Part shown: piece after piece, positions 1-64,000 of the stretch | How positions within the stretch are numbered: the stretch's first letter is position 1 | How the letters are laid out: each line of letters begins with the position of its first letter | Assembly (NCBI GenBank): GCA_028714315.1 | Contig: JAQTMN010000003.1 | Span: 1-64,000, forward strand | DNA from: Sulfuricella sp. | GTDB lineage: Bacteria; Pseudomonadota; Gammaproteobacteria; Burkholderiales; Sulfuricellaceae | Length of the DNA: 64,000 nt | Direction: 5' to 3' | Translations under genes and position numbers: made by a program | The notes under the pieces: model-generated | Seen by the model: only the letters and a program-made list of their open reading frames with translations | Told to the model about the DNA's origin: nothing | Database searches by the model: none

Positions 1-9
1 TGCGCTCAT
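1..9 (-). CDS. Start of a divergent gene (partial, first 3 codons)
   Basis: Only the first three codons (ATG AGC GCA, Met-Ser-Ala) lie in the window on the minus strand. They are preceded by a good ribosome binding site (AGGAG, 7 nt upstream of the ATG). The gene diverges from the cysB-like regulator, sharing a roughly 130 bp intergenic region. Divergent neighbours of CysB-type regulators are often sulfur assimilation genes such as sulfite reductase, but the product cannot be read from three codons. Confidence 0.4.
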
Positions 10-141
10 GATGGGTCTCCTATTCAACGGTCGTTATCGCCCGCACCGGGAGGTGCGACAAGGCATGGTGCGATGATATTCCGCTTGCCATATTTCGCAA
101 AAGAATATTAAATTACTTACTTATTTCGTTTGGTTATTAAT

Positions 142-1059
142 ATGAAATTGCAGCAGTTGCGCTACCTGGTGGAAGTGGCGGAGCGCGGGCTCAACGTGAC
201 CGACGCCGCGCAGGCGCTGCACACCTCGCAACCGGGCATCAGCAAGCAGATCGCGCTGATCGAGGCGGAGCTCGGCGTCGAAATCTTCCTGCGCGCGGGC
301 AAGCGTTTTACCGGGGTGACCGAACCGGGCGTGGAAATCATCAAGGTGGCGCGACGCATGCTGCTCGACGCGGGCAACCTGAAACGGGTGGCGCAGCAGT
401 TCGGCGACCAGGCCGCCGGCAGCCTGACCATCGCCACCACCCACACCCAGGCTCGCTACGCCCTGCCCGATGCGATCCGGCAATTCACCGCGCGTTATCC
501 GCACGTGCGCCTCAGCCTGCGTCAGGGCAACCCGACCTGGATCGCGCAGCAGGTGGCGTCGGGCGAGGCGGACATCGCTATCGCCACCGAGGCGATCGAG
601 CTGTTCGACGATCTGGCGATGCTGCCCTGCTACCAGTGGAACCGCTGCATCATCGCGCCGCCGGGGCATCCCATCCTGCGGCGCGAGAAGCCGACCATCG
701 CGGATGTCGCCGCCTATCCCATCGTCACCTACGATTTCGCCTTCACCGGGCGCTCCCGCATCAATGCCGCGTTCGAGGCCGCCGGCGTGGTGCCCAACGT
801 GGTGCTGACGGCGATCGACGCCGACGTGATCAAGACCTATGTGGCGCTCGGGCTGGGCATCGGCATCATCGCCAAGATGGCGTTCGACCCGGCGCAGGAC
901 CGGAATCTGCGCGCGCTCGACGCGGCCCATCTGTTCGAGCCCAGCACCACGCGCATCGGCCTGCGGCGCAATTTCTACCTGCGCGGCTACGTCTACGATT
1001 TCATTGAAATGTTCGCGCCGCATCTCGACCGCGCGACGGTGGACGCGGCGATGAAATGA
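142..1059 (+). CDS. cysB: CysB family LysR-type transcriptional regulator
   Basis: A 305-residue LysR-type regulator. The N-terminus (MKLQQLRYLVEVAERGLNVT) is the characteristic opening of the CysB/Cbl branch, followed by the winged helix-turn-helix (LHTSQPGISKQIALIE, about residues 27-42) and a periplasmic-binding-like effector domain. CysB proteins control sulfate assimilation and bind acetylserine and sulfate-type effectors in the cytoplasm; that role is inferred from the family. The track extends to a TTG at 130, but the ATG at 142 matches the family start. It is divergent from the gene at the left edge, consistent with autoregulation plus control of that neighbour. Cbl cannot be excluded. 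Confidence 0.88.
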   Translation: MKLQQLRYLVEVAERGLNVTDAAQALHTSQPGISKQIALIEAELGVEIFLRAGKRFTGVTEPGVEIIKVARRMLLDAGNLKRVAQQFGDQAAGSLTIATTHTQARYALPDAIRQFTARYPHVRLSLRQGNPTWIAQQVASGEADIAIATEAIELFDDLAMLPCYQWNRCIIAPPGHPILRREKPTIADVAAYPIVTYDFAFTGRSRINAAFEAAGVVPNVVLTAIDADVIKTYVALGLGIGIIAKMAFDPAQDRNLRALDAAHLFEPSTTRIGLRRNFYLRGYVYDFIEMFAPHLDRATVDAAMK

Positions 1060-1090
1060 GCCTAGGGAAACGCCGATCAAGTCTTTTTCG

Positions 1091-1162
1091 TCGTTCCCGC
1101 GAAGGCGGGAACCCAGTCAAATCAGAATCCTGGATCCCCGCCTCCGCCGGGGGGGACGACTA
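1091..1162. repeat. Dispersed inverted repeat (family K)
   Basis: The 108 bp between the cysB-like gene and the convergent membrane protein gene is mostly a GC-rich repeat. It has a hairpin (GTTCCCGCGAAGGCGGGAAC), a spacer, and a second hairpin (CCCCGCCTCCGCCGGGG). Its arrangement is typical of small non-autonomous intergenic repeats in beta- and gammaproteobacteria. It could also act as a bidirectional terminator. Confidence 0.7.
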
Positions 1163-1167
1163 TTCAG

Positions 1168-1833
1168 CTATTTATGCCGGATATAGCGCAGGTCGTCGAA
1201 GGTGCCGACCCACTGCGGACGGTAAACCACCATCATGGTCAGCGCCATGCCGGTGGTGACCGCTTCCGACCAAGCCATCAGGATGAAGTAGGGCAGGTAG
1301 TCGTGGTAGAGATAGGCCGCCAGGTAGACGCCGGACAGATGCAGCACCAGCGTCGCGCCCATCCCGGCGACGAGCATGGCCAGGGCGCCGCCAAGAAAGG
1401 CGCTGAGGAAGGTGTAGATGAAGAAGTTGTTGGGCAGTTTGTGGTCTGCCAGCCAGTAAATGCCGTAGCTGATCGCCACCGGGAAAACGTCCATGCACAG
1501 GGCGTTCCAGCCGAATCCCTGCCAGCCGCTCATGCCCGCCAGGGTAACGGCGGCAAGGACGATAACGAGGCCGATGACGGCCAATTGCGGCCCGAACATC
1601 AGCGTCATCGCGGTGGCGCCGAGCAGGTGGAAGTTCAGCCCTGGCTTGATGCCGGTCTTGATGCTCCACAGCGCCATCAGGGCGACGCACGCGCCGAGCC
1701 AGATGTTGAGCTGGCTGGCATCCTTGAGCCGGTGCCAGGGCGCGCTCCGAACCGCCCAGACCAAGGCCAGCGCGAACAAGGCCCATCCCGGCCAGAGCCA
1801 GTCGAAGGGCAGGAGGTTGTCGGGGAAATTCAT
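1168..1833 (-). CDS. CbiM-like energy-coupling factor permease (predicted membrane protein)
   Basis: A 221-residue integral membrane protein with about six hydrophobic segments. It carries a histidine/asparagine element (GIKPGLNFHLLGATAMTLMF, about residues 61-80) resembling the metal-binding region of CbiM/ECF S-component permeases, so it is placed in the COG3235-like group of CbiM relatives. The family is associated with cobalt or nickel uptake, although this branch is poorly characterised and no CbiN, CbiQ or CbiO partner is adjacent. It is divergent from the HAD hydrolase gene (77 bp gap). The BtuCD-type transporter 0.8 kb away hints at a shared cobalt/cobalamin theme, which is inference. 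Confidence 0.7.
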   Translation of the reverse strand: MNFPDNLLPFDWLWPGWALFALALVWAVRSAPWHRLKDASQLNIWLGACVALMALWSIKTGIKPGLNFHLLGATAMTLMFGPQLAVIGLVIVLAAVTLAGMSGWQGFGWNALCMDVFPVAISYGIYWLADHKLPNNFFIYTFLSAFLGGALAMLVAGMGATLVLHLSGVYLAAYLYHDYLPYFILMAWSEAVTTGMALTMMVVYRPQWVGTFDDLRYIRHK

Positions 1834-1910
1834 GGCGGGGGTGTATCTGGAATGGCCTCTTTTTATTTTACGATATACTTCACCATTATTTTTAGAGGCG
1901 GAGCCAAATT

Positions 1911-2573
1911 TTGAAGCTAGTGCTATTCGACCTGGACAACACGCTGCTGGCCGGCGACAGCGATTTCGAGTGGGCCCAGTTCCTGATCGAGCGCGGCGTG
2001 CTCGACCGCGAAGTGTACGAGGCGCGCAACCAGGAATTTTACGACCAGTACAAGGCCGGCACGCTGGATATCCACGAGTTTCTGGATTTCCAGCTCAAGC
2101 CGCTGGCACGCCATTCGCGTGCGCAGCTGGACGCCTGGCACCACCAGTTCATGCGCGAGAAAATCCTGCCGATCGTCAATCCCAAGGCACGTGAGCTGGT
2201 CAAGTCCAGCCTCGAATCGGCCGACCTGGTGGCGATCGTCACCGCCACCAACAGCTTCGTCACCGCGCCGATCGCTCGCGAATTCGGCGTCGCCCACCTG
2301 ATCGCCACCGACCCGGCACAAAACGGCGGCGAATTCACCGGCCTGGTCGCCGGCACGCCCTGCTTCCGCGAAGGCAAGATCGCCCGGCTCGACGACTGGC
2401 TGGCCGGGCGCGGATTAAGCTGGGGAAGCGTCAGGGAAAGCTGGTTCTACAGCGATTCCCTCAACGACCTGCCGCTGCTCGCCCGCGTCAGCCGGCCGGT
2501 GGCGGTCGATCCCGACCCGACCCTGAAGGCGCATGCCGAGAAGAGCGGCTGGCCGGTGATCAGCCTGCGCTGA
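1911..2573 (+). CDS. HAD-IB family hydrolase (SerB-like phosphatase)
   Basis: A 220-residue haloacid dehalogenase-superfamily phosphatase of subclass IB. Motif I is FDLDNTLL (nucleophile Asp7, general acid Asp9), motif II the VTAT segment, motif III the Lys of REGKIARL, and motif IV FYSDSLNDLPLL. The size and the SerB-like arrangement fit small-molecule phosphomonoesterases related to phosphoserine phosphatase; the true substrate is unknown. The start is a TTG at 1911, chosen because the protein begins exactly at the conserved KLVLFDLDNT strand. It lies directly upstream of the BtuC-like gene with a 4 nt gap, so co-transcription is likely. Confidence 0.88.
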   Translation: MKLVLFDLDNTLLAGDSDFEWAQFLIERGVLDREVYEARNQEFYDQYKAGTLDIHEFLDFQLKPLARHSRAQLDAWHHQFMREKILPIVNPKARELVKSSLESADLVAIVTATNSFVTAPIAREFGVAHLIATDPAQNGGEFTGLVAGTPCFREGKIARLDDWLAGRGLSWGSVRESWFYSDSLNDLPLLARVSRPVAVDPDPTLKAHAEKSGWPVISLR

Positions 2574-2577
2574 TCGA

Positions 2578-3561
2578 ATGGCGACCCAACGCCATGTGCG
2601 AATGAATTCGCACCTACCGTGGCTCGCGGTCGTCATTGCCCTTTGTTCCTTATTGGCCGGCGTCGCCCTTGGCAGCGTCGATCTGCCTTTCGCCACGGTA
2701 TTGCGCGCGCTGACCGGCCACGAAGCCGGGCTGACGGCGGACATCGTGTGGCAGCTGCGGCTGCCGCGCGCGCTCGCCGCCTTTGCCTGCGGCGGCTTGC
2801 TGGCGCTGGCCGGTGCGCTGCTTCAGGCGCTGCTGCGCAATCCCCTGGCCGATCCTTACATTTTGGGCATTTCCGGCGGCTCCGCCGTGGCGGCGCTGGC
2901 GGCGATGCTGTTGGGCCTGGCCGCCGCGGCGGTCAATCTCGCCGCGCTCGGCGGGGCGCTGGGCGCGGTCGGGCTGGTGTTCGTCCTGGGGTTTGGCCGT
3001 GGCGGCAACATGGTGCGTCTGCTGCTTACCGGCGTGGTGCTGTCGGCCGGATTCGGCGCGCTGATCAGCCTGCTGCTCACCCTGGCGCCGGGGGGCGAAG
3101 TGCGCGGCATGCTGTTCTGGCTGATGGGCGACCTGTCGCAGGCGCAGGCACCGGGGCCGGCCTGGGCCATCCTGCTGGCGGCGCTGGCGCTGGCCTGGTG
3201 GCAGGCGGGCAGCCTGGACATCCTCGGCCTGGGCGAGATCAAGGCGAAGTCCCTTGGCGTGGCGGTGCGGCCGTTGCAGTTCGGCATCTACTTCACCGCT
3301 TCCGCCGCCACCGCGGCGGTGGTGGTCGAGGCCGGCGCGATTGGCTTCGTCGGCCTGATCGTGCCGCATTTCGTCCGCCTGCTCGGGGTCGCCGGCCATC
3401 GCCGCCTGCTGCCGCTCGCCGTGCTGGCCGGCGGCAGCTTCCTCACCCTGGCCGACACCCTGGCGCGCACCGTGGCCGCGCCGCAGCAGCTGCCGGTCGG
3501 CGTGCTCACGGCGTTGCTCGGCGTGCCGTTGCTGTTGTTCTTGCTGACGCGGAAAGTTTGA
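2578..3561 (+). CDS. FecCD/BtuC-type ABC transporter permease
   Basis: A 327-residue permease of the BtuC/FecCD family, with about ten transmembrane helices and the conserved coupling region ALLQALLRNPLADPYILGIS. It would form the membrane channel of an importer for cobalamin, heme or ferric siderophore. The ATPase follows at once (3563), but no periplasmic binding protein or TonB receptor is in the window. The first 13 codons include a copy of the palindrome gtgcgaatgaattcgcac, whose internal ATG (2602) gives an alternative start at MNSHLPWLAVV. Either start leaves the membrane domain intact. Cobalamin as substrate is inference from the nearby CbiM-like gene. Confidence 0.85.
   Translation: MATQRHVRMNSHLPWLAVVIALCSLLAGVALGSVDLPFATVLRALTGHEAGLTADIVWQLRLPRALAAFACGGLLALAGALLQALLRNPLADPYILGISGGSAVAALAAMLLGLAAAAVNLAALGGALGAVGLVFVLGFGRGGNMVRLLLTGVVLSAGFGALISLLLTLAPGGEVRGMLFWLMGDLSQAQAPGPAWAILLAALALAWWQAGSLDILGLGEIKAKSLGVAVRPLQFGIYFTASAATAAVVVEAGAIGFVGLIVPHFVRLLGVAGHRRLLPLAVLAGGSFLTLADTLARTVAAPQQLPVGVLTALLGVPLLLFLLTRKV
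2596..2617. repeat. Palindromic repeat family F, inside the btuC-like 5' end
   Basis: One of five copies in the window of a palindrome with core gtgcgaatgaattcgcac followed by ctac. This copy lies within the first 14 codons of the BtuC-like ORF and supplies a possible internal start codon. Confidence 0.8.
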
Positions 3562-3562
3562 T

Positions 3563-4324
3563 ATGGCTCTGAGCGCCGACCGCCTCAACCTGTCCGTTCC
3601 CGGCAAAACCTTGTGCCGCGATTTGACGCTGACGGTTCAGCCGGGCGAATGCTGGGGCATTCTCGGGCGCAACGGCAGCGGCAAGACCACCCTGCTTCAC
3701 GCCCTTGCCGGGTTGAGTTCGCCCGACAGCGGCGCGGTCAGCTGGGCCGGCCGGCCGCTGGCGGACTATCCCCGGCGCGAGCTGGCGCGGCGGATCGGCG
3801 TGCTGCCGCAGGACGAAGGGCATGAATTTTTTGGCACAGTGCGGGAATACGCGCTGCTCGGGCGTTATCCCCACAGCTCCGGTTTTGCGCTTGGCGCGGA
3901 AGACGAGGAAGCTGCGCTGGCGGCGCTGCACCAGGTCGGCATGGCCGGTCTGGCGGGACGCGCGCTGAATACCCTGTCCGGCGGCGAGCGCCAGCGGGTG
4001 CGCATCGCCATGCTGCTGGCCCAGGCGCCGCAGCTTTACTGTCTGGACGAACCCTTGCAGCATCTCGACCTCGGCCATCAGGCGGAAGCGTTGAACCTGC
4101 TGCGCGAGCTCGCCGCGAAGCAGGGAAAAGCGGTGCTGATGGTACTGCACGAAACCCTGTGGGCCGGGCGTTACTGCGACCGCATCCTGTTGTTGTATGA
4201 TGGAGGAAAGATCCTGGCCGGGCCGAGTGCGGAGCTGATGACGTTAAAAAACCTGGAGGAACTCTATCAGTGCCCATTACAGAAAATAGATACCGCTACC
4301 GGCGGCTTTTTTTTGCCGGCGTGA
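3563..4324 (+). CDS. BtuD/FecE-type ABC transporter ATP-binding protein
   Basis: A 253-residue ABC ATPase, partner of the preceding permease. Walker A is GRNGSGKT (residues 35-42), the signature is LSGGERQRV, Walker B is LYCLDEP, and the switch histidine lies in VLHE. It begins 1 nt after the permease stop, which supports translational coupling. The family energises uptake of cobalamin, heme or iron chelates. The 3' end overlaps the following metallo-beta-lactamase gene by 55 bp in another frame. Confidence 0.88.
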   Translation: MALSADRLNLSVPGKTLCRDLTLTVQPGECWGILGRNGSGKTTLLHALAGLSSPDSGAVSWAGRPLADYPRRELARRIGVLPQDEGHEFFGTVREYALLGRYPHSSGFALGAEDEEAALAALHQVGMAGLAGRALNTLSGGERQRVRIAMLLAQAPQLYCLDEPLQHLDLGHQAEALNLLRELAAKQGKAVLMVLHETLWAGRYCDRILLLYDGGKILAGPSAELMTLKNLEELYQCPLQKIDTATGGFFLPA

Positions 4325-5340
4325 CGCTCGCGCTGTCCGGGCTCCTGACGGTATCGGCGTGGGCGGACCGCCTGCCGGCGCAGGCAGTGGACACTTCCGA
4401 AACGCCCGACATCGCCGTCCGCGCGTCCGATCCCGACAGCAAGCCGCTGCCCTATTACAGCCTGGCCCCGGATATATATTTCCTGTACGGCAATATTGCC
4501 GAGGTGGACCGCAGGAACCGCGGCTTCAACGGCAATGCAGGCTTCGTGGTGACCCGCGAGGGAGTGGTGGTGATCGACAGCCTGGGCACACCCAAGCTGG
4601 GGCGGCGGTTGATCGCCACGGTGCGCAAGGTGACGGACAAGCCGATCCGGTACCTGATCCTTACCCACAACCATCCCGATCATTCCTACGGGGCGGCGGC
4701 ATTTCGCCGGCTGCCCGGCATCACGATCGTGGGACACGCGGGCACGCTGGAGTATCTCGATTCGCCCAATCTGCCGGCGTCGGTCGCCTTTCGCCGTCGC
4801 ACCCTCACCCAGGACATGAAGGGTTTCAAGGGGGTGGAGCCGGATATCCTGGTCGGCGGGGAAATCCATGGCCATTACGATTTCACTTTGGGCGGCAAAA
4901 CCTTCGCCGTGTATAATGCCGACCACCACCATTCGTTCGGCGATCTCGTGATTTATCAGGTGGAAGACCGCGTGCTGTGGATTTCCGACCTGGCGTTCAA
5001 CAATCGCGCCACGTTCATGGGCGACGGCCATTCCGGCGCCGCCCTGGAAACGATGGACTGGCTGCGGAAGACCTTTCCGGATGCCCGGCTGATGATTCCC
5101 GGCCACGGCAGCGCCCAGACGCCGCCGTTTCCGATGGTGGAAAGAACCTACAGCTACATCAAGCGGTTGCGCGACGAAATGCGCAATGCCGTGGAGGCGG
5201 GGCAGGACCTCGAAAGCGCGGTGCGCCAGTCCGATTTTCCGGATTGGCACGGAACCCCGCTCTATCATGAGAACCATAAAAAGAATGCCAATTTCGTTTA
5301 CCGTGAAATGGAACAGGAAATTTACTTCGGCGGCAACTAG
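4270..5340 (+). CDS. Exported metallo-beta-lactamase-fold hydrolase
   Basis: A 356-residue protein with an N-terminal signal peptide (basic RYRYRR, hydrophobic core, SAWA cleavage region near residue 32) and a metallo-beta-lactamase domain. Zinc ligands are visible in THNHPDHSYG, in the NADHHHSFGD element and in IPGHGSA. The fold suits a periplasmic zinc hydrolase; subgroups of this kind include quinoprotein-relay hydrolases, but no PQQ enzyme is nearby and the substrate is not predictable. The GTG start at 4270 overlaps the ABC ATPase gene, suggesting it belongs to the same transcript. Confidence 0.8.
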   Translation: MPITENRYRYRRLFFAGVTLALSGLLTVSAWADRLPAQAVDTSETPDIAVRASDPDSKPLPYYSLAPDIYFLYGNIAEVDRRNRGFNGNAGFVVTREGVVVIDSLGTPKLGRRLIATVRKVTDKPIRYLILTHNHPDHSYGAAAFRRLPGITIVGHAGTLEYLDSPNLPASVAFRRRTLTQDMKGFKGVEPDILVGGEIHGHYDFTLGGKTFAVYNADHHHSFGDLVIYQVEDRVLWISDLAFNNRATFMGDGHSGAALETMDWLRKTFPDARLMIPGHGSAQTPPFPMVERTYSYIKRLRDEMRNAVEAGQDLESAVRQSDFPDWHGTPLYHENHKKNANFVYREMEQEIYFGGN

Positions 5341-5394
5341 TGCCAATTCGCTCCTTGCCGCGCCCATCCGCTTCTCCCCCGATGTTCAAACAGC

Positions 5395-6738
5395 ATGATC
5401 CGTAAATTCATACGCAGCGTTTTTAAAAAATCGTCCAGGCAGGACGGCAGCCCGCGCGTTTTCCGCCTGAAATCGCACGGCATCACCGCCGACCACCTCA
5501 CGCCGTGCGCGCTCAAGGTGGCGACCACCTTGCAGCAGGCCGGTTTCAAGGCATTCGTCGTTGGCGGTGCGGTGCGCGACCTGCTGCTCGGCCGGGAGCC
5601 GAAGGACTTCGACGTGGCCACCGACGCCGAGCCGGAAGAGGTGCGCAACCTGTTTCGTCGCTCGCGCATCATCGGCCGGCGCTTTCGCATCGTCCACGTG
5701 ATGTGCGGGGCGGAAACCATCGAGGTGTCCACCTTCCGCGCGGCGGCCGCCGACAACAGCGAGGAGGGCCGCCACACCGACGACAGCGGGCGGGTGCTGC
5801 GCGACAACGTGTTCGGCCCCCAGGTGGAAGACGCCAAGCGCCGCGACTTCACCATCAACGCGCTGTACTACGACCCGGTCAGTCAGGAAATCTGGGATTA
5901 CCACGACGGCGTGGCCGACCTCAAGGCCGGCGTGATGCGGGTGATCGGCGACCCGGCCCGGCGCTACCGCGAAGACCCGGTGCGCATGCTGCGCGCGGTG
6001 CGCCTCGCCGCCAAGCTGGGCTTGAAGCTGGACGACGCGGCGAAAAAACCTATACGCGAACTGGCGCCGCTGCTGGGGCAGGTGCCGGCGGCGCGGCTGT
6101 TCGACGAAATGATCAAGCTGCTGTTCTCCGGCCACGCCGTGCAGAGCGTTTTGCAGTTGCGCCGCGAGGGGCTGCACCACGGCCTGCTGCCGATGCTCGA
6201 CGTGATCCTGGAGCAGCCGCTGGGCGAGCGCTTCATCATGCTGGCGCTGGAAAAGACCGACCAGCGCATCGAGGAGGACAAGCCGGTTTCACCCGCCTTC
6301 CTGTTTGCTGCGCTGCTCTGGCACGAAGTGCTGGCCGCCTGGCAGCAGATTCAGGACGGCGGCGAGAAGCCGGCGCCGGCGCTGCACCTGGCGATGGACC
6401 AGATCTTGTCGGCGCAGCAGGAAAAGCTCGCGATTCCGCACCGCTACGATGCGGTGATGAAGGAAATCTGGACGATGCAGCCGCGCTTCTGGCAGCGCGG
6501 CGGCCAGCGCCCGTTCCGCCTGCTCGAACACCCGCGCTTCCGCGCCGCCTTCGATTTTCTGATGATGCGCTGCGAAAGCGGCGAAGTGGAGGCCGAAGTC
6601 GGCCGCTGGTGGGAGGCTTTCCAGGACGCCGGCGAATCGGAGCGCGGCCGCATGCTGATCAAGGACGAGGCCGCGCCGAAGAAACGGCGCCGGCGCAAAC
6701 CCAAGGCGGCTGCGGCGGCAGTTGCGGCGCCGGATTGA
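5395..6738 (+). CDS. pcnB: Poly(A) polymerase I
   Basis: A 447-residue class II CCA-adding/poly(A) polymerase family protein. The nucleotidyltransferase head has FVVGGAVRDLLLG and the catalytic DFDVATD motif; the RNA-binding YREDPVRMLRAVRLAAKLG segment follows. The C-terminus is the strongly basic KKRRRRKPK tail typical of PcnB rather than of CCA transferases. It would polyadenylate RNA 3' ends and promote decay. The next gene is folK, a neighbour order common in proteobacteria, here separated by a 170 bp repeat. Confidence 0.93.
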   Translation: MIRKFIRSVFKKSSRQDGSPRVFRLKSHGITADHLTPCALKVATTLQQAGFKAFVVGGAVRDLLLGREPKDFDVATDAEPEEVRNLFRRSRIIGRRFRIVHVMCGAETIEVSTFRAAAADNSEEGRHTDDSGRVLRDNVFGPQVEDAKRRDFTINALYYDPVSQEIWDYHDGVADLKAGVMRVIGDPARRYREDPVRMLRAVRLAAKLGLKLDDAAKKPIRELAPLLGQVPAARLFDEMIKLLFSGHAVQSVLQLRREGLHHGLLPMLDVILEQPLGERFIMLALEKTDQRIEEDKPVSPAFLFAALLWHEVLAAWQQIQDGGEKPAPALHLAMDQILSAQQEKLAIPHRYDAVMKEIWTMQPRFWQRGGQRPFRLLEHPRFRAAFDFLMMRCESGEVEAEVGRWWEAFQDAGESERGRMLIKDEAAPKKRRRRKPKAAAAAVAAPD

Positions 6739-6764
6739 AAAGCCATACATAGAGTTTACAGATT

Positions 6765-6891
6765 TAACCGCCGATAAACGCGGATGAACGCAGATGATTC
6801 AAATTCTTACGGATGCAAGCTGGCCCGCTTCGCAAGCAGCCTGAGACACCTGGATAGCGCCATGAAATATCGGCGTTCATCGGCGGCAAAT
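6765..6891. repeat. Imperfect inverted repeat between pcnB and folK
   Basis: The pcnB-folK gap contains AACCGCCGATAAACGCGGAT at the left and GCGTTCATCGGCGG at the right, forming inverted arms about 127 bp apart end to end. A related arm (aaccgcagataaacgcag) occurs near 57315. No gene was seen in the gap. Confidence 0.65.
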
Positions 6892-6910
6892 AGATTTTTT
6901 AGGTTGATCC

Positions 6911-7411
6911 ATGTTGCAGCAAACACATTTCAAACGCGCCTTTATCGGCCTGGGCAGCAATCTGGCCGATCCCGACGCGCAGATCCATAAAGCCTTCGCC
7001 GAACTCGGCAAGCTGCCGCGCACCCGCCTGCTGGCGCAGTCTTCGCTGTACCGCAGCGCACCGGTGGGCTACGCCGACCAGCCCGACTTCATCAATGCGG
7101 TGGCCGAGATCGAAACCGGCCTCGAACCCCATCAGCTGCTGGAGGTTCTGCTCGACATGGAGCATCGCCACGGCCGCGTGCGCGAATTCCGCAACGCGCC
7201 GCGCATCCTCGATCTGGATATTCTGCTCTACAACGACCTGGCCTGCCACGAGCATGGGCTGACCCTGCCGCACCCGCGCATGCACGAGCGCGCCTTCGTC
7301 CTCCAGCCGCTGCACGAGATCGCGCCGCAGTGCGTCATCGGCGGGCATGGACCGGTAGCGGATTGTCTGGAAAAATGCGCCGGCCAGCGGGTGGAACGGA
7401 TATGTGTTTGA
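6911..7411 (+). CDS. folK: 2-amino-4-hydroxy-6-hydroxymethyldihydropteridine pyrophosphokinase
   Basis: A 166-residue HPPK. Family motifs are present: GLGSNLADP near the N-terminus, the ATP/Mg-binding RILDLDILLYND, and HPRMHERAFVL. It transfers pyrophosphate from ATP to 6-hydroxymethyl-dihydropterin in cytosolic folate synthesis. Length is normal for the family. It lies between pcnB and the deoxynucleoside kinase/panB genes, a gene order common in betaproteobacteria. Confidence 0.95.
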   Translation: MLQQTHFKRAFIGLGSNLADPDAQIHKAFAELGKLPRTRLLAQSSLYRSAPVGYADQPDFINAVAEIETGLEPHQLLEVLLDMEHRHGRVREFRNAPRILDLDILLYNDLACHEHGLTLPHPRMHERAFVLQPLHEIAPQCVIGGHGPVADCLEKCAGQRVERICV

Positions 7412-7430
7412 AAAACGCAGCCGAAACCGC

Positions 7431-7504
7431 AGGGTGCAATAACCAACGGGCATTGCGCCGGGTGCGCGCGTTCGGTGCAATGCGCTACGCTTATTGCACC
7501 CTAC
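7431..7504. repeat. Inverted repeat family H between folK and the kinase gene
   Basis: An intergenic palindrome with arms reading AGGGTGCAATAA and TTATTGCACCCT. Related copies lie near 16856 and, partially, near 19270. The track start of the next ORF (7494) falls inside this repeat, one reason to prefer the start at 7530. Confidence 0.75.
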
Positions 7505-7529
7505 GATATTCTTCATTGCTTGGCTTGGG

Positions 7530-8174
7530 ATGAGCAAGCTCGACAAATATCGCTATATCGCCATCGAAGGGCCGATCGGCGCGGGCAAGACCAGCCTGGC
7601 GAAGCTGTTGTCGGAACGGCTCCAGGCCGGGCTGATGCTGGAGGATGCCGGCGCCAATCCATTTCTGCCGCTGTTTTATCAGGACGCGGCACGCTATGCC
7701 TTGCCGACCCAGCTGTTTTTCCTGTTTCAGCGCGCCGACCAGGTGCAGGACCTGAAGCAGCTGGAATTGTTCGGCCGCACCACGGTCAGCGATTTCCTGC
7801 TCGACAAGGACAGCCTGTTCGCCCAGCTCAACCTGGGCGACGAGGAATACCGCCTGTACCAGCAGATCTACGCCCACCTGCGACCGCAAACGCCGGTTCC
7901 CGATCTGGTGATCTATTTGCAGGCGCCGGTCGAGGCGCTGGTCGAGCGCGTCCGCCGCCGCGGCATCGGCTACGAAATGCCGATCACGTCGGATTACCTG
8001 GAGCGCCTGGCGGAAAGTTACAGCCGTTATTTCTATAATTACGACGCATCGCCGCTGTTGATCGTCAATAGCGAGAATCTTAATTTCGTCGATCAGCCGG
8101 CGGATTTCGAGCTGCTGCTGGAACGGATCGGCCAGATGCGAGGCGGCCGCGAGTTTTTCAACCGGGCGGGATAA
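7530..8174 (+). CDS. Deoxynucleoside kinase (dGK/dAK-like)
   Basis: A 214-residue P-loop kinase of the deoxynucleoside kinase family. It begins MSKLDKYRYIAIEGPIGAGK with the Walker A motif GPIGAGKTS, has an internal TTVSDFLLDKD segment at the position of the family acid/Arg motif, and the ERVRRRGIGYE lid. It would phosphorylate purine deoxynucleosides for salvage. In proteobacteria this gene commonly sits between folK and panB, as here. The ATG at 7530 is chosen over the track start at 7494, which would translate repeat DNA. Confidence 0.87.
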   Translation: MSKLDKYRYIAIEGPIGAGKTSLAKLLSERLQAGLMLEDAGANPFLPLFYQDAARYALPTQLFFLFQRADQVQDLKQLELFGRTTVSDFLLDKDSLFAQLNLGDEEYRLYQQIYAHLRPQTPVPDLVIYLQAPVEALVERVRRRGIGYEMPITSDYLERLAESYSRYFYNYDASPLLIVNSENLNFVDQPADFELLLERIGQMRGGREFFNRAG

Positions 8175-8177
8175 ATC

Positions 8178-8969
8178 ATGCGCACCACCTTGAGCACTTT
8201 GCAGAAAATGGCCGGCGCCGGCGAGAAGATCGCGGTGCTGACCTGTTACGACGCCAGTTTCGCCTCCCTGCTGGAAAATGCCGGAGTGGACGTGCTGCTG
8301 GTGGGCGATTCCCTCGGCATGGTGCTGCAGGGCGAGGAAACCACCCTGCCGGTGAGCATGGACGACATGGTCTACCATACTCGCTGCGTGGCGCGCGGCG
8401 CGAAGCAGGCGTTCATCGTCGCCGACCTGCCGTTCGGCAGCTACCAGCAGAGCCCGCAACAGGCGCTGGCGAATGCCGCGCGGCTGATGGCGGCGGGGGC
8501 GCACATGGTCAAGCTGGAAGGCGGCGCGGCGATGGCCGAGACGGTGGCTTTCCTGGTGGAGCGCGGCATTCCGGTGTGCGGCCATGTCGGCCTGACGCCG
8601 CAGTCGGTCCACCAATTGGGCGGCTACCGGGTGCAGGGCAAGACCGACGAGGCGGCGCAGCGCCTGATGTGCGATGCCAAAGCGCTGCAACAGGCGGGTG
8701 CGGCCCTTTTGGTGCTGGAGGCGATCCCGGCCGCACTGGGGCGGCAGGTGACGGCCGAACTGGCGATTCCCACCATTGGCATCGGCGCCGGGCCGGGCTG
8801 TTCCGGCCAGGTGCTGGTGCTGTATGACCTGCTTGGCATCTACCCCGGCAAGCCGCCGAAATTCGCGCGTAATTTCCTCGACGGCGGCGGTAGCATCCAG
8901 GCGGCGGCGGTGCAATACGTGCGGGCGGTGAAAAGCGGAGAATTCCCCTCTGTTGAACATGGTTTTTAA
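8178..8969 (+). CDS. panB: 3-methyl-2-oxobutanoate hydroxymethyltransferase
   Basis: A 263-residue PanB. It converts alpha-ketoisovalerate and 5,10-methylene-THF to ketopantoate, the first committed pantothenate step. Visible motifs are [28 protein letters not shown] (Mg-binding Asp), [10 protein letters not shown] and [15 protein letters not shown]. Length is standard. The start is 3 nt after the kinase stop, suggesting one transcript. The other pantothenate genes panC and panD lie 1.2 kb downstream, separated by a chemoreceptor gene. Confidence 0.96.
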
Positions 8970-9067
8970 GGAAATTCCCGATTGACGGCGCCAGCCGCAT
9001 GCATATAGTGGAGGAATTTCCCATTGCGGCGTGATGGGTGACGGCGGCTATCTCAAGGAGGAACGCG

Positions 9068-11057
<1,990 letters not shown>

Positions 11058-11090
11058 TACGCCTCCCTTTGTTCCGAGCGGAGCGAGCTA

Positions 11091-11471
11091 ATGCAACGAC
11101 TGATGCTCAAATCCAAACTGCACCGCGTCACCGTCACCCATTCCGAGCTGCATTACGAAGGCTCGTGCGCGATCGACGAAACCCTGCTGGAAGCGGCCGA
11201 CATCCGCGAATACCAGCAGATCGACATCTACAACGTCACCAACGGCGAACGCTTCACCACCTACGCCATCCGCGCCGAGCGCAACTCCGGCACCATTTCC
11301 GTGAACGGCGCCGCCGCGCACAAGGCCAATCCGGGCGACCTCATCATCATCGCCACCTATGCCATGTACAACGAACTGGAGCTGCAAAAATTCCAGCCGG
11401 AGCTGGTGTACGTGGACGCCAATAACTGCATCGTGGACAAACGCCGCGAAATCCCCGTACAAGCTGCGTAA
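11091..11471 (+). CDS. panD: Aspartate 1-decarboxylase precursor
   Basis: A 126-residue pyruvoyl-dependent enzyme producing beta-alanine for PanC. The self-cleavage site is intact: [10 protein letters not shown] with Gly24-Ser25, where Ser25 becomes the pyruvoyl group. The [10 protein letters not shown] and [10 protein letters not shown] strands match the family double-psi barrel. Together with panB and panC in the same orientation it completes the branch to pantothenate, except ketopantoate reductase, which is not in the window. Confidence 0.96.
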
Positions 11472-11550
11472 TCAGTTGTCAGTTGTCAGTTCGTAGTAGT
11501 GCGCGGCAAAGCCGCGCCGCTTTGTTTTTACTGATAACTGACAACTGAAC
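11472..11550. repeat. Inverted repeat family J between panD and the SEC-C protein gene
   Basis: The 83 bp between the convergent genes is an inverted repeat: ATCAGTTGTCAGTTGTCAGT at the left and ACTGATAACTGACAACTGA at the right, with GCGCGGC/GCCGCGC in the loop. A second copy lies at 57914-57997. It may serve as a bidirectional terminator. Confidence 0.75.
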
Positions 11551-11554
11551 TGCT

Positions 11555-12256
11555 TCAATGCAGCGTCTGTTCCTTGCCGCAGCACAGCTTGAATTTCTTG
11601 CCGCTGCCGCAGGGGCAGGGATCGTTGCGGCCGACCTTGGGCGACTCCCGCCTGATCGTGCCGGGCGCCGCGGTCTGGGCGCGCCAGAACTGGTAGATCG
11701 CGCCGATGGTGTCGGGAAAATCCTCTTCGGCCTGGGCCAGCGCCCTTTCTTCCTCTTTCGGTGAGAGCCACGGTTCCTTGTGCTTGAGCGCGTCTTCCTT
11801 GAGCATGCCGTTGAGCAAGAAGAACACTTCCATCTTCTCGCTCAAGTCGGTCATGTATTCGCCGGCCGCCTCGAACCAGTTCGACTCCCCCATCTGCGAG
11901 CCGTAGACATATCCCTCCGACCACGCGGCATAATCCAGCCGCTCCGGGTCTTCTTCCAGGCCGTAGAGAATCAGGTCGAATCCTTCGCCGCTGGCGAGCG
12001 ACGAGGCGATGCCGTTGTAGAACTTCATCAATAAATCGGCCGTTTCCCGCGCCTGCTCCTCTGATTCGTAGACCGGCGATTCGCCCAGCACGGCCGGCAG
12101 CCAGACGCTCGGCGAAATCGTGTCGGGGCCGCTGACCACCGCGCAAAGGAAGCCCTGCAGGAAATCCAGCGTCATCGCTTCGCCCTTGAAGGCGTCCGAA
12201 GCCAGCAGATCTTCGAGACGGTCGAGTTCCTGTTCGGTCATGGTCGGGGTTTGCAT
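11555..12256 (-). CDS. UPF0149/YecA-family protein with C-terminal SEC-C motif
   Basis: A 233-residue cytosolic protein. The N-terminal two thirds is an all-helical UPF0149 (YecA/YgfB) domain with the family hallmark [17 protein letters not shown]. The C-terminus is a SEC-C zinc motif, [22 protein letters not shown] motifs are also found at the end of SecA. YecA has been linked to ribosome and translocation-associated roles, but the function here is unproven. The next gene upstream on this strand is separated by a 163 bp region filled by repeats. Confidence 0.85.
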
Positions 12257-12285
12257 GGCGGGTTCCTTGTCGGATGGAGCAAATG

Positions 12286-12407
12286 TTAGCGTGAAACTCG
12301 CGAAACAGGATGCGCGGTCTGTGGGTCAGGCTTTAGCCTGACTGTACGGCTGAAGCCGTACCCACAGCAGACGCCGTTTCATGATTCGGGTGGCGATTCG
12401 CCATGAC
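12286..12407. repeat. Composite repeat (family D with an embedded family C hairpin pair)
   Basis: The outer module D reads TTAGCGTGAAACTCGCGAAA on the left and CGCCGTTTCATGATTCGGGT on the right. Inside it, at 12321-12366, is module C with two adjacent hairpins, GTCAGGCTTTAGCCTGAC and GTACGGCTGAAGCCGTAC. Module D occurs again at 34875-34967 without an intact C, and at 39178-39298 with C. No gene was seen here. Confidence 0.8.
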
Positions 12408-12419
12408 CGTTTGGTCGGG

Positions 12420-12686
12420 CTAAGCGCCGCTATCCAGGCCCTTCTTCAGCAGCTCGGCCACCACTTCGTTGAGGCTGGCCTGGCGTTCCTGGGCCAGCGC
12501 ATGCAGCTGCTTCACCAGATCGCCGTTGAGCTTGACCGCGAACGGCACCAGGCCGAGCGCCTGATCGAGCTTGCGCTGCCCACGCCGGTCGATGGTGGCT
12601 TCCTTGCCGAAGCGCCCGGCCGCGCCGGTATTGATTTTGCTGTTGATTTTCAGGCCGAGGTTTTTTTCCAGATCGGTGCGTTTCAC
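12420..12686 (-). CDS. Small conserved-type hypothetical protein, RHH-like C-terminus
   Basis: An 88-residue protein with a GTG start preceded by AAGGAAAA. The basic N-terminal half contains KNLGLKINSKINTGAAGRFG. The C-terminal half (FAVKLNGDLVKQLHALAQERQASLNEVVAELLKKGL) resembles a ribbon-helix-helix strand-helix-helix unit. That suggests a small DNA-binding or antitoxin-like protein, but no partner toxin was found beside it. I do not recognise the family with certainty. Confidence 0.6.
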   Translation of the reverse strand: MKRTDLEKNLGLKINSKINTGAAGRFGKEATIDRRGQRKLDQALGLVPFAVKLNGDLVKQLHALAQERQASLNEVVAELLKKGLDSGA

Positions 12687-12819
12687 GGTTGTATTTTCCT
12701 TGTCGAATCGGGCTATTATATGTCACCGCGTCCATCCGATCGACGAAACATTCCCGCGCTGTTCCTACCGCGCGGTCAACGTCCGGGAACGGCGCTGCGG
12801 CGGGTGTTTCTGAACTCGA

Positions 12820-13200
12820 TCAGGACGGCTGGAGGGCGACTTCAGGCGCGCCGCTTCCCGCCGTGTGCCGTTCGATGAAGCTGTCGAGGAAGCGGCGCAA
12901 AAAACCTTCGGTCTGCGAGCTGAAAAAGCGGTCGATTTCCACCCCGCGGCTGTAGGCGATCACCGTCGGAAAGCCGCGCACGCCGTGGCGGCCGGCGATG
13001 CGCATGTTCTCGTCGGCATCCACCTTGGCCAGCACGAAGGCGCCGTCGTATTCCCTGACCAGCTTTTCCAGCAGCGGCCCCAGCACCCGGCACGGCGAGC
13101 ACCATTCCGCGCCGATATCCATCAGCACCGGCACGTCGTGCGAGCGTGCCACCACGAGTTGTTCAAAATCGGCTTCTTCGACGTCGTAGGAGAGGTTCAT
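12820..13200 (-). CDS. Thioredoxin-domain protein (WCSPC active site)
   Basis: A 126-residue cytosolic thioredoxin-fold protein. The active site is AEWCSPCRVLGP, with Ser-Pro between the cysteines rather than thioredoxin's Gly-Pro. The remaining fold is well kept: VLAKVDADEN, HGVRGFPTVIAYSRG (cis-Pro loop) and a C-terminal helix. The ATG at 13200 is preferred over the TTG at 13212. No signal peptide is visible. Substrates are unknown; it may reduce thiols or act as a thioredoxin-like chaperone. Confidence 0.82.
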   Translation of the reverse strand: MNLSYDVEEADFEQLVVARSHDVPVLMDIGAEWCSPCRVLGPLLEKLVREYDGAFVLAKVDADENMRIAGRHGVRGFPTVIAYSRGVEIDRFFSSQTEGFLRRFLDSFIERHTAGSGAPEVALQPS

Positions 13201-13301
13201 GGTGTTGGGCAATCCGAATAAATAACTTGCAGTTTAAACAAGCCATTCATTCCGCGACACTGCCCAAATGGGCTACGGCGCCAAACGACGGATAAAGTTG
13301 G

Positions 13302-13694
13302 TCGCGAAAAGGCACAAAAAGCACAAAAAGGTTTCTCCCTTCTCCCGCAGGCGGGATAACCATCGACTTGGCTGGCGTAGTAGTTTGCCAGCCTAGTCGA
13401 ATGGCTAGTAGTTCCATCAGAAGGGCCGGGGATGAGGGTGTTTGCGTCTTTGCAGGCATTAACCAAGCGCAAAGTCCCTCACCCCAACCCCTCTCCCTGC
13501 ACCCGCACGGAGTGGCAGCAAGCTGCACTCCGACTTTCTATCGACTAAAGTCGATGAAAGATCGTATGTCCCCGCCGGGTTCCCGCTGCTGCGCAGCGAC
13601 CACGGCGAGACGGGCGAGGGGCTATCGCGGGGTGTTCGAGTTTGGTCAGGGCAGGCTTTTTTTTTGTGTTTTTTGTGCCTTTTCGCGGCCAAGA
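13302..13694. repeat. Nested repeat: family A arms enclosing family B hairpins
   Basis: Outer arms CGCGAAAAGGCACAAAAAGC (left) and TTTTTGTGCCTTTTCGCGGCC (right) form family A. Between them lies a family B element: TTCTCCCGCAGGCGG, then a 60 bp insert (ATAACCATCGACTTGGCTGG through GTAGTTCCATCAG), then AAGGGCCGGGGATGAGG, then ACCCCAACCCCTCTCC with another hairpin-rich insert. The same nested architecture recurs at 32063-32422. This explains the roughly 500 bp gap between the thioredoxin-like and SCO genes, where no gene is supported. Confidence 0.85.
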
Positions 13695-13702
13695 TTTTGG
13701 GC

Positions 13703-14311
13703 TCACCGTGTTCGGCGACCGCCCGTATCCTCGCTCATCAGCGCCTGAATCCGCGCCGCAATCTCCTGCGGCGGCGTGGCATAGGCGAACTTGACGAGAA
13801 AGCGCCCGTCCGGCCCCAGCAGGTACATGCCCGCCGAATGGTCGACCGAATACTGGTCCTTTGCCGCGCCGGGTTCCCAGTGCTTCTCGTAGCGCACCTT
13901 GAAGTGGTCGGCCACGCGGCGCACCAGGTCGGGCGAGCCGGTGAGGCCGACGATGCGCGGGTCGAAGAATTTGGTGTAGCGGTTCAGCGCCTCGGGCGTG
14001 TCGCGCTCCGGGTCCACGGTGACGAACAGCGGCTGCAGGCGGCTGGCCTGGCTGCCCAGCTTCTGCATCACCAGCGACACTTCCGCCAGCGTGGTCGGGC
14101 AGATGTCCGGGCAAAAGGTGTAGCCGAACGCGATCAGCTGGAATCGGCCGGGGAAATCCTGGTCGGAAACCGCCTGTCCGTGCGTGTCCATCAGCAGGTA
14201 GCGGGGAACGATCCCGGTTTCGGTTTGCTCGTCAGGGGCGGCATCGGCCCCTGCGGCGGGCGCGCCCAGCAGGATGGCGCAGCAGGCGATAACGCGCAGC
14301 CGTTTGATCAT
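13703..14311 (-). CDS. SCO1/SenC family copper chaperone
   Basis: A 202-residue SCO1/SenC protein. An N-terminal hydrophobic signal or anchor (ACCAILLGAPAAGADA) precedes a thioredoxin-like domain with the copper-binding FCPDICPTT motif and the distal ligand in VDHSAGMYLLGPDG. The family delivers copper to the CuA centre of cytochrome oxidase subunit II, or acts as a thiol reductase, in the periplasm. It is remote from the oxidase operon, which has its own SCO gene (47842). The small exported protein at 14319 is directly upstream with a 7 nt gap, suggesting an operon. Confidence 0.9.
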   Translation of the reverse strand: MIKRLRVIACCAILLGAPAAGADAAPDEQTETGIVPRYLLMDTHGQAVSDQDFPGRFQLIAFGYTFCPDICPTTLAEVSLVMQKLGSQASRLQPLFVTVDPERDTPEALNRYTKFFDPRIVGLTGSPDLVRRVADHFKVRYEKHWEPGAAKDQYSVDHSAGMYLLGPDGRFLVKFAYATPPQEIAARIQALMSEDTGGRRTR

Positions 14312-14318
14312 GTGGCGC

Positions 14319-14666
14319 CTACTTTACGGCGCCGGCCGGAAGCGCGGCTTGCAAAAGCCCGACCAGTTCCTCGACTTTGCCGTTGAGCGTGGGGCCGTCG
14401 GGGCAGGCGGTCGGTTCCAGTTTGGATTGGGCAAGGAAGGATTCGTTGGTGGCTTCCTCGAAAATCGCGCCATAGCGCCGCGACTTGGGTGCGCGCTCGA
14501 TCATTTCCTTTTTGATGCGGGCGGCGGTTTCTCCAAAGGAACAGGCCAGCGCCTGGCCGTTGAGGCGGCCCAGATCGCGGATTTCCGCCAGTCCGGCATC
14601 GGCGGCGGGCGCGGCAAGGGCTGGAAGCGCGCCCAAGGCGCATAGCAGGGGAATAAAACGCTTCAT
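14319..14666 (-). CDS. Small exported hypothetical protein
   Basis: A 115-residue protein with a clear signal peptide (MKRFIPLLCALGALPALAAP, cleavage near residue 18). The mature part is helical with two cysteines (LACSFGE and PTACPDG) that could form a disulfide. No known domain was recognised. It lies 7 nt upstream of the SCO1-like gene in the same orientation, so a periplasmic role alongside that copper chaperone is plausible but unproven. Confidence 0.7.
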   Translation of the reverse strand: MKRFIPLLCALGALPALAAPAADAGLAEIRDLGRLNGQALACSFGETAARIKKEMIERAPKSRRYGAIFEEATNESFLAQSKLEPTACPDGPTLNGKVEELVGLLQAALPAGAVK

Positions 14667-14731
14667 AATTTACGGCTCCCGAGGTTTGTCGATGGCGATA
14701 GTCTACCGGATTGCAGGCCGAATATAGAGGC

Positions 14732-15793
14732 CTATTTCAGCAGTTTCCTGATCGCTCCCCCGATGCCTTGCGCGGCGTTGCCGATGCCGCGTGAAAGTCC
14801 CTCGATATCGATGCCCAGGCTTTGCGCCAGGGAAGCGCCGAGGCGCTTGGCGAGGCTTTCGTTGAGGGAGAACCTGGGGTCGTTGATGTCGCCTTCCAGC
14901 GTGAATTGGATCGTGATCTGGTCCTGGTGGTTTTGGAGGGCGCTCACCACGGCCTGGCGCGGCATGCCCATGAAGCCGCTGCCGCTGGAGAGTTCCAGAT
15001 GGCTGAGCGTCAACTTGCCCGGCGCCCGCAGCCGGTTGTCGTGCACGGCGGATTTCAGGTCGAGGTCGAGCGTACCCCGCTTCACGCCGGTTTCCGCCGT
15101 CTTGATGAGGTAAGGCTGAAGCGCGATCAGGTCCACGCCCCGCAGCCTGATATCGATTTCGGAATCCCGGCTGGCGAGCTCGATCCAGCCCTGTGTGAGC
15201 ACGCTGCCGTCCTGCCGCACCCCCTTGACGACGCCTTCCAGCTTGAGCCGGGTCTTGCTTTTGAGGTCGGGCAGATTGAGGTCGTCCAGGGTGGCGTTAA
15301 TTTGCTCCAGCCGCAGCTTATGCGGCGCCTGGCGGATGGATGCGTCGTAAAACTCGATGGCGCAAGGCTTCAGCTCGACGGTGCCGATGGCGATGGACGG
15401 CGGCGGGGTGCTCGATTCGGCCGGTTTGCCGAGCAGGCTGGGCAGCACCCGCAGGCGGCCATCGCGGGTGCGCAGGAGAGAGAGGTAGCCGTCCTCCACC
15501 GCGATGCGCTTGATCCTGACCTGGGCGGACAGCAGCCCGCGCAAATCCGGTTCGATGACGATGCGCCTGGCGCGCAGCGTATCTTCCGCCGGCCAGTCCT
15601 TCGGCGCATGAATCCGGACGTTGCGCACTTCGATGGTGGACCAGCCGACCACGATCTCGCCCACTTCGCTTTCCGCACCCAAGGCATGCTCCACCTGGCC
15701 CTTGAGGGCCTTGACGGCGTAGGGAAATGCCAGCATGGCCGCCGCGGCCAGCATGATGACCATTGCCAGCAGGATCAGGGCCAGCCGTTTCAT
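14732..15793 (-). CDS. AsmA-like / DUF748-type membrane-anchored protein
   Basis: A 353-residue protein with one N-terminal membrane anchor (LALILLAMVIMLAAAAMLAF). A long beta-rich periplasmic domain follows, with repeated strands of the AsmA/DUF748 type: VRNVRIHAPKDWPAEDTLRA, GTVELKPCAIEFYDASI, GTLDLDLKSAVHDNRL. Such proteins are inner-membrane anchored and have been connected to envelope lipid transport or assembly. The ATG at 15793 (MKRLAL) is chosen; the track start at 15949 adds an unlikely leader. The last segment is glycine/alanine-rich (GIGNAAQGIGGAIRKLLK). Confidence 0.75.
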   Translation of the reverse strand: MKRLALILLAMVIMLAAAAMLAFPYAVKALKGQVEHALGAESEVGEIVVGWSTIEVRNVRIHAPKDWPAEDTLRARRIVIEPDLRGLLSAQVRIKRIAVEDGYLSLLRTRDGRLRVLPSLLGKPAESSTPPPSIAIGTVELKPCAIEFYDASIRQAPHKLRLEQINATLDDLNLPDLKSKTRLKLEGVVKGVRQDGSVLTQGWIELASRDSEIDIRLRGVDLIALQPYLIKTAETGVKRGTLDLDLKSAVHDNRLRAPGKLTLSHLELSSGSGFMGMPRQAVVSALQNHQDQITIQFTLEGDINDPRFSLNESLAKRLGASLAQSLGIDIEGLSRGIGNAAQGIGGAIRKLLK

Positions 15794-15967
15794 TTGTGGC
15801 TCGTCATGGTAAGGGTAATCGCCGATGGGCAGTGCGAGAGCGCAAAGTGTAGCGCATCGCGCCGGATCTGCGAAGTTGCGATCAATGAGGCCGGGAGCGG
15901 CCTTGAAAGCGGCGGGGCGGGCGCTATGCTGAAAAATATCGCCGTTCAACCCATAGAGGAGATTCCC

Positions 15968-16453
15968 ATGAAAACCGCACGTATTTTTTCCACCGTCGCC
16001 CTGTCCGCCGCCCTGACCCTGGGTGCGGCGCTATCGCCCGCTATCGCCGACGACGATCCCAGTCCTCGGGGCCAAGGCATGATGATGGGGGGAATGGGAG
16101 GCGGTGGCATGATGGGCCAGGAAATGATGGGGGGCATGATGGGCCCCGGCATGATGGGGCTGGACTTGACCGACGAGCAGCGCGCCAGGATCGAACGAAT
16201 TACCTACGAGGCCCATAAAAAGCACCTGGAACTGATGTCCGCGATGCTGGAGGAATCCCATAAGCTGCAGGAAACCATGGCGGCAAAGAAACCCGACCCG
16301 GCCACGGTGGGCAACGCCACCCTCCGGGTGCACGACCTCAAGCGGCAGACGAAGGAGCTTCACGCCGATACCCACAAGCGCATCGAAGCGCTGCTGACCA
16401 AGGAGCAGCGCGAAAAACTCGAACATGCCGGACACGGCTGCATGATGAAGTGA
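15968..16453 (+). CDS. Spy/CpxP-like periplasmic protein, Met/Gly-rich
   Basis: A 161-residue exported protein. The signal peptide (MKTARIFSTVALSAALTLGA) is followed by a striking Met/Gly-rich stretch with repeated GGMMG/MMGG units (about residues 38-60), then a helical LDLTDEQRARIERI...LTKEQREKLEH region typical of the Spy/CpxP/ZraP heavy-metal-associated family. A terminal GHGCMMK adds more potential metal ligands. It probably acts as a periplasmic chaperone or metal (copper, zinc, silver) buffer. It is divergent from the DUF748-like gene. Confidence 0.8.
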   Translation: MKTARIFSTVALSAALTLGAALSPAIADDDPSPRGQGMMMGGMGGGGMMGQEMMGGMMGPGMMGLDLTDEQRARIERITYEAHKKHLELMSAMLEESHKLQETMAAKKPDPATVGNATLRVHDLKRQTKELHADTHKRIEALLTKEQREKLEHAGHGCMMK

Positions 16454-16491
16454 GGCCGGAGGTTTCGGTTTCCCGCGGCCAGCGGTGACTG

Positions 16492-16833
16492 CTACTCCAC
16501 CAGCGCAACCGCGGCCGCCGCGCTGGATTTATCGATGTCCAGCCGCACTTCGCAGTACTCGTCGTTTTCGCCGATGGGGGTAGGGTCGTCCGCGCAACTG
16601 CAACCGGCGATCACCCCTTTGTAGAAAATCCCGGCTTTCACGCGGATGGCGTCTTCCGTTTCTGCGACGCCGAGCACCACCACCGTGACCGGCGCATCGA
16701 CCACATAGGCGCTGCCCGACAACCCTTGCTGCAGCGGCAGCTGGTCGATGCCCAGCCGCGCGACTTCCTGCTTGAGGACGGCCTCGAAATTGGGCGTTCC
16801 CCAGGCGCGCAAGGATTTGTCGAGTCGGATCAT
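16492..16833 (-). CDS. Conserved-type hypothetical protein with cysteine pair
   Basis: A 113-residue protein starting MIRLDKSLRAWGT. It contains a beta-rich central segment (AYVVDAPVTVVVLGV) and a CSCADDP motif, with further acidic residues towards the end. No family was recognised. The track adds MRFAYCTLQKGRGYA upstream, but that peptide comes from a copy of repeat family H, so the start at 16833 is preferred. It is convergent with the Spy-like gene. Confidence 0.55.
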   Translation of the reverse strand: MIRLDKSLRAWGTPNFEAVLKQEVARLGIDQLPLQQGLSGSAYVVDAPVTVVVLGVAETEDAIRVKAGIFYKGVIAGCSCADDPTPIGENDEYCEVRLDIDKSSAAAAVALVE

Positions 16834-16855
16834 GGCGTAACCTCGGCCTTTCTGT

Positions 16856-16884
16856 AGGGTGCAATAAGCGAAGCGCATTGCACC
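16856..16884. repeat. Inverted repeat family H
   Basis: A short palindromic unit, AGGGTGCAATAAGCGAAGCG then CATTGCACC, matching the repeat at 7431-7504. It lies in the gap upstream of the hypothetical gene and downstream of pepD. Confidence 0.7.
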
Positions 16885-16905
16885 GGATGACTGATGCGCA
16901 GTGGA

Positions 16906-18471
16906 TTATGCCGGTTTCGCGAGCGCCTGCAACACCGCCTTGAGCAGCCGCCAGCAGCGTTCCACCGAGGCGATTTCGACGCGCTCGCCGGGCGCATGCG
17001 CGCCGCGGATGTCCGGGCCGAAGGATATCATGTCCAGATGCGGATGGCTGGCGGCAAGCAGGCCGCATTCCAGCCCGGCATGGATTACCTGCAATCCGGC
17101 CGGCTGGCCGAACTCCCGTGTATACACATGTTGGCACAAGGCCAGGAGAGGCGAGTCCGGATTCGGCGTCCAGCCGGGGTAAGCGCCTGCTTTCGAGGCG
17201 CGCAGGCCGTGGCTTTCGGCGTGATCGACCAGCGCGTCGGCCAGCGCATCCGCGCGGCCATCGTGCAGCGAACGCACCTTGAAGGTGGCGCGGAATTCAC
17301 CTTGTTCGAGGGCAACCACGCCGAGATTATCGGAAGTATCGACCACGCCCGGAAAATTCTCGCTCATGCGCGCCACACCGTTGGCCGCGCTGTTGAGGAA
17401 GGTGAGCAGGCGATCCTGCTCTGCTTTGTTGATGGCCTTCTCCGTAATTTCGTTCCCTCCCTCCTCGGAGGAGAGGGCCGTAATTTCGTTCCCTCTCCCC
17501 TCCGGGGAGAGGGCTAGGGAGAGGGGAAGATCATCCGCACCCGGATGAAGACGTTCCTGCCGAACCGCCAAGTTTACCTTCGCATCCGCCCCCGCAAACC
17601 GCGACTGCCATACCGCATGTTTCTCCCGCACCCATGCCTCTATCCGGGCGCCATCGGCGGCGGGCAGCGCCAACACCGCGAACGCTTCGCGCGGAATGGC
17701 ATTGCGCGCCGTGCCGCCGGCAAGCGCAATCAGGCGCGGATCGGCAATCTCGGCCAGCCCGTCCAGCGCCTCCGCCAGCAGCTTGATCGCATTGCCGCGC
17801 CCGAGATGGATATCGATGCCGGAATGCCCGCCTTTCAGCCCGGCCACTTCCAGCCGCCACACAGCATAACCCGGCGGGACGGCTTCCGGCGGACAGGCAT
17901 GGCGCACCTCCACGTCCACCCCGCCGGCGCAGCCGAGATAGAAATGGCCCCATTCTTCGGTGTCCAGGTTGATCAGGGTTTTGCCTTGCAGCGTGCCCGG
18001 CGCCAGCCCGCGTGCCCCGTCCATGCCGGATTCCTCATTGACCGTGAGCAGCACTTCCAGCGCCGGATGATTCAGGTCCGGTTCCTCCAGCGCCGCCAGC
18101 GCCAGCGCCACCCCGATACCGTTGTCCGCGCCCAGCGTGGTGTTCTCCGCCACCACCCAGCCGTCGCGCACCACCGCGTTAATTGGGTCGCGCTCGAAAT
18201 CGTGCTGGGTGCCGGTGTTGGCCTGGCACACCATGTCGAGATGGCCTTGCAGGATCACGCCCGGCATTCCTTCGCAGCCGGGGCTGGCGGGCTTTGTGAG
18301 GATCAGGTTGCCGGCGGCATCGACGGTGGATGCGATGTGGTGACTCTTCGCCCAATCGATCAGGTGCCGGCGCATGGTGGCTTCGTGCAGCGAGGCGCGC
18401 GGGATGGCGCACAGCGTGGCGAAGTGGGACCAGACGGAGCGAGGGGGCAAGTTTTTCAAATCGTTACTCAA
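16906..18471 (-). CDS. pepD: Cytosol non-specific (aminoacyl-histidine) dipeptidase, with repeat-encoded insert
   Basis: A 521-residue M20-family metallodipeptidase, hydrolysing Xaa-His and other dipeptides in the cytosol. Zinc-site motifs are intact: QGHLDMVCQ (His77, Asp79), TLGADNGIG (Asp116), NEESGMDG (Glu146, Glu147), NLDTEEWGH (Asp170) and a C-terminal SFGPDIRGAHAPGE. It is about 35 residues longer than typical PepD. The excess maps to residues 312-346 (PLSLALSPEGRGNEI... and a second GGNEI copy), which is a tandem family B hairpin translated in frame. The insert falls between recognisable segments, so the enzyme may still work. Confidence 0.9.
   Translation of the reverse strand: MSNDLKNLPPRSVWSHFATLCAIPRASLHEATMRRHLIDWAKSHHIASTVDAAGNLILTKPASPGCEGMPGVILQGHLDMVCQANTGTQHDFERDPINAVVRDGWVVAENTTLGADNGIGVALALAALEEPDLNHPALEVLLTVNEESGMDGARGLAPGTLQGKTLINLDTEEWGHFYLGCAGGVDVEVRHACPPEAVPPGYAVWRLEVAGLKGGHSGIDIHLGRGNAIKLLAEALDGLAEIADPRLIALAGGTARNAIPREAFAVLALPAADGARIEAWVREKHAVWQSRFAGADAKVNLAVRQERLHPGADDLPLSLALSPEGRGNEITALSSEEGGNEITEKAINKAEQDRLLTFLNSAANGVARMSENFPGVVDTSDNLGVVALEQGEFRATFKVRSLHDGRADALADALVDHAESHGLRASKAGAYPGWTPNPDSPLLALCQHVYTREFGQPAGLQVIHAGLECGLLAASHPHLDMISFGPDIRGAHAPGERVEIASVERCWRLLKAVLQALAKPA
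17441..17531. repeat. Family B repeat inside pepD
   Basis: Two tandem hairpins (CCCTCTCCCCTCCGGGGAGA and CCTCCCTCCTCGGAGGAGAG), each followed by the same GGCCGTAATTTCG-type flank, are embedded in the pepD reading frame. They encode the extra loop at residues 312-346. Confidence 0.85.
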
Positions 18472-18584
18472 TTACTATTTCGGAACCCGCGATTTTTTAT
18501 CATTTTACAAGCCACCGCAAGCCGCCGGCCCCGCTTGGCAAGCGGAAGCTTGATTGATGTAGGCCAATGAACTACACTTGAGTC

Positions 18585-18866
18585 ATGAATTTCGAATGGG
18601 ACGAATCCAAAAGCGAGGCATGCTTCCGCCAGCGCGGTTTCGACTTTGCCTACGCTGCGCAGGCTTTTTTCGACCCCAGCCGGATTGTCCACGCCGATAT
18701 TCGTCACAGCTACGGGGAAGACCGCTACCGGTTGATGGGTATGGTCGAGCAGCGCCTGTTCGTGGTGGTTTACACACCGCGACATGACGCGATGCGCATC
18801 ATTTCGGCGCGCAAAGCCAACTTACGAGAGGTCCGGCATTATGAAGACAGTACGCGTAACGATTGA
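18585..18866 (+). CDS. BrnT-family toxin
   Basis: A 93-residue protein of the BrnT type II toxin family (RelE-like ribonuclease fold). It opens MNFEWDESKSEACFRQRGFD, the usual BrnT N-terminus, and retains the GEDRYRLMGMVEQRLFVVVY strands and the RIISARKANLREVRHYE C-terminal signature. It would cleave mRNA when free of antitoxin. Its 3' end overlaps the following antitoxin gene by 26 bp, the tight coupling expected for a TA operon. It is the first module of the accessory island. Confidence 0.88.
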   Translation: MNFEWDESKSEACFRQRGFDFAYAAQAFFDPSRIVHADIRHSYGEDRYRLMGMVEQRLFVVVYTPRHDAMRIISARKANLREVRHYEDSTRND

Positions 18867-19173
18867 TCCCGCCGCGCTTTCCGAGGCGCATGGGCGCATT
18901 GACCCTACTCGCGTGGACGCCACCACCGAGGAGGAAATTGCCCTGCACCAGGCGGCTGACGAAGCCGAAGCGATGCTGGATGCCGCCAAATTCGCGCGCC
19001 GGGTGAGAAGGCGCCTGGGGTTGAGCCAGACGGAGTTTTCGCAACGGATCGATGTGCCGCTTGACACCATCCGCAACTGGGAGCAAGGCAAACGCCGCCC
19101 GACCGGCGCGGCCAAGGCGTTGCTCAAGGTGCTGGACAAAGCCCCCGAAGCCGCCCTGGCGGCACTCGGCTGA
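18841..19173 (+). CDS. XRE-type antitoxin partner of the BrnT-like toxin
   Basis: A 110-residue protein. The C-terminal half is a Cro/XRE helix-turn-helix, LGLSQTEFSQRIDVPLDTIR followed by NWEQGKRRPTG. The N-terminal half (TIDPAALSEAHGRIDPTRVD and an acidic helix) probably contacts the toxin. Canonical BrnA antitoxins are ribbon-helix-helix proteins, so this BrnT is paired with a different antitoxin class. It should neutralise the toxin and repress the operon. Confidence 0.82.
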   Translation: MKTVRVTIDPAALSEAHGRIDPTRVDATTEEEIALHQAADEAEAMLDAAKFARRVRRRLGLSQTEFSQRIDVPLDTIRNWEQGKRRPTGAAKALLKVLDKAPEAALAALG

Positions 19174-19344
19174 GAGCGGGTTGGTGAAGTGATTGGGGGT
19201 GCGGAACGAACAGGGACAATGTGAGCGGGGGATTGGAAACCATGGTCTGTCCCGGATTTTCGGATTTTCTCTGATTAAGCGTAGCGCATTGCACTGGATG
19301 TTTGGTGTGCGTGGCGGCGCTATGCCGACACAATTGGGCTCGTT

Positions 19345-20400
19345 TTAAATTGAAGCAAGAATGGTCTTTAAATATCCTCCCCTGGTTATGCGCTCCTGTT
19401 TGTTGTTAACAGCCTCTCTAGCGGCCAGTTCAAAATCTTCAGGGACATCCTGTTCGAACTTAATCAGAGCGTCCCGCAAGCTATCCCTGGCAACGGGTTT
19501 ATCTGAACGAAGATGCTCTGCCAGTTCAGTATGTAAAGTAAAAAATGGGGCTTTCTTTAACCAAAGACTTTTTTGTGGAAGTTGTAGTGCCAGAATTTCT
19601 TTAGCCGTCTTATCCATGATCGATGTTACTAAGTCTTTGGCTGGAAATTGCTCGGCATAATTGTCCAAACACTCTCTTGAGCCTTCATTGCGATGGAAAT
19701 AACCAGATAAAATGGTTGCCATCAGATTTAGCGCATATTGGAGAGGTACCTTTCTAATTATCTCTCTATCCGAGAAAATTTCATTGTTAAGCAATAGCTC
19801 TTGGATGGAAGTAATATTTTGCTTCTTTCCCCAATCAATAAGCTGTGGCGGTATATTCGGATCAATTTGAAACTCCTCTGAATTTTCAAGATCAACATCG
19901 TCAACAAACAACCGTGCAACAAACATAAACTCTGAAGGGGCGTACTGGGACGCCATCTTTTCTATTGCCGTCAATGAATTGGCCGTTCTATTGATTCTTT
20001 GGAATATCTCCTTAACAGCGGGGTCGTTGTTGTCTATATCCAGTTCAATTACAGCAACATCATACTTAAGAAATGTCTCTTTTTCCGCTCCAGTTAAATC
20101 TTTAAAGTATCTACCATCTACCGGGAATCCATTTTCTATGAAATTAACAATGGCATTCGTTCTTTGCTGTCCATCAACGATGCAAGATGTCGTTACCATG
20201 TTTTCAATATCAACAGATCCTTTTGATATAAATATTTGTGGAAACGGAAAACCTAGAAGAATGGTCTTAATAAAATCTTGTTTATGAATATCTCGCCAAA
20301 CAAGGTTTCTTTGGAAATAAGCATCTGGAATAAGTCGTTTTGCTTTTATTTCATTGTAGATTCCAATAAGGTCGCGTGACCGAACATTATATTTAATCAT
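19345..20400 (-). CDS. DUF262 (GmrS-N-like) domain protein
   Basis: A 351-residue protein whose N-terminal half is a DUF262 (ParB/Srx-like) domain: DAYFQRNLVWRD (residues 26-37), the nucleotide-binding/hydrolysis signature DGQQR (76-80), and FQRINRTANSLTAIEKMASQ. DUF262 domains power the type IV restriction enzymes GmrSD and BrxU and the phosphorothioate-dependent SspE. Here the C-terminal half is helical, and no HNH/DUF1524 nuclease motif is visible. The start overlaps the upstream gene as ATGA, implying translational coupling. The gene is far more AT-rich than the rest of the window, a sign of recent acquisition. A defence role is inferred, not shown. Confidence 0.85.
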   Translation of the reverse strand: MIKYNVRSRDLIGIYNEIKAKRLIPDAYFQRNLVWRDIHKQDFIKTILLGFPFPQIFISKGSVDIENMVTTSCIVDGQQRTNAIVNFIENGFPVDGRYFKDLTGAEKETFLKYDVAVIELDIDNNDPAVKEIFQRINRTANSLTAIEKMASQYAPSEFMFVARLFVDDVDLENSEEFQIDPNIPPQLIDWGKKQNITSIQELLLNNEIFSDREIIRKVPLQYALNLMATILSGYFHRNEGSRECLDNYAEQFPAKDLVTSIMDKTAKEILALQLPQKSLWLKKAPFFTLHTELAEHLRSDKPVARDSLRDALIKFEQDVPEDFELAAREAVNNKQERITRGGYLKTILASI

Positions 20401-20972
20401 ACGATTTCAATCTCCTGAGATTGTATAGAGCTTCTCTGTTTTAACGTGTAAATGGTTTCAGAAAGATATATTCCTGCATTGATGTTCTTAAAGCGTTCGG
20501 CATATTCATTCGAAAGACGGTTAAAGAAAGACCAGATTCTTTGTTTTTCCGGCCCTTTTGGCATAAGGTCTGGTCTAAGAATTCCTCGTCCGGAATAGTT
20601 TAAAAATTGGTTTCTCAGTGATTTCCCTTCCTCGGTTGGAAACATATCCGGCCTAAATCCTTCAGACCTCTCATAGCACTGTTCTAGGAGTTGCTGAAAA
20701 AGTCGTGCATCGATTATCGCTACATCAAGATCAGATTCCCTTTCGAGGAAAGGTCTCTTTTTTATAAAACTGTAACCGGTATGCGCTGAGCCGGATATCC
20801 TGATAGATGAGAAAGGTATTTTGAACTCACAGGATATCTTGTTAAAGATTTCAAACTGAACTTCCGGATGATCAAGGAAATAATTGCATGGGTATGATAA
20901 AAATACTTTTTTTACATTACCATAGTTCGAGGAGCCAGATTCAATAGCTCTTTTATGAATGTTGTTGGGCAT
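20397..20972 (-). CDS. Nucleotidyltransferase-like protein, partner of the DUF262 gene
   Basis: A 191-residue protein I do not recognise as a named family. It contains a pattern typical of the DNA polymerase beta nucleotidyltransferase superfamily: GSAHTGYSF (Gly61-Ser62) followed 19 residues later by SDLDVAII (Asp81, Asp83). An upstream strand (IPFSSIRIS) fits the fold. A third catalytic acidic residue is not obvious, so it may be an active NMP-transferase, a minimal antitoxin-like enzyme or a degenerate binder. It is AT-rich like the DUF262 gene and overlaps it by 4 nt. AAGAGA lies a short distance upstream of the ATG. Together they form a compact two-gene cassette. Confidence 0.68.
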   Translation of the reverse strand: MPNNIHKRAIESGSSNYGNVKKVFLSYPCNYFLDHPEVQFEIFNKISCEFKIPFSSIRISGSAHTGYSFIKKRPFLERESDLDVAIIDARLFQQLLEQCYERSEGFRPDMFPTEEGKSLRNQFLNYSGRGILRPDLMPKGPEKQRIWSFFNRLSNEYAERFKNINAGIYLSETIYTLKQRSSIQSQEIEIV

Positions 20973-20999
20973 TATTTAAGTTCTCTTCAAGAAGCTTCT

Positions 21000-21087
21000 G
21001 TAGCCCCGGATGGAGCTTCGCGTAATCCGGGATTGTGTCTCGACGCCATAATTGTCTCGTATTTCGCTCCGCTTCATACGGGCTACA
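21000..21087. repeat. Inverted repeat family G at the island's inner boundary
   Basis: Left arm GTAGCCCCGGATGGAGCTTC with AATCCGGGATT, right arm CGCTCCGCTTCATACGGGCT. Related copies occur at 25595-25682 and 57339-57425. It separates the AT-rich DUF262 cassette from vapC. Confidence 0.8.
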
Positions 21088-21102
21088 ATCTTTCGTTTCC
21101 CA

Positions 21103-21483
21103 TCACCCCTTTGTCACCCCATCCAACCCCAGCGCCAGAATCGCGGCATTACGGGTCAACAGTGTCAGCCTTTCGTCGTAAGCCTGGGCGATCAGCAGCC
21201 GGTCGAACGGGTCGGGGTGGGTGCAGGTCAGGCTGCGCGCCGCTTCGATGTGGCGCGGCAGGATGGGCAGCAGGACGAAGCCTTGTGTTTCCAGTTGTTC
21301 CGTCAGCGAGCCTTCCGGCAAAGGCAATTTGCCTTTTGCGTTTTTCAGTACCATTTCCCAGATGCTGGCGGTGCTGACCACGATTTCGGTTTTGGCGATG
21401 ACGCGCTGTGTCGCTTTGGTCAGGCGTTTGTCCGCCGTCATCCACCAGTAGATCAGGTGGGTGTCGAGCAGATGGCGCTTCAA
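21103..21483 (-). CDS. vapC: PIN-domain toxin (VapC family)
   Basis: A 126-residue PIN-domain ribonuclease. The conserved acidic residues are visible in LLDTHLIYWWM (Asp), SIWEMVLKNAKGKL (Glu) and HPDPFDRLLIAQA (Asp pair). It starts with TTG at 21483, overlapping the antitoxin stop by 4 nt. VapC toxins cleave specific tRNAs or rRNA when released from VapB. Length is standard. Confidence 0.88.
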   Translation of the reverse strand: MKRHLLDTHLIYWWMTADKRLTKATQRVIAKTEIVVSTASIWEMVLKNAKGKLPLPEGSLTEQLETQGFVLLPILPRHIEAARSLTCTHPDPFDRLLIAQAYDERLTLLTRNAAILALGLDGVTKG

Positions 21484-21725
21484 GGCAGGTCGCCGCCTGT
21501 CAGTTCATCGGCGATGGCGGTGTTGGTTTCAGGCGAGTCCCAATCGGCTTTGGCCTTGGGCAGCCCGGCCCATGCGCCCGGCTTGCGCGAGAAATCCTGT
21601 GGGCCGATCTTGACCAGCCTGACGACGGGAACGCCTTTGTTGGCGATTACCACGTCCTCGCCATCCAGCGCGGCCTGGACGAGTTTGGAAAGCTGGCTTT
21701 TGGCTTCAAGCATATTGCATTGCAT
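21480..21725 (-). CDS. Phd/YefM-type antitoxin (VapB role)
   Basis: An 81-residue antitoxin of the prevent-host-death family: NMLEAKSQLSKLVQAALDGE followed by VVIANKGVPVVRLV. It would bind the PIN toxin through its C-terminus and repress the operon through its N-terminus. The ATG at 21725 is chosen because it follows a strong GGAGG site. The longer track start at 21752 lacks one. Confidence 0.86.
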   Translation of the reverse strand: MQCNMLEAKSQLSKLVQAALDGEDVVIANKGVPVVRLVKIGPQDFSRKPGAWAGLPKAKADWDSPETNTAIADELTGGDLP

Positions 21726-21779
21726 GGTTGCCTCCGAAGGAAGTTGCATCATGCATAAAGTTTACACCGGCTGGCTAAG

Positions 21780-22163
21780 TTAGCCAATGATTGCCGTTGC
21801 CCAGTCCAGCGTTTGCGCTGCTATGACATCGACTTCTTCACTGCTGAGATTGGAGATGACTTCATCTCCATAGCGGAACTCCACCGCATAAGGATTGATT
21901 TGCGCTAACACTTCGGCGTTGCTGGGCGGCGAGATACCGGCTTTTTCAAGCTGGTCGGCCAGTTCGTAAAGGTCGTGGGTCTTGCGGAACGCCTCGCCGC
22001 GCGTGAAAAGCACGGCTTTCAGGCTTTTCTCGATAGCCTGTTGGGCATGGAAGAAAGCGAGGGCCGGGCGGATGTGGGGAATGGCTGCCAATATCCGAAA
22101 AGCGGCCAAGTCGTCGCCGGCCAGTTTCAGGAAACGCCGGGCTTCGTCAAGCGAGGTTGTCAT
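21780..22163 (-). CDS. HEPN-domain protein (HepT-like toxin)
   Basis: A 127-residue HEPN protein. The core HAQQAIEKSLKAVLFTRGEA is the standard HEPN helix, and FRKTHDLYELA carries the Arg and His of the R-x(n)-H ribonuclease motif. HepT-type toxins are RNases inactivated by their nucleotidyltransferase partner. It overlaps the MNT gene by 17 bp. The ATG at 22163 (MTTSLDEARRFL) is used; the longer track start is translated noise. Confidence 0.87.
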   Translation of the reverse strand: MTTSLDEARRFLKLAGDDLAAFRILAAIPHIRPALAFFHAQQAIEKSLKAVLFTRGEAFRKTHDLYELADQLEKAGISPPSNAEVLAQINPYAVEFRYGDEVISNLSSEEVDVIAAQTLDWATAIIG

Positions 22164-22470
22164 GCAGCACCTGGCCTTCCTTGATCGCCCAATATGGCAG
22201 GGTGCCGGGAACCTGGCTGCGGCGCAGGGCTTCTTCTTCCGAATAGACCAGCACGTCCACGCCGGCGCCGATGCCACCGATGGCGCGGCGTAGGCGCAGA
22301 TATTCCGCCGCCTTGTCCGGCAGATCCTTTTCGATAACCATCAGGTCCAGGTCAGAATCTTCGTCTGCGGTTTCGCGCGCATAGGAGCCGAACAGGATTA
22401 CGCGGCAGGGTGAACTGGCGGCGGCAACCAGCCGGGCGGTGGCAGCACGTATGGTTTCCATGTTGATCAT
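22147..22470 (-). CDS. MNT nucleotidyltransferase antitoxin
   Basis: A 107-residue minimal nucleotidyltransferase: GSYARETADEDSDLDLMV contains the catalytic GS and DxD residues. MntA-type enzymes silence HEPN toxins by adding AMP to a conserved tyrosine. The start at 22470 is preceded by GGGAGAG. It pairs with the overlapping HEPN gene. Confidence 0.88.
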   Translation of the reverse strand: MINMETIRAATARLVAAASSPCRVILFGSYARETADEDSDLDLMVIEKDLPDKAAEYLRLRRAIGGIGAGVDVLVYSEEEALRRSQVPGTLPYWAIKEGQVLHDNLA

Positions 22471-22606
22471 TCAGACTCTCCCAATGGTCGTGCCCCTTAG
22501 TTTACCTTCTTGTCGGCTTGTACCGTGCCCCGCTCTTGGCGCGTTTTAATGGCTAATCAGGAGGCTTGGCCATTTCCTGGTCGATACGATTTTCCCAGGC
22601 GAAAAA

Positions 22607-22969
22607 TCAAGCCGCAGCCTTCAACGTGAAGTCCGCGTGAATTTCATCCCATGGCACGAATACCTTGCCGCTGGAGTTTTTTTCGATGAGGCCTAATGCC
22701 AGCAATTTCGCGGCGTCGGAATGGACATTGCTGTAGTTGCGCTTAAGCTGTTTGGCCAGTGCGTATAGCGTGGTTGGGCCACACGCCTTGAGCGCTTCCA
22801 GCATTGCCCAGCGAGTCGGGGTCAGCGCCGTGAGCAGTTGGGGCATGTTGGCAAAATTCAGCGTCTCGCGTGGCGTGATGCTTTGCCCTGACTCGGCGGC
22901 TTTCCACGCTTCAAGAACATCTTCACCCATCTGCTTCAGGGTTTTGGTTCCGATTTCAAGTTTCTTCAT
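22607..22969 (-). CDS. HVO_A0114-type winged-helix antitoxin (TumA role)
   Basis: A 120-residue winged-helix DNA-binding protein: LLTALTPTRWAMLEALKACG then TTLYALAKQLKRNYSNVHSD and a short wing. This type is commonly coupled to the small TumE-like toxin, which overlaps it upstream by 14 bp. The start at 22969 has GGAGG at 6 nt. It should repress the operon and neutralise the toxin. Confidence 0.8.
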   Translation of the reverse strand: MKKLEIGTKTLKQMGEDVLEAWKAAESGQSITPRETLNFANMPQLLTALTPTRWAMLEALKACGPTTLYALAKQLKRNYSNVHSDAAKLLALGLIEKNSSGKVFVPWDEIHADFTLKAAA

Positions 22970-23255
22970 CATCGACCTCCGCCAGTTTTGCAACGTCGCC
23001 AAGAAAATCTGCTACCAAGCGCTCCGGCGATACAAATACATAAGGGTGTTCTTCATTCCCGTAGTGGATGTGATCGCCTTTGCCGCTTTCGTTGTCGTAA
23101 CGCACAATGCAACGATCATTCCGGCCGCAATAAAACCGGTATTTCAATCCATGCGGCCGGTCGCCGGTTGGTTTGGGCAATTGCCAAAGCACCATCTCCA
23201 CCAGCACGCCGTTAGCGTAAATCTTTTTGAGATGGCGGATTAGCCTGGCTTTCAT
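22956..23255 (-). CDS. TumE-family (DUF6516-like) toxin
   Basis: A 99-residue protein with the YANGVLVEMVLWQLP start strands, the HGLKYRFYCGRNDRCIVRYD core and GDHIHYGNEEHPY typical of TumE/DUF6516 toxins. It is translationally coupled to the winged-helix gene downstream. The toxic activity is presumed, by family, to act on RNA or translation. Confidence 0.8.
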   Translation of the reverse strand: MKARLIRHLKKIYANGVLVEMVLWQLPKPTGDRPHGLKYRFYCGRNDRCIVRYDNESGKGDHIHYGNEEHPYVFVSPERLVADFLGDVAKLAEVDDEET

Positions 23256-23303
23256 ATATTGTATTTTAGCAATATATTGCCGGCTTGCAATAGGTTGGCG
23301 GCG

Positions 23304-24968
<1,665 letters not shown>

Positions 24969-25139
24969 GGCGGTTTTTCGGTGCAATGAGGAAGCCGCAA
25001 GCTTAACCCAAGGCGGGTTGTTTGGGGAGGTGGGAAAGGAACGTCTTATGCCTGCAGAAAGGATACAATTCTCATGCCGAACCCATGCGGCGCGGGTTCT
25101 GGTCAGCGGTACCAGCCGAGGAACTCAGGGAGAGTTGCA

Positions 25140-25562
25140 ATGAAAATCACCAAGAAGAAATTGCTGTCGGAACTCAACAAGGACCTGGAATGGGAATACG
25201 CGGCAGCCGTGCAGTACGTGCAGCACGCGGCGGCGATCAGCGGCGCGCAGTTCGATTCCATCCAGAAAGAGCTGCTGATCCACGCCCAGGAGGAATTGCA
25301 GCATGCCGTCATGCTGTCCGAACAGATCGACTTCCTTGGCGGTGTGCCCACCGTGGACGTGGAAAAGCGCGAAATTTCGGCGGACAGCCTGGAGATGCTC
25401 AAGCAGGATCTGTGGGGCGAGCAGAACGCCATCGACCGCTACAAGGAGCGCATCGGCCAGGCTGAAGCGCTCAAGGAATACGGTTTGCGCCGGGTGCTGG
25501 AGGATATCCTGATCCAGGAAGAAGAGCACAAGCGCGATATCGCGAATGCGCTGACGAAGTAG
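25140..25562 (+). CDS. Ferritin-like (bacterioferritin/DPS-type) protein
   Basis: A 140-residue four-helix-bundle protein. Di-iron ligand patterns are visible: EWEYAAAVQY (helix A), AQEELQHAVM (E-x2-H, helix B), GEQNAIDRY (helix C) and EEEHKRDI (E-x2-H, helix D). It would store or oxidise iron, or act as a small ferroxidase. It is shorter than bacterioferritin and lacks an obvious heme Met. The ATG at 25140 follows GGGAG; the track start at 25074 lies in leader DNA. Confidence 0.82.
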   Translation: MKITKKKLLSELNKDLEWEYAAAVQYVQHAAAISGAQFDSIQKELLIHAQEELQHAVMLSEQIDFLGGVPTVDVEKREISADSLEMLKQDLWGEQNAIDRYKERIGQAEALKEYGLRRVLEDILIQEEEHKRDIANALTK

Positions 25563-25594
25563 GGCCGTGGCGCCCTCGGACGGGGCGTCGGAAT

Positions 25595-25682
25595 GTAGCC
25601 CGTATGAAGCGCAGCGGAATACGGGGTCGGTCTTGGCTTCGAGACGCAATCCCGGATTCCGCAAAGCTTCATCCGGGCTACG
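25595..25682. repeat. Inverted repeat family G
   Basis: Left arm GTAGCCCGTATGAAGCGCAG, middle AATCCCGGATT, right arm TTCATCCGGGCTACG. It sits directly after the ferritin-like gene and before a family B element. Confidence 0.82.
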
Positions 25683-25689
25683 TCCCTAT

Positions 25690-25927
25690 GGAAAAAAAGC
25701 CCCTCCCCCGTCTCGCCGTGGTCGCTGCGCAGCAGCGGGAACCCGGCGGGGACATACGATCTTTCATCGACTTTAGTCGATAGAAAGTCGGAGTGCAGCT
25801 TGCTGCCACTCCTTGCGGGTGCAGGGAGAGGGGCTGGGGTGAGGGACTTTGCGCTTGGGCAACGCTTGCAGTGATGCAAACGCCCTCATCCCCGGCCCTT
25901 CTCCCGCCCACGGGAGAAGGGAGTCGG
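25690..25927. repeat. Family B repeat, long form
   Basis: An inverted copy of the complex B element. It contains AGCCCCTCCCCCGTCTCGCC, an embedded hairpin group with TCGACTTTAGTCGA and GTGCAGCTTGCTGCAC-like arms, GGGAGAGGGGCTGGGGTGAG, and CCCTCATCCCCGGCCCTTCT. The embedded block matches, in reverse complement, the block at about 13503-13615. It fills the gap between the ferritin-like gene and dusC. Confidence 0.82.
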
Positions 25928-25937
25928 AGCAGTAACT

Positions 25938-26873
25938 TTATTTCTGAAAAACCTCCAGCATTTTTTCCACCACGTCCGGATCGCGTTCGGCGCGCAGCAC
26001 GCGGTGCAGGGCTTCCGCTTCCGGGTAGGCGCTGCCCAGCATGCCGAGCCATTGCTTGAGCCGGCCCGGCGCGTGGCGCAAATCCATCCTGGCGCGCAGT
26101 TGAGCGTAGAAATCCACCACCCAGGGCTGCAATTCGGCCCAGCCCATTGCCGCCGCTCCGGTTTTGATGCGCAGCGCCAGATCCGGCCGGGTGACGGCGC
26201 CGCGCCCGGTCATCACGTCGGCGCAGCCGCTGACCTGGCGGATTCTTTCCCAGTCCTGCGGCGTCCATACGTCGCCGTTCGCCACCAGCGGCAGGCTGAC
26301 TTCCTCGCGGATGCGGGCGAGCCATTCCCAGCGCGCGGGCGGGCGATAGCGGTCCGCACCGGTGCGGGCGTGGACGGTGAGTTCGGCGGCGCCGCCGGCT
26401 TCGATGGCGCGGGCGCAATCCAGCGCTAGTTCGGTATTCTCAAGGCCGAGGCGCATCTTGGCGGTGACGGGGATGGCTTGCGGCACAGCGCGGCGCACGG
26501 CGGCGACGATGGCGCGGATGCGCTCCGGCTCGGCCAGCAAGGCCGCGCCGCCGCCGTGGCGGTTGACCACCGGGGCGGGGCAGCCGAAATTGAGGTCGAC
26601 GCCCGGCGCGCCGAGGCCGGCGGCGAGGGCGGCATTCTCGGCCATGCAGACCGGGTCGCTGCCCAGCAATTGCACCCGCACCGGCACCCCGGCGCGGGTG
26701 CGGCCGCCGTTGGCCAGTTCCGGCACGGTGCGCAAGACGAATTTTTCGGTGAGCAGATGGTGGGTGACGCGCACGAATTCGGCGACGCACAGGTCGAAGC
26801 CGCCCAGCCTCGTCAGCACGTCGCGCATGGATACGTCGGCAAGCCCCTCCATCGGCGCGAGGATCAGGCGCAT
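25938..26873 (-). CDS. dusC: tRNA-dihydrouridine(16) synthase
   Basis: A 311-residue Dus flavoenzyme, close to E. coli DusC (315). It starts with MRLILAPMEGLADVSMRDVL; FMN/tRNA-binding motifs include DLNFGCPAPVVNRHGGGAAL (catalytic Cys) and TVHARTGADRY, then VVANGDVWTPQDW-like text and MTGRGAV. It reduces U16 of tRNA using NADPH. An alternative ATG at 26918 would add 15 residues. Confidence 0.88.
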   Translation of the reverse strand: MRLILAPMEGLADVSMRDVLTRLGGFDLCVAEFVRVTHHLLTEKFVLRTVPELANGGRTRAGVPVRVQLLGSDPVCMAENAALAAGLGAPGVDLNFGCPAPVVNRHGGGAALLAEPERIRAIVAAVRRAVPQAIPVTAKMRLGLENTELALDCARAIEAGGAAELTVHARTGADRYRPPARWEWLARIREEVSLPLVANGDVWTPQDWERIRQVSGCADVMTGRGAVTRPDLALRIKTGAAAMGWAELQPWVVDFYAQLRARMDLRHAPGRLKQWLGMLGSAYPEAEALHRVLRAERDPDVVEKMLEVFQK

Positions 26874-27018
26874 GGCCGATTCCAGCGCGGGAGAAGGAGT
26901 CTGGTGAGTTGATGCCATGATGCGGTTGAAATTCGGGAAATTGGGCGCAAGTTTAACCCAGATAATTCGAATGATGGCGAGGCGTTTTGCGAGGCAGTGC
27001 CCGACAAGCTCGCCGGAG

Positions 27019-27084
27019 CTCCGCGTTCTCCGCGTCTCCGCGTGGGCATCCGGATTCACGCGGAAGCGCGGGGGGCGCGGAGAG
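27019..27084. repeat. Inverted repeat family L
   Basis: CTCCGCGTTCTCCGCGTCTC and GCGCGGGGGGCGCGGAGAGC form imperfect arms. A related copy is at 39301-39363. It is the first of four different repeats lined up in the 390 bp gap between dusC and marC; no gene was seen there. Confidence 0.7.
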
Positions 27085-27090
27085 CGGGTT

Positions 27091-27112
27091 GTGCGAATGA
27101 ATTCGCACCTAC
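27091..27112. repeat. Palindromic repeat family F
   Basis: A copy of gtgcgaatgaattcgcac plus ctac, immediately after the family L unit. Confidence 0.85.
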
Positions 27113-27117
27113 ATCGG

Positions 27118-27185
27118 TAGATGCGGTGAGGAATGAAACGCATCGTTTTCGATTGATGCGGTTCGCGATGCTCACCGCATCCTAC
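27118..27185. repeat. Inverted repeat (family M)
   Basis: Arms GTAGATGCGGTGAG and CTCACCGCATCCTAC flank two further GATGCG units (CGCATCGTTTTCGATTGATG). Seen once in the window. Confidence 0.7.
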
Positions 27186-27204
27186 GTATCTTGGCAGAAA
27201 CTCA

Positions 27205-27252
27205 TGTAGGTCGGGCTTTAGCCTGACATGTACGGCTAAAGCCGCACCCACA
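27205..27252. repeat. Family C double-hairpin repeat
   Basis: GTCGGGCTTTAGCCTGAC followed by TGTACGGCTAAAGCCGCAC. Related to modules at 12321, 39215 and 43541. It lies about 55 bp upstream of marC. Confidence 0.8.
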
Positions 27253-27307
27253 AGCCGCGCCCGCGAAACTGGCATAGAATGGACACTTATCGAGATGCGG
27301 AGTGGCG

Positions 27308-27931
27308 ATGGAAAACCTGGCCGCCAATTTTGTCCTGCTGTTCATCGTGATCGACCCCATCGGGGTGGCGGCCCTATTCGCGCCGCTCACCCATGGCGCC
27401 GACCCGGCGTTCCAGCGCCGCACTGCGTTGCGCGGCGTGCTGCTGTCGGCGGGCATCCTGTTCGCCTTTGGTCTTGGCGGGCGCGGGCTGCTGCATGCCC
27501 TGGGCATCGGCATCCCCGCTTTTCGCATCGCCGGCGGGCTGCTTTTGCTCATGCTCTCGCTGGACCTGATCATCGCGCGCCGCACCGGGCTCAGCTCGGC
27601 CACCAGCAGCGAGAAACGCGAAGCCGCGCAGCGGGAGGACATTTCGGTGTTTCCGCTGGCTTTTCCGCTGATCGCCGGGCCGGGCGCGCTGACCACTGTG
27701 CTGCTCATGGCGGCGGCGGGCGAGGGCTGGGCTTTTTATGGCGGCCTGGCGGCGGTGCTGGCCGTCGTGCTGGGCCTGACCCTGGCCGCCCTGATTTACG
27801 CGCCCTCGATCCGGCGCCTGCTGGGCGAAACCGGCATCAATGTGTTGAATCGCCTGATGGGTGTGATCCTGACCGCGCTGGCGGTGCAGTATATGCTGGA
27901 TGGGCTCAAGAACAGCTTGTTTCCCGGTTAG
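27308..27931 (+). CDS. MarC family integral membrane protein
   Basis: A 207-residue protein of the MarC/YchE/YhgN family with about six transmembrane helices. Family signatures are FVLLFIVIDPIGVAALF at the N-terminus, FRIAGGLLLLMLSLDLI, and AFPLIAGPGALTTVLLM. The molecular function of this family is not established; a transporter or exporter role has been proposed. The ATG at 27308 follows GGAG. It is convergent with the small hypothetical gene at 27947. Confidence 0.88.
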   Translation: MENLAANFVLLFIVIDPIGVAALFAPLTHGADPAFQRRTALRGVLLSAGILFAFGLGGRGLLHALGIGIPAFRIAGGLLLLMLSLDLIIARRTGLSSATSSEKREAAQREDISVFPLAFPLIAGPGALTTVLLMAAAGEGWAFYGGLAAVLAVVLGLTLAALIYAPSIRRLLGETGINVLNRLMGVILTALAVQYMLDGLKNSLFPG

Positions 27932-27946
27932 CCGGGCAGCCGCGCC

Positions 27947-28297
27947 TCAACCCTGCGTCGGATACGGCGCCTCTTCATACGGCGAAAGCCCGAGCGCCAT
28001 GGCCCACGTCGCCACTATCCATTCTGCCTGGCTTACGCTGAGACCCGATATGCGGCGTTGAAAATAATCGCGCAGGCGCTGGGCGACGAAAAACGGTTGC
28101 GATTTGTTGCTCAGCCTGAGCAGTTCGGGCGGCACTTCGAGCCGGACCGATTCGCCGAGAAGATCGAGCAGGACCGGGTGGCCTATTTCGTGGGCGAGCA
28201 GGGCGGTCTTGAACTGCTCGGGGCAATAATAAACCGCGCTCCCATGCCTGCGGATGATTTCTATCAGGGCTTTTCTGAGCAGGATGCTGTTTGGCAT
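27947..28297 (-). CDS. Small hypothetical protein, W-x2-ALG type C-terminus
   Basis: A 116-residue protein beginning [20 protein letters not shown]. The first 70 residues are helical and rich in leucine. The C-terminal 45 residues contain [20 protein letters not shown] followed by [10 protein letters not shown]. Short helical segments ending in W-x2-ALG occur at the C-termini of several bacterial proteins of unclear role. It probably follows the winged-helix gene (30 bp upstream) in one operon. Function unknown. Confidence 0.6.
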
Positions 28298-28326
28298 GGC
28301 GCGCCGGTTGGGCGTTGAAAGTCGGC

Positions 28327-28929
28327 TTATGCGCCGGCTTCGGCGAGCTGCCAATGGCCGCAGTGCTCCTGCCGCGACGGCGGCGTGAGCGTTTGCAGGA
28401 TATTTATTCCACGATCGGCCCGTTCGCGGCAGATACCCTCGCTGTCCTCGACGATGTTGAACACGCCGGAGCGCAGCTCCCTTGCACCCTGCCAAAAGGA
28501 GCAGGTACCGCAGGCGCGAATTTCCGGACCCATGGTGATGAGATACATGTCGGACAGGTTTTCCGGGGCAGGCTCCGAAGGGGGCGGCCGATCCGGATCG
28601 CCGGCAATTCGCTCCAGCAGTTTCAGGTATTTGGAAAACAGCCGGTTGCCCAGCGGGGTGACTTTGAGTTCCAGCATGCGCCCGTCGCTCGGGTTGCTGT
28701 CTTTCCGTATGACACCGAGGGCGATCAACCGGTTGAGCCGCCTCTGGACGGTGGCGGAGGAAGAAAGGCCGAGCAGAAGCAGGCGCTTGAGGGTCAACGG
28801 ACTGCCGGCTTCCTGATGGAAGCCGATGGTGATCGCGATGTGGTAGTCCACCAGGGTCTGGAGCATGGGCAGGCGTTTTATCTGCAAGGAGCAGACCCGG
28901 TGGAGGATGGAGTACATATTGTTCTTCAT
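28327..28929 (-). CDS. MarR-like winged-helix regulator with C-terminal cysteine cluster
   Basis: A 200-residue protein. Residues 20-105 form a winged-helix domain of MarR type: [20 protein letters not shown] then [20 protein letters not shown] as recognition helix and wing. The C-terminal part has four cysteines spaced CGTC, GIC and EHCGHW, which could bind a metal ion or Fe-S cluster or form redox-active disulfides. It may be a metal- or redox-responsive repressor. The small gene 27947-28297 is 29 nt downstream. Confidence 0.68.
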
Positions 28930-29115
28930 ATATGGCTGACTTTACCCCAAGACGGCCGCCGCTTAGCAGCAATCTATAATCAAATTGATTAAGATATACC
29001 TTGCGGACACCGGGACCGCCGATGAGACATCCTTCGGCGCGAGATAAAACCTGGAAAGGAAACAGGGCGCCGATTTCTGGTTCCCTCCCTCCATATTGAG
29101 GCAGGCCAGGGGCGG

Positions 29116-29284
29116 CTAGTCCGGATGTTGCATAAATTCGCGTGATGATCGCGCAGGATTTTGTTTTGTAGGGGGATTTTGTGAAGGAGCGGCGTAGTGG
29201 TTCATACGCCCGACTGAACAAAATTTCCATACGAAACAAAAGACCAGCGAGGGCGCGCGTCAATTTATGCAACATCCGGGCTAG
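29116..29284. mobile_element. MITE-like palindromic element with CTAG target duplication
   Basis: An element of about 161 bp bounded by perfect 18 bp terminal inverted repeats, CCGGATGTTGCATAAATT at 29121 and its complement ending at 29279. The interior is also imperfectly palindromic (GATTTTGTTTTGTAG against CTACG-type complement). CTAG flanks both ends (29116-29119 and 29281-29284), consistent with a 4 bp target duplication such as IS5-type transposition makes. It encodes no protein. The right CTAG contains the recQ stop codon. The remaining 190 bp up to the winged-helix gene holds nothing recognisable. Confidence 0.75.
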
Positions 29285-31128
29285 GAGCCGGCCTCTTCTT
29301 CCGACCCATACTCCTTCAGCATTTTGAGGAACGATTCCCCGTAGCGCGCCAGCTTGGCCTGGCCGACGCCGCTGATCTGCCCCAGTTCGGCCAGGGTTCC
29401 CGGCTTGGCATTCAAAATTTCCAGCAAGGTGCTGTCGTGGAAGATCACGTAAGGCGGCACCCCCTGCTCGCGGGCGAGCTCCATGCGTTTGGCCTTGAGC
29501 GCGGTCCACAGCGGATCGTCGCTGGCGCCGGCGAAAGCTTCGCGCGCACGGGCGCCGCGCTCGGCTTTGCTGATTTTGCGCTTGGCCGGCTCGGCGTCGC
29601 GCCGCAGCCATACTTCCCGCTCGCCGCGCAGCACCGGGCGGGCGGCTTCGGTCAGGCGCAGGCCGCCGTAGGCTTCCATGTCCACCTCGAGCAGGCCGGC
29701 GGCGACCAGCTGGCGGTAGACGCTGCTCCATTGCGGCTGGCTCAAGGTTTGCCCGATGCCGAAGGTGGTGAGCTGCTGATGGCGGAATTTTTCGACCTGC
29801 GGCGTGGCTTTGCCGAGCAGCACGTCGATCAGGTGGCCGACGCCGAAGCGCTGGCCGGTGCGGTAGACGCAGGACAACGCCATCTGCGCGGCCTGGGTGG
29901 CGTCCCAGCTGTCCACCGGTTCGAGGCAGTTGTCGCACTGGGCGCAGCCGCCGGGATGTTCCTCGCCGAAATAGCGCAGGATCGCCTGATGGCGGCAGGC
30001 GGTGGATTCGCAGAAGCCGAGCAGCGCGTCGAGCTTGGCGAGTTCGACCCGCTTGCGCTCTTCCGGCGCGTCGCCGGAACTGAGCATCTGGCGCATCGAC
30101 ACCACGTCGCCCAGGCCGTAGGTCATCCAGGCGTCGGCGGGCAGGCCGTCGCGGCCGGCGCGGCCGGTTTCCTGGTAGTAGCCTTCCATGCTCTTGGGCA
30201 GGTCGAGGTGGGCGACGAAGCGCACGTTGGGCTTGTCGATGCCCATGCCGAAGGCGACCGTGGCGACCATGATCACGCCTTCTTCGCGCAGGAAGCGCTT
30301 CTGGTTGGCGGCGCGCACCGCGGCGTCGAGCCCGGCGTGGTAGGGCAGCGCGTCCCAGCCCTGTTCCTTGAGCCAGGCGGCGGTTTCCTCGACCTTCCTG
30401 CGCGACAGGCAGTATACGATCCCCGCGTCGTTGGCGTGCTCGGCTTCGAGAAAGGCTGCCAGCTGCTTGCGCGCATTGGCTTTCTGCGTGACGCGGTAGC
30501 GGATGTTGGGCCGGTCGAAGCTGGAGACGAACTGGCGCGCCTCGGCAAGCCCCAGCCGCTCGACGATCTCGCGCCGGGTCGGCGCGTCCGCCGTGGCGGT
30601 GAGCGCGATGCGCGGCACCGCCGGAAAGCGTTCGTGCAGCACCGTCAGCTCGCGGTATTCCGGCCGGAAATCGTGGCCCCACTGCGACACGCAGTGCGCC
30701 TCGTCGATGGCGAACAAGGCCAGGCCCGGCCCGGCTTCGACCTGTTCCAGCGCAGCGAGGAAATTCGCCATCAGCAGCCGTTCCGGCGCGACATACAGGA
30801 TATCCAGCTCGCCGCGCATCAGGCGGCCGAATACCTCGCGCCCTTCGTCGGCGGACAGGCTCGAATTGAGGAAGGCGGCCTTGACGCCGAGCTGGCGGAG
30901 GGCGTCCACCTGGTCCTGCATCAGCGCGATCAGCGGCGAGACGACGATGCCGACGCCGGCGCGCAGCAGGGCGGGAATCTGGTAGCACAGCGACTTGCCG
31001 CCGCCGGTCGGCATCAGCACCAGCGCGTCGCCGCCGGCCGCGACATGCTCGACGATGGACTGCTGCTCGCCGCGGAAGGAGGGGTAGCCGAAGACGTCGA
31101 GAAGAATGCGCTGGGCGGAAGTAGGCAT
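29281..31128 (-). CDS. recQ: ATP-dependent DNA helicase RecQ
   Basis: A 615-residue RecQ, the length of the E. coli enzyme (609). Helicase motifs are TGGGKS (motif I), DEAHC within [19 protein letters not shown] (motif II), ATADAPTR (III) and GRAGRDG (VI). A zinc-binding segment follows ([12 protein letters not shown]...CAQCDNC), then the winged-helix RQC region and an HRDC domain at the C-terminus. It unwinds DNA in recombination and repair. The ATG at 31128 (MPTSAQRIL) is chosen over a TTG at 31140. Its TAG stop lies in the CTAG flank of the MITE-like element. Confidence 0.95.
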
Positions 31129-31270
31129 CGAAATGGCCAATGGGTAAAGCGCCTAGTTTACCAGCGCGCGCCGGCACGTTGCGGCAACTTTTGCGAAATG
31201 ACGGAGTCTACCGGTCGCGAATATTTACAGTACAATCGTCGCTTTCTAAATTAACCTAAAAACCTCATTT

Positions 31271-31402
31271 GAACCACGGAGATCACGGAGACCACGGAGC
31301 AAAACAAAGCATTCGAGAAATGTCGAGCACTCACCCAGGTGAAACGCAAGCTCGTTGCAATATCTTGATTTTTCTCCGTGGCCTCCGTGATCTCCGTGGT
31401 TA
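31271..31402. repeat. Family A long inverted repeat upstream of ccmA
   Basis: Arms GAACCACGGAGATCACGGAG and CTCCGTGATCTCCGTGGTT are separated by about 75 bp. It occupies most of the recQ-ccmA divergent region, so ccmA transcription must start within or beside it. Confidence 0.8.
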
Positions 31403-31442
31403 ACTGCTTTTTTTGGATTAGAACACCGTCTTGGGTACATCG

Positions 31443-32057
31443 ATGCTGGAAGGGAAAGACCTCACCTGCGTACGGGGCGAGCGCACGTTGTTCAGCCACC
31501 TGGATTTTGTCTTGCGCGAGGGCGAACTCTTGCTCGTTCAGGGCGCCAATGGCAGCGGCAAGACCAGCCTGCTGCGCATGGCGTGCGGCCTGCTGGCGCC
31601 GGAGTTCGGCGAAATCTCGTGGCGTGGCGAGAAGATCGGCGCGGCGCGCGAAACCTACCATGCCGAGATGATCTATTTCGGCCATGCCCCGGCCGTCAAG
31701 GAGGACCTGAGCGCGTTCGAAAACCTCGATCTGGCCTGCCGGCTCGCCGGCGCGCCAGCCGGGCGGGACGACGTGAAGGGCGCGCTGGGACACCTCGGCC
31801 TGGGCCACTGCCTGGATTTGCCGGCCAAATCGCTGTCGCAGGGGCAGCGCCGCCGCGTCGCGCTGGCCCGCCTGCTGCTCACCCGAGCCCGGCTGTGGAT
31901 ACTCGACGAACCGCTAACGGCGCTCGACCAGGCCGCCCTGCAACTGGTGCAATCCCTGCTCGGCGAGCATTTGTCGAAGGGCGGCATGGTCATGCTCACC
32001 ACCCACCAGCCGGTCGCGATTCCGGGCGTCGAGCCCAAGACGGTGCAATTGTGCTGA
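31443..32057 (+). CDS. ccmA: Cytochrome c biogenesis ATP-binding export protein CcmA
   Basis: A 204-residue ABC ATPase of the system I heme-handling complex CcmABCD. Walker A is GANGSGKTS, the signature KSLSQGQRRRVALARL, Walker B LWILDEPL, and the switch histidine lies in TTHQ. ATP hydrolysis drives release of holo-CcmE from CcmCD. The ATG at 31443 (MLEGKDLTC) is used rather than the TTG at 31431. It opens the complete ccm locus. Confidence 0.93.
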   Translation: MLEGKDLTCVRGERTLFSHLDFVLREGELLLVQGANGSGKTSLLRMACGLLAPEFGEISWRGEKIGAARETYHAEMIYFGHAPAVKEDLSAFENLDLACRLAGAPAGRDDVKGALGHLGLGHCLDLPAKSLSQGQRRRVALARLLLTRARLWILDEPLTALDQAALQLVQSLLGEHLSKGGMVMLTTHQPVAIPGVEPKTVQLC

Positions 32058-32062
32058 AGCAG

Positions 32063-32422
32063 AAATTTAGCCGCGAAAAGGCACAAAATTCGCAAAAAGA
32101 AAACAGCCGCTCTTTTTTTGTAACGGCTCAGGTTGGTTTTCTTCCTTCTCCCGCATACGACTCCACGCGGGCTTCAGTCCGCAGTGGATCGGAGTCCTTT
32201 AGGGCAGGCGGGATAACCATCGACTTGGCTGGCGTAGTTTGCCAGCCTAGTCGAATGGCTAGTAGTTCCATCAGAAGGGCCGGGGATGAGGGTGTTTGCG
32301 TCACTGCAAACGTTGACTCTGTGCAAAGTCCCTCTCCCCAACCCCTCTCCCGCCTGCGGGCGAGGGGCTTTAAGCCGTTGGCTCTTTTTGTGGCTTTTGT
32401 GCCTTTTTGCGGCCAAGAAAAA
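32063..32422. repeat. Nested repeat: family A arms enclosing family B with two inserts
   Basis: Outer arms AGCCGCGAAAAGGCACAAAA and TTTTGTGCCTTTTTGCGGCC. Inside, TTCTCCCGC is split by ATACGACTCCACGCGGGCTT...GTCCTTTAGGGCAG, followed by GGCGGG and the ATAACCATCGACTTGGCTGG...CCATCAG insert, then AAGGGCCGGGGATGAGG and CCCCTCTCCCGCCTGCGGGC. It lies between ccmA and ccmB and pushes them about 390 bp apart. No gene was seen in it. Confidence 0.85.
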
Positions 32423-32448
32423 AGCTCATATTTTTCGGGGCATTGCGA

Positions 32449-33114
32449 TTGAACGCCATTTCCGCCCTGCTGCGGCGCGAATTGACGCTGGCCATGCGGC
32501 GGCGCGGCGACGTGCTGACCGTGCTGTTTTTCTTCGTCATCGTCGCCAGCCTGTTCCCGCTCGGCGTCGGGCCGGAGCCCAAGCTGCTGCGCCTGATGGG
32601 CGGCGGGGTGGTGTGGGTGGCGGCCCTTTTGGCGGCGATGCTTTCGCTCGGCCGGCTGTTCGCGGCAGACTATGCCGACGGCACGCTGGAGCAGCTGATT
32701 CTGACGCCAACGCCGCCGGTGGCATGGATTACCGGTAAAATACTGGCGCATTGGCTGGTGAGCGGGGTGCCTCTGATCCTGATGGCGCCGGTGCTGGGCA
32801 TCCAGTTCGGTTTGTCCGGCGCGGAACTGGCGGTGCTGATGTCGTCGCTGCTGCTCGGCACGCCGGTGCTGTCCCTGATCGGGGCGATTGGCGCCGCCCT
32901 GACGCTGGGCCTGCGCGGCGGCGGGGTGCTGGTGTCGCTGCTGGTGCTGCCGCTTTACATCCCGGTGCTGATCTTCGGCGCCGGCGCGGTGGACGGCGCG
33001 ATCTCCGGTTTGGGCAGCGAAGCGCACCTGTCACTGCTCGGCGGCATCCTGATCCTGGCGTTCATGCTGACGCCGTGGGCGGTGGCGGCGGCGTTGCGGA
33101 TATCCATTGAATGA
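32449..33114 (+). CDS. ccmB: Heme exporter membrane protein CcmB
   Basis: A 221-residue membrane protein with six hydrophobic helices, the permease partner of CcmA. It matches the usual CcmB length of about 220 when started at the TTG at 32449 (NAISALLRRELTLAMRRRGD). Helices include VLFFFVIVASLFPLGVGPEP and the C-terminal LTPWAVAAALRISIE. The track start at 32407 would add repeat-encoded residues. Confidence 0.9.
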   Translation: MNAISALLRRELTLAMRRRGDVLTVLFFFVIVASLFPLGVGPEPKLLRLMGGGVVWVAALLAAMLSLGRLFAADYADGTLEQLILTPTPPVAWITGKILAHWLVSGVPLILMAPVLGIQFGLSGAELAVLMSSLLLGTPVLSLIGAIGAALTLGLRGGGVLVSLLVLPLYIPVLIFGAGAVDGAISGLGSEAHLSLLGGILILAFMLTPWAVAAALRISIE

Positions 33115-33123
33115 GAGGGATTT

Positions 33124-33180
33124 GTAGGAGCGGCCTCCCGGCCGCGATACGCTGTTTCGCGGCCGGGAGGCCGCTCCTAC
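33124..33180. repeat. Hairpin repeat family E between ccmB and ccmC
   Basis: A near-perfect hairpin, GTAGGAGCGGCCTCCCGGCC paired with GGCCGGGAGGCCGCTCCTAC around a short CGATACGCTGTTTCG loop. A second copy is at 46305-46361. It fills the ccmB-ccmC gap. Confidence 0.9.
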
Positions 33181-33190
33181 GCCAATGTGA

Positions 33191-33937
33191 ATGATGAGCG
33201 GATTCAACCTGTACAAATATTCTTCTCCGGCGACCTTCTACGCCTTGGCCGGCCGGCTGATTCCCTGGTTCTACGGCGCGGCGGCGCTGCTCGGCGCAGC
33301 GGGGCTGTATGTCTCGTTTTTTCTGGCGCCCACCGATTTCCAGCAGAGCGAGGCTTACCGCATCATCTTCATCCACGTGCCGGCGGCGTGGATGTCGATG
33401 TTCATCTACATCGTGATGGCGGGCTGGGCGGCTTTGGGGCTGGCCTTCAACACCCGGCTGTCGTTCATGATGGCGAGCGCGCTGGCGCCGACCGGCGCCA
33501 TGCTGACCTTCGTTTCGCTGTGGACCGGCGCGCTGTGGGGCAAGCCGACCTGGGGCGCGTGGTGGGTATGGGATGCGCGGCTGACTTCCGAGCTGATCCT
33601 GTTTTTCCTCTATCTCGGCTTCATGGCCCTGCAAGCGGCGATCGACGACCCGCGCCGCGCCGACCGCGCCGGGGCGCTGATCGCGCTGGTGGGCGTGGTC
33701 AACGTGCCGATCATCTATTTTTCGGTCAAATGGTGGAACACCCTGCACCAGGGCGCTTCGGTGAGCCTGACCAAGGCGCCGAGCATGGCCGCCGTCATGC
33801 TGGCGGGGATGCTGGTGATGGCGCTGGCGGTGTGGATGTATGCCATCGCGGCGGCGCTGTCGCGGGTGCGCTGCATCATCCTGGAGCGCGAACGCAACAG
33901 CCAGTGGGTGGCGCAGATGCTGGAGGCGGAAGAATGA
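33191..33937 (+). CDS. ccmC: Heme delivery protein CcmC
   Basis: A 248-residue membrane protein of the heme handling family. The tryptophan-rich WWD motif is WGAWWVWDARLTSE, flanked by the periplasmic His ligands in IFIHVPAAW and KWWNTLHQG. It loads heme on CcmE. The start could be the ATG at 33191 or 33194. It follows the family E hairpin by 10 bp. Confidence 0.93.
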   Translation: MMSGFNLYKYSSPATFYALAGRLIPWFYGAAALLGAAGLYVSFFLAPTDFQQSEAYRIIFIHVPAAWMSMFIYIVMAGWAALGLAFNTRLSFMMASALAPTGAMLTFVSLWTGALWGKPTWGAWWVWDARLTSELILFFLYLGFMALQAAIDDPRRADRAGALIALVGVVNVPIIYFSVKWWNTLHQGASVSLTKAPSMAAVMLAGMLVMALAVWMYAIAAALSRVRCIILERERNSQWVAQMLEAEE

Positions 33938-33952
33938 TCTCAAAAACGGCAT

Positions 33953-34035
33953 TTCACCGCGGAGGACGCAAAGGACGCAGAGGAAAAACAAAGCCTTTGA
34001 ATTCCTTCGTGTCCTTTGCGTCCTCCGTGGTTAAA
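33953..34035. repeat. Family A inverted repeat between ccmC and ccmD
   Basis: Arms CACCGCGGAGGACGCAAAGG and CCTTTGCGTCCTCCGTGG around about 45 bp. Confidence 0.82.
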
Positions 34036-34049
34036 CAGGGGTTTTTTGG

Positions 34050-34232
34050 ATGAACTGGCAAACCTGGTCCGAATTCATTCACATGGGCGGCTATGCCCTG
34101 TATGTGTGGGGCTCGTTCGGCGTGACCGCGCTGCTGATCGCCGGAGAAATCGTGCTGTTGGGGGCGCACCGGAGAAAGGCGCTGACCTTGGCACGGCGCA
34201 CGGTCCAATATGGGAAGGCGGAGAGGTTGTGA
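34050..34232 (+). CDS. ccmD: Heme exporter protein CcmD
   Basis: A 60-residue single-span membrane protein. [20 protein letters not shown] includes the conserved Tyr and the helix, followed by a basic cytosolic tail ([13 protein letters not shown]). It stabilises the CcmC-CcmE complex within CcmABCD. Size and position between ccmC and ccmE are typical. Confidence 0.9.
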
Positions 34233-34244
34233 AAACTTCAAAAT

Positions 34245-34350
34245 CTACCGCAAAGGCGCGAAGGCGCAGAGTTTACGCAAAGGAAATCTTTTTTATTTTA
34301 CTTGGGTTTTCTTTGCGAGTCCTTGGCGTCTTCGCGCCTTTGCGGTGGGG
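34245..34350. repeat. Family A inverted repeat between ccmD and ccmE
   Basis: Arms ACCGCAAAGGCGCGAAGGCG and CGTCTTCGCGCCTTTGCGGT. The 148 bp ccmD-ccmE gap is mostly this repeat. Confidence 0.85.
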
Positions 34351-34380
34351 TTTCATTTTTTTTTACGGGCTTGGAGAACA

Positions 34381-34827
34381 ATGAAGACGCGGCATAAAAA
34401 ACTGCTGCTGGTGGTCGTGGCGGTGCTCGGCCTGGGCGCCGTGGCCGCGCTGGTGCTCAACGCGTTCCGCAGCAACCTGGTATTTTTCTTCACCCCGACT
34501 CAGGTGGTGAAGGGCGAAGCGCCGCACGAGCGCGCGTTCCGCGTCGGCGGGCTGGTCGAAGCGGGCAGCCTGTCGCGCGAGGCGGACGGTGTCACCGCCC
34601 ATTTTCGCGTCACCGATACGGCCAATACCATCCCGGTGACCTACAAGGGCATCCTGCCCGACCTGTTCAAGGAAGGTAAAGGGGTGGTGGCGGAAGGTCG
34701 CCTGGAAAGCGGCGGCGTGTTCGCGGCGGAACAGGTGCTGGCCAAGCACGACGAAAACTACATGCCGCCGGAAGCGGCGAGCGCGCTGGATCAGGCGCAG
34801 AAGGCACAGAAAACGTTGAAGCAGTGA
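34381..34827 (+). CDS. ccmE: Cytochrome c-type biogenesis heme chaperone CcmE
   Basis: A 148-residue membrane-anchored periplasmic heme chaperone. An N-terminal anchor ([19 protein letters not shown]) precedes the beta-barrel domain. The covalent heme-binding histidine is in [12 protein letters not shown], the standard H-x4 signature with the tyrosine. It carries heme from CcmC to CcmF. Length is typical. Confidence 0.94.
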
Positions 34828-34869
34828 GGAGTGAGGAGCCTCCCGACTTTTTGCTCCTCACTCCTCACT
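34824..34869. repeat. Short inverted repeat after ccmE
   Basis: GTGAGGAGTGAGGAGCC and TTGCTCCTCACTCCTCAC form a hairpin overlapping the ccmE stop codon region. It resembles a transcription-attenuating hairpin, although ccmF continues downstream. Confidence 0.75.
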
Positions 34870-34874
34870 AACGC

Positions 34875-34967
34875 TCATGGCGAATCGCCACCCCCGAATC
34901 ATGAAACGGCGTCCGTTGTGAGTACGCCACAGATCGCGCATCCTGTTTCGCGAGTTTCACGCTAATA
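34875..34967. repeat. Family D repeat lacking the intact family C insert
   Basis: CATGGCGAATCGCCACCCCC through ATGAAACGGCGTC and GCGCATCCTGTTTCGCGAGT through TTTCACGCTAA: the reverse complement of the 12286-12407 module. Where module C sits in the other copies, only a short GTGAGTACGCCAC is present. It fills the ccmE-ccmF gap. Confidence 0.82.
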
Positions 34968-34980
34968 CTTTGGAGATTCA

Positions 34981-37008
34981 ATGATTCCCGAACTCGGCCA
35001 TTTCGCGCTCATCCTGGCGCTCCTGATGGCGCTGACGCAGAGTATTTTCCCTCTGGCCGGCGCCGCGCGCGGCATTCCGGCCTGGATCGCGCTGGCCCGG
35101 CCGGCGGCGCGCGCCCAGTTTTTGTTCCTGGCTATCGCTTTCGGCTGCCTGGCCTGGTCGTTCCTGGCCAGCGATTTTTCGGTCCTGAACGTCGCCCAGC
35201 ATTCCTCGTCCCGCCTGCCCGCGGTTTACCGCTTCACCGCCACCTGGGGCTCGCACGAAGGCTCGCTCTTGCTGTGGGCCACTCTCCTCGGCTTGTGGAC
35301 GGTGGCGGTGAGCGTATTCAGCCGCCATCTGCCGGACGACATGGTGGCGCGGGTGATCGGCGTGATGGGGCTGATCAGCTGCGGTTTCCTGCTGTTCATG
35401 CTGACCACCTCCAACCCCTTCATCCGCCTGCTGCCCGCCGCGATGGAAGGCTCCGACCTGAACCCGCTGCTGCAGGATCCGGGCATGGTGGCGCATCCGC
35501 CCATGCTGTACATGGGCTATGTCGGATTTTCCGTGGCATTCGCCTTCGCCATTGCCGCCTTGCTGTCGGGCAAGCTGGACGCCAGCTGGGCGCGCTGGTC
35601 GCGTCCCTGGACCACGGCGGCATGGGTATTTCTGACCCTGGGCATCATGATGGGCAGCTGGTGGGCGTATTACGAACTGGGCTGGGGCGGCTGGTGGTTC
35701 TGGGATCCGACCGAGAACGCGTCGCTGATGCCCTGGCTGGTGGGCACGGGGCTGATCCACTCGCTGGCGGTGACGGAGAAGCGCGGCAGCTTCAAGGCGT
35801 GGACCGTGTTCCTCGCCATCGCCGCGTTTTCGCTGTCGCTGCTCGGCACGTTCCTGGTGCGCTCCGGCGTGCTCTCGTCGGTGCACGCCTTCGCCACCGA
35901 CCCGGCGCGCGGGCTGTTCATCCTGGCCTTTCTCGCCGTCGTGATCGGCGGCTCGCTCCTGCTGTTTGCCGTGCGCGCCGCTCAGGTCGGCCTGGGCGGG
36001 CGCTTCGCGCTGGTGTCGCGCGAATCCTTCCTGATGGCCAACAACATCCTGCTGCTGACGGCGACCGCGTCGGTGCTGCTCGGCACGCTCTACCCGCTGT
36101 TCGTCGATGCGCTGGGACTGGGCAAGATTTCGGTCGGGGCGCCCTATTTCAACAGCGTGTTCGTGCCGCTGGTGCTGCCGCTGTTGTTTTTGACCGGCGT
36201 CGGCCCGCTGGCGCGGTGGAAACAGGCCGATGTGCCGGAGCTGGCTTCCCGCCTGAAATGGGGCTTCGGCGCCAGCGCCGCCGTGGCCTTGCTGCTGCCG
36301 CTGACGCTGGGGGCGTGGAAGCCGATGGTTTCGCTCGGCATCCTGCTCGCGCTGTGGATCGCGGCGGCCGTCGCTGCCAACCTGCGCGGCCGCCTGCGTA
36401 GCGGCGCCGGCTGGTCGGCTAACTTCTACGGCATGAACCTCGCTCATCTGGGCGTCGCGGTCACGGTGATCGGCATCACCATGGTGTCGTCCTACGAAAC
36501 CGAGCGCAACCTGCGCATGAACCCGAGCGACACCGCCACCCTGCAGGGCTACACCTTCCGCTTCGTCGGCGTGACCAGCCTGGAAGGCCCCAATTACACC
36601 GCCGCGCGCGGCACCCTGGAAGTCAGCCGCGACGGCCGGCCGGTGGCCACGCTGCACCCGGAAAAACGCAACTACCCCGCGTCGGGCATGCCGATGACCG
36701 AATCGGCGATCGACTACGGCTTCACCCGCGACCTGTACGCCGCGCTGGGCGAACCGCTGGACGGCGGTGCCTGGAGCGTGCGGCTGTTCCACAAGCCGTT
36801 CGTGGTGTGGATCTGGATCGGCGCGGTGCTGATGGCGCTGGGGGGATTGCTGGCGATCGCCGACCGGCGCTACCGTGTTTCACGCAAGGAAGCCTTGGAT
36901 CACCCCCCTTTGCAAAAGGGGGGCAGGGGGGATTTGCCGGCCGCTGAAATCCCCCCCATCCCCCCTTTTTCAAAGGGGGGAGTCGTGGCGGAGGAGGGAA
37001 CGCCATGA
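34981..37008 (+). CDS. ccmF: Heme lyase CcmF with repeat-encoded C-terminal tail
   Basis: A 675-residue multi-span membrane protein, the core of the cytochrome c synthetase. The WWD motif is GWGGWWFWDPTENASLMPW; the RLPAVYRFTATWGSHEGSLL segment and the heme-ligand histidines are present. It attaches heme to apocytochromes together with CcmH, CcmI and CcmG. The usual protein ends just after the last helix (LAIADRRYR). Here about 40 extra residues (HPPLQKGGRGD...PPIPPFSKGG) come from a family I repeat translated in frame. It starts with ATG after TTTGGAGATTCA and overlaps ccmG by 4 nt. Confidence 0.94.
   Translation: MIPELGHFALILALLMALTQSIFPLAGAARGIPAWIALARPAARAQFLFLAIAFGCLAWSFLASDFSVLNVAQHSSSRLPAVYRFTATWGSHEGSLLLWATLLGLWTVAVSVFSRHLPDDMVARVIGVMGLISCGFLLFMLTTSNPFIRLLPAAMEGSDLNPLLQDPGMVAHPPMLYMGYVGFSVAFAFAIAALLSGKLDASWARWSRPWTTAAWVFLTLGIMMGSWWAYYELGWGGWWFWDPTENASLMPWLVGTGLIHSLAVTEKRGSFKAWTVFLAIAAFSLSLLGTFLVRSGVLSSVHAFATDPARGLFILAFLAVVIGGSLLLFAVRAAQVGLGGRFALVSRESFLMANNILLLTATASVLLGTLYPLFVDALGLGKISVGAPYFNSVFVPLVLPLLFLTGVGPLARWKQADVPELASRLKWGFGASAAVALLLPLTLGAWKPMVSLGILLALWIAAAVAANLRGRLRSGAGWSANFYGMNLAHLGVAVTVIGITMVSSYETERNLRMNPSDTATLQGYTFRFVGVTSLEGPNYTAARGTLEVSRDGRPVATLHPEKRNYPASGMPMTESAIDYGFTRDLYAALGEPLDGGAWSVRLFHKPFVVWIWIGAVLMALGGLLAIADRRYRVSRKEALDHPPLQKGGRGDLPAAEIPPIPPFSKGGVVAEEGTP
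36899..36985. repeat. Family I repeat inside the ccmF 3' end
   Basis: CCCCCCTTTGCAAAAGGGGG then CCCCTTTTTCAAAGGGGGG, a pair of CCCCCTTT...AAAGGGGG hairpins in frame with ccmF. A shorter unit is at 37552-37576 in ccmH. Confidence 0.88.
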
Positions 37009-37529
37009 AACGTTTCCTGATTCCCTTGGCGCTCTTCATCGTCCTGGTGGGCTTTCTCGCCCGCGGCCTCAAGCTCGATCCGCACGAAGTGCCCTCGCCG
37101 CTGATCGGCAAGCCGGCGCCCGCTTTCAGCCTTCCCCTGCTGTCCGATCCGGCCCGCCGCTTCGGTCCCGCCGAGATGCGCGGCAAGGTGTGGCTGCTCA
37201 ACGTGTGGGCGTCGTGGTGCGCCTCCTGCCGGCAGGAGCACGAAACGCTGCTGGACCTGGTGCAGCGGGGCATCGTGCCGGTCTACGGCATGGACTACAA
37301 GGACCAGCCCGCCGACGCGCAAGCCTGGCTCGACCGGCTGGGCAATCCCTACGCGGCGACCGCGGTCGATCGCGACGGGCGGGTGGGGATCGATTTCGGG
37401 GTCTACGGCGTGCCGGAAACCTACGTGATCGATAAAACCGGCGTGATCCGCTACAAACTGACCGGCCCTCTCACACGGGAAAACCTGGAGGACAAGATCC
37501 TGCCGCTGGTGAGGGAGCTGAAAAAATGA
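37005..37529 (+). CDS. ccmG: Thiol:disulfide interchange protein CcmG (DsbE)
   Basis: A 174-residue periplasmic thioredoxin-like protein with an N-terminal anchor (FLIPLALFIVLVGFLARGL). The active site WASWCASCRQEHE has a CASC centre instead of the common CEPC or CPTC. The GVYGVPETYVIDKTGVI strand with the cis-Pro is conserved. It keeps apocytochrome c or CcmH cysteines reduced. It overlaps ccmF and ccmH by 4 nt each. Confidence 0.92.
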   Translation: MKRFLIPLALFIVLVGFLARGLKLDPHEVPSPLIGKPAPAFSLPLLSDPARRFGPAEMRGKVWLLNVWASWCASCRQEHETLLDLVQRGIVPVYGMDYKDQPADAQAWLDRLGNPYAATAVDRDGRVGIDFGVYGVPETYVIDKTGVIRYKLTGPLTRENLEDKILPLVRELKK

Positions 37530-38065
37530 GGAAAAAGCATAACTATTGCGAACCCCCCTTTGAAAAAGGGGGGAGCTTTCGGCGCTGTGTGCCCCGCGCA
37601 GTCACGGCTTTACTGATCTGTACATTTAGCTTGGCCTCCCTCGCCGTCCAGGCGGGCGAAGCCAAGCCGCTGGCCCAGGATCCGGTATTGGAGCAGCGCA
37701 TGATCAAGCTGTCCGAAGACCTGCGCTGCCTGGTCTGCCAGAACGAATCGCTGGCCGGCTCCCATGCCGATCTGGCGGAGGACTTGCGCCGCGAGATTCG
37801 CGAGCAGATGCGCGCCGGCAAGAGCGACGAGGAGGTCGTCGCCTACCTCACCCAGCGTTACGGCGATTTCGTGCTATACAAGCCGCCGGTCAAGCCGCTG
37901 ACCTGGCTGCTGTGGTTCGGCCCATTCGCGCTGCTGGCCGGCGCGGCGGGCGGTTTTTATGTCTATTTCAAGCGGCGCGGAGAGCGCCTGTCAGATGAAT
38001 CCCTGTCCGAGGAAGAGAAAAAGCGCGTGGCCGCGCTCCTCGGCAACGACGGAAACGAGTCATGA
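37526..38065 (+). CDS. ccmH: Cytochrome c-type biogenesis protein CcmH (CcmH-N type) with repeat-encoded leader
   Basis: A 179-residue protein. The periplasmic redox motif is LRCLVCQN, and a C-terminal transmembrane helix (WLLWFGPFALLAGAAGGFYV) anchors it. Ahead of the signal segment (ALLICTFSLASLAVQA) is an N-terminal stretch, EPPFEKGGSFRR, encoded by a family I repeat. If the start were downstream, the leader would be normal, but the 4 nt overlap with ccmG and the uninterrupted frame favour the track start. It works with CcmG and CcmI. Confidence 0.9.
   Translation: MRKKHNYCEPPFEKGGSFRRCVPRAVTALLICTFSLASLAVQAGEAKPLAQDPVLEQRMIKLSEDLRCLVCQNESLAGSHADLAEDLRREIREQMRAGKSDEEVVAYLTQRYGDFVLYKPPVKPLTWLLWFGPFALLAGAAGGFYVYFKRRGERLSDESLSEEEKKRVAALLGNDGNES
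37552..37576. repeat. Family I repeat inside the ccmH 5' end
   Basis: CCCCCCTTTGAAAAAGGGGG lies in frame within codons 9-17 of ccmH. Confidence 0.85.
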
Positions 38066-38940
38066 TCAATTTCTGGACCCTATCGCTGTTCGCGGCGAGC
38101 TTTCTCGCGCTGATCGGCGCGGCGCTGGCCTTCGTCCTGCCGCCGCTGCTGCGGCGCAATCCGCGGCTTGGCCAGGTTGACGGCAAGGAAACCAATATCG
38201 CCATCTATCGCGATCAGCTGGCCGAGTTGCAGGCCGACCTCGACAGCGGCGAACTGGCCGCGCAGCAATATGAGGAAGCCCGGCGCGAAATCGAAAAACG
38301 CCTGAGCCAGGACGTCCCGCGCGAATCCGCCGCCGAATCGGGCGGTCCGGCCGGACGTTGGGCGGGATACGCTCTGACGCTGGCGATACCGGTGTTGGCC
38401 GGCGCGATGTATCTGGTGCTGGGCAATCCCGGCGCGCTGCTGACGCCGCCGCCCGGCGCCGAGGCGGACGAGCGGCACGATGTGGCGCCGCTGCTGGCCT
38501 CCCTCGAAGCCAAGCTGAAAAAGCAGCCGGACAATGCCGAAGGCTGGGCCATGCTGGGGCGTTCCTACGCCGCGCTCGGCCGCTTCGACGAGGCTGCGCG
38601 GGCAATGGCCCAGGCCGCCGCGCGGCTGCCGGACGATCCCCGCGTCCTGGCGGACTACGCCGAAGCGCTCGCCATGACGCAGGGCGGGAACCTCCACGGC
38701 AAGCCGCTGGAGCTGATCGGCAAGGCGCTGAAGCTGGACGGGAAAGACGAAAAGGCGCTGAGCCTGGCGGGCGCCGCCGCCTACCAGGACGGGAAATTCG
38801 CCGAGGCGGCTGCGTACTGGCGCCGGCTGCTGAACGTCATGCCCAAGGACGCCGACGACTACCGGCAGATTGCCGACGCGGCCGAAAAGGCCGAGCAGGC
38901 AGCCCGTTCCAGCCCGGACAAGGCGGCAAAAAACCGCTGA
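38062..38940 (+). CDS. ccmI: Cytochrome c-type biogenesis protein CcmI (CycH)
   Basis: A 292-residue protein with two N-terminal membrane segments (LSLFAASFLALIGAALAFVL and YALTLAIPVLAGAMYLVLGN) and C-terminal TPR repeats (AEGWAMLGRSYAALGRFDEA and following). The DQLAELQADLDSGELAAQQY linker with the leucine zipper-like helix is typical of CcmI. It presents apocytochrome c to CcmFH. It overlaps ccmH by 4 nt and ends the ccm locus. Confidence 0.9.
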   Translation: MINFWTLSLFAASFLALIGAALAFVLPPLLRRNPRLGQVDGKETNIAIYRDQLAELQADLDSGELAAQQYEEARREIEKRLSQDVPRESAAESGGPAGRWAGYALTLAIPVLAGAMYLVLGNPGALLTPPPGAEADERHDVAPLLASLEAKLKKQPDNAEGWAMLGRSYAALGRFDEAARAMAQAAARLPDDPRVLADYAEALAMTQGGNLHGKPLELIGKALKLDGKDEKALSLAGAAAYQDGKFAEAAAYWRRLLNVMPKDADDYRQIADAAEKAEQAARSSPDKAAKNR

Positions 38941-39020
38941 TCGATCCATGCCCCGATCCCGCGGAGAAGAGCAGCGCTCCCCATAAGTTGAATAAACCCG
39001 GCGTCGTCGAATTAGTTCGG

Positions 39021-39140
39021 CGTTCTCCCTCTCCCGCGGGCGGGAGAGGGCCGGGGTGAGGGCATGTCGCATGCCGACACACTTGCGAAGGGCGACGTCC
39101 CCCACCCCAACCCCTCCCCCGCCTGCGGGAGAGGGGCTAA
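39021..39140. repeat. Family B repeat downstream of ccmI
   Basis: TCTCCCTCTCCCGCGGGCGG with GGGCCGGGGTGAGGGCATGT, then CCCACCCCAACCCCTCCCCC with GCCTGCGGGAGAGGGGC: two linked hairpins with the common GGTGAGGG/CCCACCCC join. It lies in the 620 bp ccmI-actA gap, which holds repeats only. Confidence 0.82.
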
Positions 39141-39177
39141 GTGAATGATCCCGGATAAATCGGCGTTTCCCTAACTA

Positions 39178-39298
39178 TGGCGAATCGCCGCCCCGAATCA
39201 TGAAACAGCGATTTGTGGGTCAGGCTTCAGCCTGACTGTACGGCTTAAGCCGTACCCCACAATGGCTCGCGTACCCCTGCGCGATGTTTTTACGCTAA
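39178..39298. repeat. Family D repeat with embedded family C
   Basis: GGCGAATCGCCGCCCCGAAT and the TTTTTACGCTAA end enclose GTCAGGCTTCAGCCTGAC and GTACGGCTTAAGCCGTAC (39215-39260). It is the third module D copy and is degenerate on its right arm. Confidence 0.75.
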
Positions 39299-39300
39299 AT

Positions 39301-39363
39301 CTCCGCGGCCTCCGCGTCTCGGCGTGAGAAGCCCTCACGGGCTCACGCGGAGGCGCGGAGGCC
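39301..39363. repeat. Inverted repeat family L
   Basis: CTCCGCGGCCTCCGCGTCTC and CACGCGGAGGCGCGGAGGCC, with an inner CCCTCACGGG turn. Related to 27019-27084. Confidence 0.75.
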
Positions 39364-39395
39364 GTTTTCCTGACGGACAAGCCATCGCCTGATCC

Positions 39396-39435
39396 ATACG
39401 GCTGCGCCCAAAAGGGCACAAGAGCCGTACCCGCG
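39396..39435. repeat. Family C-derived hairpin with insert
   Basis: ATACGGCTGCGCCCAAAAGG then GCACAAGAGCCGTACCC: a GTACGGCT/AGCCGTAC hairpin whose loop holds a GCGCCC-AAAA-GGGC hairpin. The same insert is seen in reverse complement at about 43550-43575. Confidence 0.65.
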
Positions 39436-39562
39436 AGCACACCTACAAACCGGGAGGTAGTCCGCCTCTCGCCATCCCGACCGGCGGTTGTAGGGGCGAA
39501 AATGACGGCTACAATTTGATGCATGGGCCGTGTCCTTCCGGCAGGCGCAACGGGAGCACCGC

Positions 39563-40213
39563 ATGGCGCAGATATTCCAGCCGCAGTCCGTTCTGTTACT
39601 GAAAATCGGCGCCGGCGCGGTGGTCTTGGGCGTGGTCGCGCTGGTGCTGATCTGGCGCGAGAGCATCGCGCAGCGCCCGCCGGTCGATGCGCCGGTCGAA
39701 CAGGTGCCGCCTTTCAGCCACAAGCATCACGTCGGCGACGTCGGGCTTGATTGCCGCTTCTGCCATGCGTCGGTGGAAACCTCGGCGTTCGCCGGCATCC
39801 CGCCGACCTCGACCTGCATGACCTGCCACTCGCAGCTGTTCACCGATCAGGCCATGCTCTCGCCGCTGGCCGCGAGCTTGCGCGAGAACCGGCCGCTGCG
39901 CTGGAAACGCGTGCATCGCCTGCCGGATTTCGTCTATTTCAACCATGGCATCCATGTCGCCAAGGGTGTCGGCTGCTCGACCTGCCACGGCCCGGTCGAG
40001 CGGATGCCGCTGATGTGGCGCGTCCAATCGTTGGAAATGAAATGGTGCCTGGCCTGCCACCGCGCGCCGGAGAATTTCGTCCGCCCGCGCGAGCGGGTCT
40101 TCGACATGGGCTGGCGCCCGCCCCAGGATCAGGCCGCTCAAGGGAAGAAGCTGCTGGGCGCGTACCGGATCGATGCCAAACGGCTGGCGGATTGCTCGAA
40201 TTGCCATCGCTGA
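39563..40213 (+). CDS. actA: Alternative complex III subunit ActA, pentaheme cytochrome c
   Basis: A 216-residue cytochrome with an N-terminal membrane anchor (SVLLLKIGAGAVVLGVVALV). It has five CxxCH heme sites (CRFCH, CMTCH, CSTCH, CLACH, CSNCH), matching the pentaheme ActA of alternative complex III, the quinol:electron acceptor oxidoreductase that replaces bc1. The HKHHVGDVGLDCRFCH start of the heme domain is family-like. The ATG at 39563 follows CGGGAG at 7 nt; the track start at 39530 is too early. Heme attachment would depend on the adjacent Ccm machinery. Confidence 0.92.
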   Translation: MAQIFQPQSVLLLKIGAGAVVLGVVALVLIWRESIAQRPPVDAPVEQVPPFSHKHHVGDVGLDCRFCHASVETSAFAGIPPTSTCMTCHSQLFTDQAMLSPLAASLRENRPLRWKRVHRLPDFVYFNHGIHVAKGVGCSTCHGPVERMPLMWRVQSLEMKWCLACHRAPENFVRPRERVFDMGWRPPQDQAAQGKKLLGAYRIDAKRLADCSNCHR

Positions 40214-40222
40214 CGGCTGGTG

Positions 40223-40314
40223 AAACCGCAAAGGCGCGAAGGTGCAAAGAATATATTTTGTTTTAAATGGTTTTTTCTTTGCGATTCCTTGGCGTCTTTG
40301 CGCCTTTGCGGTGG
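40223..40314. repeat. Family A inverted repeat between actA and actB
   Basis: Arms AACCGCAAAGGCGCGAAGGT and GCGTCTTTGCGCCTTTGCGG. The 130 bp actA-actB gap is almost entirely this repeat. Confidence 0.88.
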
Positions 40315-40345
40315 ATGTTCCGGTTTTTTTATAAAAGGCCCCATC

Positions 40346-43276
40346 ATGCCCCACGCACCGCTCGATCCGCCGTTCGACCGCCGGAATTTTCTGAAGCTGA
40401 TGGCGGCTTCGCTGGCGCTGGCCGGGGTCGGCGCCTGCTCCCGCCGGGTGCCGGAAGAGATCCTGCCCTACGTGTACGCGCCGCCGCCGTTGACGCCGGC
40501 GCAGCCCCTTTACTTCGCGACCGCGGCGAACTTGTGCGGCTCCGCGATGGGCTTGCTGGTCCAGAGCAACATGGGGCGGCCGACCAAGATCGAAGGCAAT
40601 CCGTCCCATCCGGCGAGCCTGGGCGCCACCGATATTTTCGCGCAGGCGGCAGTGCTGGAAGTGTGGGATCCCGACCGCTCGCAGGCCGTCATGCGCGACG
40701 GCCAGGCCAGCACCTGGGACGCCTTCCTGGCGACGCTGAGCGGTATCGACGGCAAGGGTTCGGGGCTGCGTATCCTCACCGAGGCCGTCACCTCGCCGAC
40801 GCTGATAGAGCAGATGCGGGCGCTGCTGCGCCGCTATCCGGCGGCGCGCTGGCATCAATACCAGCCGATCAACCCGGATCAGGCCTACGTGGGCAGCGTT
40901 CTCGCGTTCGGCGAAGCGCTGGAAACCGCCTGCCGGTTCGACCGCAGCCGCGTGGTGCTGAGCCTGGACGCGGATTTCATCGGCCACGGCGTGCGCCATG
41001 CCCGCGACTTCGCGGCTGCCCGGCGCGGCGTGGACGGCGAGCCCGATCCGGGCCGTCTGTACGTGGTCGAAGCCACGCCGACGCTGACCGGGGCGATGGC
41101 CGATCACCGGCTTGCCGTGCGGCCGTCGGAGGTCGAGGCGGTCGCGCGCGGGATCGCCCGCGCGCTGGGCTTGCCGGTCGCGGAATCCCATGCGGCGGCG
41201 CTTTCCGCGCAATGGATCGCCGCCTGCGCGGACGACCTCCGGCAAAACGGCCGCCGCTCGCTGGTGGTGGCCGGCGCGGCGCAGCCGCCGTTCGTCCATG
41301 CCCTGGCCCACGCCATCAATCACGCGCTCGGCGGCGTCGGCTCCACGGTTTCATACCATGCGCCGCTGTTCCCGGACGCGACGCGGCAGACCGATTCGCT
41401 GCGCGAACTGGCGGCGGAGATGGCGGCGGGCGCGGTCGAAACGCTGGTCATCCTCGGCGGCAACCCGGTCTACAACGCGCCGGCCGATTCCGGCTTCGCC
41501 GAACATCTGGCGAAAGTCGCGGCGTCGGTTCATCTGAGCCTTTACCAGGACGAAACCTCGGCGCGCTGCCGCTGGCACATCCCGGCGGCGCATTTCCTGG
41601 AAAGCTGGTCGGACACGCGCGCTTTCGACGGCACGGTGTCGCTGCAGCAGCCGCTGATGGCGCCGCTGTATGACGGCAAGTCGGCGCACCAGTTGCTGGC
41701 CGCCCTGCTCGGCGAAAATACGGCGAGCGACTACGGGGTGGTGCGGGATTATTGGCGCAAGCGCCATCCCTCCCTCTCCCCTAACCCTCTCCCGCAAGCG
41801 GGCGAGGGGGACGAGGTCTCGCTTCGCGAGGTTCGTGCTAATGCCGATTTCGATGCCTTCTGGAACGGCGCGCTGCGCACCGGTGTGATCGATGGCACGC
41901 GTTTGCCTGGCCGGAAAGCCGTGCTGAAAACCGGTTTCCTGGTGACGCCGCCGCGAACGGGCGGCGAAGGGATCGAACTTGTTTTCGCGCCGGACCCGAC
42001 GATCTGGGACGGGCGCTTTGCCAACAATGCCTGGCTGCAGGAATTGCCTAAGCCGCTGACCAAGCTCACCTGGGACAACGCCGCGCTGATCGGGCCGGTG
42101 CTCGCCGCCCGTCTCGGGCTCGACAATGGGGACGTCGTCGAACTCGGTTATCGCGGCGTCCGCCTTGCTGCGCCGGTCTGGATCATGCCCGGCCATGCCG
42201 ACGGCGCGGCAACGATCACCCTCGGCTACGGCCGCCGCCGCGCCGGGAGCGTCGGCAACGGCGCCGGCTTCAACGCCTACTTGCTGCGCCGGTCGGACGA
42301 GCCGTGGGGCGGGGGCGGGCTGGAAATCCGCAAGACCGGCGGCCGCCATCCGCTGGCAGTGACCCAGCACCATCATGTGATGGAGGGGCGCCGCCCGGTG
42401 CGGGCCATCACGCTCACCCGGTTCCGGCTCGACCCGGCCGCGGCTGTGACCGTCCCCCTCTCCCCTAACCCTCTCCCGCAAGCGGGCGAGGGGGACGAGG
42501 TCTCGCTTCGCGAGGTCCACGCTAATGCCAGCCTGTACTCGGCGGCCAAGTCGGAGGGGCACGCCTGGGCGATGAGCATCGACCTCGGCGCCTGCACCGG
42601 TTGCAGCGCCTGCACCATCGCCTGCCAGGCCGAGAACAACATCCCGGTGGTCGGCAAGACCGAGGTGGCGCGCGGCCGGGAAATGCACTGGATCCGCGTG
42701 GACCGCTATTACCAGGGCGATCCGGACCATCCGCGCACGCACTTCCAGCCGGTGCCGTGCATGCATTGCGAGCATGCGCCGTGCGAGGTCGTGTGCCCGG
42801 TCGAGGCCACGCTGCACGATTCCGACGGGCTGAATTTACAGGTTTACAACCGCTGCGTCGGCACGCGCTTCTGCTCGAACAACTGCCCGTACAAGGTGCG
42901 CCGTTTCAACTTTCTCCAGTATGCCGACACGGAAACCGAAAGCCTCAAGGCGCAGCGCAACCCCGAGGTCACCGTGCGCATGCGCGGCGTGATGGAAAAG
43001 TGTACCTACTGCATCCAGCGCATCGCCGGCGCGCGCATCGAAGCCGAAAAGTCCGGCCGGGGCATCCAGGACGGGGATGTCGTCACCGCCTGCCAGGCGG
43101 CATGCCCGACCGGCGCGATCGTCTTCGGCGATCTCAACGACCCGGACAGCCGCGTCGCGCGGGCCAAGCGCTCGCCGCTGAACTATGCGCTGCTGGCCGA
43201 GTTGAACACCCGGCCGCGCACCACTTACCTGGCCAAGGTGGGCAACCCGAATCCGAAGCTGGGATTTGAATTCTAA
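40346..43276 (+). CDS. actB: Alternative complex III subunit ActB, molybdopterin-oxidoreductase-like/ferredoxin fusion with two repeat-encoded inserts
   Basis: A 976-residue protein. A Tat-type signal (RRNFLKLMAASLALAGVGAC) precedes a molybdopterin oxidoreductase-like domain (about residues 60-700) and a C-terminal iron-sulfur region from about residue 745. Cluster motifs are CTGCSACTIACQ, CMHCEHAPCEVVCP, CVGTRFCSNNCP and CTYCIQRIAG, with CQAACPTGA completing them. ActB forms the electron wire of complex III; in studied complexes its Mo-like domain lacks the cofactor. Two almost identical peptides, SPNPLPQAGEGDEVSLREV plus RANA or HANA, appear near residues 475-500 and 704-728. They are encoded by family B repeats. 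The ATG at 40346 is used. Confidence 0.93.
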   Translation: MPHAPLDPPFDRRNFLKLMAASLALAGVGACSRRVPEEILPYVYAPPPLTPAQPLYFATAANLCGSAMGLLVQSNMGRPTKIEGNPSHPASLGATDIFAQAAVLEVWDPDRSQAVMRDGQASTWDAFLATLSGIDGKGSGLRILTEAVTSPTLIEQMRALLRRYPAARWHQYQPINPDQAYVGSVLAFGEALETACRFDRSRVVLSLDADFIGHGVRHARDFAAARRGVDGEPDPGRLYVVEATPTLTGAMADHRLAVRPSEVEAVARGIARALGLPVAESHAAALSAQWIAACADDLRQNGRRSLVVAGAAQPPFVHALAHAINHALGGVGSTVSYHAPLFPDATRQTDSLRELAAEMAAGAVETLVILGGNPVYNAPADSGFAEHLAKVAASVHLSLYQDETSARCRWHIPAAHFLESWSDTRAFDGTVSLQQPLMAPLYDGKSAHQLLAALLGENTASDYGVVRDYWRKRHPSLSPNPLPQAGEGDEVSLREVRANADFDAFWNGALRTGVIDGTRLPGRKAVLKTGFLVTPPRTGGEGIELVFAPDPTIWDGRFANNAWLQELPKPLTKLTWDNAALIGPVLAARLGLDNGDVVELGYRGVRLAAPVWIMPGHADGAATITLGYGRRRAGSVGNGAGFNAYLLRRSDEPWGGGGLEIRKTGGRHPLAVTQHHHVMEGRRPVRAITLTRFRLDPAAAVTVPLSPNPLPQAGEGDEVSLREVHANASLYSAAKSEGHAWAMSIDLGACTGCSACTIACQAENNIPVVGKTEVARGREMHWIRVDRYYQGDPDHPRTHFQPVPCMHCEHAPCEVVCPVEATLHDSDGLNLQVYNRCVGTRFCSNNCPYKVRRFNFLQYADTETESLKAQRNPEVTVRMRGVMEKCTYCIQRIAGARIEAEKSGRGIQDGDVVTACQAACPTGAIVFGDLNDPDSRVARAKRSPLNYALLAELNTRPRTTYLAKVGNPNPKLGFEF
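41772..41845. repeat. Family B repeat inside actB, copy 1
   Basis: A 74 bp unit: CCCTCTCCCCTAACCCTCTC, CCGCAAGCGG hairpin, then GACGAGGTCTCGCTTCGCGA. It is in frame with actB and differs from copy 2 at only three positions. Confidence 0.92.
42456..42529. repeat. Family B repeat inside actB, copy 2
   Basis: A 74 bp unit nearly identical to copy 1 and in the same reading frame. It falls between the Mo-like domain and the iron-sulfur domain. Confidence 0.92.
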
Positions 43277-43304
43277 ACTTGTAACGACACGGGGGGCGGG
43301 CGGT

Positions 43305-43478
43305 TTTCTCCCTTCTCCCGCATACGACTCCACATGGGCTTCAGCCCATAGTGGATCGGAGTCCTTTAGGGCAGGCGGGAGAAGGGCCGGGGATGAGGGT
43401 GTTTGCATCCCAGAAGCGTCGCCAAAGCGTGCACAGTCCCTCACCCCTGCCCCTCTCCCGCCTGCGGGAGAGGGGTTT
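43305..43478. repeat. Family B repeat with insert, downstream of actB
   Basis: CTTCTCCCGC is interrupted by ATACGACTCCACATGGGCTT through AGTCCTTTAGGGCAG, then resumes GGCGGGAGAAGGGCCGGGGA; a second half has CCCCTCTCCCGCCTGCGGGA. Part of the 452 bp actB-actC gap, in which only repeats were seen. Confidence 0.85.
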
Positions 43479-43540
43479 ATGCCGCATGCATGAATGGCTA
43501 CTCTAGTAGTCAGTCAAGATGAAACAGCGGGGTCGCTGTT

Positions 43541-43660
43541 GTGGGTACGGCTCTTGTGCCCTTTAGGGCGCAGCCGTACATGTCAGGCTGCACCCGCAAG
43601 GAGTGTCCCCGCCGCGAGCGGCAGCAGAGCTGCTCGCACGGGCGAGAAAGCCTGACCCAC
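43541..43660. repeat. Family C repeat with loop insertions
   Basis: Outer ends GTGGGTACGGCT and AAGCCTGACCCAC match module C. Both hairpin loops are enlarged: the first holds CTTGTGCCCTTTAGGGCGC, the second holds GCACCCGCAAGGAGTG and a further GAGCGGCAGCAGAGCTGCTC hairpin. It lies about 70 bp before actC. Confidence 0.85.
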
Positions 43661-43728
43661 AGATCACCGCGAATCAAACTGAGTGACTACTTAGGTTTTG
43701 AATTTGAAGTTCAAAATTCAAGGATGAC

Positions 43729-45096
43729 ATGGCTCCCACAGAACTCCCCACCTCCGCGCCAGACCCGGTTTTCCCGGGCGCCCACTCCTACGCGTCGATC
43801 TCGGACAAGATCGGCGACATCGTGCTCAAAGGCCCGTCTGGCTGGTGGTGGCACGCCGCGTTCGCGCTGAGTTCGGCGCTGACGCTGCTCTTTTTCGGTT
43901 CCATCGGCTACCTGTTTTACAAGGGCGTCGGCATCTGGGGCCTGAACGTGCCGGTCGTCTGGGCATTCGACATCACCAACTACGTGTGGTGGATCGCCAT
44001 CGCCATGTCGGGGACTTTCATCTCGGCGGCCCTTCACCTCACGCGCCAGGACTGGGGCGCTTCGATCAGCCGGTTCGCGGAGGCGATGACCGTCTTCGCC
44101 CTGGCCATCGCCGGCCTATTCCCGATCATTCACCTTGGCCGCCCCTGGTTTTTCTACTGGCTGGCGCCCTATCCGGACGCGATGGGCCTCTGGCCGCAAT
44201 GGTGCAGCCCGCTGGTATGGGATTTTTTCGCCATTCTGGCCTATCTGCTGCTGTCGCTGATGTTCTGGTACCAGGGCCTGCTGCCCGACCTGGCGACGCT
44301 GCGCGACCGTGCGGCCGGACGCTTCGGGCGCTTTGTCTATGGCGTTCTCGCCCTCGGCTGGCGGGGCGAGGCGCGCCACTGGGAGCGCCGCCGCAGCGCG
44401 CATCTGCTCCTCGCCGGGCTGGCGGTGCCGCTGGTCGTCTCCGTCCACAGCGTGGTGGGGCTGGACTTCGCCGCCGGCAACACGCCGGGCTGGCATTCCA
44501 CCATCTTCCCGCCGTTTTTCGTCGCCGGCGCGATGTTCTCCGGCTTCGCCATGGCGATGACGATCGCCGTGCCGCTGCGCCGCGCTTTCGGCCTGCACGA
44601 TTTCATCACCGGCCGCCACCTCGACCGCCTGGCGCAACTGATCTTGGCGATGGGTCTGATTCTCGCCTACAGTTACTTGATGGAGGTGTTCATGGCCTGG
44701 TACAGCGCCGATCGATACGAGGTGTACACCGCGTTGAACCGGATGCGCGGGCCCTATGCGCCGGTCTACTGGACCCTGATTTTCTGCGTCGTCGCGGTGC
44801 CGCAGGCACTGTGGTTCGCCCGCGTGCGCCGCTCGCCCTGGACGCTGTTTTGCATCGGTATCGTGATCAATATCGGCATGTGGCTGGAGCGGTTCATGCT
44901 GATCGTCACCAGTACGCATCGCGATTTCCTGCCTTCCGCCTGGGGCATGTTCTACCCGACGGTCTGGGACTGGGCCATCCTGGCCGGCTCGCTCGGGTTT
45001 TTCGCTTGGCTGTTCCTGTTGTTCGTCCGGTTCGTGCCGCTCATCCCGATGAGCGAAATGCGCGGGCTCGCGCACCGTCAAGGCGGCGCGCCATGA
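43729..45096 (+). CDS. actC: Alternative complex III subunit ActC (NrfD/PsrC-like)
   Basis: A 455-residue integral membrane protein of the NrfD/PsrC family, with about ten transmembrane helices. It is the quinol-binding membrane subunit that sits beneath ActB. Recognisable features are the SDKIGDIVL start, LHLTRQDWGASISRFAEAMT with membrane histidine, and the conserved SVHSVVGLDFAAGNTPGWHS stretch. The ATG at 43729 follows AAGGATGAC. It overlaps actD by 4 nt (ATGA). Confidence 0.93.
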   Translation: MAPTELPTSAPDPVFPGAHSYASISDKIGDIVLKGPSGWWWHAAFALSSALTLLFFGSIGYLFYKGVGIWGLNVPVVWAFDITNYVWWIAIAMSGTFISAALHLTRQDWGASISRFAEAMTVFALAIAGLFPIIHLGRPWFFYWLAPYPDAMGLWPQWCSPLVWDFFAILAYLLLSLMFWYQGLLPDLATLRDRAAGRFGRFVYGVLALGWRGEARHWERRRSAHLLLAGLAVPLVVSVHSVVGLDFAAGNTPGWHSTIFPPFFVAGAMFSGFAMAMTIAVPLRRAFGLHDFITGRHLDRLAQLILAMGLILAYSYLMEVFMAWYSADRYEVYTALNRMRGPYAPVYWTLIFCVVAVPQALWFARVRRSPWTLFCIGIVINIGMWLERFMLIVTSTHRDFLPSAWGMFYPTVWDWAILAGSLGFFAWLFLLFVRFVPLIPMSEMRGLAHRQGGAP

Positions 45097-45623
45097 ACGT
45101 CGTCTACGGCCTGGTCGCCGAGTTTCCCGGTGCGGCGGCCCTGCTCAGGGCAGCGCGGGCCGCCGGCGCCGCCGGATACCGGCGCATCGACGCCTATTCG
45201 CCGATGCCGGTCGAGGGGCTGGCCGACGCCCTCGGCCATCGCCGCGACCGGATTCCCCTGTTCGCCCTGGCGGGCGGCATCGCCGGCAGCGCCGGAACCT
45301 TCGCCATGCAATGGTACAGCGCGGCGATTGCCTATCCGCTCGTCATCGGCGGACGGACGCCGGCCTGGCCCGGACTGATTCCGGCAACGTTTGAAATGAC
45401 CGTGCTCGGCGCGGCGCTGTGCGCATTCTTCGGCATGCTGTTCCTGAACGGGCTGCCCCGGCTCCGCCACCCGATCTTCGATGCGCCGGGCTTCGAGCGC
45501 GCGTCGCGCGACGGCTTCTTCCTGTGCATCGAAGCGCGCGATTCCCGGTTCGACGCGACGCGGACCAGGCAATTCCTGGACGGGCTCCAGCCGCGGGCGG
45601 TCGCGGAGGTGCCGTGTCAATGA
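45093..45623 (+). CDS. actD: Alternative complex III subunit ActD (DUF3341)
   Basis: A 176-residue membrane protein of the DUF3341/ActD family. The soluble N-terminal part (VYGLVAEFPGAAALLRAARA, then YRRIDAYSPMPVEGLADALG) precedes two transmembrane helices (LAGGIAGSAGTFAMQWYSAA and TVLGAALCAFFGMLFLNGLP). It is a structural subunit of alternative complex III. It is translationally coupled to actC and actE (ATGA overlaps). Confidence 0.92.
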   Translation: MNVVYGLVAEFPGAAALLRAARAAGAAGYRRIDAYSPMPVEGLADALGHRRDRIPLFALAGGIAGSAGTFAMQWYSAAIAYPLVIGGRTPAWPGLIPATFEMTVLGAALCAFFGMLFLNGLPRLRHPIFDAPGFERASRDGFFLCIEARDSRFDATRTRQFLDGLQPRAVAEVPCQ

Positions 45624-46252
45624 TGGGATGTCTGTCCGTGGGTGCGAATTCATTCGCACCATCGGCGTGTGTTGTGCGAATGAATTCGCACCTACGGGTG
45701 GTCGTCATCGTCGCGGTGTTGGTGCAGTTGTCCGGCTGCGAAAAGGCCATGCGGAACATGTACGAGCAGCCCAAATACAAGCCGCTGGCCGCCAGTGCTC
45801 TGTGGCCGGACGGCCAATCGGCGCGGCCCCTGGAGCCGGGCGTGGTGGCGCATGGCGCCGGAGTGCCGGCGGCGGCGTCGAGCGGACGCCGGGGAGAGCT
45901 GCCGGCGGCCAGCGTGAAGCCGCCGGTCACGCTCGAAACCCTGCGGCGGGGGCGGGAGCGCTTCGACATCTATTGCGCCCCGTGCCACAGCGTCGCCGGC
46001 GACGGCGACGGCATGGTCGTGCGGCGCGGCTTTCCGCGCCCGCGCTCGCTGCACGCCGAACCGCTGCGCCGTGCGCCGGACGCGCAATTGTTCGATGCGA
46101 TCACCGCCGGCTACGGCGCGATGTACCCATTCGCCGACCGCATCGCGGTGCCGGACCGCTGGGCCATCGTCGCCTACCTGCGCGCCCTGCAGCTGAGCCA
46201 GCATGCGCGCCTCGGCGACGTGCCGGCGGCGGAGCGGAACGAGTTGAAATAG
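45620..46252 (+). CDS. actE: Alternative complex III subunit ActE, monoheme lipoprotein cytochrome c, with repeat-encoded leader
   Basis: A 210-residue cytochrome. The single heme site is FDIYCAPCHSVAGDGDGMVV and the axial Met is likely in YGAMYPFADRI. A lipobox (VLVQLSGC) suggests lipid anchoring. It passes electrons from ActB/ActA towards the oxidase. The first 25 codons translate two opposed copies of repeat F. Starting at 45620 fits the GGAGG site upstream and the actD overlap. The ATG inside the second palindrome (45680) would give a standard signal peptide, MNSHLRVVVIVAVLVQLSGC, without any visible Shine-Dalgarno sequence. Confidence 0.9.
   Translation: MMGCLSVGANSFAPSACVVRMNSHLRVVVIVAVLVQLSGCEKAMRNMYEQPKYKPLAASALWPDGQSARPLEPGVVAHGAGVPAAASSGRRGELPAASVKPPVTLETLRRGRERFDIYCAPCHSVAGDGDGMVVRRGFPRPRSLHAEPLRRAPDAQLFDAITAGYGAMYPFADRIAVPDRWAIVAYLRALQLSQHARLGDVPAAERNELK
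45642..45695. repeat. Two opposed family F palindromes in the actE 5' end
   Basis: The first copy reads ggtgcgaattcattcgcac (reverse sense) and the second gtgcgaatgaattcgcac plus ctac. They are 13 bp apart, so they can pair as one larger hairpin. Both lie in frame in actE. Confidence 0.9.
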
Positions 46253-46255
46253 TGC

Positions 46256-46280
46256 TGAGCCGCAAAGGCGCGAAGGGATT
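46256..46280. repeat. Half of a family A repeat after actE
   Basis: GAGCCGCAAAGGCGCGAAGG matches the left arm of family A (compare 40223 and 34245); no right arm follows. Confidence 0.6.
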
Positions 46281-46304
46281 AGCCACAATGTTGAGCAGAA
46301 CGAT

Positions 46305-46361
46305 GTAGGAGCGGCCTCCTGGCCGCGATAGTCCGCCTCGCGGCCGGGAGGCCGCTCCTAC
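46305..46361. repeat. Hairpin repeat family E between actE and actF
   Basis: GTAGGAGCGGCCTCCTGGCC pairs with GGCCGGGAGGCCGCTCCTAC, the same unit as 33124-33180. It lies in the 128 bp gap before actF. Confidence 0.9.
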
Positions 46362-46380
46362 GACAATCGGGGTTTACAGG

Positions 46381-47478
46381 ATGAATTCGCTGCCGATATC
46401 CGCTGCAAATCGCGCGTCCGCGGCCGCCTGGCTGGTCGGCGCGGCCGGCGCCGCGGCGCTGTTTTTTCACGCGGATTACGGCGGGCAGGCGTTCGCGCCG
46501 TCGTGGCTTTTCGCGTGGCTGTTTTTTCTCGGCCTGTCGCTGGGCGGCATGGCGCTCGTCCTGATCCACAACCTGACCGGGGGCGCCTGGGCGGAGCCGG
46601 TCCGGCCGCTGTTCGAAGGGGCGTTGCGCCTCTTTCCGTTGTCCGCCCTGCTGGCCGTTCCGCTGCTGTTCCGGCTGCCGGAGCTTTATCCGTGGATGCG
46701 GCCGGCCGATCCCGAGCTCCTGGAACTGGTCAGGCACAAGGCCTGGTACCTGAACGACGCCTTTTTCGGGATGCGCGCCGCCATCTATTTTTCGATCTGG
46801 ATCGCGCTTGCCCGGCTGCTGCGCGCCCCCCCGGCAGGCGCGGCATCGGTGCGCGCCGTGTCTTCGGCCGGTTTCATCCTCTACGCGCTGACGACGACGT
46901 TCGCCGCCATCGACTGGATCATGTCGATCACGCCGCAATGGCGTTCGACCGGATTCGGCCTGCTCGTCGGCGCGGGCCAGACCCTGGCGGCGTTGGCCGG
47001 CGCCGTCGCCGGCGCGGCGTGGTCCGGGCGCGGCGGGCGGGATGCGCTGCACGATCTCGGCAACCTGCTGCTGGTGCTGGTCATGGTCTGGGCCTATCTC
47101 GCCTTCATGCAATTCCTGATCATCTGGATGGAGGACTTGCCGGACGAAATCGCCTGGTACGCGCCGCGCCTGCAAACCAGCTGGCGCGGCCTGGCGTTGT
47201 TCCTGGTGCTCGCCAACCTGGTGCTGCCGTTCCTCGCCTTGCTGTCGCGCGGCGTGAAGCGGTCGCCGCGCGCCCTGGCGGCGGTGGCCGGCGTCCTGCT
47301 GTTCGCCTGCCTGGCCGATACGTTCTGGCTGGTGATGCCTTCCCTGAGGCCGGACGGATTCTCGCTCGAATGGAACGACCTGTTCGCGCTGCTCGCGGTT
47401 GGCGGCATCTGGCTGGGCGGGCTGCTGCGCGGCCAGATGCGCGCCCCGATTCCGGCCGAGGTGGCGGATCATGGCTGA
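46381..47478 (+). CDS. actF: Alternative complex III subunit ActF
   Basis: A 365-residue membrane protein with about ten helices, related to ActC but lacking the full NrfD signature. It begins LPISAANRASAAAWLVGAAG and contains LFFLGLSLGGMALVLIHNLT and MVWAYLAFMQFLIIWMEDLP. ActF is the second large membrane subunit of alternative complex III. The ATG at 46381 follows the family E hairpin. It overlaps the next gene by 8 nt. Confidence 0.9.
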   Translation: MNSLPISAANRASAAAWLVGAAGAAALFFHADYGGQAFAPSWLFAWLFFLGLSLGGMALVLIHNLTGGAWAEPVRPLFEGALRLFPLSALLAVPLLFRLPELYPWMRPADPELLELVRHKAWYLNDAFFGMRAAIYFSIWIALARLLRAPPAGAASVRAVSSAGFILYALTTTFAAIDWIMSITPQWRSTGFGLLVGAGQTLAALAGAVAGAAWSGRGGRDALHDLGNLLLVLVMVWAYLAFMQFLIIWMEDLPDEIAWYAPRLQTSWRGLALFLVLANLVLPFLALLSRGVKRSPRALAAVAGVLLFACLADTFWLVMPSLRPDGFSLEWNDLFALLAVGGIWLGGLLRGQMRAPIPAEVADHG

Positions 47479-47845
47479 AATATCGCCTCCGGAAACGCGG
47501 CCCGGCCACGAGCCTTCCCGCGTCGATGCCCGCCGCATTGCCTGGTTCTCCGCCGGATTGGCGGCGCTGATCGCCGCCTCCGCGCTGGCCGCGTTCGCGC
47601 TGCTGGGCGGGTTTCGGCCGCCACGGCCGCCGATTGGCCAGCTGCCGCCGCCGGCCGGCGCGCCGATGCTGCAAAGCGCGCCGGCGGGCGACCTGCAAGC
47701 CTATCGCCAAAGCAAGGAGAGCCTACTCCACGGCTATCGCTGGATCGACCGCAAGGCGGGCCTGGTGCAGATTCCGATCGAGCGGGCGATGCAGCTGACC
47801 GCCGAACGCAATGCGGCCCGCGCCGCAAGCGAGGCGCCGCGATGA
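47471..47845 (+). CDS. Small single-span membrane protein of the act-cox cluster
   Basis: A 124-residue protein with one transmembrane helix (FSAGLAALIAASALAAFALL), a Pro-rich periplasmic linker (FRPPRPPIGQLPPPAGAP) and a conserved-looking segment YRQSKESLLHGYRWIDRKAG ending in IPIERAMQLTAE. Proteins with this IPIERAM ending are frequent between alternative complex III or oxidase genes and SCO1; their job in assembly is not defined. It overlaps actF and the SCO1 gene by a few bases. Confidence 0.8.
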   Translation: MAEISPPETRPGHEPSRVDARRIAWFSAGLAALIAASALAAFALLGGFRPPRPPIGQLPPPAGAPMLQSAPAGDLQAYRQSKESLLHGYRWIDRKAGLVQIPIERAMQLTAERNAARAASEAPR

Positions 47846-48615
47846 GTGCGCCGTCGGCGTCGGCTCTGTTGCTGTGCCTGATGGCCGCGGCCGGGAGCGC
47901 CATGGCGGCGCCTGACAGGATCGACGAGCTTGCACGCCGCGCGGGCTTCGAGCAGCACCTGAACCGAGCCATTCCCGCCGAACTGCGGTTTCGCGACGAG
48001 GCGGGACGGAGCGTGCGCCTGGCGGATTACCTTGGCGCCGCGCCGGCAGTGCTGGTGTTTTCCTATTACGGTTGCGCGAATTTGTGCCCGACCGTCATCG
48101 GCAACCTGGCCGGTCGGCTCGGAGCGATCACGCTGCCGGCCGCCGAGAATCCGCAAGTCGTCGTGGTCAGCATCGACCCGGCCGATTCCCCCGCGCTGGC
48201 CGCCCGGATGAAAGCGCGTTTCATCGGCCGGCCCGGCGCCGCGCGCCTGCACCTGCTGACCGGCGACGCCGCCAGCATCGCGCGGCTCGCCGACGCGGCG
48301 GGATTCCGCTATGCCTACGACACCGCCACCCATCAATATGCGCACCCGGCCGGCATCGTCCTGCTGACGCCGCAGGGCAGGATCGCGCGCTACCTGTTCG
48401 GCTTCGACTTCACGCCGGGTCAGCTGGCGCGGGCGCTGCACGAGGCCGCCGCGCAGCGCATCGCGTCGCCCGCCGAGCGCCTGCTGCTGCTCTGCTTCCA
48501 CTACGACCCGGCGACCGGGCGCTATTCGGCGACGGTGCTGTCGGTGCTGCAAGGTCTGGCGCTGGCTTTGCTGGCGGGGTTGATCGCCATGGTGGCCGTC
48601 AGGCGAGGTCCCTGA
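47842..48615 (+). CDS. SCO1/SenC copper chaperone for the oxidase
   Basis: A 257-residue protein with a signal segment (LLLCLMAAAGSAMAAPD), a SCO domain and a C-terminal transmembrane helix (GLALALLAGLIAMVAVRRG). The copper site is YGCANLCPTVIG (C-x3-C), and the distal His is in THQYAHPAGIVLLTPQG. It should insert copper into the CuA centre of CoxB, encoded next. This is the second SCO protein in the window (the other at 13703). Confidence 0.9.
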   Translation: MSAPSASALLLCLMAAAGSAMAAPDRIDELARRAGFEQHLNRAIPAELRFRDEAGRSVRLADYLGAAPAVLVFSYYGCANLCPTVIGNLAGRLGAITLPAAENPQVVVVSIDPADSPALAARMKARFIGRPGAARLHLLTGDAASIARLADAAGFRYAYDTATHQYAHPAGIVLLTPQGRIARYLFGFDFTPGQLARALHEAAAQRIASPAERLLLLCFHYDPATGRYSATVLSVLQGLALALLAGLIAMVAVRRGP

Positions 48616-48617
48616 CC

Positions 48618-49580
48618 ATGGAACACCTGCCGTTCTTTCCCGAGCGCGCCTCGTCGATCGCGGCCGAGGTGGACGATCTCTATTTTTCCTGGCTGGGGCT
48701 GTCGGGGCTGGTGCTGGCCGCAGTCGCGGTGGTGATCGTGGTGTTCGCGGTCAAGTACCGCGCCGGCTCGCAGGCTGATCGCGGCATCCCCGACCGCGCG
48801 GCGCACGAGCGCGCGACGCACTGGATCGAGATCGCCTGGATGGCGATTCCGCTGGCGATTTTTCTCGCCATGTACGTCTGGGCCGCGGCGGTGTACCTCA
48901 AGCATGCGACCGTGCCGGCGGATGCGCTGCCGATCTACGTGGTCGGCAAGCAATGGATGTGGCACGTGCGGCATCCGGGCGGGCGGCGCGAGATCGACGA
49001 ACTGCATGTCCCGGTCGGCCGGCCGGTGGAGCTGGTGATGACCTCGCAGGACGTGATCCACAGCTTTTCCCTGCCCGCCTTCCGGGTCAAGCAGGATGTC
49101 CTGCCGGGGCGCTACACCACGCTCTGGTTCGAAGCGACGCGGGCCGGCGAGTATCGCCTGTTTTGCACGCAATACTGCGGTACCGCCCATTCGCGCATGA
49201 TCGGCCGCGTCGTTGCGATGGAACCCGCTGCGTTCGCTCGCTGGCTGAGCGGCGGCAACCAGGCCGGCACCATGGCGGCGCGGGGCGCGGCGCGTTTCCG
49301 GCAGCTCGGCTGCGGCGGCTGCCACGGCCCGAACGCCGCGGTCCACGCGCCCCGGCTCGAAGGTCTGTTCGGCAAGCCCGTTCCGCTGCGGGGCGGCGGA
49401 ACCGTGATTGCCGACGAAGGCTACATCCGCGACGCGATATTGCTGCCGGGCAAGGATGTCCGCGCCGGCTACGAGCCGACCATGCCGACTTTCCGCGGCC
49501 AGATCGGCGAAGAGGATTTGCTCGATATCGTCGAGTACCTCAAGTCGATCGGCAGCAACGCGCCGGAGGAAATGCGATGA
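48618..49580 (+). CDS. coxB: Cytochrome c oxidase subunit II with fused cytochrome c domain
   Basis: A 320-residue caa3-type subunit II. Two N-terminal helices anchor it ([20 protein letters not shown] and [20 protein letters not shown]). The CuA domain has [19 protein letters not shown] and [12 protein letters not shown] with both Cys, His and Met ligands. A C-terminal cytochrome c domain carries CGGCH and the likely Met ligand in [11 protein letters not shown]. It receives electrons from ActE or ActA and passes them to subunit I. The ATG is at 48618; it overlaps coxA by 4 nt. Confidence 0.95.
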
Positions 49581-51172
49581 AGACCAGCTACCTGACCGCC
49601 GGTTTCGGCCTGTGGAGCTGGCTCGCCACGCGCGATCACAAGCGCATCGCGATCCTGTACACGATCTCCATCACCCTGCTTTTTTTTATCGGCGGCGCGG
49701 CGGTGGCGCTGATCCGCCTCGATCTCCTGACGCCCCATTCCGAGCTGGTCAGCATCGAGACCTACAACAAGCTGTTTTCGATGCACGGCGTCATCATGGT
49801 GTGGTTCTTCCTGATTCCCTCGATCCCGGCCACGCTCGGCAATTTTCTCGTGCCGATGATGATCGGCGCGCGGGATCTGGCTTTCCCGCGCCTGAATCTG
49901 CTCAGCTGGTATCTCTACCTCCTCGGCGCGCTGTTCGCGATCGGTGCGCTGCTCGCCGGCGGCGTCGATACGGGATGGACGTTCTACACGCCGTTTTCGA
50001 CGATGTTTTCCAACACCCACGTCTTCGCCGTGGTGGCGGGCGTGTTCGTCGCCGGGTTTTCGTCCATCCTGACCGGCCTCAACTTCATCGTCACCATCCA
50101 CGAGATGCGCGCCCCCGGTCTGACCTGGTTCCGCCTGCCGCTGTTCGTCTGGTCGATGTACGCGACCAGCCTGATCCTGGTGCTGGCCACGCCGGTGCTG
50201 GCGATGACCCTGTTTTTGATCGCCGTCGAGCGCTTGTTCGGCATTGGCGTTTTCGATCCGGCGCTGGGCGGCGGCCCGCTGCTGTTTCAGCATCTGTTCT
50301 GGTTCTATTCGCACCCGGCGGTGTACATCATGATCGTGCCTGCGATGGGCGTGGCGAGCGAAATCATCGGCTGTTTCGCCCGCAACGGCATCTTCGGCTA
50401 CCGCTTCATGGCCTACGCGATGCTCGCCATCGCCGGCTTCGGCTTCCTGGTGTGGGGGCACCATATGTTCGTCAGCGGCCAGTCCGCCTATGCGGGGACG
50501 GTGTTTTCGCTGCTGACGTTCCTGGTGTCGGTGCCGTCGGCGGTCAAGGTGTTCAACTGGGCGGCGACGCTCTACAAGGGGCGGATTTCGTTCGACGCGC
50601 CGATGCTCTATGCGCTCGGCTTCATCGGCCTGTTCACGGTGGGCGGCCTGACCGGCCTGTTTCTCGCCTCGCTCGGCCTCGACGTGCATCTGCACGATAC
50701 CTATTTCGTCGTCGCCCACTTCCACTACATCATGGTTGGCGGGGCGGTGATGGCGTTCTTCGGCGGCATCCACTTCTGGTGGCCGAAGGTGACCGGGCGC
50801 CTGTATCCGGACGCCTGGGCGCGCTTCGCCGCCTTGCTGTCCTTTTTCGGCTTCAACCTGACGTTCTTTCCGCAGTTCATCGTCGGCTACCTCGGCATGC
50901 CGCGCCGCTATCCCGAGTACCCGCCGGAATTCCAGGTATGGAACGTGCTGTCCTCGGCGGGCGCGTCGGTTCTTGCCGTGGGCTACGCGCTGCCGCTCTT
51001 CTACCTGTTCTGGTCGCTGCGCTACGGCCCGCCCGCGCCGGACAATCCGTGGCGCGCGAAAGGGCTGGAATGGCAGACTCCGTCGCCGCCGCCGCCGGAG
51101 AATTTCCTGGCTACGCCGGTTGTCGCCGCCGAACCCTACGCCTATGCCGACGAGGATTCCAGAAGTGGCTAG
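49577..51172 (+). CDS. coxA: Cytochrome c oxidase subunit I (A2-type heme-copper oxidase)
   Basis: A 531-residue heme-copper oxidase with 12 helices. It has the [14 protein letters not shown] start, the active-site [20 protein letters not shown] (CuB His and cross-linked Tyr), GHHMFVSG and [17 protein letters not shown] (heme ligands). The YSHPAVY sequence, rather than GHPEVY, places it in the A2 subfamily of proton-pumping oxidases. It reduces oxygen to water at the cytoplasmic membrane. Confidence 0.96.
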
Positions 51173-51809
51173 CGTGCTCTCGACCGTTGCGCCGCAGTTC
51201 GACGACGCCGAGCAGCAGCGCGCCGCGGCGACTTTGGGGATGTGGATTTTCCTGGCCACCGAGATCCTGTTTTTCGGCGTGCTTTTCGCCGCCTACACCC
51301 TCACCCGCGTGCGCCACCCCGAAGCGTTCGCCGCCGGCAGCCGGCTTACCCACGTCACCCTCGCCAGCCTCAATACCGGCGTGCTCCTGACCAGCAGCCT
51401 GACCATGGCGCTGGCCGGCCACGCCGCCCGAACCGGGGCGCGGCGGGCGCTGGTCGCCTGGCTGGGCCTGACGGTGGCGCTGGGAGCCGGCTTCCTTGCG
51501 ATCAAGGGGATCGAATACCGTCTCGACTTCACCGAGCATCTGGTGCCGGCGTTGAACTTCGCCTACGCCGGGCCGCGGGCCGATCAGGTCGAGCTGTTCT
51601 TTTTCGTCTATTTCCTGGTGACCGGCGTGCATGCGCTGCACGTGTTCATCGGCGTCGCCGCCATCGCCGCGATCGCCGTCATGGCGTCGCGCCGCGCGTT
51701 TACACCGGCGTACTTTACGCCGGTCGAGGTGACCGGGCTGTACTGGCACCTGGTCGATATCGTCTGGCTGTTCGTTTATCCGCTGCTGTACCTGGTGTCG
51801 CGAGCATGA
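51165..51809 (+). CDS. coxC: Cytochrome c oxidase subunit III
   Basis: A 214-residue subunit III with five transmembrane helices. [36 protein letters not shown] and [20 protein letters not shown] are typical, ending with [19 protein letters not shown]. The GTG at 51165 follows GAGGA at 8 nt and overlaps coxA by 8 nt; an ATG at 51144 is an alternative. Confidence 0.92.
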
Positions 51810-52069
51810 CCGGGCCCAGGAACGATGTTCTCGTCTGGCTCGCCCTGCTGGCGCTGCTGTTGCTGACCCTGGGCAGCGCCTATGTGCCGCTTGGCCGCTT
51901 CAATACGACGCTGCATCTGGCGATCGCGGCGACGCAGGCCGCACTGGTGCTTTTGTTTTCGATGCATTTGCGCACCGCCCACCCCTTGCTGCGGGCGGTC
52001 GCCGCCGTCGGCTTTTTCGGCATCGCGATCCTGATCGCCTTGTCCCTCGCCGACGTGATGACGAGGTAG
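51806..52069 (+). CDS. coxD: Cytochrome c oxidase subunit IV (caa3-type)
   Basis: An 87-residue membrane protein with three helices: VLVWLALLALLLLTLGSAYV, LAIAATQAALVLLFSMHLRT and VGFFGIAILIALSLADVM. It matches the small prokaryotic subunit IV that closes caa3-type operons. It overlaps coxC by 4 nt and ends the act-cox cluster. Confidence 0.9.
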   Translation: MTGPRNDVLVWLALLALLLLTLGSAYVPLGRFNTTLHLAIAATQAALVLLFSMHLRTAHPLLRAVAAVGFFGIAILIALSLADVMTR

Positions 52070-52074
52070 CCCTC

Positions 52075-52617
52075 TTGCGCGCCGTGTCGTTGAAATTGGT
52101 TATGACCGCCTGGCTCGCGGCAATCGCGCTGGTATGCGCGTGCGGCTCGGCCTGGGCCAAACCGGCGGAGCATGCGCACAAGGTCGAGAAGAGGAAGGCG
52201 CACCATCATCATCCGCCGCGGATCGACCGCTCGGGCAAGAAGCGAAGGGGAATCGCGTCGTATTATGGCAAGGGATTCGTCGGCAAGCCCATGGCAAGCG
52301 GCGTGCCGATGGATCCGAATTCCAATACGGCCGCGAGCAGGACGCTGCCGCTAGGCACCCGGGCCAGGGTGAAGAATCTGCGCACCGGAAAAAGCGCGAT
52401 AGTCAGGATCCAGGACCGCGGCCCCTACGTCAAGGGGCGCATCCTCGATCTGACGCCCAGGACCGCCAGGAAGCTGGGCATCAAGAAATCGGGCATCGCG
52501 CCGGTCGAAGTCACGCCGCTCGAGATTCCGCCGCCGGATGTCAGGTCGGATATCGGCGAGCCGGCATTGGAAAAGCAAAAGGGCAGGGATGGACGCGAGG
52601 GCGGCAATTTGCCGTGA
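52075..52617 (+). CDS. RlpA-like double-psi beta-barrel protein
   Basis: A 180-residue exported protein of the septal ring lytic transglycosylase RlpA family. A signal segment (VMTAWLAAIALVCACGSAWA) is followed by a His/Lys-rich linker (RKAHHHHPPR) and the RlpA barrel: GIASYYGKGFVGKPMASGVP, LPLGTRARVKNL, VRIQDRGPYVKGRILDLTPR. No SPOR domain is present. The TTG at 52075 is favoured because it gives a basic n-region; the ATG at 52102 would remove it. It is 5 nt after coxD. Confidence 0.85.
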   Translation: MRAVSLKLVMTAWLAAIALVCACGSAWAKPAEHAHKVEKRKAHHHHPPRIDRSGKKRRGIASYYGKGFVGKPMASGVPMDPNSNTAASRTLPLGTRARVKNLRTGKSAIVRIQDRGPYVKGRILDLTPRTARKLGIKKSGIAPVEVTPLEIPPPDVRSDIGEPALEKQKGRDGREGGNLP

Positions 52618-52718
52618 GGGCGAGAGCCCTGGTCAAATCCGGTCGTTTTTTCGTGGGGGAATTCGGTAATGGCCGGTATAATCGCTCATACCTTGTTGAA
52701 CCCAAACCCCTTGTTTGC

Positions 52719-52805
52719 TGGTGCCGGGAGCCGGAATCGAACCGGCACGCTATTGCTAGCGCGGGATTTTGAGTCCCGTGCGTCTACCAGTTCCGCCATC
52801 CCGGC
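52719..52805 (-). tRNA. tRNA-Leu(CAA)
   Basis: An 87 nt tRNA on the minus strand. Acceptor stem GCCGGGA/TCCCGGC, D-arm ending GGTAGACGC, anticodon stem CGGGA/TCCCG with loop CTCAAAA (anticodon CAA), a long variable arm (CGCTAGCAATAGCG), T-arm CCGGTTCGAATCCGG and an encoded ACCA end. The long variable arm is expected for a class II leucine tRNA. It reads UUG codons. Confidence 0.95.
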
Positions 52806-52822
52806 TGGTCTGGAAGCTGCGA

Positions 52823-52851
52823 ATTATCATCCAAAAAAAAATTATCGGCAA
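52823..52851 (-). promoter_or_regulatory. Sigma70-type promoter of tRNA-Leu
   Basis: On the minus strand, TTGCCG (52851-52846) and GATAAT (52828-52823) are separated by exactly 17 bp containing an A/T tract. The predicted start lies about 10 bp upstream of the tRNA 5' end. Spacing and sequence closely match the consensus. Confidence 0.7.
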
Positions 52852-52884
52852 GTTTATTCGCGCATCATTCTTTGCTGCCTCGCT

Positions 52885-53724
52885 ATGAACCTCACCCTGC
52901 GCGGGCTGGCGAATGTCCGCATCCTGCTCAGGAACGTGATGACCACCACGCTTGATTCCGAACAGAGGGCCGGGCTGGGTATTCCCGTCGAGGGCTACCA
53001 TGTCGTGCTCGCCAATCCGCCCTTCGCCGGCCGGGTGGACGAGGATCGCGTGGTCGAGGAAGTCAGGGTCGGCACCTCCACCGCCACCGAACTGCTGTTT
53101 CTCAAATACATGATGGACTCCCTACGAAACCCCTCGCCCGCCGGCGTGCGAGGGGAAGGGGGAGAGGGTGGCCGCTGCGGCGTGATCGTGCCCGAGGGCG
53201 TACTGTTCGGTTCCACCGGCGCCCACAAGGAACTGCGGCGGCAACTGATCGAGAACAACCGCGTCGAGGTCGTCATGAGCCTGCCCGGCGGCGTGTTCCA
53301 GCCCTATTCGGGGGTGAAGACTTCGGTGCTGCTGTTCAGGAAAGGCGGCACAACGGAAAACGTATTGTTCATACATGCCGACAACGACGGCTACAAGCTC
53401 GATGCCAACCACGATACGCCCATCACGGCCGACGATCTGCCGGGGCTGATCGAAGCCTACCGCCGCAAGGGTGCCTGCCGGACTGAGTGGCAGGCGCGTG
53501 ATGCCAATGCCGAGTGGACAGCGAAGTGGTGGTTCGCCGACGCCGCCACCCTGCGCGCCAACGATTTTAACCTCTCGGCGGGGCGCTATCGGCCCATGAG
53601 CCAGACGGCGGTGGCGCATCGCGATCCGCGCGAACTGCTGGACGAACTGGCGGCGATCGAGGCGGAGATCGCGGAGGAGGTGGAGGCGTTGCGGGAGGTG
53701 CTGGCAAATGGTGGGGCCAACTAA
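52885..53724 (+). pseudogene. hsdM: Type I restriction methyltransferase HsdM, 5'-truncated remnant
   Basis: The reading frame encodes only the C-terminal part of an HsdM N6-adenine methyltransferase. It starts at MNLTLRGLANVRIL, a position internal to intact HsdM, then has the catalytic VLANPPFAG (NPPF), CGVIVPEGVLFGSTGAHKEL and MSLPGGVFQPYSGVKTSVLL. The N-terminal helical domain and the SAM-binding motif I are missing. A B-type repeat adds NPSPAGVRGEGGEGG between DSLR and GRCGVIVPEG. It is followed immediately by a broken hsdS. No hsdR is seen. The left break lies about 80 bp from tRNA-Leu. Confidence 0.85.
53127..53172. repeat. Family B-like repeat inside the hsdM remnant
   Basis: CCCCTCGCCCGCCGGCGTGC with GAGGGGAAGGGGGAGAGGGT, in frame in the hsdM remnant at a position where other HsdM proteins are expected to have only a short turn. 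Confidence 0.75.
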
Positions 53725-54471
53725 GATGGCGTTGATTCGACTTGGCGACTTTCTCGATGTGCAGGCAGGCTTCGCATTTAAGACTGAATTCTTCACGTCT
53801 GGTGAAGGGATGCCGCTGATACGAATCCGAGACTTGGCAAGCTCGAAGACCGAAATCAACTACGCTGGCGAATACAAGCCAGATTTCGTCGTCAATAACG
53901 GCGACTATTTGATTGGAATGGATGGTAACTTTCGCTGCTACCGTTGGCAGGGAGGAGCGAGCCTTCTCGATCAACGAGTCTGCCGATTGAGGAACTTCCG
54001 TGATGGCATTGATCCGGAATATGTGCTCTATGGTATTCAGCGAAAACTACAAGAGATCGAAGGAAACACCTCGTTCGTCACTGTAAAACATCTCTCAGCA
54101 AAGCAAGTTCAGAACATCGAGATGCCGTTGCCCCCGCTCCCCGAGTAGCGCCGCATCGTCGATATCCTTTCCCGCGCCGAGGGCATCGTTCGCTTGTGGC
54201 GGTAGAGCCGGCCTACATGCACGCATTATTTCAGTCGTCTGATGTGCGGCGCGAATTGGGCAAGCTTTCTTCCGGCACCAGCGCGTCAATGCGCTATATC
54301 TCTCAATGTAAGCTGTTTGATCTTGCGCTACCAATCGTTCCTTATGCCGCGCAGAAAGCCTTCGCTGAACAAGCGACTGCGATCCGCTCCATCCAATCCC
54401 AACAAACCGCTGCCACCGCCAAGGCACAAGTTGCCTTCGATGCCCTGCTGGCACAGATTTTCCATCCATAG
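53708..54471 (+). pseudogene. hsdS: Type I restriction specificity subunit HsdS, broken
   Basis: The first part (MALIRLGDFLDVQAGFAFKT onward, with RIRDLASSKTEI and TSFVTVKHLSAKQVQNIEMP) is a HsdS target-recognition domain. After PLPPLPE the frame hits TAG where a Gln (CAG) followed by RRIVDIL would be expected. The conserved helix RRIVDILSRAEGIV is still readable past the stop. A second ORF from about 54196 (LGKLSSGTSASMRYISQCKL, then FAEQATAIRSIQSQQ) is the C-terminal part. The space between is too short for a whole second domain, so a deletion accompanied the stop. Specificity function is probably lost. Confidence 0.85.
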
Positions 54472-54486
54472 TGCTGGATTTTTTTG

Positions 54487-54534
54487 GTTTAACTCATATA
54501 ATGAACAACATTTTGTTGATTACATGAGTTAAAC
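54487..54534. promoter_or_regulatory. Perfect inverted repeat upstream of the AAA15 ATPase gene
   Basis: GTTTAACTCAT (54487-54497) and ATGAGTTAAAC (54524-54534) form a perfect 11 bp inverted repeat, and the spacer holds another, CAAC-ATTTT-GTTG. It ends 9 bp before the ATG at 54544, with the GAGGAA ribosome site just outside it. It could be an operator or an RNA hairpin controlling the ATPase gene. Confidence 0.6.
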
Positions 54535-54543
54535 GAGGAATCC

Positions 54544-55722
54544 ATGCTTCATAGCTATGCGTTCTCCAATTTCCAATCTTTTCGGAATCGGGTTGAGGTT
54601 GACCTGATGCTGAGCCGCAAGGTGGTACCGACCCATTGGATGGCCGAGTCGTCTACGGGCGAGCGGGTATCCAAGCTGATGGCCGTCGTCGGCCCGAACG
54701 GCAGCGGCAAGACTGCTTTGCTCAAGCCCATGGCTTTTTTGAGCTGGTTCGTCGGCCAGTCGTTCCAGAACCAGCCGGGCGCGGGAATTCCGCTCACGCC
54801 GCATTTCGCGGCGCCGGGCGAGCCGAGCGGATTCGAGTGCATGCTGGATTTCGACGGCATGCTGTGGCGCTACGTGCTGCGCTGCACGCCGGAGCGGGTG
54901 CTGCACGAGGCGCTTTACCGGAAGCGGGAGCGGTTCGGCTATGTCTTCGTGCGCGATTGGGACGCCGCCGCCAATGCCTATGTGGTGAAGCAGCAGGATT
55001 TCGGCCTCGCGGCATCGGAGGCGCGCAAGGTGCGCCCGAATGTTTCTCTGGTTTCATGGGCGGCCCAGTTCGGCGTGCCGCTGGCGATGCGCGCCGCCGC
55101 GCTGGGCGTGATCACCAACGTCAACGTGCTTGGCCGGATGCCGATGGGCGATCAGGTGGTGTTGTCGGCTGCGCAGCATTTCTCGGCTTATCCCGATCAG
55201 CATGAGCGGATGAATCGGTTGCTCTCGGCGTGGGATTTGGGTCTGTCCGGTGTCGAGTTGCTTGAGATGCCGGCCAATTCGCAGGAACCTGGCCAGAAAA
55301 TATGGATGCCATTCGGCAAGCACCGAAGCCGGGAGGCCGAGTACAGCTTGCCGTTTGCCTTTGAATCCAGCGGCACGCAGGGCGCTTTCGTGTTATTGTC
55401 GCGCCTGCTGCAAGCGCTGGAAATGGGCGGCCTCGCGGTCATAGACGAGTTCGAGAATGACCTGCACCCGCACATGCTGGAACCGATCCTCGATCTGTTT
55501 GCCAACCCCGACACGAATCCCCGCAACGCCCAGTTGATTTTCACTTGTCATGCCATCGAGGTTCTGAATCTGGTGAACAAGTCGCAGGTGATGCTGGTAC
55601 AGAAGGATGAGAACTGCGAAAGTTCCGCCTGCCGGCTCGATGCGGTTGCCGGCATCCGTAGCGACGACAATTACTACGCCAAATACATGGCCGGTGCTTA
55701 TGGCGCCATTCCCAACCTGTAA
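54544..55722 (+). CDS. AAA15-family ATPase (RloA/AbiLi-like)
   Basis: A 392-residue ABC/OLD-like AAA ATPase of the AAA15 (COG1106-like) group. It opens MLHSYAFSNFQSFRN, a hallmark of this family. Walker A is GPNGSGKT (residues 50-57), an ESSGTQGAF signature-like motif lies near residue 280, and Walker B is LAVIDEFENDLHPHM near residue 300, followed by LIFTCHAIEVLN. Such ATPases pair with a TOPRIM protein in RloA-RloB and AbiL abortive-infection pairs, and also in PARIS. RloA and RloB were named for linkage to type I restriction genes, as here. Intact frame and consistent with a functional defence gene. Confidence 0.84.
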   Translation: MLHSYAFSNFQSFRNRVEVDLMLSRKVVPTHWMAESSTGERVSKLMAVVGPNGSGKTALLKPMAFLSWFVGQSFQNQPGAGIPLTPHFAAPGEPSGFECMLDFDGMLWRYVLRCTPERVLHEALYRKRERFGYVFVRDWDAAANAYVVKQQDFGLAASEARKVRPNVSLVSWAAQFGVPLAMRAAALGVITNVNVLGRMPMGDQVVLSAAQHFSAYPDQHERMNRLLSAWDLGLSGVELLEMPANSQEPGQKIWMPFGKHRSREAEYSLPFAFESSGTQGAFVLLSRLLQALEMGGLAVIDEFENDLHPHMLEPILDLFANPDTNPRNAQLIFTCHAIEVLNLVNKSQVMLVQKDENCESSACRLDAVAGIRSDDNYYAKYMAGAYGAIPNL

Positions 55723-55734
55723 GCGGTACGTGCC

Positions 55735-56229
55735 ATGGTGAAATGGGCAACGCGAAAAACCCTTTTGATTGTCGGCGAGGGCTACGATGAGGTGGCTTTT
55801 TTGAACCACATCAAGCAGTTTCCGGGTGTCTGTGGCCAGGGGGTGCAAATTACCATCAAGAATGCGCGCGGAAAGGGCGCATTGGGCGTCATCGATTGGA
55901 CGACAAAGCAAATCGCCAACGTGGCCTACGATAAGGTGGCCGTCTTACTGGACACCGATACGGACTGGACACCCAAGGTGGCCAAGCTGGCGAAAACCGG
56001 CGGGATACAGGTATTGACCTCCGAGCCATGCCTGGAAGCCCTGCTGTTGAGAGTGCTCGGCCAGATACCGGGGGAATCGAAAGATTTGAAAAAGCAGTTC
56101 GCCCCGTTCGCCAAAAATAATGCCACGCGGACCGAGAACTATGCGGATAATTTTAGCAGGCCGGTTCTGGCTAAAGCACGCGCCTATGAACCGACAATCG
56201 ACGCTCTGTTGAAACTGTTCGGCATTTGA
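55735..56229 (+). CDS. TOPRIM-domain protein (RloB/AbiLii-like)
   Basis: A 164-residue protein immediately downstream of the ATPase (12 nt gap). TOPRIM signature residues are visible: LLIVGEGYDEVAFLNHIK (Glu15, Glu19) and VAVLLDTDTDW (Asp73, Asp75, Asp77). The C-terminal EPCLEALLLRVLG and KKQFAPFAKNNATRTENYAD match the RloB-like pattern. It probably acts as the nuclease effector released by the ATPase sensor. It is short for the family. The AriB effector of PARIS is longer, so RloB/AbiLii is the better assignment. Confidence 0.75.
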   Translation: MVKWATRKTLLIVGEGYDEVAFLNHIKQFPGVCGQGVQITIKNARGKGALGVIDWTTKQIANVAYDKVAVLLDTDTDWTPKVAKLAKTGGIQVLTSEPCLEALLLRVLGQIPGESKDLKKQFAPFAKNNATRTENYADNFSRPVLAKARAYEPTIDALLKLFGI

Positions 56230-56268
56230 GTCGATACGCTTTATCCAACAACCGATTGCCGACTTGCC

Positions 56269-57297
56269 ATGAAAACCAGCGATTTCGATTTCGACCTTCC
56301 TCCCGACCTGATTGCCCAGACTCCCGCTCCGGAGCGCCGCCAGAGCCGCCTGCTCTGCCTTGATGGCGCCGGCGGCGCGCTGGAAGACCGCCAATTCGCC
56401 GAGTTGCCCCAATTTCTCCGGGCCGGCGACGTGCTGGTGTTCAACGACACCAGGGTGATCAAGGCGCGGCTGTTCGGGATGAAAGACAGCGGCGGCAAGC
56501 TGGAGGTGCTGGTGGAGCGGGTGCTCGATGCGCATCATGCGCTCGCCCACATCCGCGCCAGCCACGCGCCCAAGCCGGGTTCCGGGCTGTTGCTGGCGGG
56601 CAGGGTGGCGGTGACGGTGGAGGAGCGGCAGGGCGAGCTTTATCGCCTGCGCTTTGCCGGGGAAACGCCGCTGCTGGAGCTGCTGGAGCAGTATGGCAGC
56701 CTGCCGTTGCCGCCCTACATCACCCATGCTCCGGAAGCCTTGGACGAGACCCGCTACCAGACGGTCTATGCGCGCGAACCCGGCGCCGTTGCCGCGCCGA
56801 CGGCGGGATTGCATTTCGATCCGGCGATGCTCGCCGCACTCGAAGGCATGGGCGTAAAAACCGCCTACGTCACGCTCCACGTCGGCGCCGGCACGTTTCA
56901 GCCGGTGCGGGTGGAGACGATCGCCGAGCACCACATGCACAGCGAGTGCTATACCGTGCCGCAGCGCACGGTAGATTTGATCCGCCAAGCCAAGGCGGCC
57001 GGCGGGCGGGTGGTGGCGGTAGGTACGACCTCCCTGCGCGCGCTCGAATCCGCCGCGGCCGGCGGCGAGCTGGCGGCGGGCAGCGGCGACACCAACATCT
57101 TCATTTTTCCCGGCTACCGCTTCCGGGTGGTCGAGCGCCTGCTCACCAATTTCCACCTGCCCAAGTCCACGCTGCTGATGCTGGTATCGGCGTTCGGCGG
57201 CATGGAGAATATCCGCCGTGCCTATCGCCACGCGGTGGCGGAGCGTTACCGGTTCTTCAGCTATGGCGATGCGATGCTGATAGAGAGGCAGTGCTGA
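56269..57297 (+). CDS. queA: tRNA preQ1(34) S-adenosylmethionine ribosyltransferase-isomerase
   Basis: A 342-residue QueA, which builds epoxyqueuosine on tRNA from preQ1 and the ribosyl part of SAM. It starts [50 protein letters not shown] and [11 protein letters not shown] are family motifs. tgt, the preceding pathway step, is encoded 1.8 kb downstream. Length is standard. Confidence 0.96.
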
Positions 57298-57338
57298 GTG
57301 CTGAAAAACTCTTTCAACCGCAGATAAACGCAGTAAGC

Positions 57339-57425
57339 GTAGCCCGTATGGAGCGTAGCGGAATGCGGGATGGGTCGTGGCATCGAGATGCAACCCCGGA
57401 TTTCACGTTGTTCCATCCGGGCTAT
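57339..57425. repeat. Inverted repeat family G
   Basis: GTAGCCCGTATGGAGCGTAG and TTCCATCCGGGCTA arms. In front of it, AACCGCAGATAAACGCAGTA resembles the left arm of the pcnB-folK repeat. The 200 bp between queA and the NfeD gene holds nothing else recognisable. Confidence 0.8.
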
Positions 57426-57499
57426 TGTGCCGGTGCCGAGTAAAATCGCATTCGGGACTTATCTGTTAAGATTGGGCCAACAAAAAAAGGGAACAACAA

Positions 57500-57913
57500 A
57501 TGGCACCCTACGTTTACTGGTTTCTGCTGGCCTTGGGTTTGCTGGCGCTGGAGATGGCGACCGGCACGTTTTACCTGTTGATGCTGTCGATTGCCTTGTC
57601 TCTCGGCGGCATTGCGGCGTTGCTGGGTTTGGGCGTGCCGGCGCAGCTCATCTTGAGTGCCGTAGCCGGCGTTGCCGGCATCGCGATTTTGCGGCGTTCG
57701 AAGGGCGCCCGCCCGGCCCGGCCCGACAGCCAGAGCCTGGACATCGGTCAACCGGTGCAGGTTGTGGCCTGGCGCGAAAACGGCTCGGCGCGGGTGAATT
57801 ACCGCGGCGCGGAATGGGACGCCGAACTTGCGTCAGCCGACACGCCGCGTGAAGGGCCGCTTTACATCAAGGCCATGCGCAGTTCCATGCTGATTCTGAC
57901 CCATCGTAAATGA
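57500..57913 (+). CDS. NfeD-family membrane protein
   Basis: A 137-residue protein with two or three transmembrane helices (YVYWFLLALGLLALEMATGT, LLMLSIALSLGGIAALLGLG) followed by an OB-fold domain (LDIGQPVQVVAWRENGSARV and YRGAEWDAELA). NfeD partners accompany SPFH proteins; the SPFH gene follows 96 bp downstream. The short form (NfeD1b) lacks the protease domain. ATG at 57500 after AAAGGGAA. Confidence 0.86.
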   Translation: MAPYVYWFLLALGLLALEMATGTFYLLMLSIALSLGGIAALLGLGVPAQLILSAVAGVAGIAILRRSKGARPARPDSQSLDIGQPVQVVAWRENGSARVNYRGAEWDAELASADTPREGPLYIKAMRSSMLILTHRK

Positions 57914-57997
57914 GTTTTCAGTCGTCAGTCGAACCCAACGCGACGAACTGGCCGTTACTGACAACTGACCACTGAAAACTCAAAACTGAACACTCAA
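57914..57997. repeat. Inverted repeat family J
   Basis: GTTTTCAGTCGTCAGT at the left and ACTGACAACTGACCACTGAA and ACTGAACACT at the right, the same family as 11472-11550. It fills the gap between the NfeD and SPFH genes. Confidence 0.75.
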
Positions 57998-58009
57998 AAG
58001 GAGGTTCTC

Positions 58010-58915
58010 ATGGAAATCGGACTTTTCATCCTGCTCGCGGCGGTGGTTTTCATCGTGCAGGCGCTCAAGGTCGTTCCCCAGCAGCATGCCTGGGTGGTCG
58101 AACGGCTGGGGCGCTTTCATGGCGTGCTGCAGCCCGGCCTCAATATTGTCGTGCCGTTCATCGACCGGGTCGCCTACCGGCACATCCTCAAGGAAGTGCC
58201 GCTCGACGTACCGAGCCAGATCTGCATCACCCGGGATAACACCCAGCTCCAGGTGGACGGCATTCTCTATTTCCAGGTGACCGATCCGCAACGGGCGTCC
58301 TACGGCACCAGCGACTACGTCCTTGCCATCACGCAACTGGCGCAGACCACGCTGCGTTCGGTGATCGGCAAGATGGAGCTGGACAAGACCTTCGAGGAGC
58401 GCGACGACATCAACCGCGCGGTGGTTGCGGCGCTGGACGAGGCGGCTTCGAGCTGGGGCGTGAAGGTGCTGCGTTACGAGATCAAGGATTTGACCCCGCC
58501 CAAGGAAATTCTTCATGCCATGCAGGCGCAGATCACCGCCGAGCGCGAAAAGCGCGCTCTGATCGCCGCCTCCGAGGGGCGCAAGCAGGAGCAGATCAAC
58601 ATCGCCGCCGGGCAACGCGAGGCGTCCATCCAGCGCTCGGAAGGCGAGAAGCAGGCGGCGATCAACCAGGCTCAGGGCGAGGCCGAAGCGATCAAGGCGG
58701 TGGCCGACGCCAATGCCCAGGCGATCCGCAAGGTGGCCGAGGCGATCGAAGCGCCCGGCGGCATGAACGCGGTCAACCTCAAGGTTGCCGAGAAATACGT
58801 GGAAGCTTTCGCCGGCGTGGCCAAGGAAGGCAACACCTTGATCCTGCCGGGCAACATGGCCGAGATGGGAACCATGGTCGCCGCGGCGATGAGTATCATG
58901 AAGACGCAGAAATAA
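58010..58915 (+). CDS. SPFH/stomatin-family membrane protein (QmcA-like)
   Basis: A 301-residue protein with an N-terminal membrane helix (LFILLAAVVFIVQALKVVP) and an SPFH domain: QHAWVVERLGRFHGVLQPGL, VPFIDRVAYRH and LRSVIGKMELDKTFEERDDI. A coiled-coil C-terminal region (REKRALIAASEGRKQEQINI) mediates oligomerisation. With NfeD it is thought to organise membrane microdomains or regulate proteolysis. The ATG at 58010 has AAAGGAGG upstream. Confidence 0.9.
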   Translation: MEIGLFILLAAVVFIVQALKVVPQQHAWVVERLGRFHGVLQPGLNIVVPFIDRVAYRHILKEVPLDVPSQICITRDNTQLQVDGILYFQVTDPQRASYGTSDYVLAITQLAQTTLRSVIGKMELDKTFEERDDINRAVVAALDEAASSWGVKVLRYEIKDLTPPKEILHAMQAQITAEREKRALIAASEGRKQEQINIAAGQREASIQRSEGEKQAAINQAQGEAEAIKAVADANAQAIRKVAEAIEAPGGMNAVNLKVAEKYVEAFAGVAKEGNTLILPGNMAEMGTMVAAAMSIMKTQK

Positions 58916-58924
58916 AAAGTCATT

Positions 58925-60158
<1,234 letters not shown>

Positions 60159-60247
60159 ACGTGCTGTTTCATTATTTGGCACGGCGATACGCCGTGACCG
60201 TTGGCATGTTAGAATGCGCCGTCAATTTTTCATGATGGAGAACCGAT

Positions 60248-60574
60248 ATGCTATTTAGCCTCGCACACGCCGCCGACGGCGCGCCGGCCGACCCGATGAG
60301 CGGCCTGACGCAGTTCCTGCCCCTGATCGTGATTTTCGTGCTGTTCTACTTCATGATGATCCGGCCGCAGATGAAGCGTGCCAAGGAACAGAAGAACATG
60401 ATCGACTCGCTGCAGAAGGGTGACGAAGTGGTCACCGCCGGCGGCGAACTGGGCAAGGTGGTGAAAGTGAGTGAAGCCTATATCGGCCTGGAAGTCGCCG
60501 ACGGCGTGGTGATCAACGTGCAGAAATCGGCCGTTACCACTTTGCTGCCGAAGGGTACGATCAAAGGCATTTGA
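60248..60574 (+). CDS. yajC: Preprotein translocase subunit YajC
   Basis: A 108-residue single-span protein: helix FLPLIVIFVLFYFMMIRPQM and a cytosolic beta domain with DEVVTAGGELGKVVKV. It associates with SecDF-YidC. The ATG at 60248 follows GATGGAG. Its position before secD is universal in this group. Confidence 0.95.
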   Translation: MLFSLAHAADGAPADPMSGLTQFLPLIVIFVLFYFMMIRPQMKRAKEQKNMIDSLQKGDEVVTAGGELGKVVKVSEAYIGLEVADGVVINVQKSAVTTLLPKGTIKGI

Positions 60575-60614
60575 GCGAGTGGCTTTCAATGTAGGGCCGA
60601 ATTTATTTGGGTCA

Positions 60615-60636
60615 GTGCGAATGAATTCGCACCTAC
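60615..60636. repeat. Palindromic repeat family F
   Basis: A copy of gtgcgaatgaattcgcac plus ctac in the 91 bp gap between yajC and secD, 29 bp before secD. Confidence 0.85.
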
Positions 60637-60665
60637 ATCAGGATTCATACATCTAAGGTTGTGCA

Positions 60666-62483
60666 ATGAACCGTTACCCCCTCTGGAAATATCTCGTCAT
60701 CGCCGCGGCGATCCTGTTCGGCCTGATCTACACCCTGCCCAATTTCTTTGGCGAATCGCCCGCAGTACAGGTTTCGCCGCTGCGAGGCATGACCAAGGTG
60801 GATCAGTCGCTGCTGAACCAGGTCGAGGATACGCTGAAGAAAAACAATCTCGCCGACCAGGGCATTTCGTTCGACAGCACCGGGGTGAAGGCGCGCTTTG
60901 CCGACACCGACACCCAGATCAAGGCCAAGGACCTGCTCCAGACCCAGCTGGGCGAAAATTTCGTGGTGGCGCTCAACCTGCTTCCGAGTTCGCCTAAGTG
61001 GTTGTCCAGCTTGGGCGCGCTGCCGATGTATCTCGGCCTGGACTTGCGCGGCGGCGTGCATTTCCTGCTGCAGGTGGACATGAAAGGCGCCATTACCAAG
61101 TCGCTCGAAAGCCACGTGGGCGACATCCGCACCACGCTGCGCGAGAAGAAAATCGCTTATGCCGGGGTCTCGCGCCAGGACCAGGCGGTGGAGGTCAAAT
61201 TCCGCGACGCCGATTCGCGCGCCAAGGCGGAGGAGGAATTGCAGAAGACCTCGCCGGACCTGCTGTTGAAAGACTTGGATGAGGGGGCCGAATTCAAGCT
61301 GCTCGGCACGCTCAAGCTCGAAGCGCAGAAGCGCATCCAGGAATTCGCCCTGCAACAGAACATCACCACCCTCAGGAACCGCATCAACGAGCTCGGCGTG
61401 GCCGAGCCGATCATCCAGCAGCAGGGCATCGACCGGGTCGTGGTGCAGTTGCCCGGCGTGCAGGACACCGCCAAGGCGAAGGATATTCTCGGCCGCACCG
61501 CCACCCTGGAAATCCGCATGGTGGATGAGGAACACGACGTGGTTTCAGCCGTCCAGACCGGCCAGATTCCGTTCGGCGACGAGCTCTACACCGAGCGCAA
61601 GGGCGCGCCCCTGCTGGTGAAGAAAGGCGTGGTGCTGACCGGCGACTACATCAGCGACGCCCAGCCCGGCTTCGAAGGCCAGAGCGGCGAACCGGCCGTG
61701 CACATCACGCTGAACGGCAGCGGCGCGCGCATCTTCAAGCAGGTGACGCGCGAGAACGTGGGCAAGCGCATGGCGATCCTGCTGATCGAAAAAGGCAAGG
61801 GCGAGGTCATCACCGCACCGGTGATCCGCGAAGAAATCGGCGGCGGCCGGGTGCAGATTTCCGGCCGCATGACCACCGCCGAGGCCAGCGACACCGCGCT
61901 GTTGCTGCGCGCCGGCGCCCTCGCCGCGCCGATGGACATCATCGAGGAGCGAACCGTCGGCCCGAGCATGGGCGCGGAGAACATCGCCAAGGGCTTCAAT
62001 TCGAACATCTACGGTTTCATCGCGATTTCGGTGTTCATGATTTTCTACTACCGCTTCTTCGGGCTGATCTCGACCACCTCGCTGGCCGTCAACGTCCTGC
62101 TGCTGGTCGGCCTGCTGTCGCTGCTGCAAGCCACGCTGACCCTGCCCGGCATGGCGGGCATCGCGCTCACGGTGGGCATGGCGATCGACGCCAACGTGCT
62201 GATCAACGAGCGCATCCGCGAGGAAATCCGCAATGGCGCATCGCCTCATGCGGCGATTCATGCCGGTTACGAGCGTGCGTTCGCCACCATTCTCGACTCC
62301 AACGTCACTACCTTCATCGCCGGCGTGGCCCTGTTCTGGCTCGGTTCCGGCCCGGTGCGCGGCTTCGCCGTGGTGCTGTGCCTCGGCATCCTGACTTCGA
62401 TGTTCAGTGCCGTGCTGGTGTCGCGCGGGATCGTTAATTTGACATACGGACGCAAGGCCAGGCTGGAGAAGGTTTCGATCTAA
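60666..62483 (+). CDS. secD: Protein translocase subunit SecD
   Basis: A 605-residue SecD. An N-terminal helix (YLVIAAAILFGLIYTLPNFF) is followed by the large periplasmic P1 domain, which includes LGLDLRGGVHFLLQVD, and five C-terminal helices with MAGIALTVGMAIDANVLINE (the conserved proton-path region). It uses the proton motive force to pull proteins through SecYEG. Start ATG at 60666. Confidence 0.96.
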   Translation: MNRYPLWKYLVIAAAILFGLIYTLPNFFGESPAVQVSPLRGMTKVDQSLLNQVEDTLKKNNLADQGISFDSTGVKARFADTDTQIKAKDLLQTQLGENFVVALNLLPSSPKWLSSLGALPMYLGLDLRGGVHFLLQVDMKGAITKSLESHVGDIRTTLREKKIAYAGVSRQDQAVEVKFRDADSRAKAEEELQKTSPDLLLKDLDEGAEFKLLGTLKLEAQKRIQEFALQQNITTLRNRINELGVAEPIIQQQGIDRVVVQLPGVQDTAKAKDILGRTATLEIRMVDEEHDVVSAVQTGQIPFGDELYTERKGAPLLVKKGVVLTGDYISDAQPGFEGQSGEPAVHITLNGSGARIFKQVTRENVGKRMAILLIEKGKGEVITAPVIREEIGGGRVQISGRMTTAEASDTALLLRAGALAAPMDIIEERTVGPSMGAENIAKGFNSNIYGFIAISVFMIFYYRFFGLISTTSLAVNVLLLVGLLSLLQATLTLPGMAGIALTVGMAIDANVLINERIREEIRNGASPHAAIHAGYERAFATILDSNVTTFIAGVALFWLGSGPVRGFAVVLCLGILTSMFSAVLVSRGIVNLTYGRKARLEKVSI

Positions 62484-62491
62484 ACAAGCGC

Positions 62492-62732
62492 CCTTTCGCG
62501 TTCGCTCCCTCGCCCGCTTGCGGGAGAGGGTTGGGGAGAGGGCAAAACAAGCGCCCTTTCACGTTCGCTCCCTCGCCCGCTTGCGGGATAACCAGCGACT
62601 TGGCGGCTGTGCCGCCTAGTCGAATGGCTAGTAGTTGCATCAGAGGGTGGGGAGAGGGCAACGCCTGCAGCGATGCAAGCACCCTCATCCCCGGCCCTTC
62701 TCCCGCCTGCGGGAGAAGGGAGAAAACCAGCC
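62492..62732. repeat. Family B repeats between secD and secF
   Basis: Two direct copies of GCGCCCTTTC.CGTTCGCTCC with CTCGCCCGCTTGCGGGA. In the second, the stem is interrupted by ATAACCAGCGACTTGGCGGC through TAGTAGTTGCATCAG before GAGGGTGGGGAGAGGG. A third part has CCCTCATCCCCGGCCCTTCT with CCCGCCTGCGGGAGAAGGG. The 278 bp secD-secF gap holds no gene. Confidence 0.88.
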
Positions 62733-62761
62733 TGAGCTGTTAGAAAAACCAAGGAAACAAC

Positions 62762-63703
62762 ATGATTGAATTTTTTCACATCAAGCGCGATATCCCGTTC
62801 ATGAGCTACGCCAAGGTGACGACGATCATCTCGTTGGTGACCTTCATCGCGGCGGTCGCGGCGTTGGGCCTGAAAGGGCTCAACCTGGGCGTGGACTTCA
62901 CCGGCGGTACGGTGATGGAAGTGAGCTACAGCCAACAGGCGGACGTGCACAAGATTCGCGAAACCCTGGCCGGGGCCGGCATGCACGACGCCGCGGTGCA
63001 GAACTTCGGCACCGCGCGCGATGTCATGATCCGCCTGCCGCTCAAGGCCGAAGTCAGCACCGCCAAGCTGTCCGAACAGGTATTCCAGGCGCTGAAAGCC
63101 GCGGACAGCACCGTCACCCTGAAACGCGTCGAGTTCGTCGGCCCGCAGGTCGGCAAGGAACTGTATGAAAACGGCTCGCTCGCCCTCCTGGTGGTGTGCC
63201 TGGGCATCATGGCCTACCTTGCCATGCGCTTCGAATGGCGCTTCTCGGTGGCCGCGATCATCGCCAACATGCACGACGTGGTGATCATCCTCGGCTTCTT
63301 CGCCTTCTTCCAGTGGGAATTCTCGCTGACTGTGCTGGCTGGCGTACTGGCGGTGCTGGGCTATTCGGTCAACGAATCCGTGGTGGTGTTCGACCGGGTG
63401 CGCGAGAACTTCCGCAAGATGCGCAAGGCCTCGGTGCCGGAAGTAATCGACAATGCCATCACCCGCACCATGTCGCGCACCATCATCACCCACACCATGA
63501 CCGAACTGATGGTCCTGTCGATGCTGTTCTTCGGCGGCGAGGCGCTGTACTACTTCGCCCTGGCGCTGACCATCGGCATCGTGTTCGGCATTTACTCTTC
63601 CGTGCTGGTGGCGAGCCCGATCGTGATGTGGCTGGGCGTGTCGCGCGAGGATTTCCTCAAGCCGGAGAAGAAGGAAGGCGAAGAGGCCGAAGCGCTGCCC
63701 TGA
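62762..63703 (+). CDS. secF: Protein translocase subunit SecF
   Basis: A 313-residue SecF with six helices. It starts MIEFFHIKRDIPFMSYAKVT; LNLGVDFTGGTVMEVSYSQQ, the periplasmic domain and VLGYSVNESVVVFDRVREN are family features. It partners SecD in SecDF. It overlaps the DedA gene start (TGATG). Confidence 0.96.
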   Translation: MIEFFHIKRDIPFMSYAKVTTIISLVTFIAAVAALGLKGLNLGVDFTGGTVMEVSYSQQADVHKIRETLAGAGMHDAAVQNFGTARDVMIRLPLKAEVSTAKLSEQVFQALKAADSTVTLKRVEFVGPQVGKELYENGSLALLVVCLGIMAYLAMRFEWRFSVAAIIANMHDVVIILGFFAFFQWEFSLTVLAGVLAVLGYSVNESVVVFDRVRENFRKMRKASVPEVIDNAITRTMSRTIITHTMTELMVLSMLFFGGEALYYFALALTIGIVFGIYSSVLVASPIVMWLGVSREDFLKPEKKEGEEAEALP

Positions 63704-64000
63704 TGGAACTGCTGACCTATTTCATCGATCTGGTCCTGCACCTCGACAAGCACCTGCTGCTGCTTACGCAGGAGTACGGCGCCTGGATCTACCTGATCCT
63801 GTTCCTGATCATTTTCTGCGAAACCGGCTTGGTGGTGGCGCCCTTCCTGCCGGGTGATTCGCTGCTGTTCGTCGCCGGCGCGTTGACCGCCACCGGCGCC
63901 CTGGAACTCCAGGCGCTGGCCGGCTTGCTGATGGCCGCGTCGTTCCTCGGCGACAACACCAATTACTGGATCGGCCGTTACGTCGGGCCGAGAGTGTTCA
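63703..64000 (+). CDS. DedA-family membrane protein (partial, 3' end outside)
   Basis: The first 99 codons of a DedA/SNARE-associated family protein, missing from the ORF track because it is open at the window edge. IFCETGLVVAPFLPGDSLLF is the DedA signature, followed by the helix ALAGLLMAASFLGDNTNYW and IGRYVGPRVF. DedA proteins are undecaprenyl phosphate or lipid scramblases and flippases of the inner membrane. It overlaps the secF stop codon, so it is probably co-transcribed. Confidence 0.88.
   Translation, partial: MELLTYFIDLVLHLDKHLLLLTQEYGAWIYLILFLIIFCETGLVVAPFLPGDSLLFVAGALTATGALELQALAGLLMAASFLGDNTNYWIGRYVGPRVF

Follow-up and report, generated by a model that had tools for sequence, protein, structure and literature searches.

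Two families of miniature, very probably mobile hairpins nested in BoxC-type repeats of a Sulfuricella genome

How do small hairpins come to lie inside the loops and stems of other hairpins? The question is raised by a 64,000-nt stretch of DNA (hereafter the window; C3:1-64000) from a Sulfuricella MAG of 2.92 Mb in 148 contigs, 85% complete (G000). An earlier note on this DNA described repeats nested in one another and suggested a small mobile palindrome system that targets hairpin loops. The transposition of REPs has been inferred but not observed, and the multiplication of very small bacterial palindromes is a standing question. The window holds a host hairpin (family B), two unrelated kinds of small non-coding insert, an outer inverted repeat (family A), and REPs with an extra hairpin in the loop (family C), as listed here; a caret marks the point of insertion.

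13298-13329, no strand: left arm of family A, the outer inverted repeat (repeat search; 32 nt, 94% complementary to 13661-13692)
13337-13356, + strand: 5´ part of host B, BoxC-like, CCCTTCTCCCGCAGGCGGGA (matches the BoxC/TM_ECO consensus; PMC4666352)
13357-13419, + strand: insert 1, 63-nt variant, hairpin and 3´ tail GTAGTTCCATCA, at GGGA^GAAGGG (covariance model R1, 79.7 bits, E 1e-20)
13420-13438, + strand: 3´ part of host B, GAAGGGCCGGGGATGAGGG (direct reading)
13661-13692, no strand: right arm of family A, pairing with 13298-13329
25898-25923, - strand: empty host B, paralogous empty site for the insertion at 13357 (repeat match of 205 nt, 95%)
32063-32102, no strand: left arm of family A in the ccmA-ccmB stack (direct reading and repeat search)
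32144-32154, + strand: 5´ arm of a second copy of host B, CCTTCTCCCGC (direct reading)
32155-32205, + strand: insert 2, 51 nt, at CCCGC^AGGCGGG, the host loop (sequence search)
32214-32273, + strand: insert 1, 60 nt, in the 3´ arm of the host that holds insert 2 at 32155 (R1, 88.6 bits, E 3e-23)
32382-32418, no strand: right arm of family A in the ccmA-ccmB stack (direct reading and repeat search)
39406-39422, - strand: the loop hairpin again, its second copy in the window, within a REP of family C (sequence search)
43322-43372, + strand: insert 2 in the loop of another B host (sequence search)
43553-43571, + strand: loop of a family C REP (GTACGGCT..AGCCGTAC) occupied by the small hairpin CTTGTGCCCTTTAGGGCGC, which is common to at least three REP arm types
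62589-62642, + strand: insert 1, 54-nt short-stem variant, in a BoxC host (R1, 66.2 bits, E 7e-17)
62697-62722, - strand: empty host B near the filled BoxC at 62589 (host comparison)

Host repeats and their empty and filled copies

Family B consists of a CCCTCTCCC-loop-GGGAGAGGG hairpin (or its CCCTTCTCCC/GGGAGAAGGG variant) followed by a second G-rich strand (GGGGTGAGGG), and often comprises a pair of these units in inverted arrangement with about 50 bp between them. Judged by sequence, it matches the known BoxC/PIT/TM_ECO repeat of E. coli, CCCTCNCCC-loop-GGGNGAGGG-N3/4-GGGNGAGGG, published as an intrastrand-triplex repeat consensus (PMC4666352). The BoxC arrangement CCCTCNCCC N3-6 GGGNGAGGG N3 GGGNGAGGG is found in host B, and 31 of the 36 perfect stems in 1.04 Mb of G000 carry the third G-rich strand (spacer of 2-4 and loop of 2-12 allowed). 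The arms of family A surround B at 13298-13329/13661-13692 and again at about 32063-32418, as the earlier note had described; in an unbiased 1.04-Mb sample, however, few A-type pairs enclose B in this way (3 of about 24).

Insert 1, first noted at about 13370, 32212 and 62590, insert 2, at about 32150 and 43320, and the two in series (32155-32273) are all confirmed with the borders listed above. Within G000, identical host flanks recur across B copies that are empty (window about 25898 and about 62697; L299:9827, L311:8327 and others), filled by insert 1 alone (window 13337; L311:2019), filled by insert 2 alone (window 43311; L312:12352) or filled by both (window 32144). The joints of the doubly filled host read exactly TTCTCCCGC-insert 2-AGGCGGGA-insert 1-GAAGGGCCGGGGATGAGGG, and insert 2 shares its host with insert 1 at 5 of 22 tested G000 insert-1 sites. 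Clean filled and empty sites were thus looked for and found, with fixed insertion positions and no target duplication at the 139 insert-1 and 30 insert-2 junctions, apart from a single ambiguous base (A) in the case of insert 1. At the same sites, neither insert has terminal inverted repeats. The inserts are not fixed parts of B, because B is empty at two places in the window and because insert 1 occurs outside B in other genomes. Entry near turns, also proposed earlier, describes insert 2, which sits exactly in the loop, but not insert 1, which interrupts the G-rich 3´ arm, either at GGGA^GAGGG or at GGGA^GAAGGG.

One nested stack (window 32057-32450) splits ccmA from ccmB. The A-B-insert-1-insert-2 stack between the two genes measures 355 bp in G000; it is replaced by about 31 bp of unrelated sequence in a sister species (G007; flanks 87-90% identical), and in most other species ccmA and ccmB are directly adjacent or overlap. 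Its presence there may alter how the cytochrome c maturation operon is expressed.

The extra hairpins reported in family C loops were found as well: CTTGTGCCCTTTAGGGC is present at 43553 and 39406, and a sample of about 1.2 Mb of G000 holds it at about 18 further places. In this sample, about 20 C-type or similar REPs hold it in the loop between arms of at least three different sequences, and it represents either insertions or loop variants spread via REP copying. Family C itself lies at 12343, 39237 and 43541-43660 of the window. A 149-aa RAYT elsewhere in the genome (L031, G000:C6:45024-48272) is flanked by GTGGGTCAGGCTTCAGCCTGACATGTACGGCTGAAGCCGTACCCAC, family C being its cognate REP pair.

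Structure, targets and distribution of the inserts

Insert 1 (54-63 nt; left end TAACCAGCGACTTGG) is a single 48-nt imperfect hairpin followed by a 12-nt tail that forms its right end and is unpaired or weakly paired. It is ordered TAACCA-G-CGACT-T-stem, the outer TAACCA pairing with TGGCTA. Among 90 distinct 60-nt copies, stem 8-20/28-40 varies with compensation and a T.T mismatch at 13/35 is conserved in 82; in a 30-sequence alignment 10 pairs are changed on both sides, a number equalled in none of 500 shuffles. The assignment of one 48-nt hairpin plus tail follows from outer-stem compensation in subfamilies from other families, where TAACCA/TGGCTA becomes TAAGCA/TGCTTA and CAAGCA/TGCTTG. 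A small right-end hairpin (ATGG..CCAT), the earlier model on which covariance model R1 was built, gave way to the long hairpin after these families were compared. GTAG sits at the 3´ foot of the hairpin. Insert 2 (51 nt) is one bulged hairpin with a 14-nt tail, GAGTCCTTTAGGGC, likewise unpaired or weakly paired, and has five pairs changed on both sides. Covariation in both families bears out the view that the inserts are themselves hairpins.

The "long" copies of insert 1 at L159 and L102, considered as gene carriers, turned out to be interrupted by MITEs with terminal inverted repeats. These MITEs lie at CTAG inside insert 1 (L159/L165 in G005:C20 and L102/L222 in G007:C15; GAGCCTGTC..GACAGGCTC and TAGTCAGTCA..TGACTGACTA) with apparent duplication of CTAG, an ordinary transposon type that adds another layer of nesting. 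No transposase adjoins a lone insert-1 left end at L213 (G007:C10).

The 139 distinct insert-1 sites have A at -1 in 130 and G at +1 in 131 (A^G in 123), with mainly G or C at -2. About 84 of the hosts are BoxC-like GGGA^GAGGG, 13 are CGTC REPs (e.g. GGCGCA^GGCCGG), five are TTCGACAGGCTCA repeats, a few are of other kinds, and 32 are unclassified and mostly lack a hairpin. Outside BoxC, insert 1 has entered the CGTC REP, the TTCGACAGGCTCA and CCCCCTTT repeats, an ACAGAGG tandem and unique sequence; about a quarter of the sites are in non-hairpin, non-repeat DNA that keeps the A^G core alone. In G000, all 22 sites tested are in BoxC-type sequence. The motif GGGAGAGG (GGGA^GAGG) is rare among A^G sites, with 120 in about 102,000 per Mb. 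The joined flanks fold into a site-spanning hairpin of six or more pairs at 81 of the 139 sites, compared to 10% of random A^G sites. From site composition and host classes, the minimal requirement of insert 1 is A^G (C^T on the other strand), and BoxC and other palindromes are strongly preferred. The proposed targeting of hairpin loops therefore holds as a strong preference for hairpin repeats but not as an absolute need. Within the GGGA^GAGG motif, preferences for sequence and for structure are inseparable, because the additional hairpin excess in G000 alone is not significant (p = 0.10).

Insert 2 has a left flank ending in GC (30 sites; C at -1 in all 30, G at -2 in 29), with +1 free, and the CCCGC^..GCGGG loop is its host position at 21 of these sites. 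Several sites are head-to-tail tandems, the added copy following ...AGGGC. For both families, insertion is precise and free of duplication, at fixed short cores, and the structure is kept by compensation; intergenic hairpin repeats are preferred, above all those of the BoxC triplex type, and the inserts enter each other or themselves. The nesting described in the earlier note is thereby upheld and extends to insert 1 inside insert 1, at the hairpin foot (GGCTA^GTAG; two loci in G044). A diverged relative occupies a GTAG REP loop adjoining a RAYT gene in G007. The loop hairpin CTTGTGCCCTTAAGGG.. is found also in the loop of an insert-2 copy and in that of another GTAG REP (L358 in G198, L251 in G071), a distribution which suggests that loop cassettes move between unrelated palindromes.

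The copy numbers of both inserts in the 2.9-Mb genome, 24 for insert 1 and 26-27 for insert 2, are far above chance, and among sister genomes the number ranges from 0 to 27. A 25-base exact pattern retrieved 95 insert-1 loci from the GTDB collection, all in Gallionella-type or related proteobacterial MAGs, so that iron-oxidising members of the Gallionella group are among the hosts; the named carriers are Gallionella, Sideroxydans, Ferrigenium, Sulfuricella and Thiobacillus, together with Nitrosomonadales MAGs. The genome search found insert-1 carriers at the genus, family and order levels of G000. With a covariance model, insert 1 was detected in 26 of 300 genomes of the order, from 13 genera, and in just 2 of 398 genomes of a phylum-wide draw, both from the same order. 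Of 200 genomes of the order, 9 carry insert 2, with about 20 or more copies each in G007, G005 and G198.

Possible mechanisms of movement

Inserts 1 and 2 are very probably two families of miniature, non-autonomous mobile hairpins. The best explanation, to which we give a probability of roughly 0.6, is that a single-strand mechanism of the Y1 HUH type, with an enzyme that binds hairpins, moves them in trans, by analogy with IS200/IS605 and TnpA-REP. Among engines of this kind, the Y1 HUH enzyme is the best known. The folded insert strand would be cut at a short core (A^G / C^T for insert 1, 3´ of GC for insert 2) and pasted into single strands exposed by hairpin extrusion, e.g. at replication forks. 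TnpA-REP cuts C|T beside the folded REP with GTAG as a guide, and one group-3 enzyme cuts CT and CA (PMC8266576); on the bottom strand, the insert-1 core is C^T, the same dinucleotide (PMC8266576). Insertion 3´ of a short motif, as in insert 2, bears a resemblance to IS200/IS605 logic. Simple IS200/IS605 target logic would not predict the strong G at +1 of insert 1, and this counts against the proposed mechanism.

The suggestion of a RAYT or other Y1 transposase elsewhere in the genome was half right: G000 has seven Y1 genes, RAYTs among them, but the RAYTs at inspected loci are flanked by their own GTAG REPs, and for this reason no transposase can be assigned to the inserts. A small mobile palindrome system, as originally proposed, is supported by the clean sites and fixed positions, but no Y1 gene is linked to either insert. 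None of about 70 Y1 loci in 23 genomes is flanked REPtron-style by insert 1 or 2, and insert 1 was rejected as the cognate REP of a RAYT at the loci inspected. The copies of insert 1 at L247, L252 and L253 are no more than about 1.2 kb away from RAYTs of the 178-aa type, without being arranged as their flanking repeat; from the flanks, we ascribe this post hoc observation to closeness within intergenic DNA that is rich in repeats. No single Y1 subfamily occurs in every insert-1 carrier genome, the complete genome G044 having a single Y1 of a type absent from G000, and a recently amplified insert-1 subfamily (G161, G121, G231) shares no linked Y1. A non-exhaustive search of the 95 GTDB right-end loci and the inspected Y1 loci showed no autonomous parent combining insert-1 ends with a Y1 gene.

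The genome has further RAYT and Y1 loci with repeats of their own. A 154-aa RAYT with GTAGGAGCGGCCTCCCGGCCGCG REPINs on either side (L027, G000:C58:1-2337) is a textbook REPtron, and the window repeats at 33123-33186 and 46304-46367 belong to the same family. Two identical 283-aa Y1 proteins 4.4 kb apart (L028 and L029, G000:C4:41049-44372 and 45405-48728) are each bracketed by ATGTGACCCC / GGGGTCACAT repeats, and downstream of L029 these units form a long array; the two are probably a recently duplicated IS200-like unit.

It is possible, if rather unlikely, that the inserts are mobile but are moved in trans by an enzyme other than Y1, such as Y2 HUH/IS91, IS110, a recombinase or a nuclease-ligase. 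The lack of Y1 linkage at the inspected loci is consistent with this, and rolling-circle elements also give head-to-tail tandems like those of insert 2. However, 8 of 10 carrier genomes tested (G000, G005, G044, G121, G161, G198, G250 and G185) have no Y2 transposase gene (Y2_Tnp, PF04986), IS110-type movement predicts an identical core dinucleotide at either end, where the ends here are A^T and A^G, and DDE types should produce a duplication and inverted ends, neither of which is seen. We also entertain, tentatively, the idea that enzyme-less mobile hairpins with a 3´ tail in Burkholderiales/Nitrosomonadales target extruded hairpins or triplexes through a non-RAYT enzyme and form an undescribed class.

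There is little likelihood that the small inserts have never transposed, composites having formed once and spread as units via movement or conversion of BoxC, REP or A. Some copies do share long host sequence (e.g. L011, L012 and L013, in the same host context), and ccmA-ccmB seems to have received the entire A-B stack in one piece. This reading is nevertheless largely refuted by the unrelated hosts, since the exact-ended insert occurs in many contexts, including another insert 1, and its diverged relative within a GTAG REP loop. Least probable of all is that the inserts are mainly functional RNA elements, i.e. regulatory hairpins dispersed by selection: the covarying stems and highly conserved tail would fit, but a hairpin-binding DNA transposase would keep the same stem, the inserts lie within palindromes and even coding-like sequence, copy number runs from 0 to 27 across sister genomes, and an Rfam search gave nothing relevant, with no family for the inserts.

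Relation to known systems

Two known groups come close to the inserts. Like REPs and REPINs mobilized by RAYT (TnpA-REP), they are small imperfect intergenic palindromes of high copy number with a conserved mismatch, in a genome with Y1 genes. They differ in that they are not in REPIN arrangement, have no adjoining cognate RAYT flanked by their copies (about 70 Y1 loci, 23 genomes) and are clearly inserted into other repeats. REPs have GTAG 0-2 nt 5´ of the hairpin (PMC6006769); neither GTAG nor GTGG has this position in the inserts, GTAG being 3´ in insert 1 and nothing of the kind occurring at the 5´ foot of insert 2. The opposite placement in insert 1 is the wrong one for a REP and counts against the Y1-type explanation. 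The terminal CGTC and 8-9 bp stem of CGTC-type REPs are also lacking from the inserts, for which these REPs serve as hosts.

Palindrome-associated elements are miniature elements derived from IS200/IS605. The inserts share with such miniatures the lack of terminal inverted repeats and of duplication, the hairpin ends, tandem insertion and a fixed left-flank motif (GC^ at 29 of 30 sites for insert 2, A^ at 130 of 139 for insert 1, with its fixed +1 G); insertion 3´ of a short motif is clear for insert 2. They differ in being merely 51-60 nt long, in the +1 G that insert 1 also demands, and in that an autonomous Y1 tnpA parent with the same ends was not found (95 GTDB loci and inspected Y1 loci; non-exhaustive). 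The small dispersed repeats (SDR) of cyanobacteria, reportedly described by Elhai in 2008 as "very small mobile repeated elements", are likewise very small mobile repeats of bacteria, going by title and citations, in an unrelated lineage. No mobiliser is known for BoxC repeats.

If a non-RAYT enzyme and targeting of extruded hairpins prove true, hairpin repeats would be a nested, self-feeding ecosystem of mobile DNA. The inserts provide an unusually clean natural record, with the same host empty, filled by either and filled by both, exact junctions, a target core and covarying structure. Because the inserts land preferentially in hairpin- or triplex-forming DNA, how DNA secondary structure bears on integration can be tested directly.

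Earlier work has described insertions of REP dimers into palindromes (Di Nocera 2013; PMC3733652) and IS elements with REPs as their targets (Tobes and Pareja 2006; PMC1525189), and the inserts have in common with them the placement of palindromes in palindromes and the use of hairpin repeats as transposition hot spots. In those systems REPs or whole IS elements are inserted, whereas here two non-REP miniature families form series of empty and filled sites and are nested in hairpin repeats to a depth of up to three or four. BoxC/PIT/TM_ECO repeats are the targets of the inserts and not themselves the mobile inserts, and the consulted part of PMC4666352 contains no such insertions into BoxC. 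The literature searched holds no description of either insert family, of their BoxC targeting or of an empty, single and double series. In conclusion, palindromes within palindromes and very small mobile repeats are already known, and the two insert families and their targeting of BoxC are new to the literature searched.
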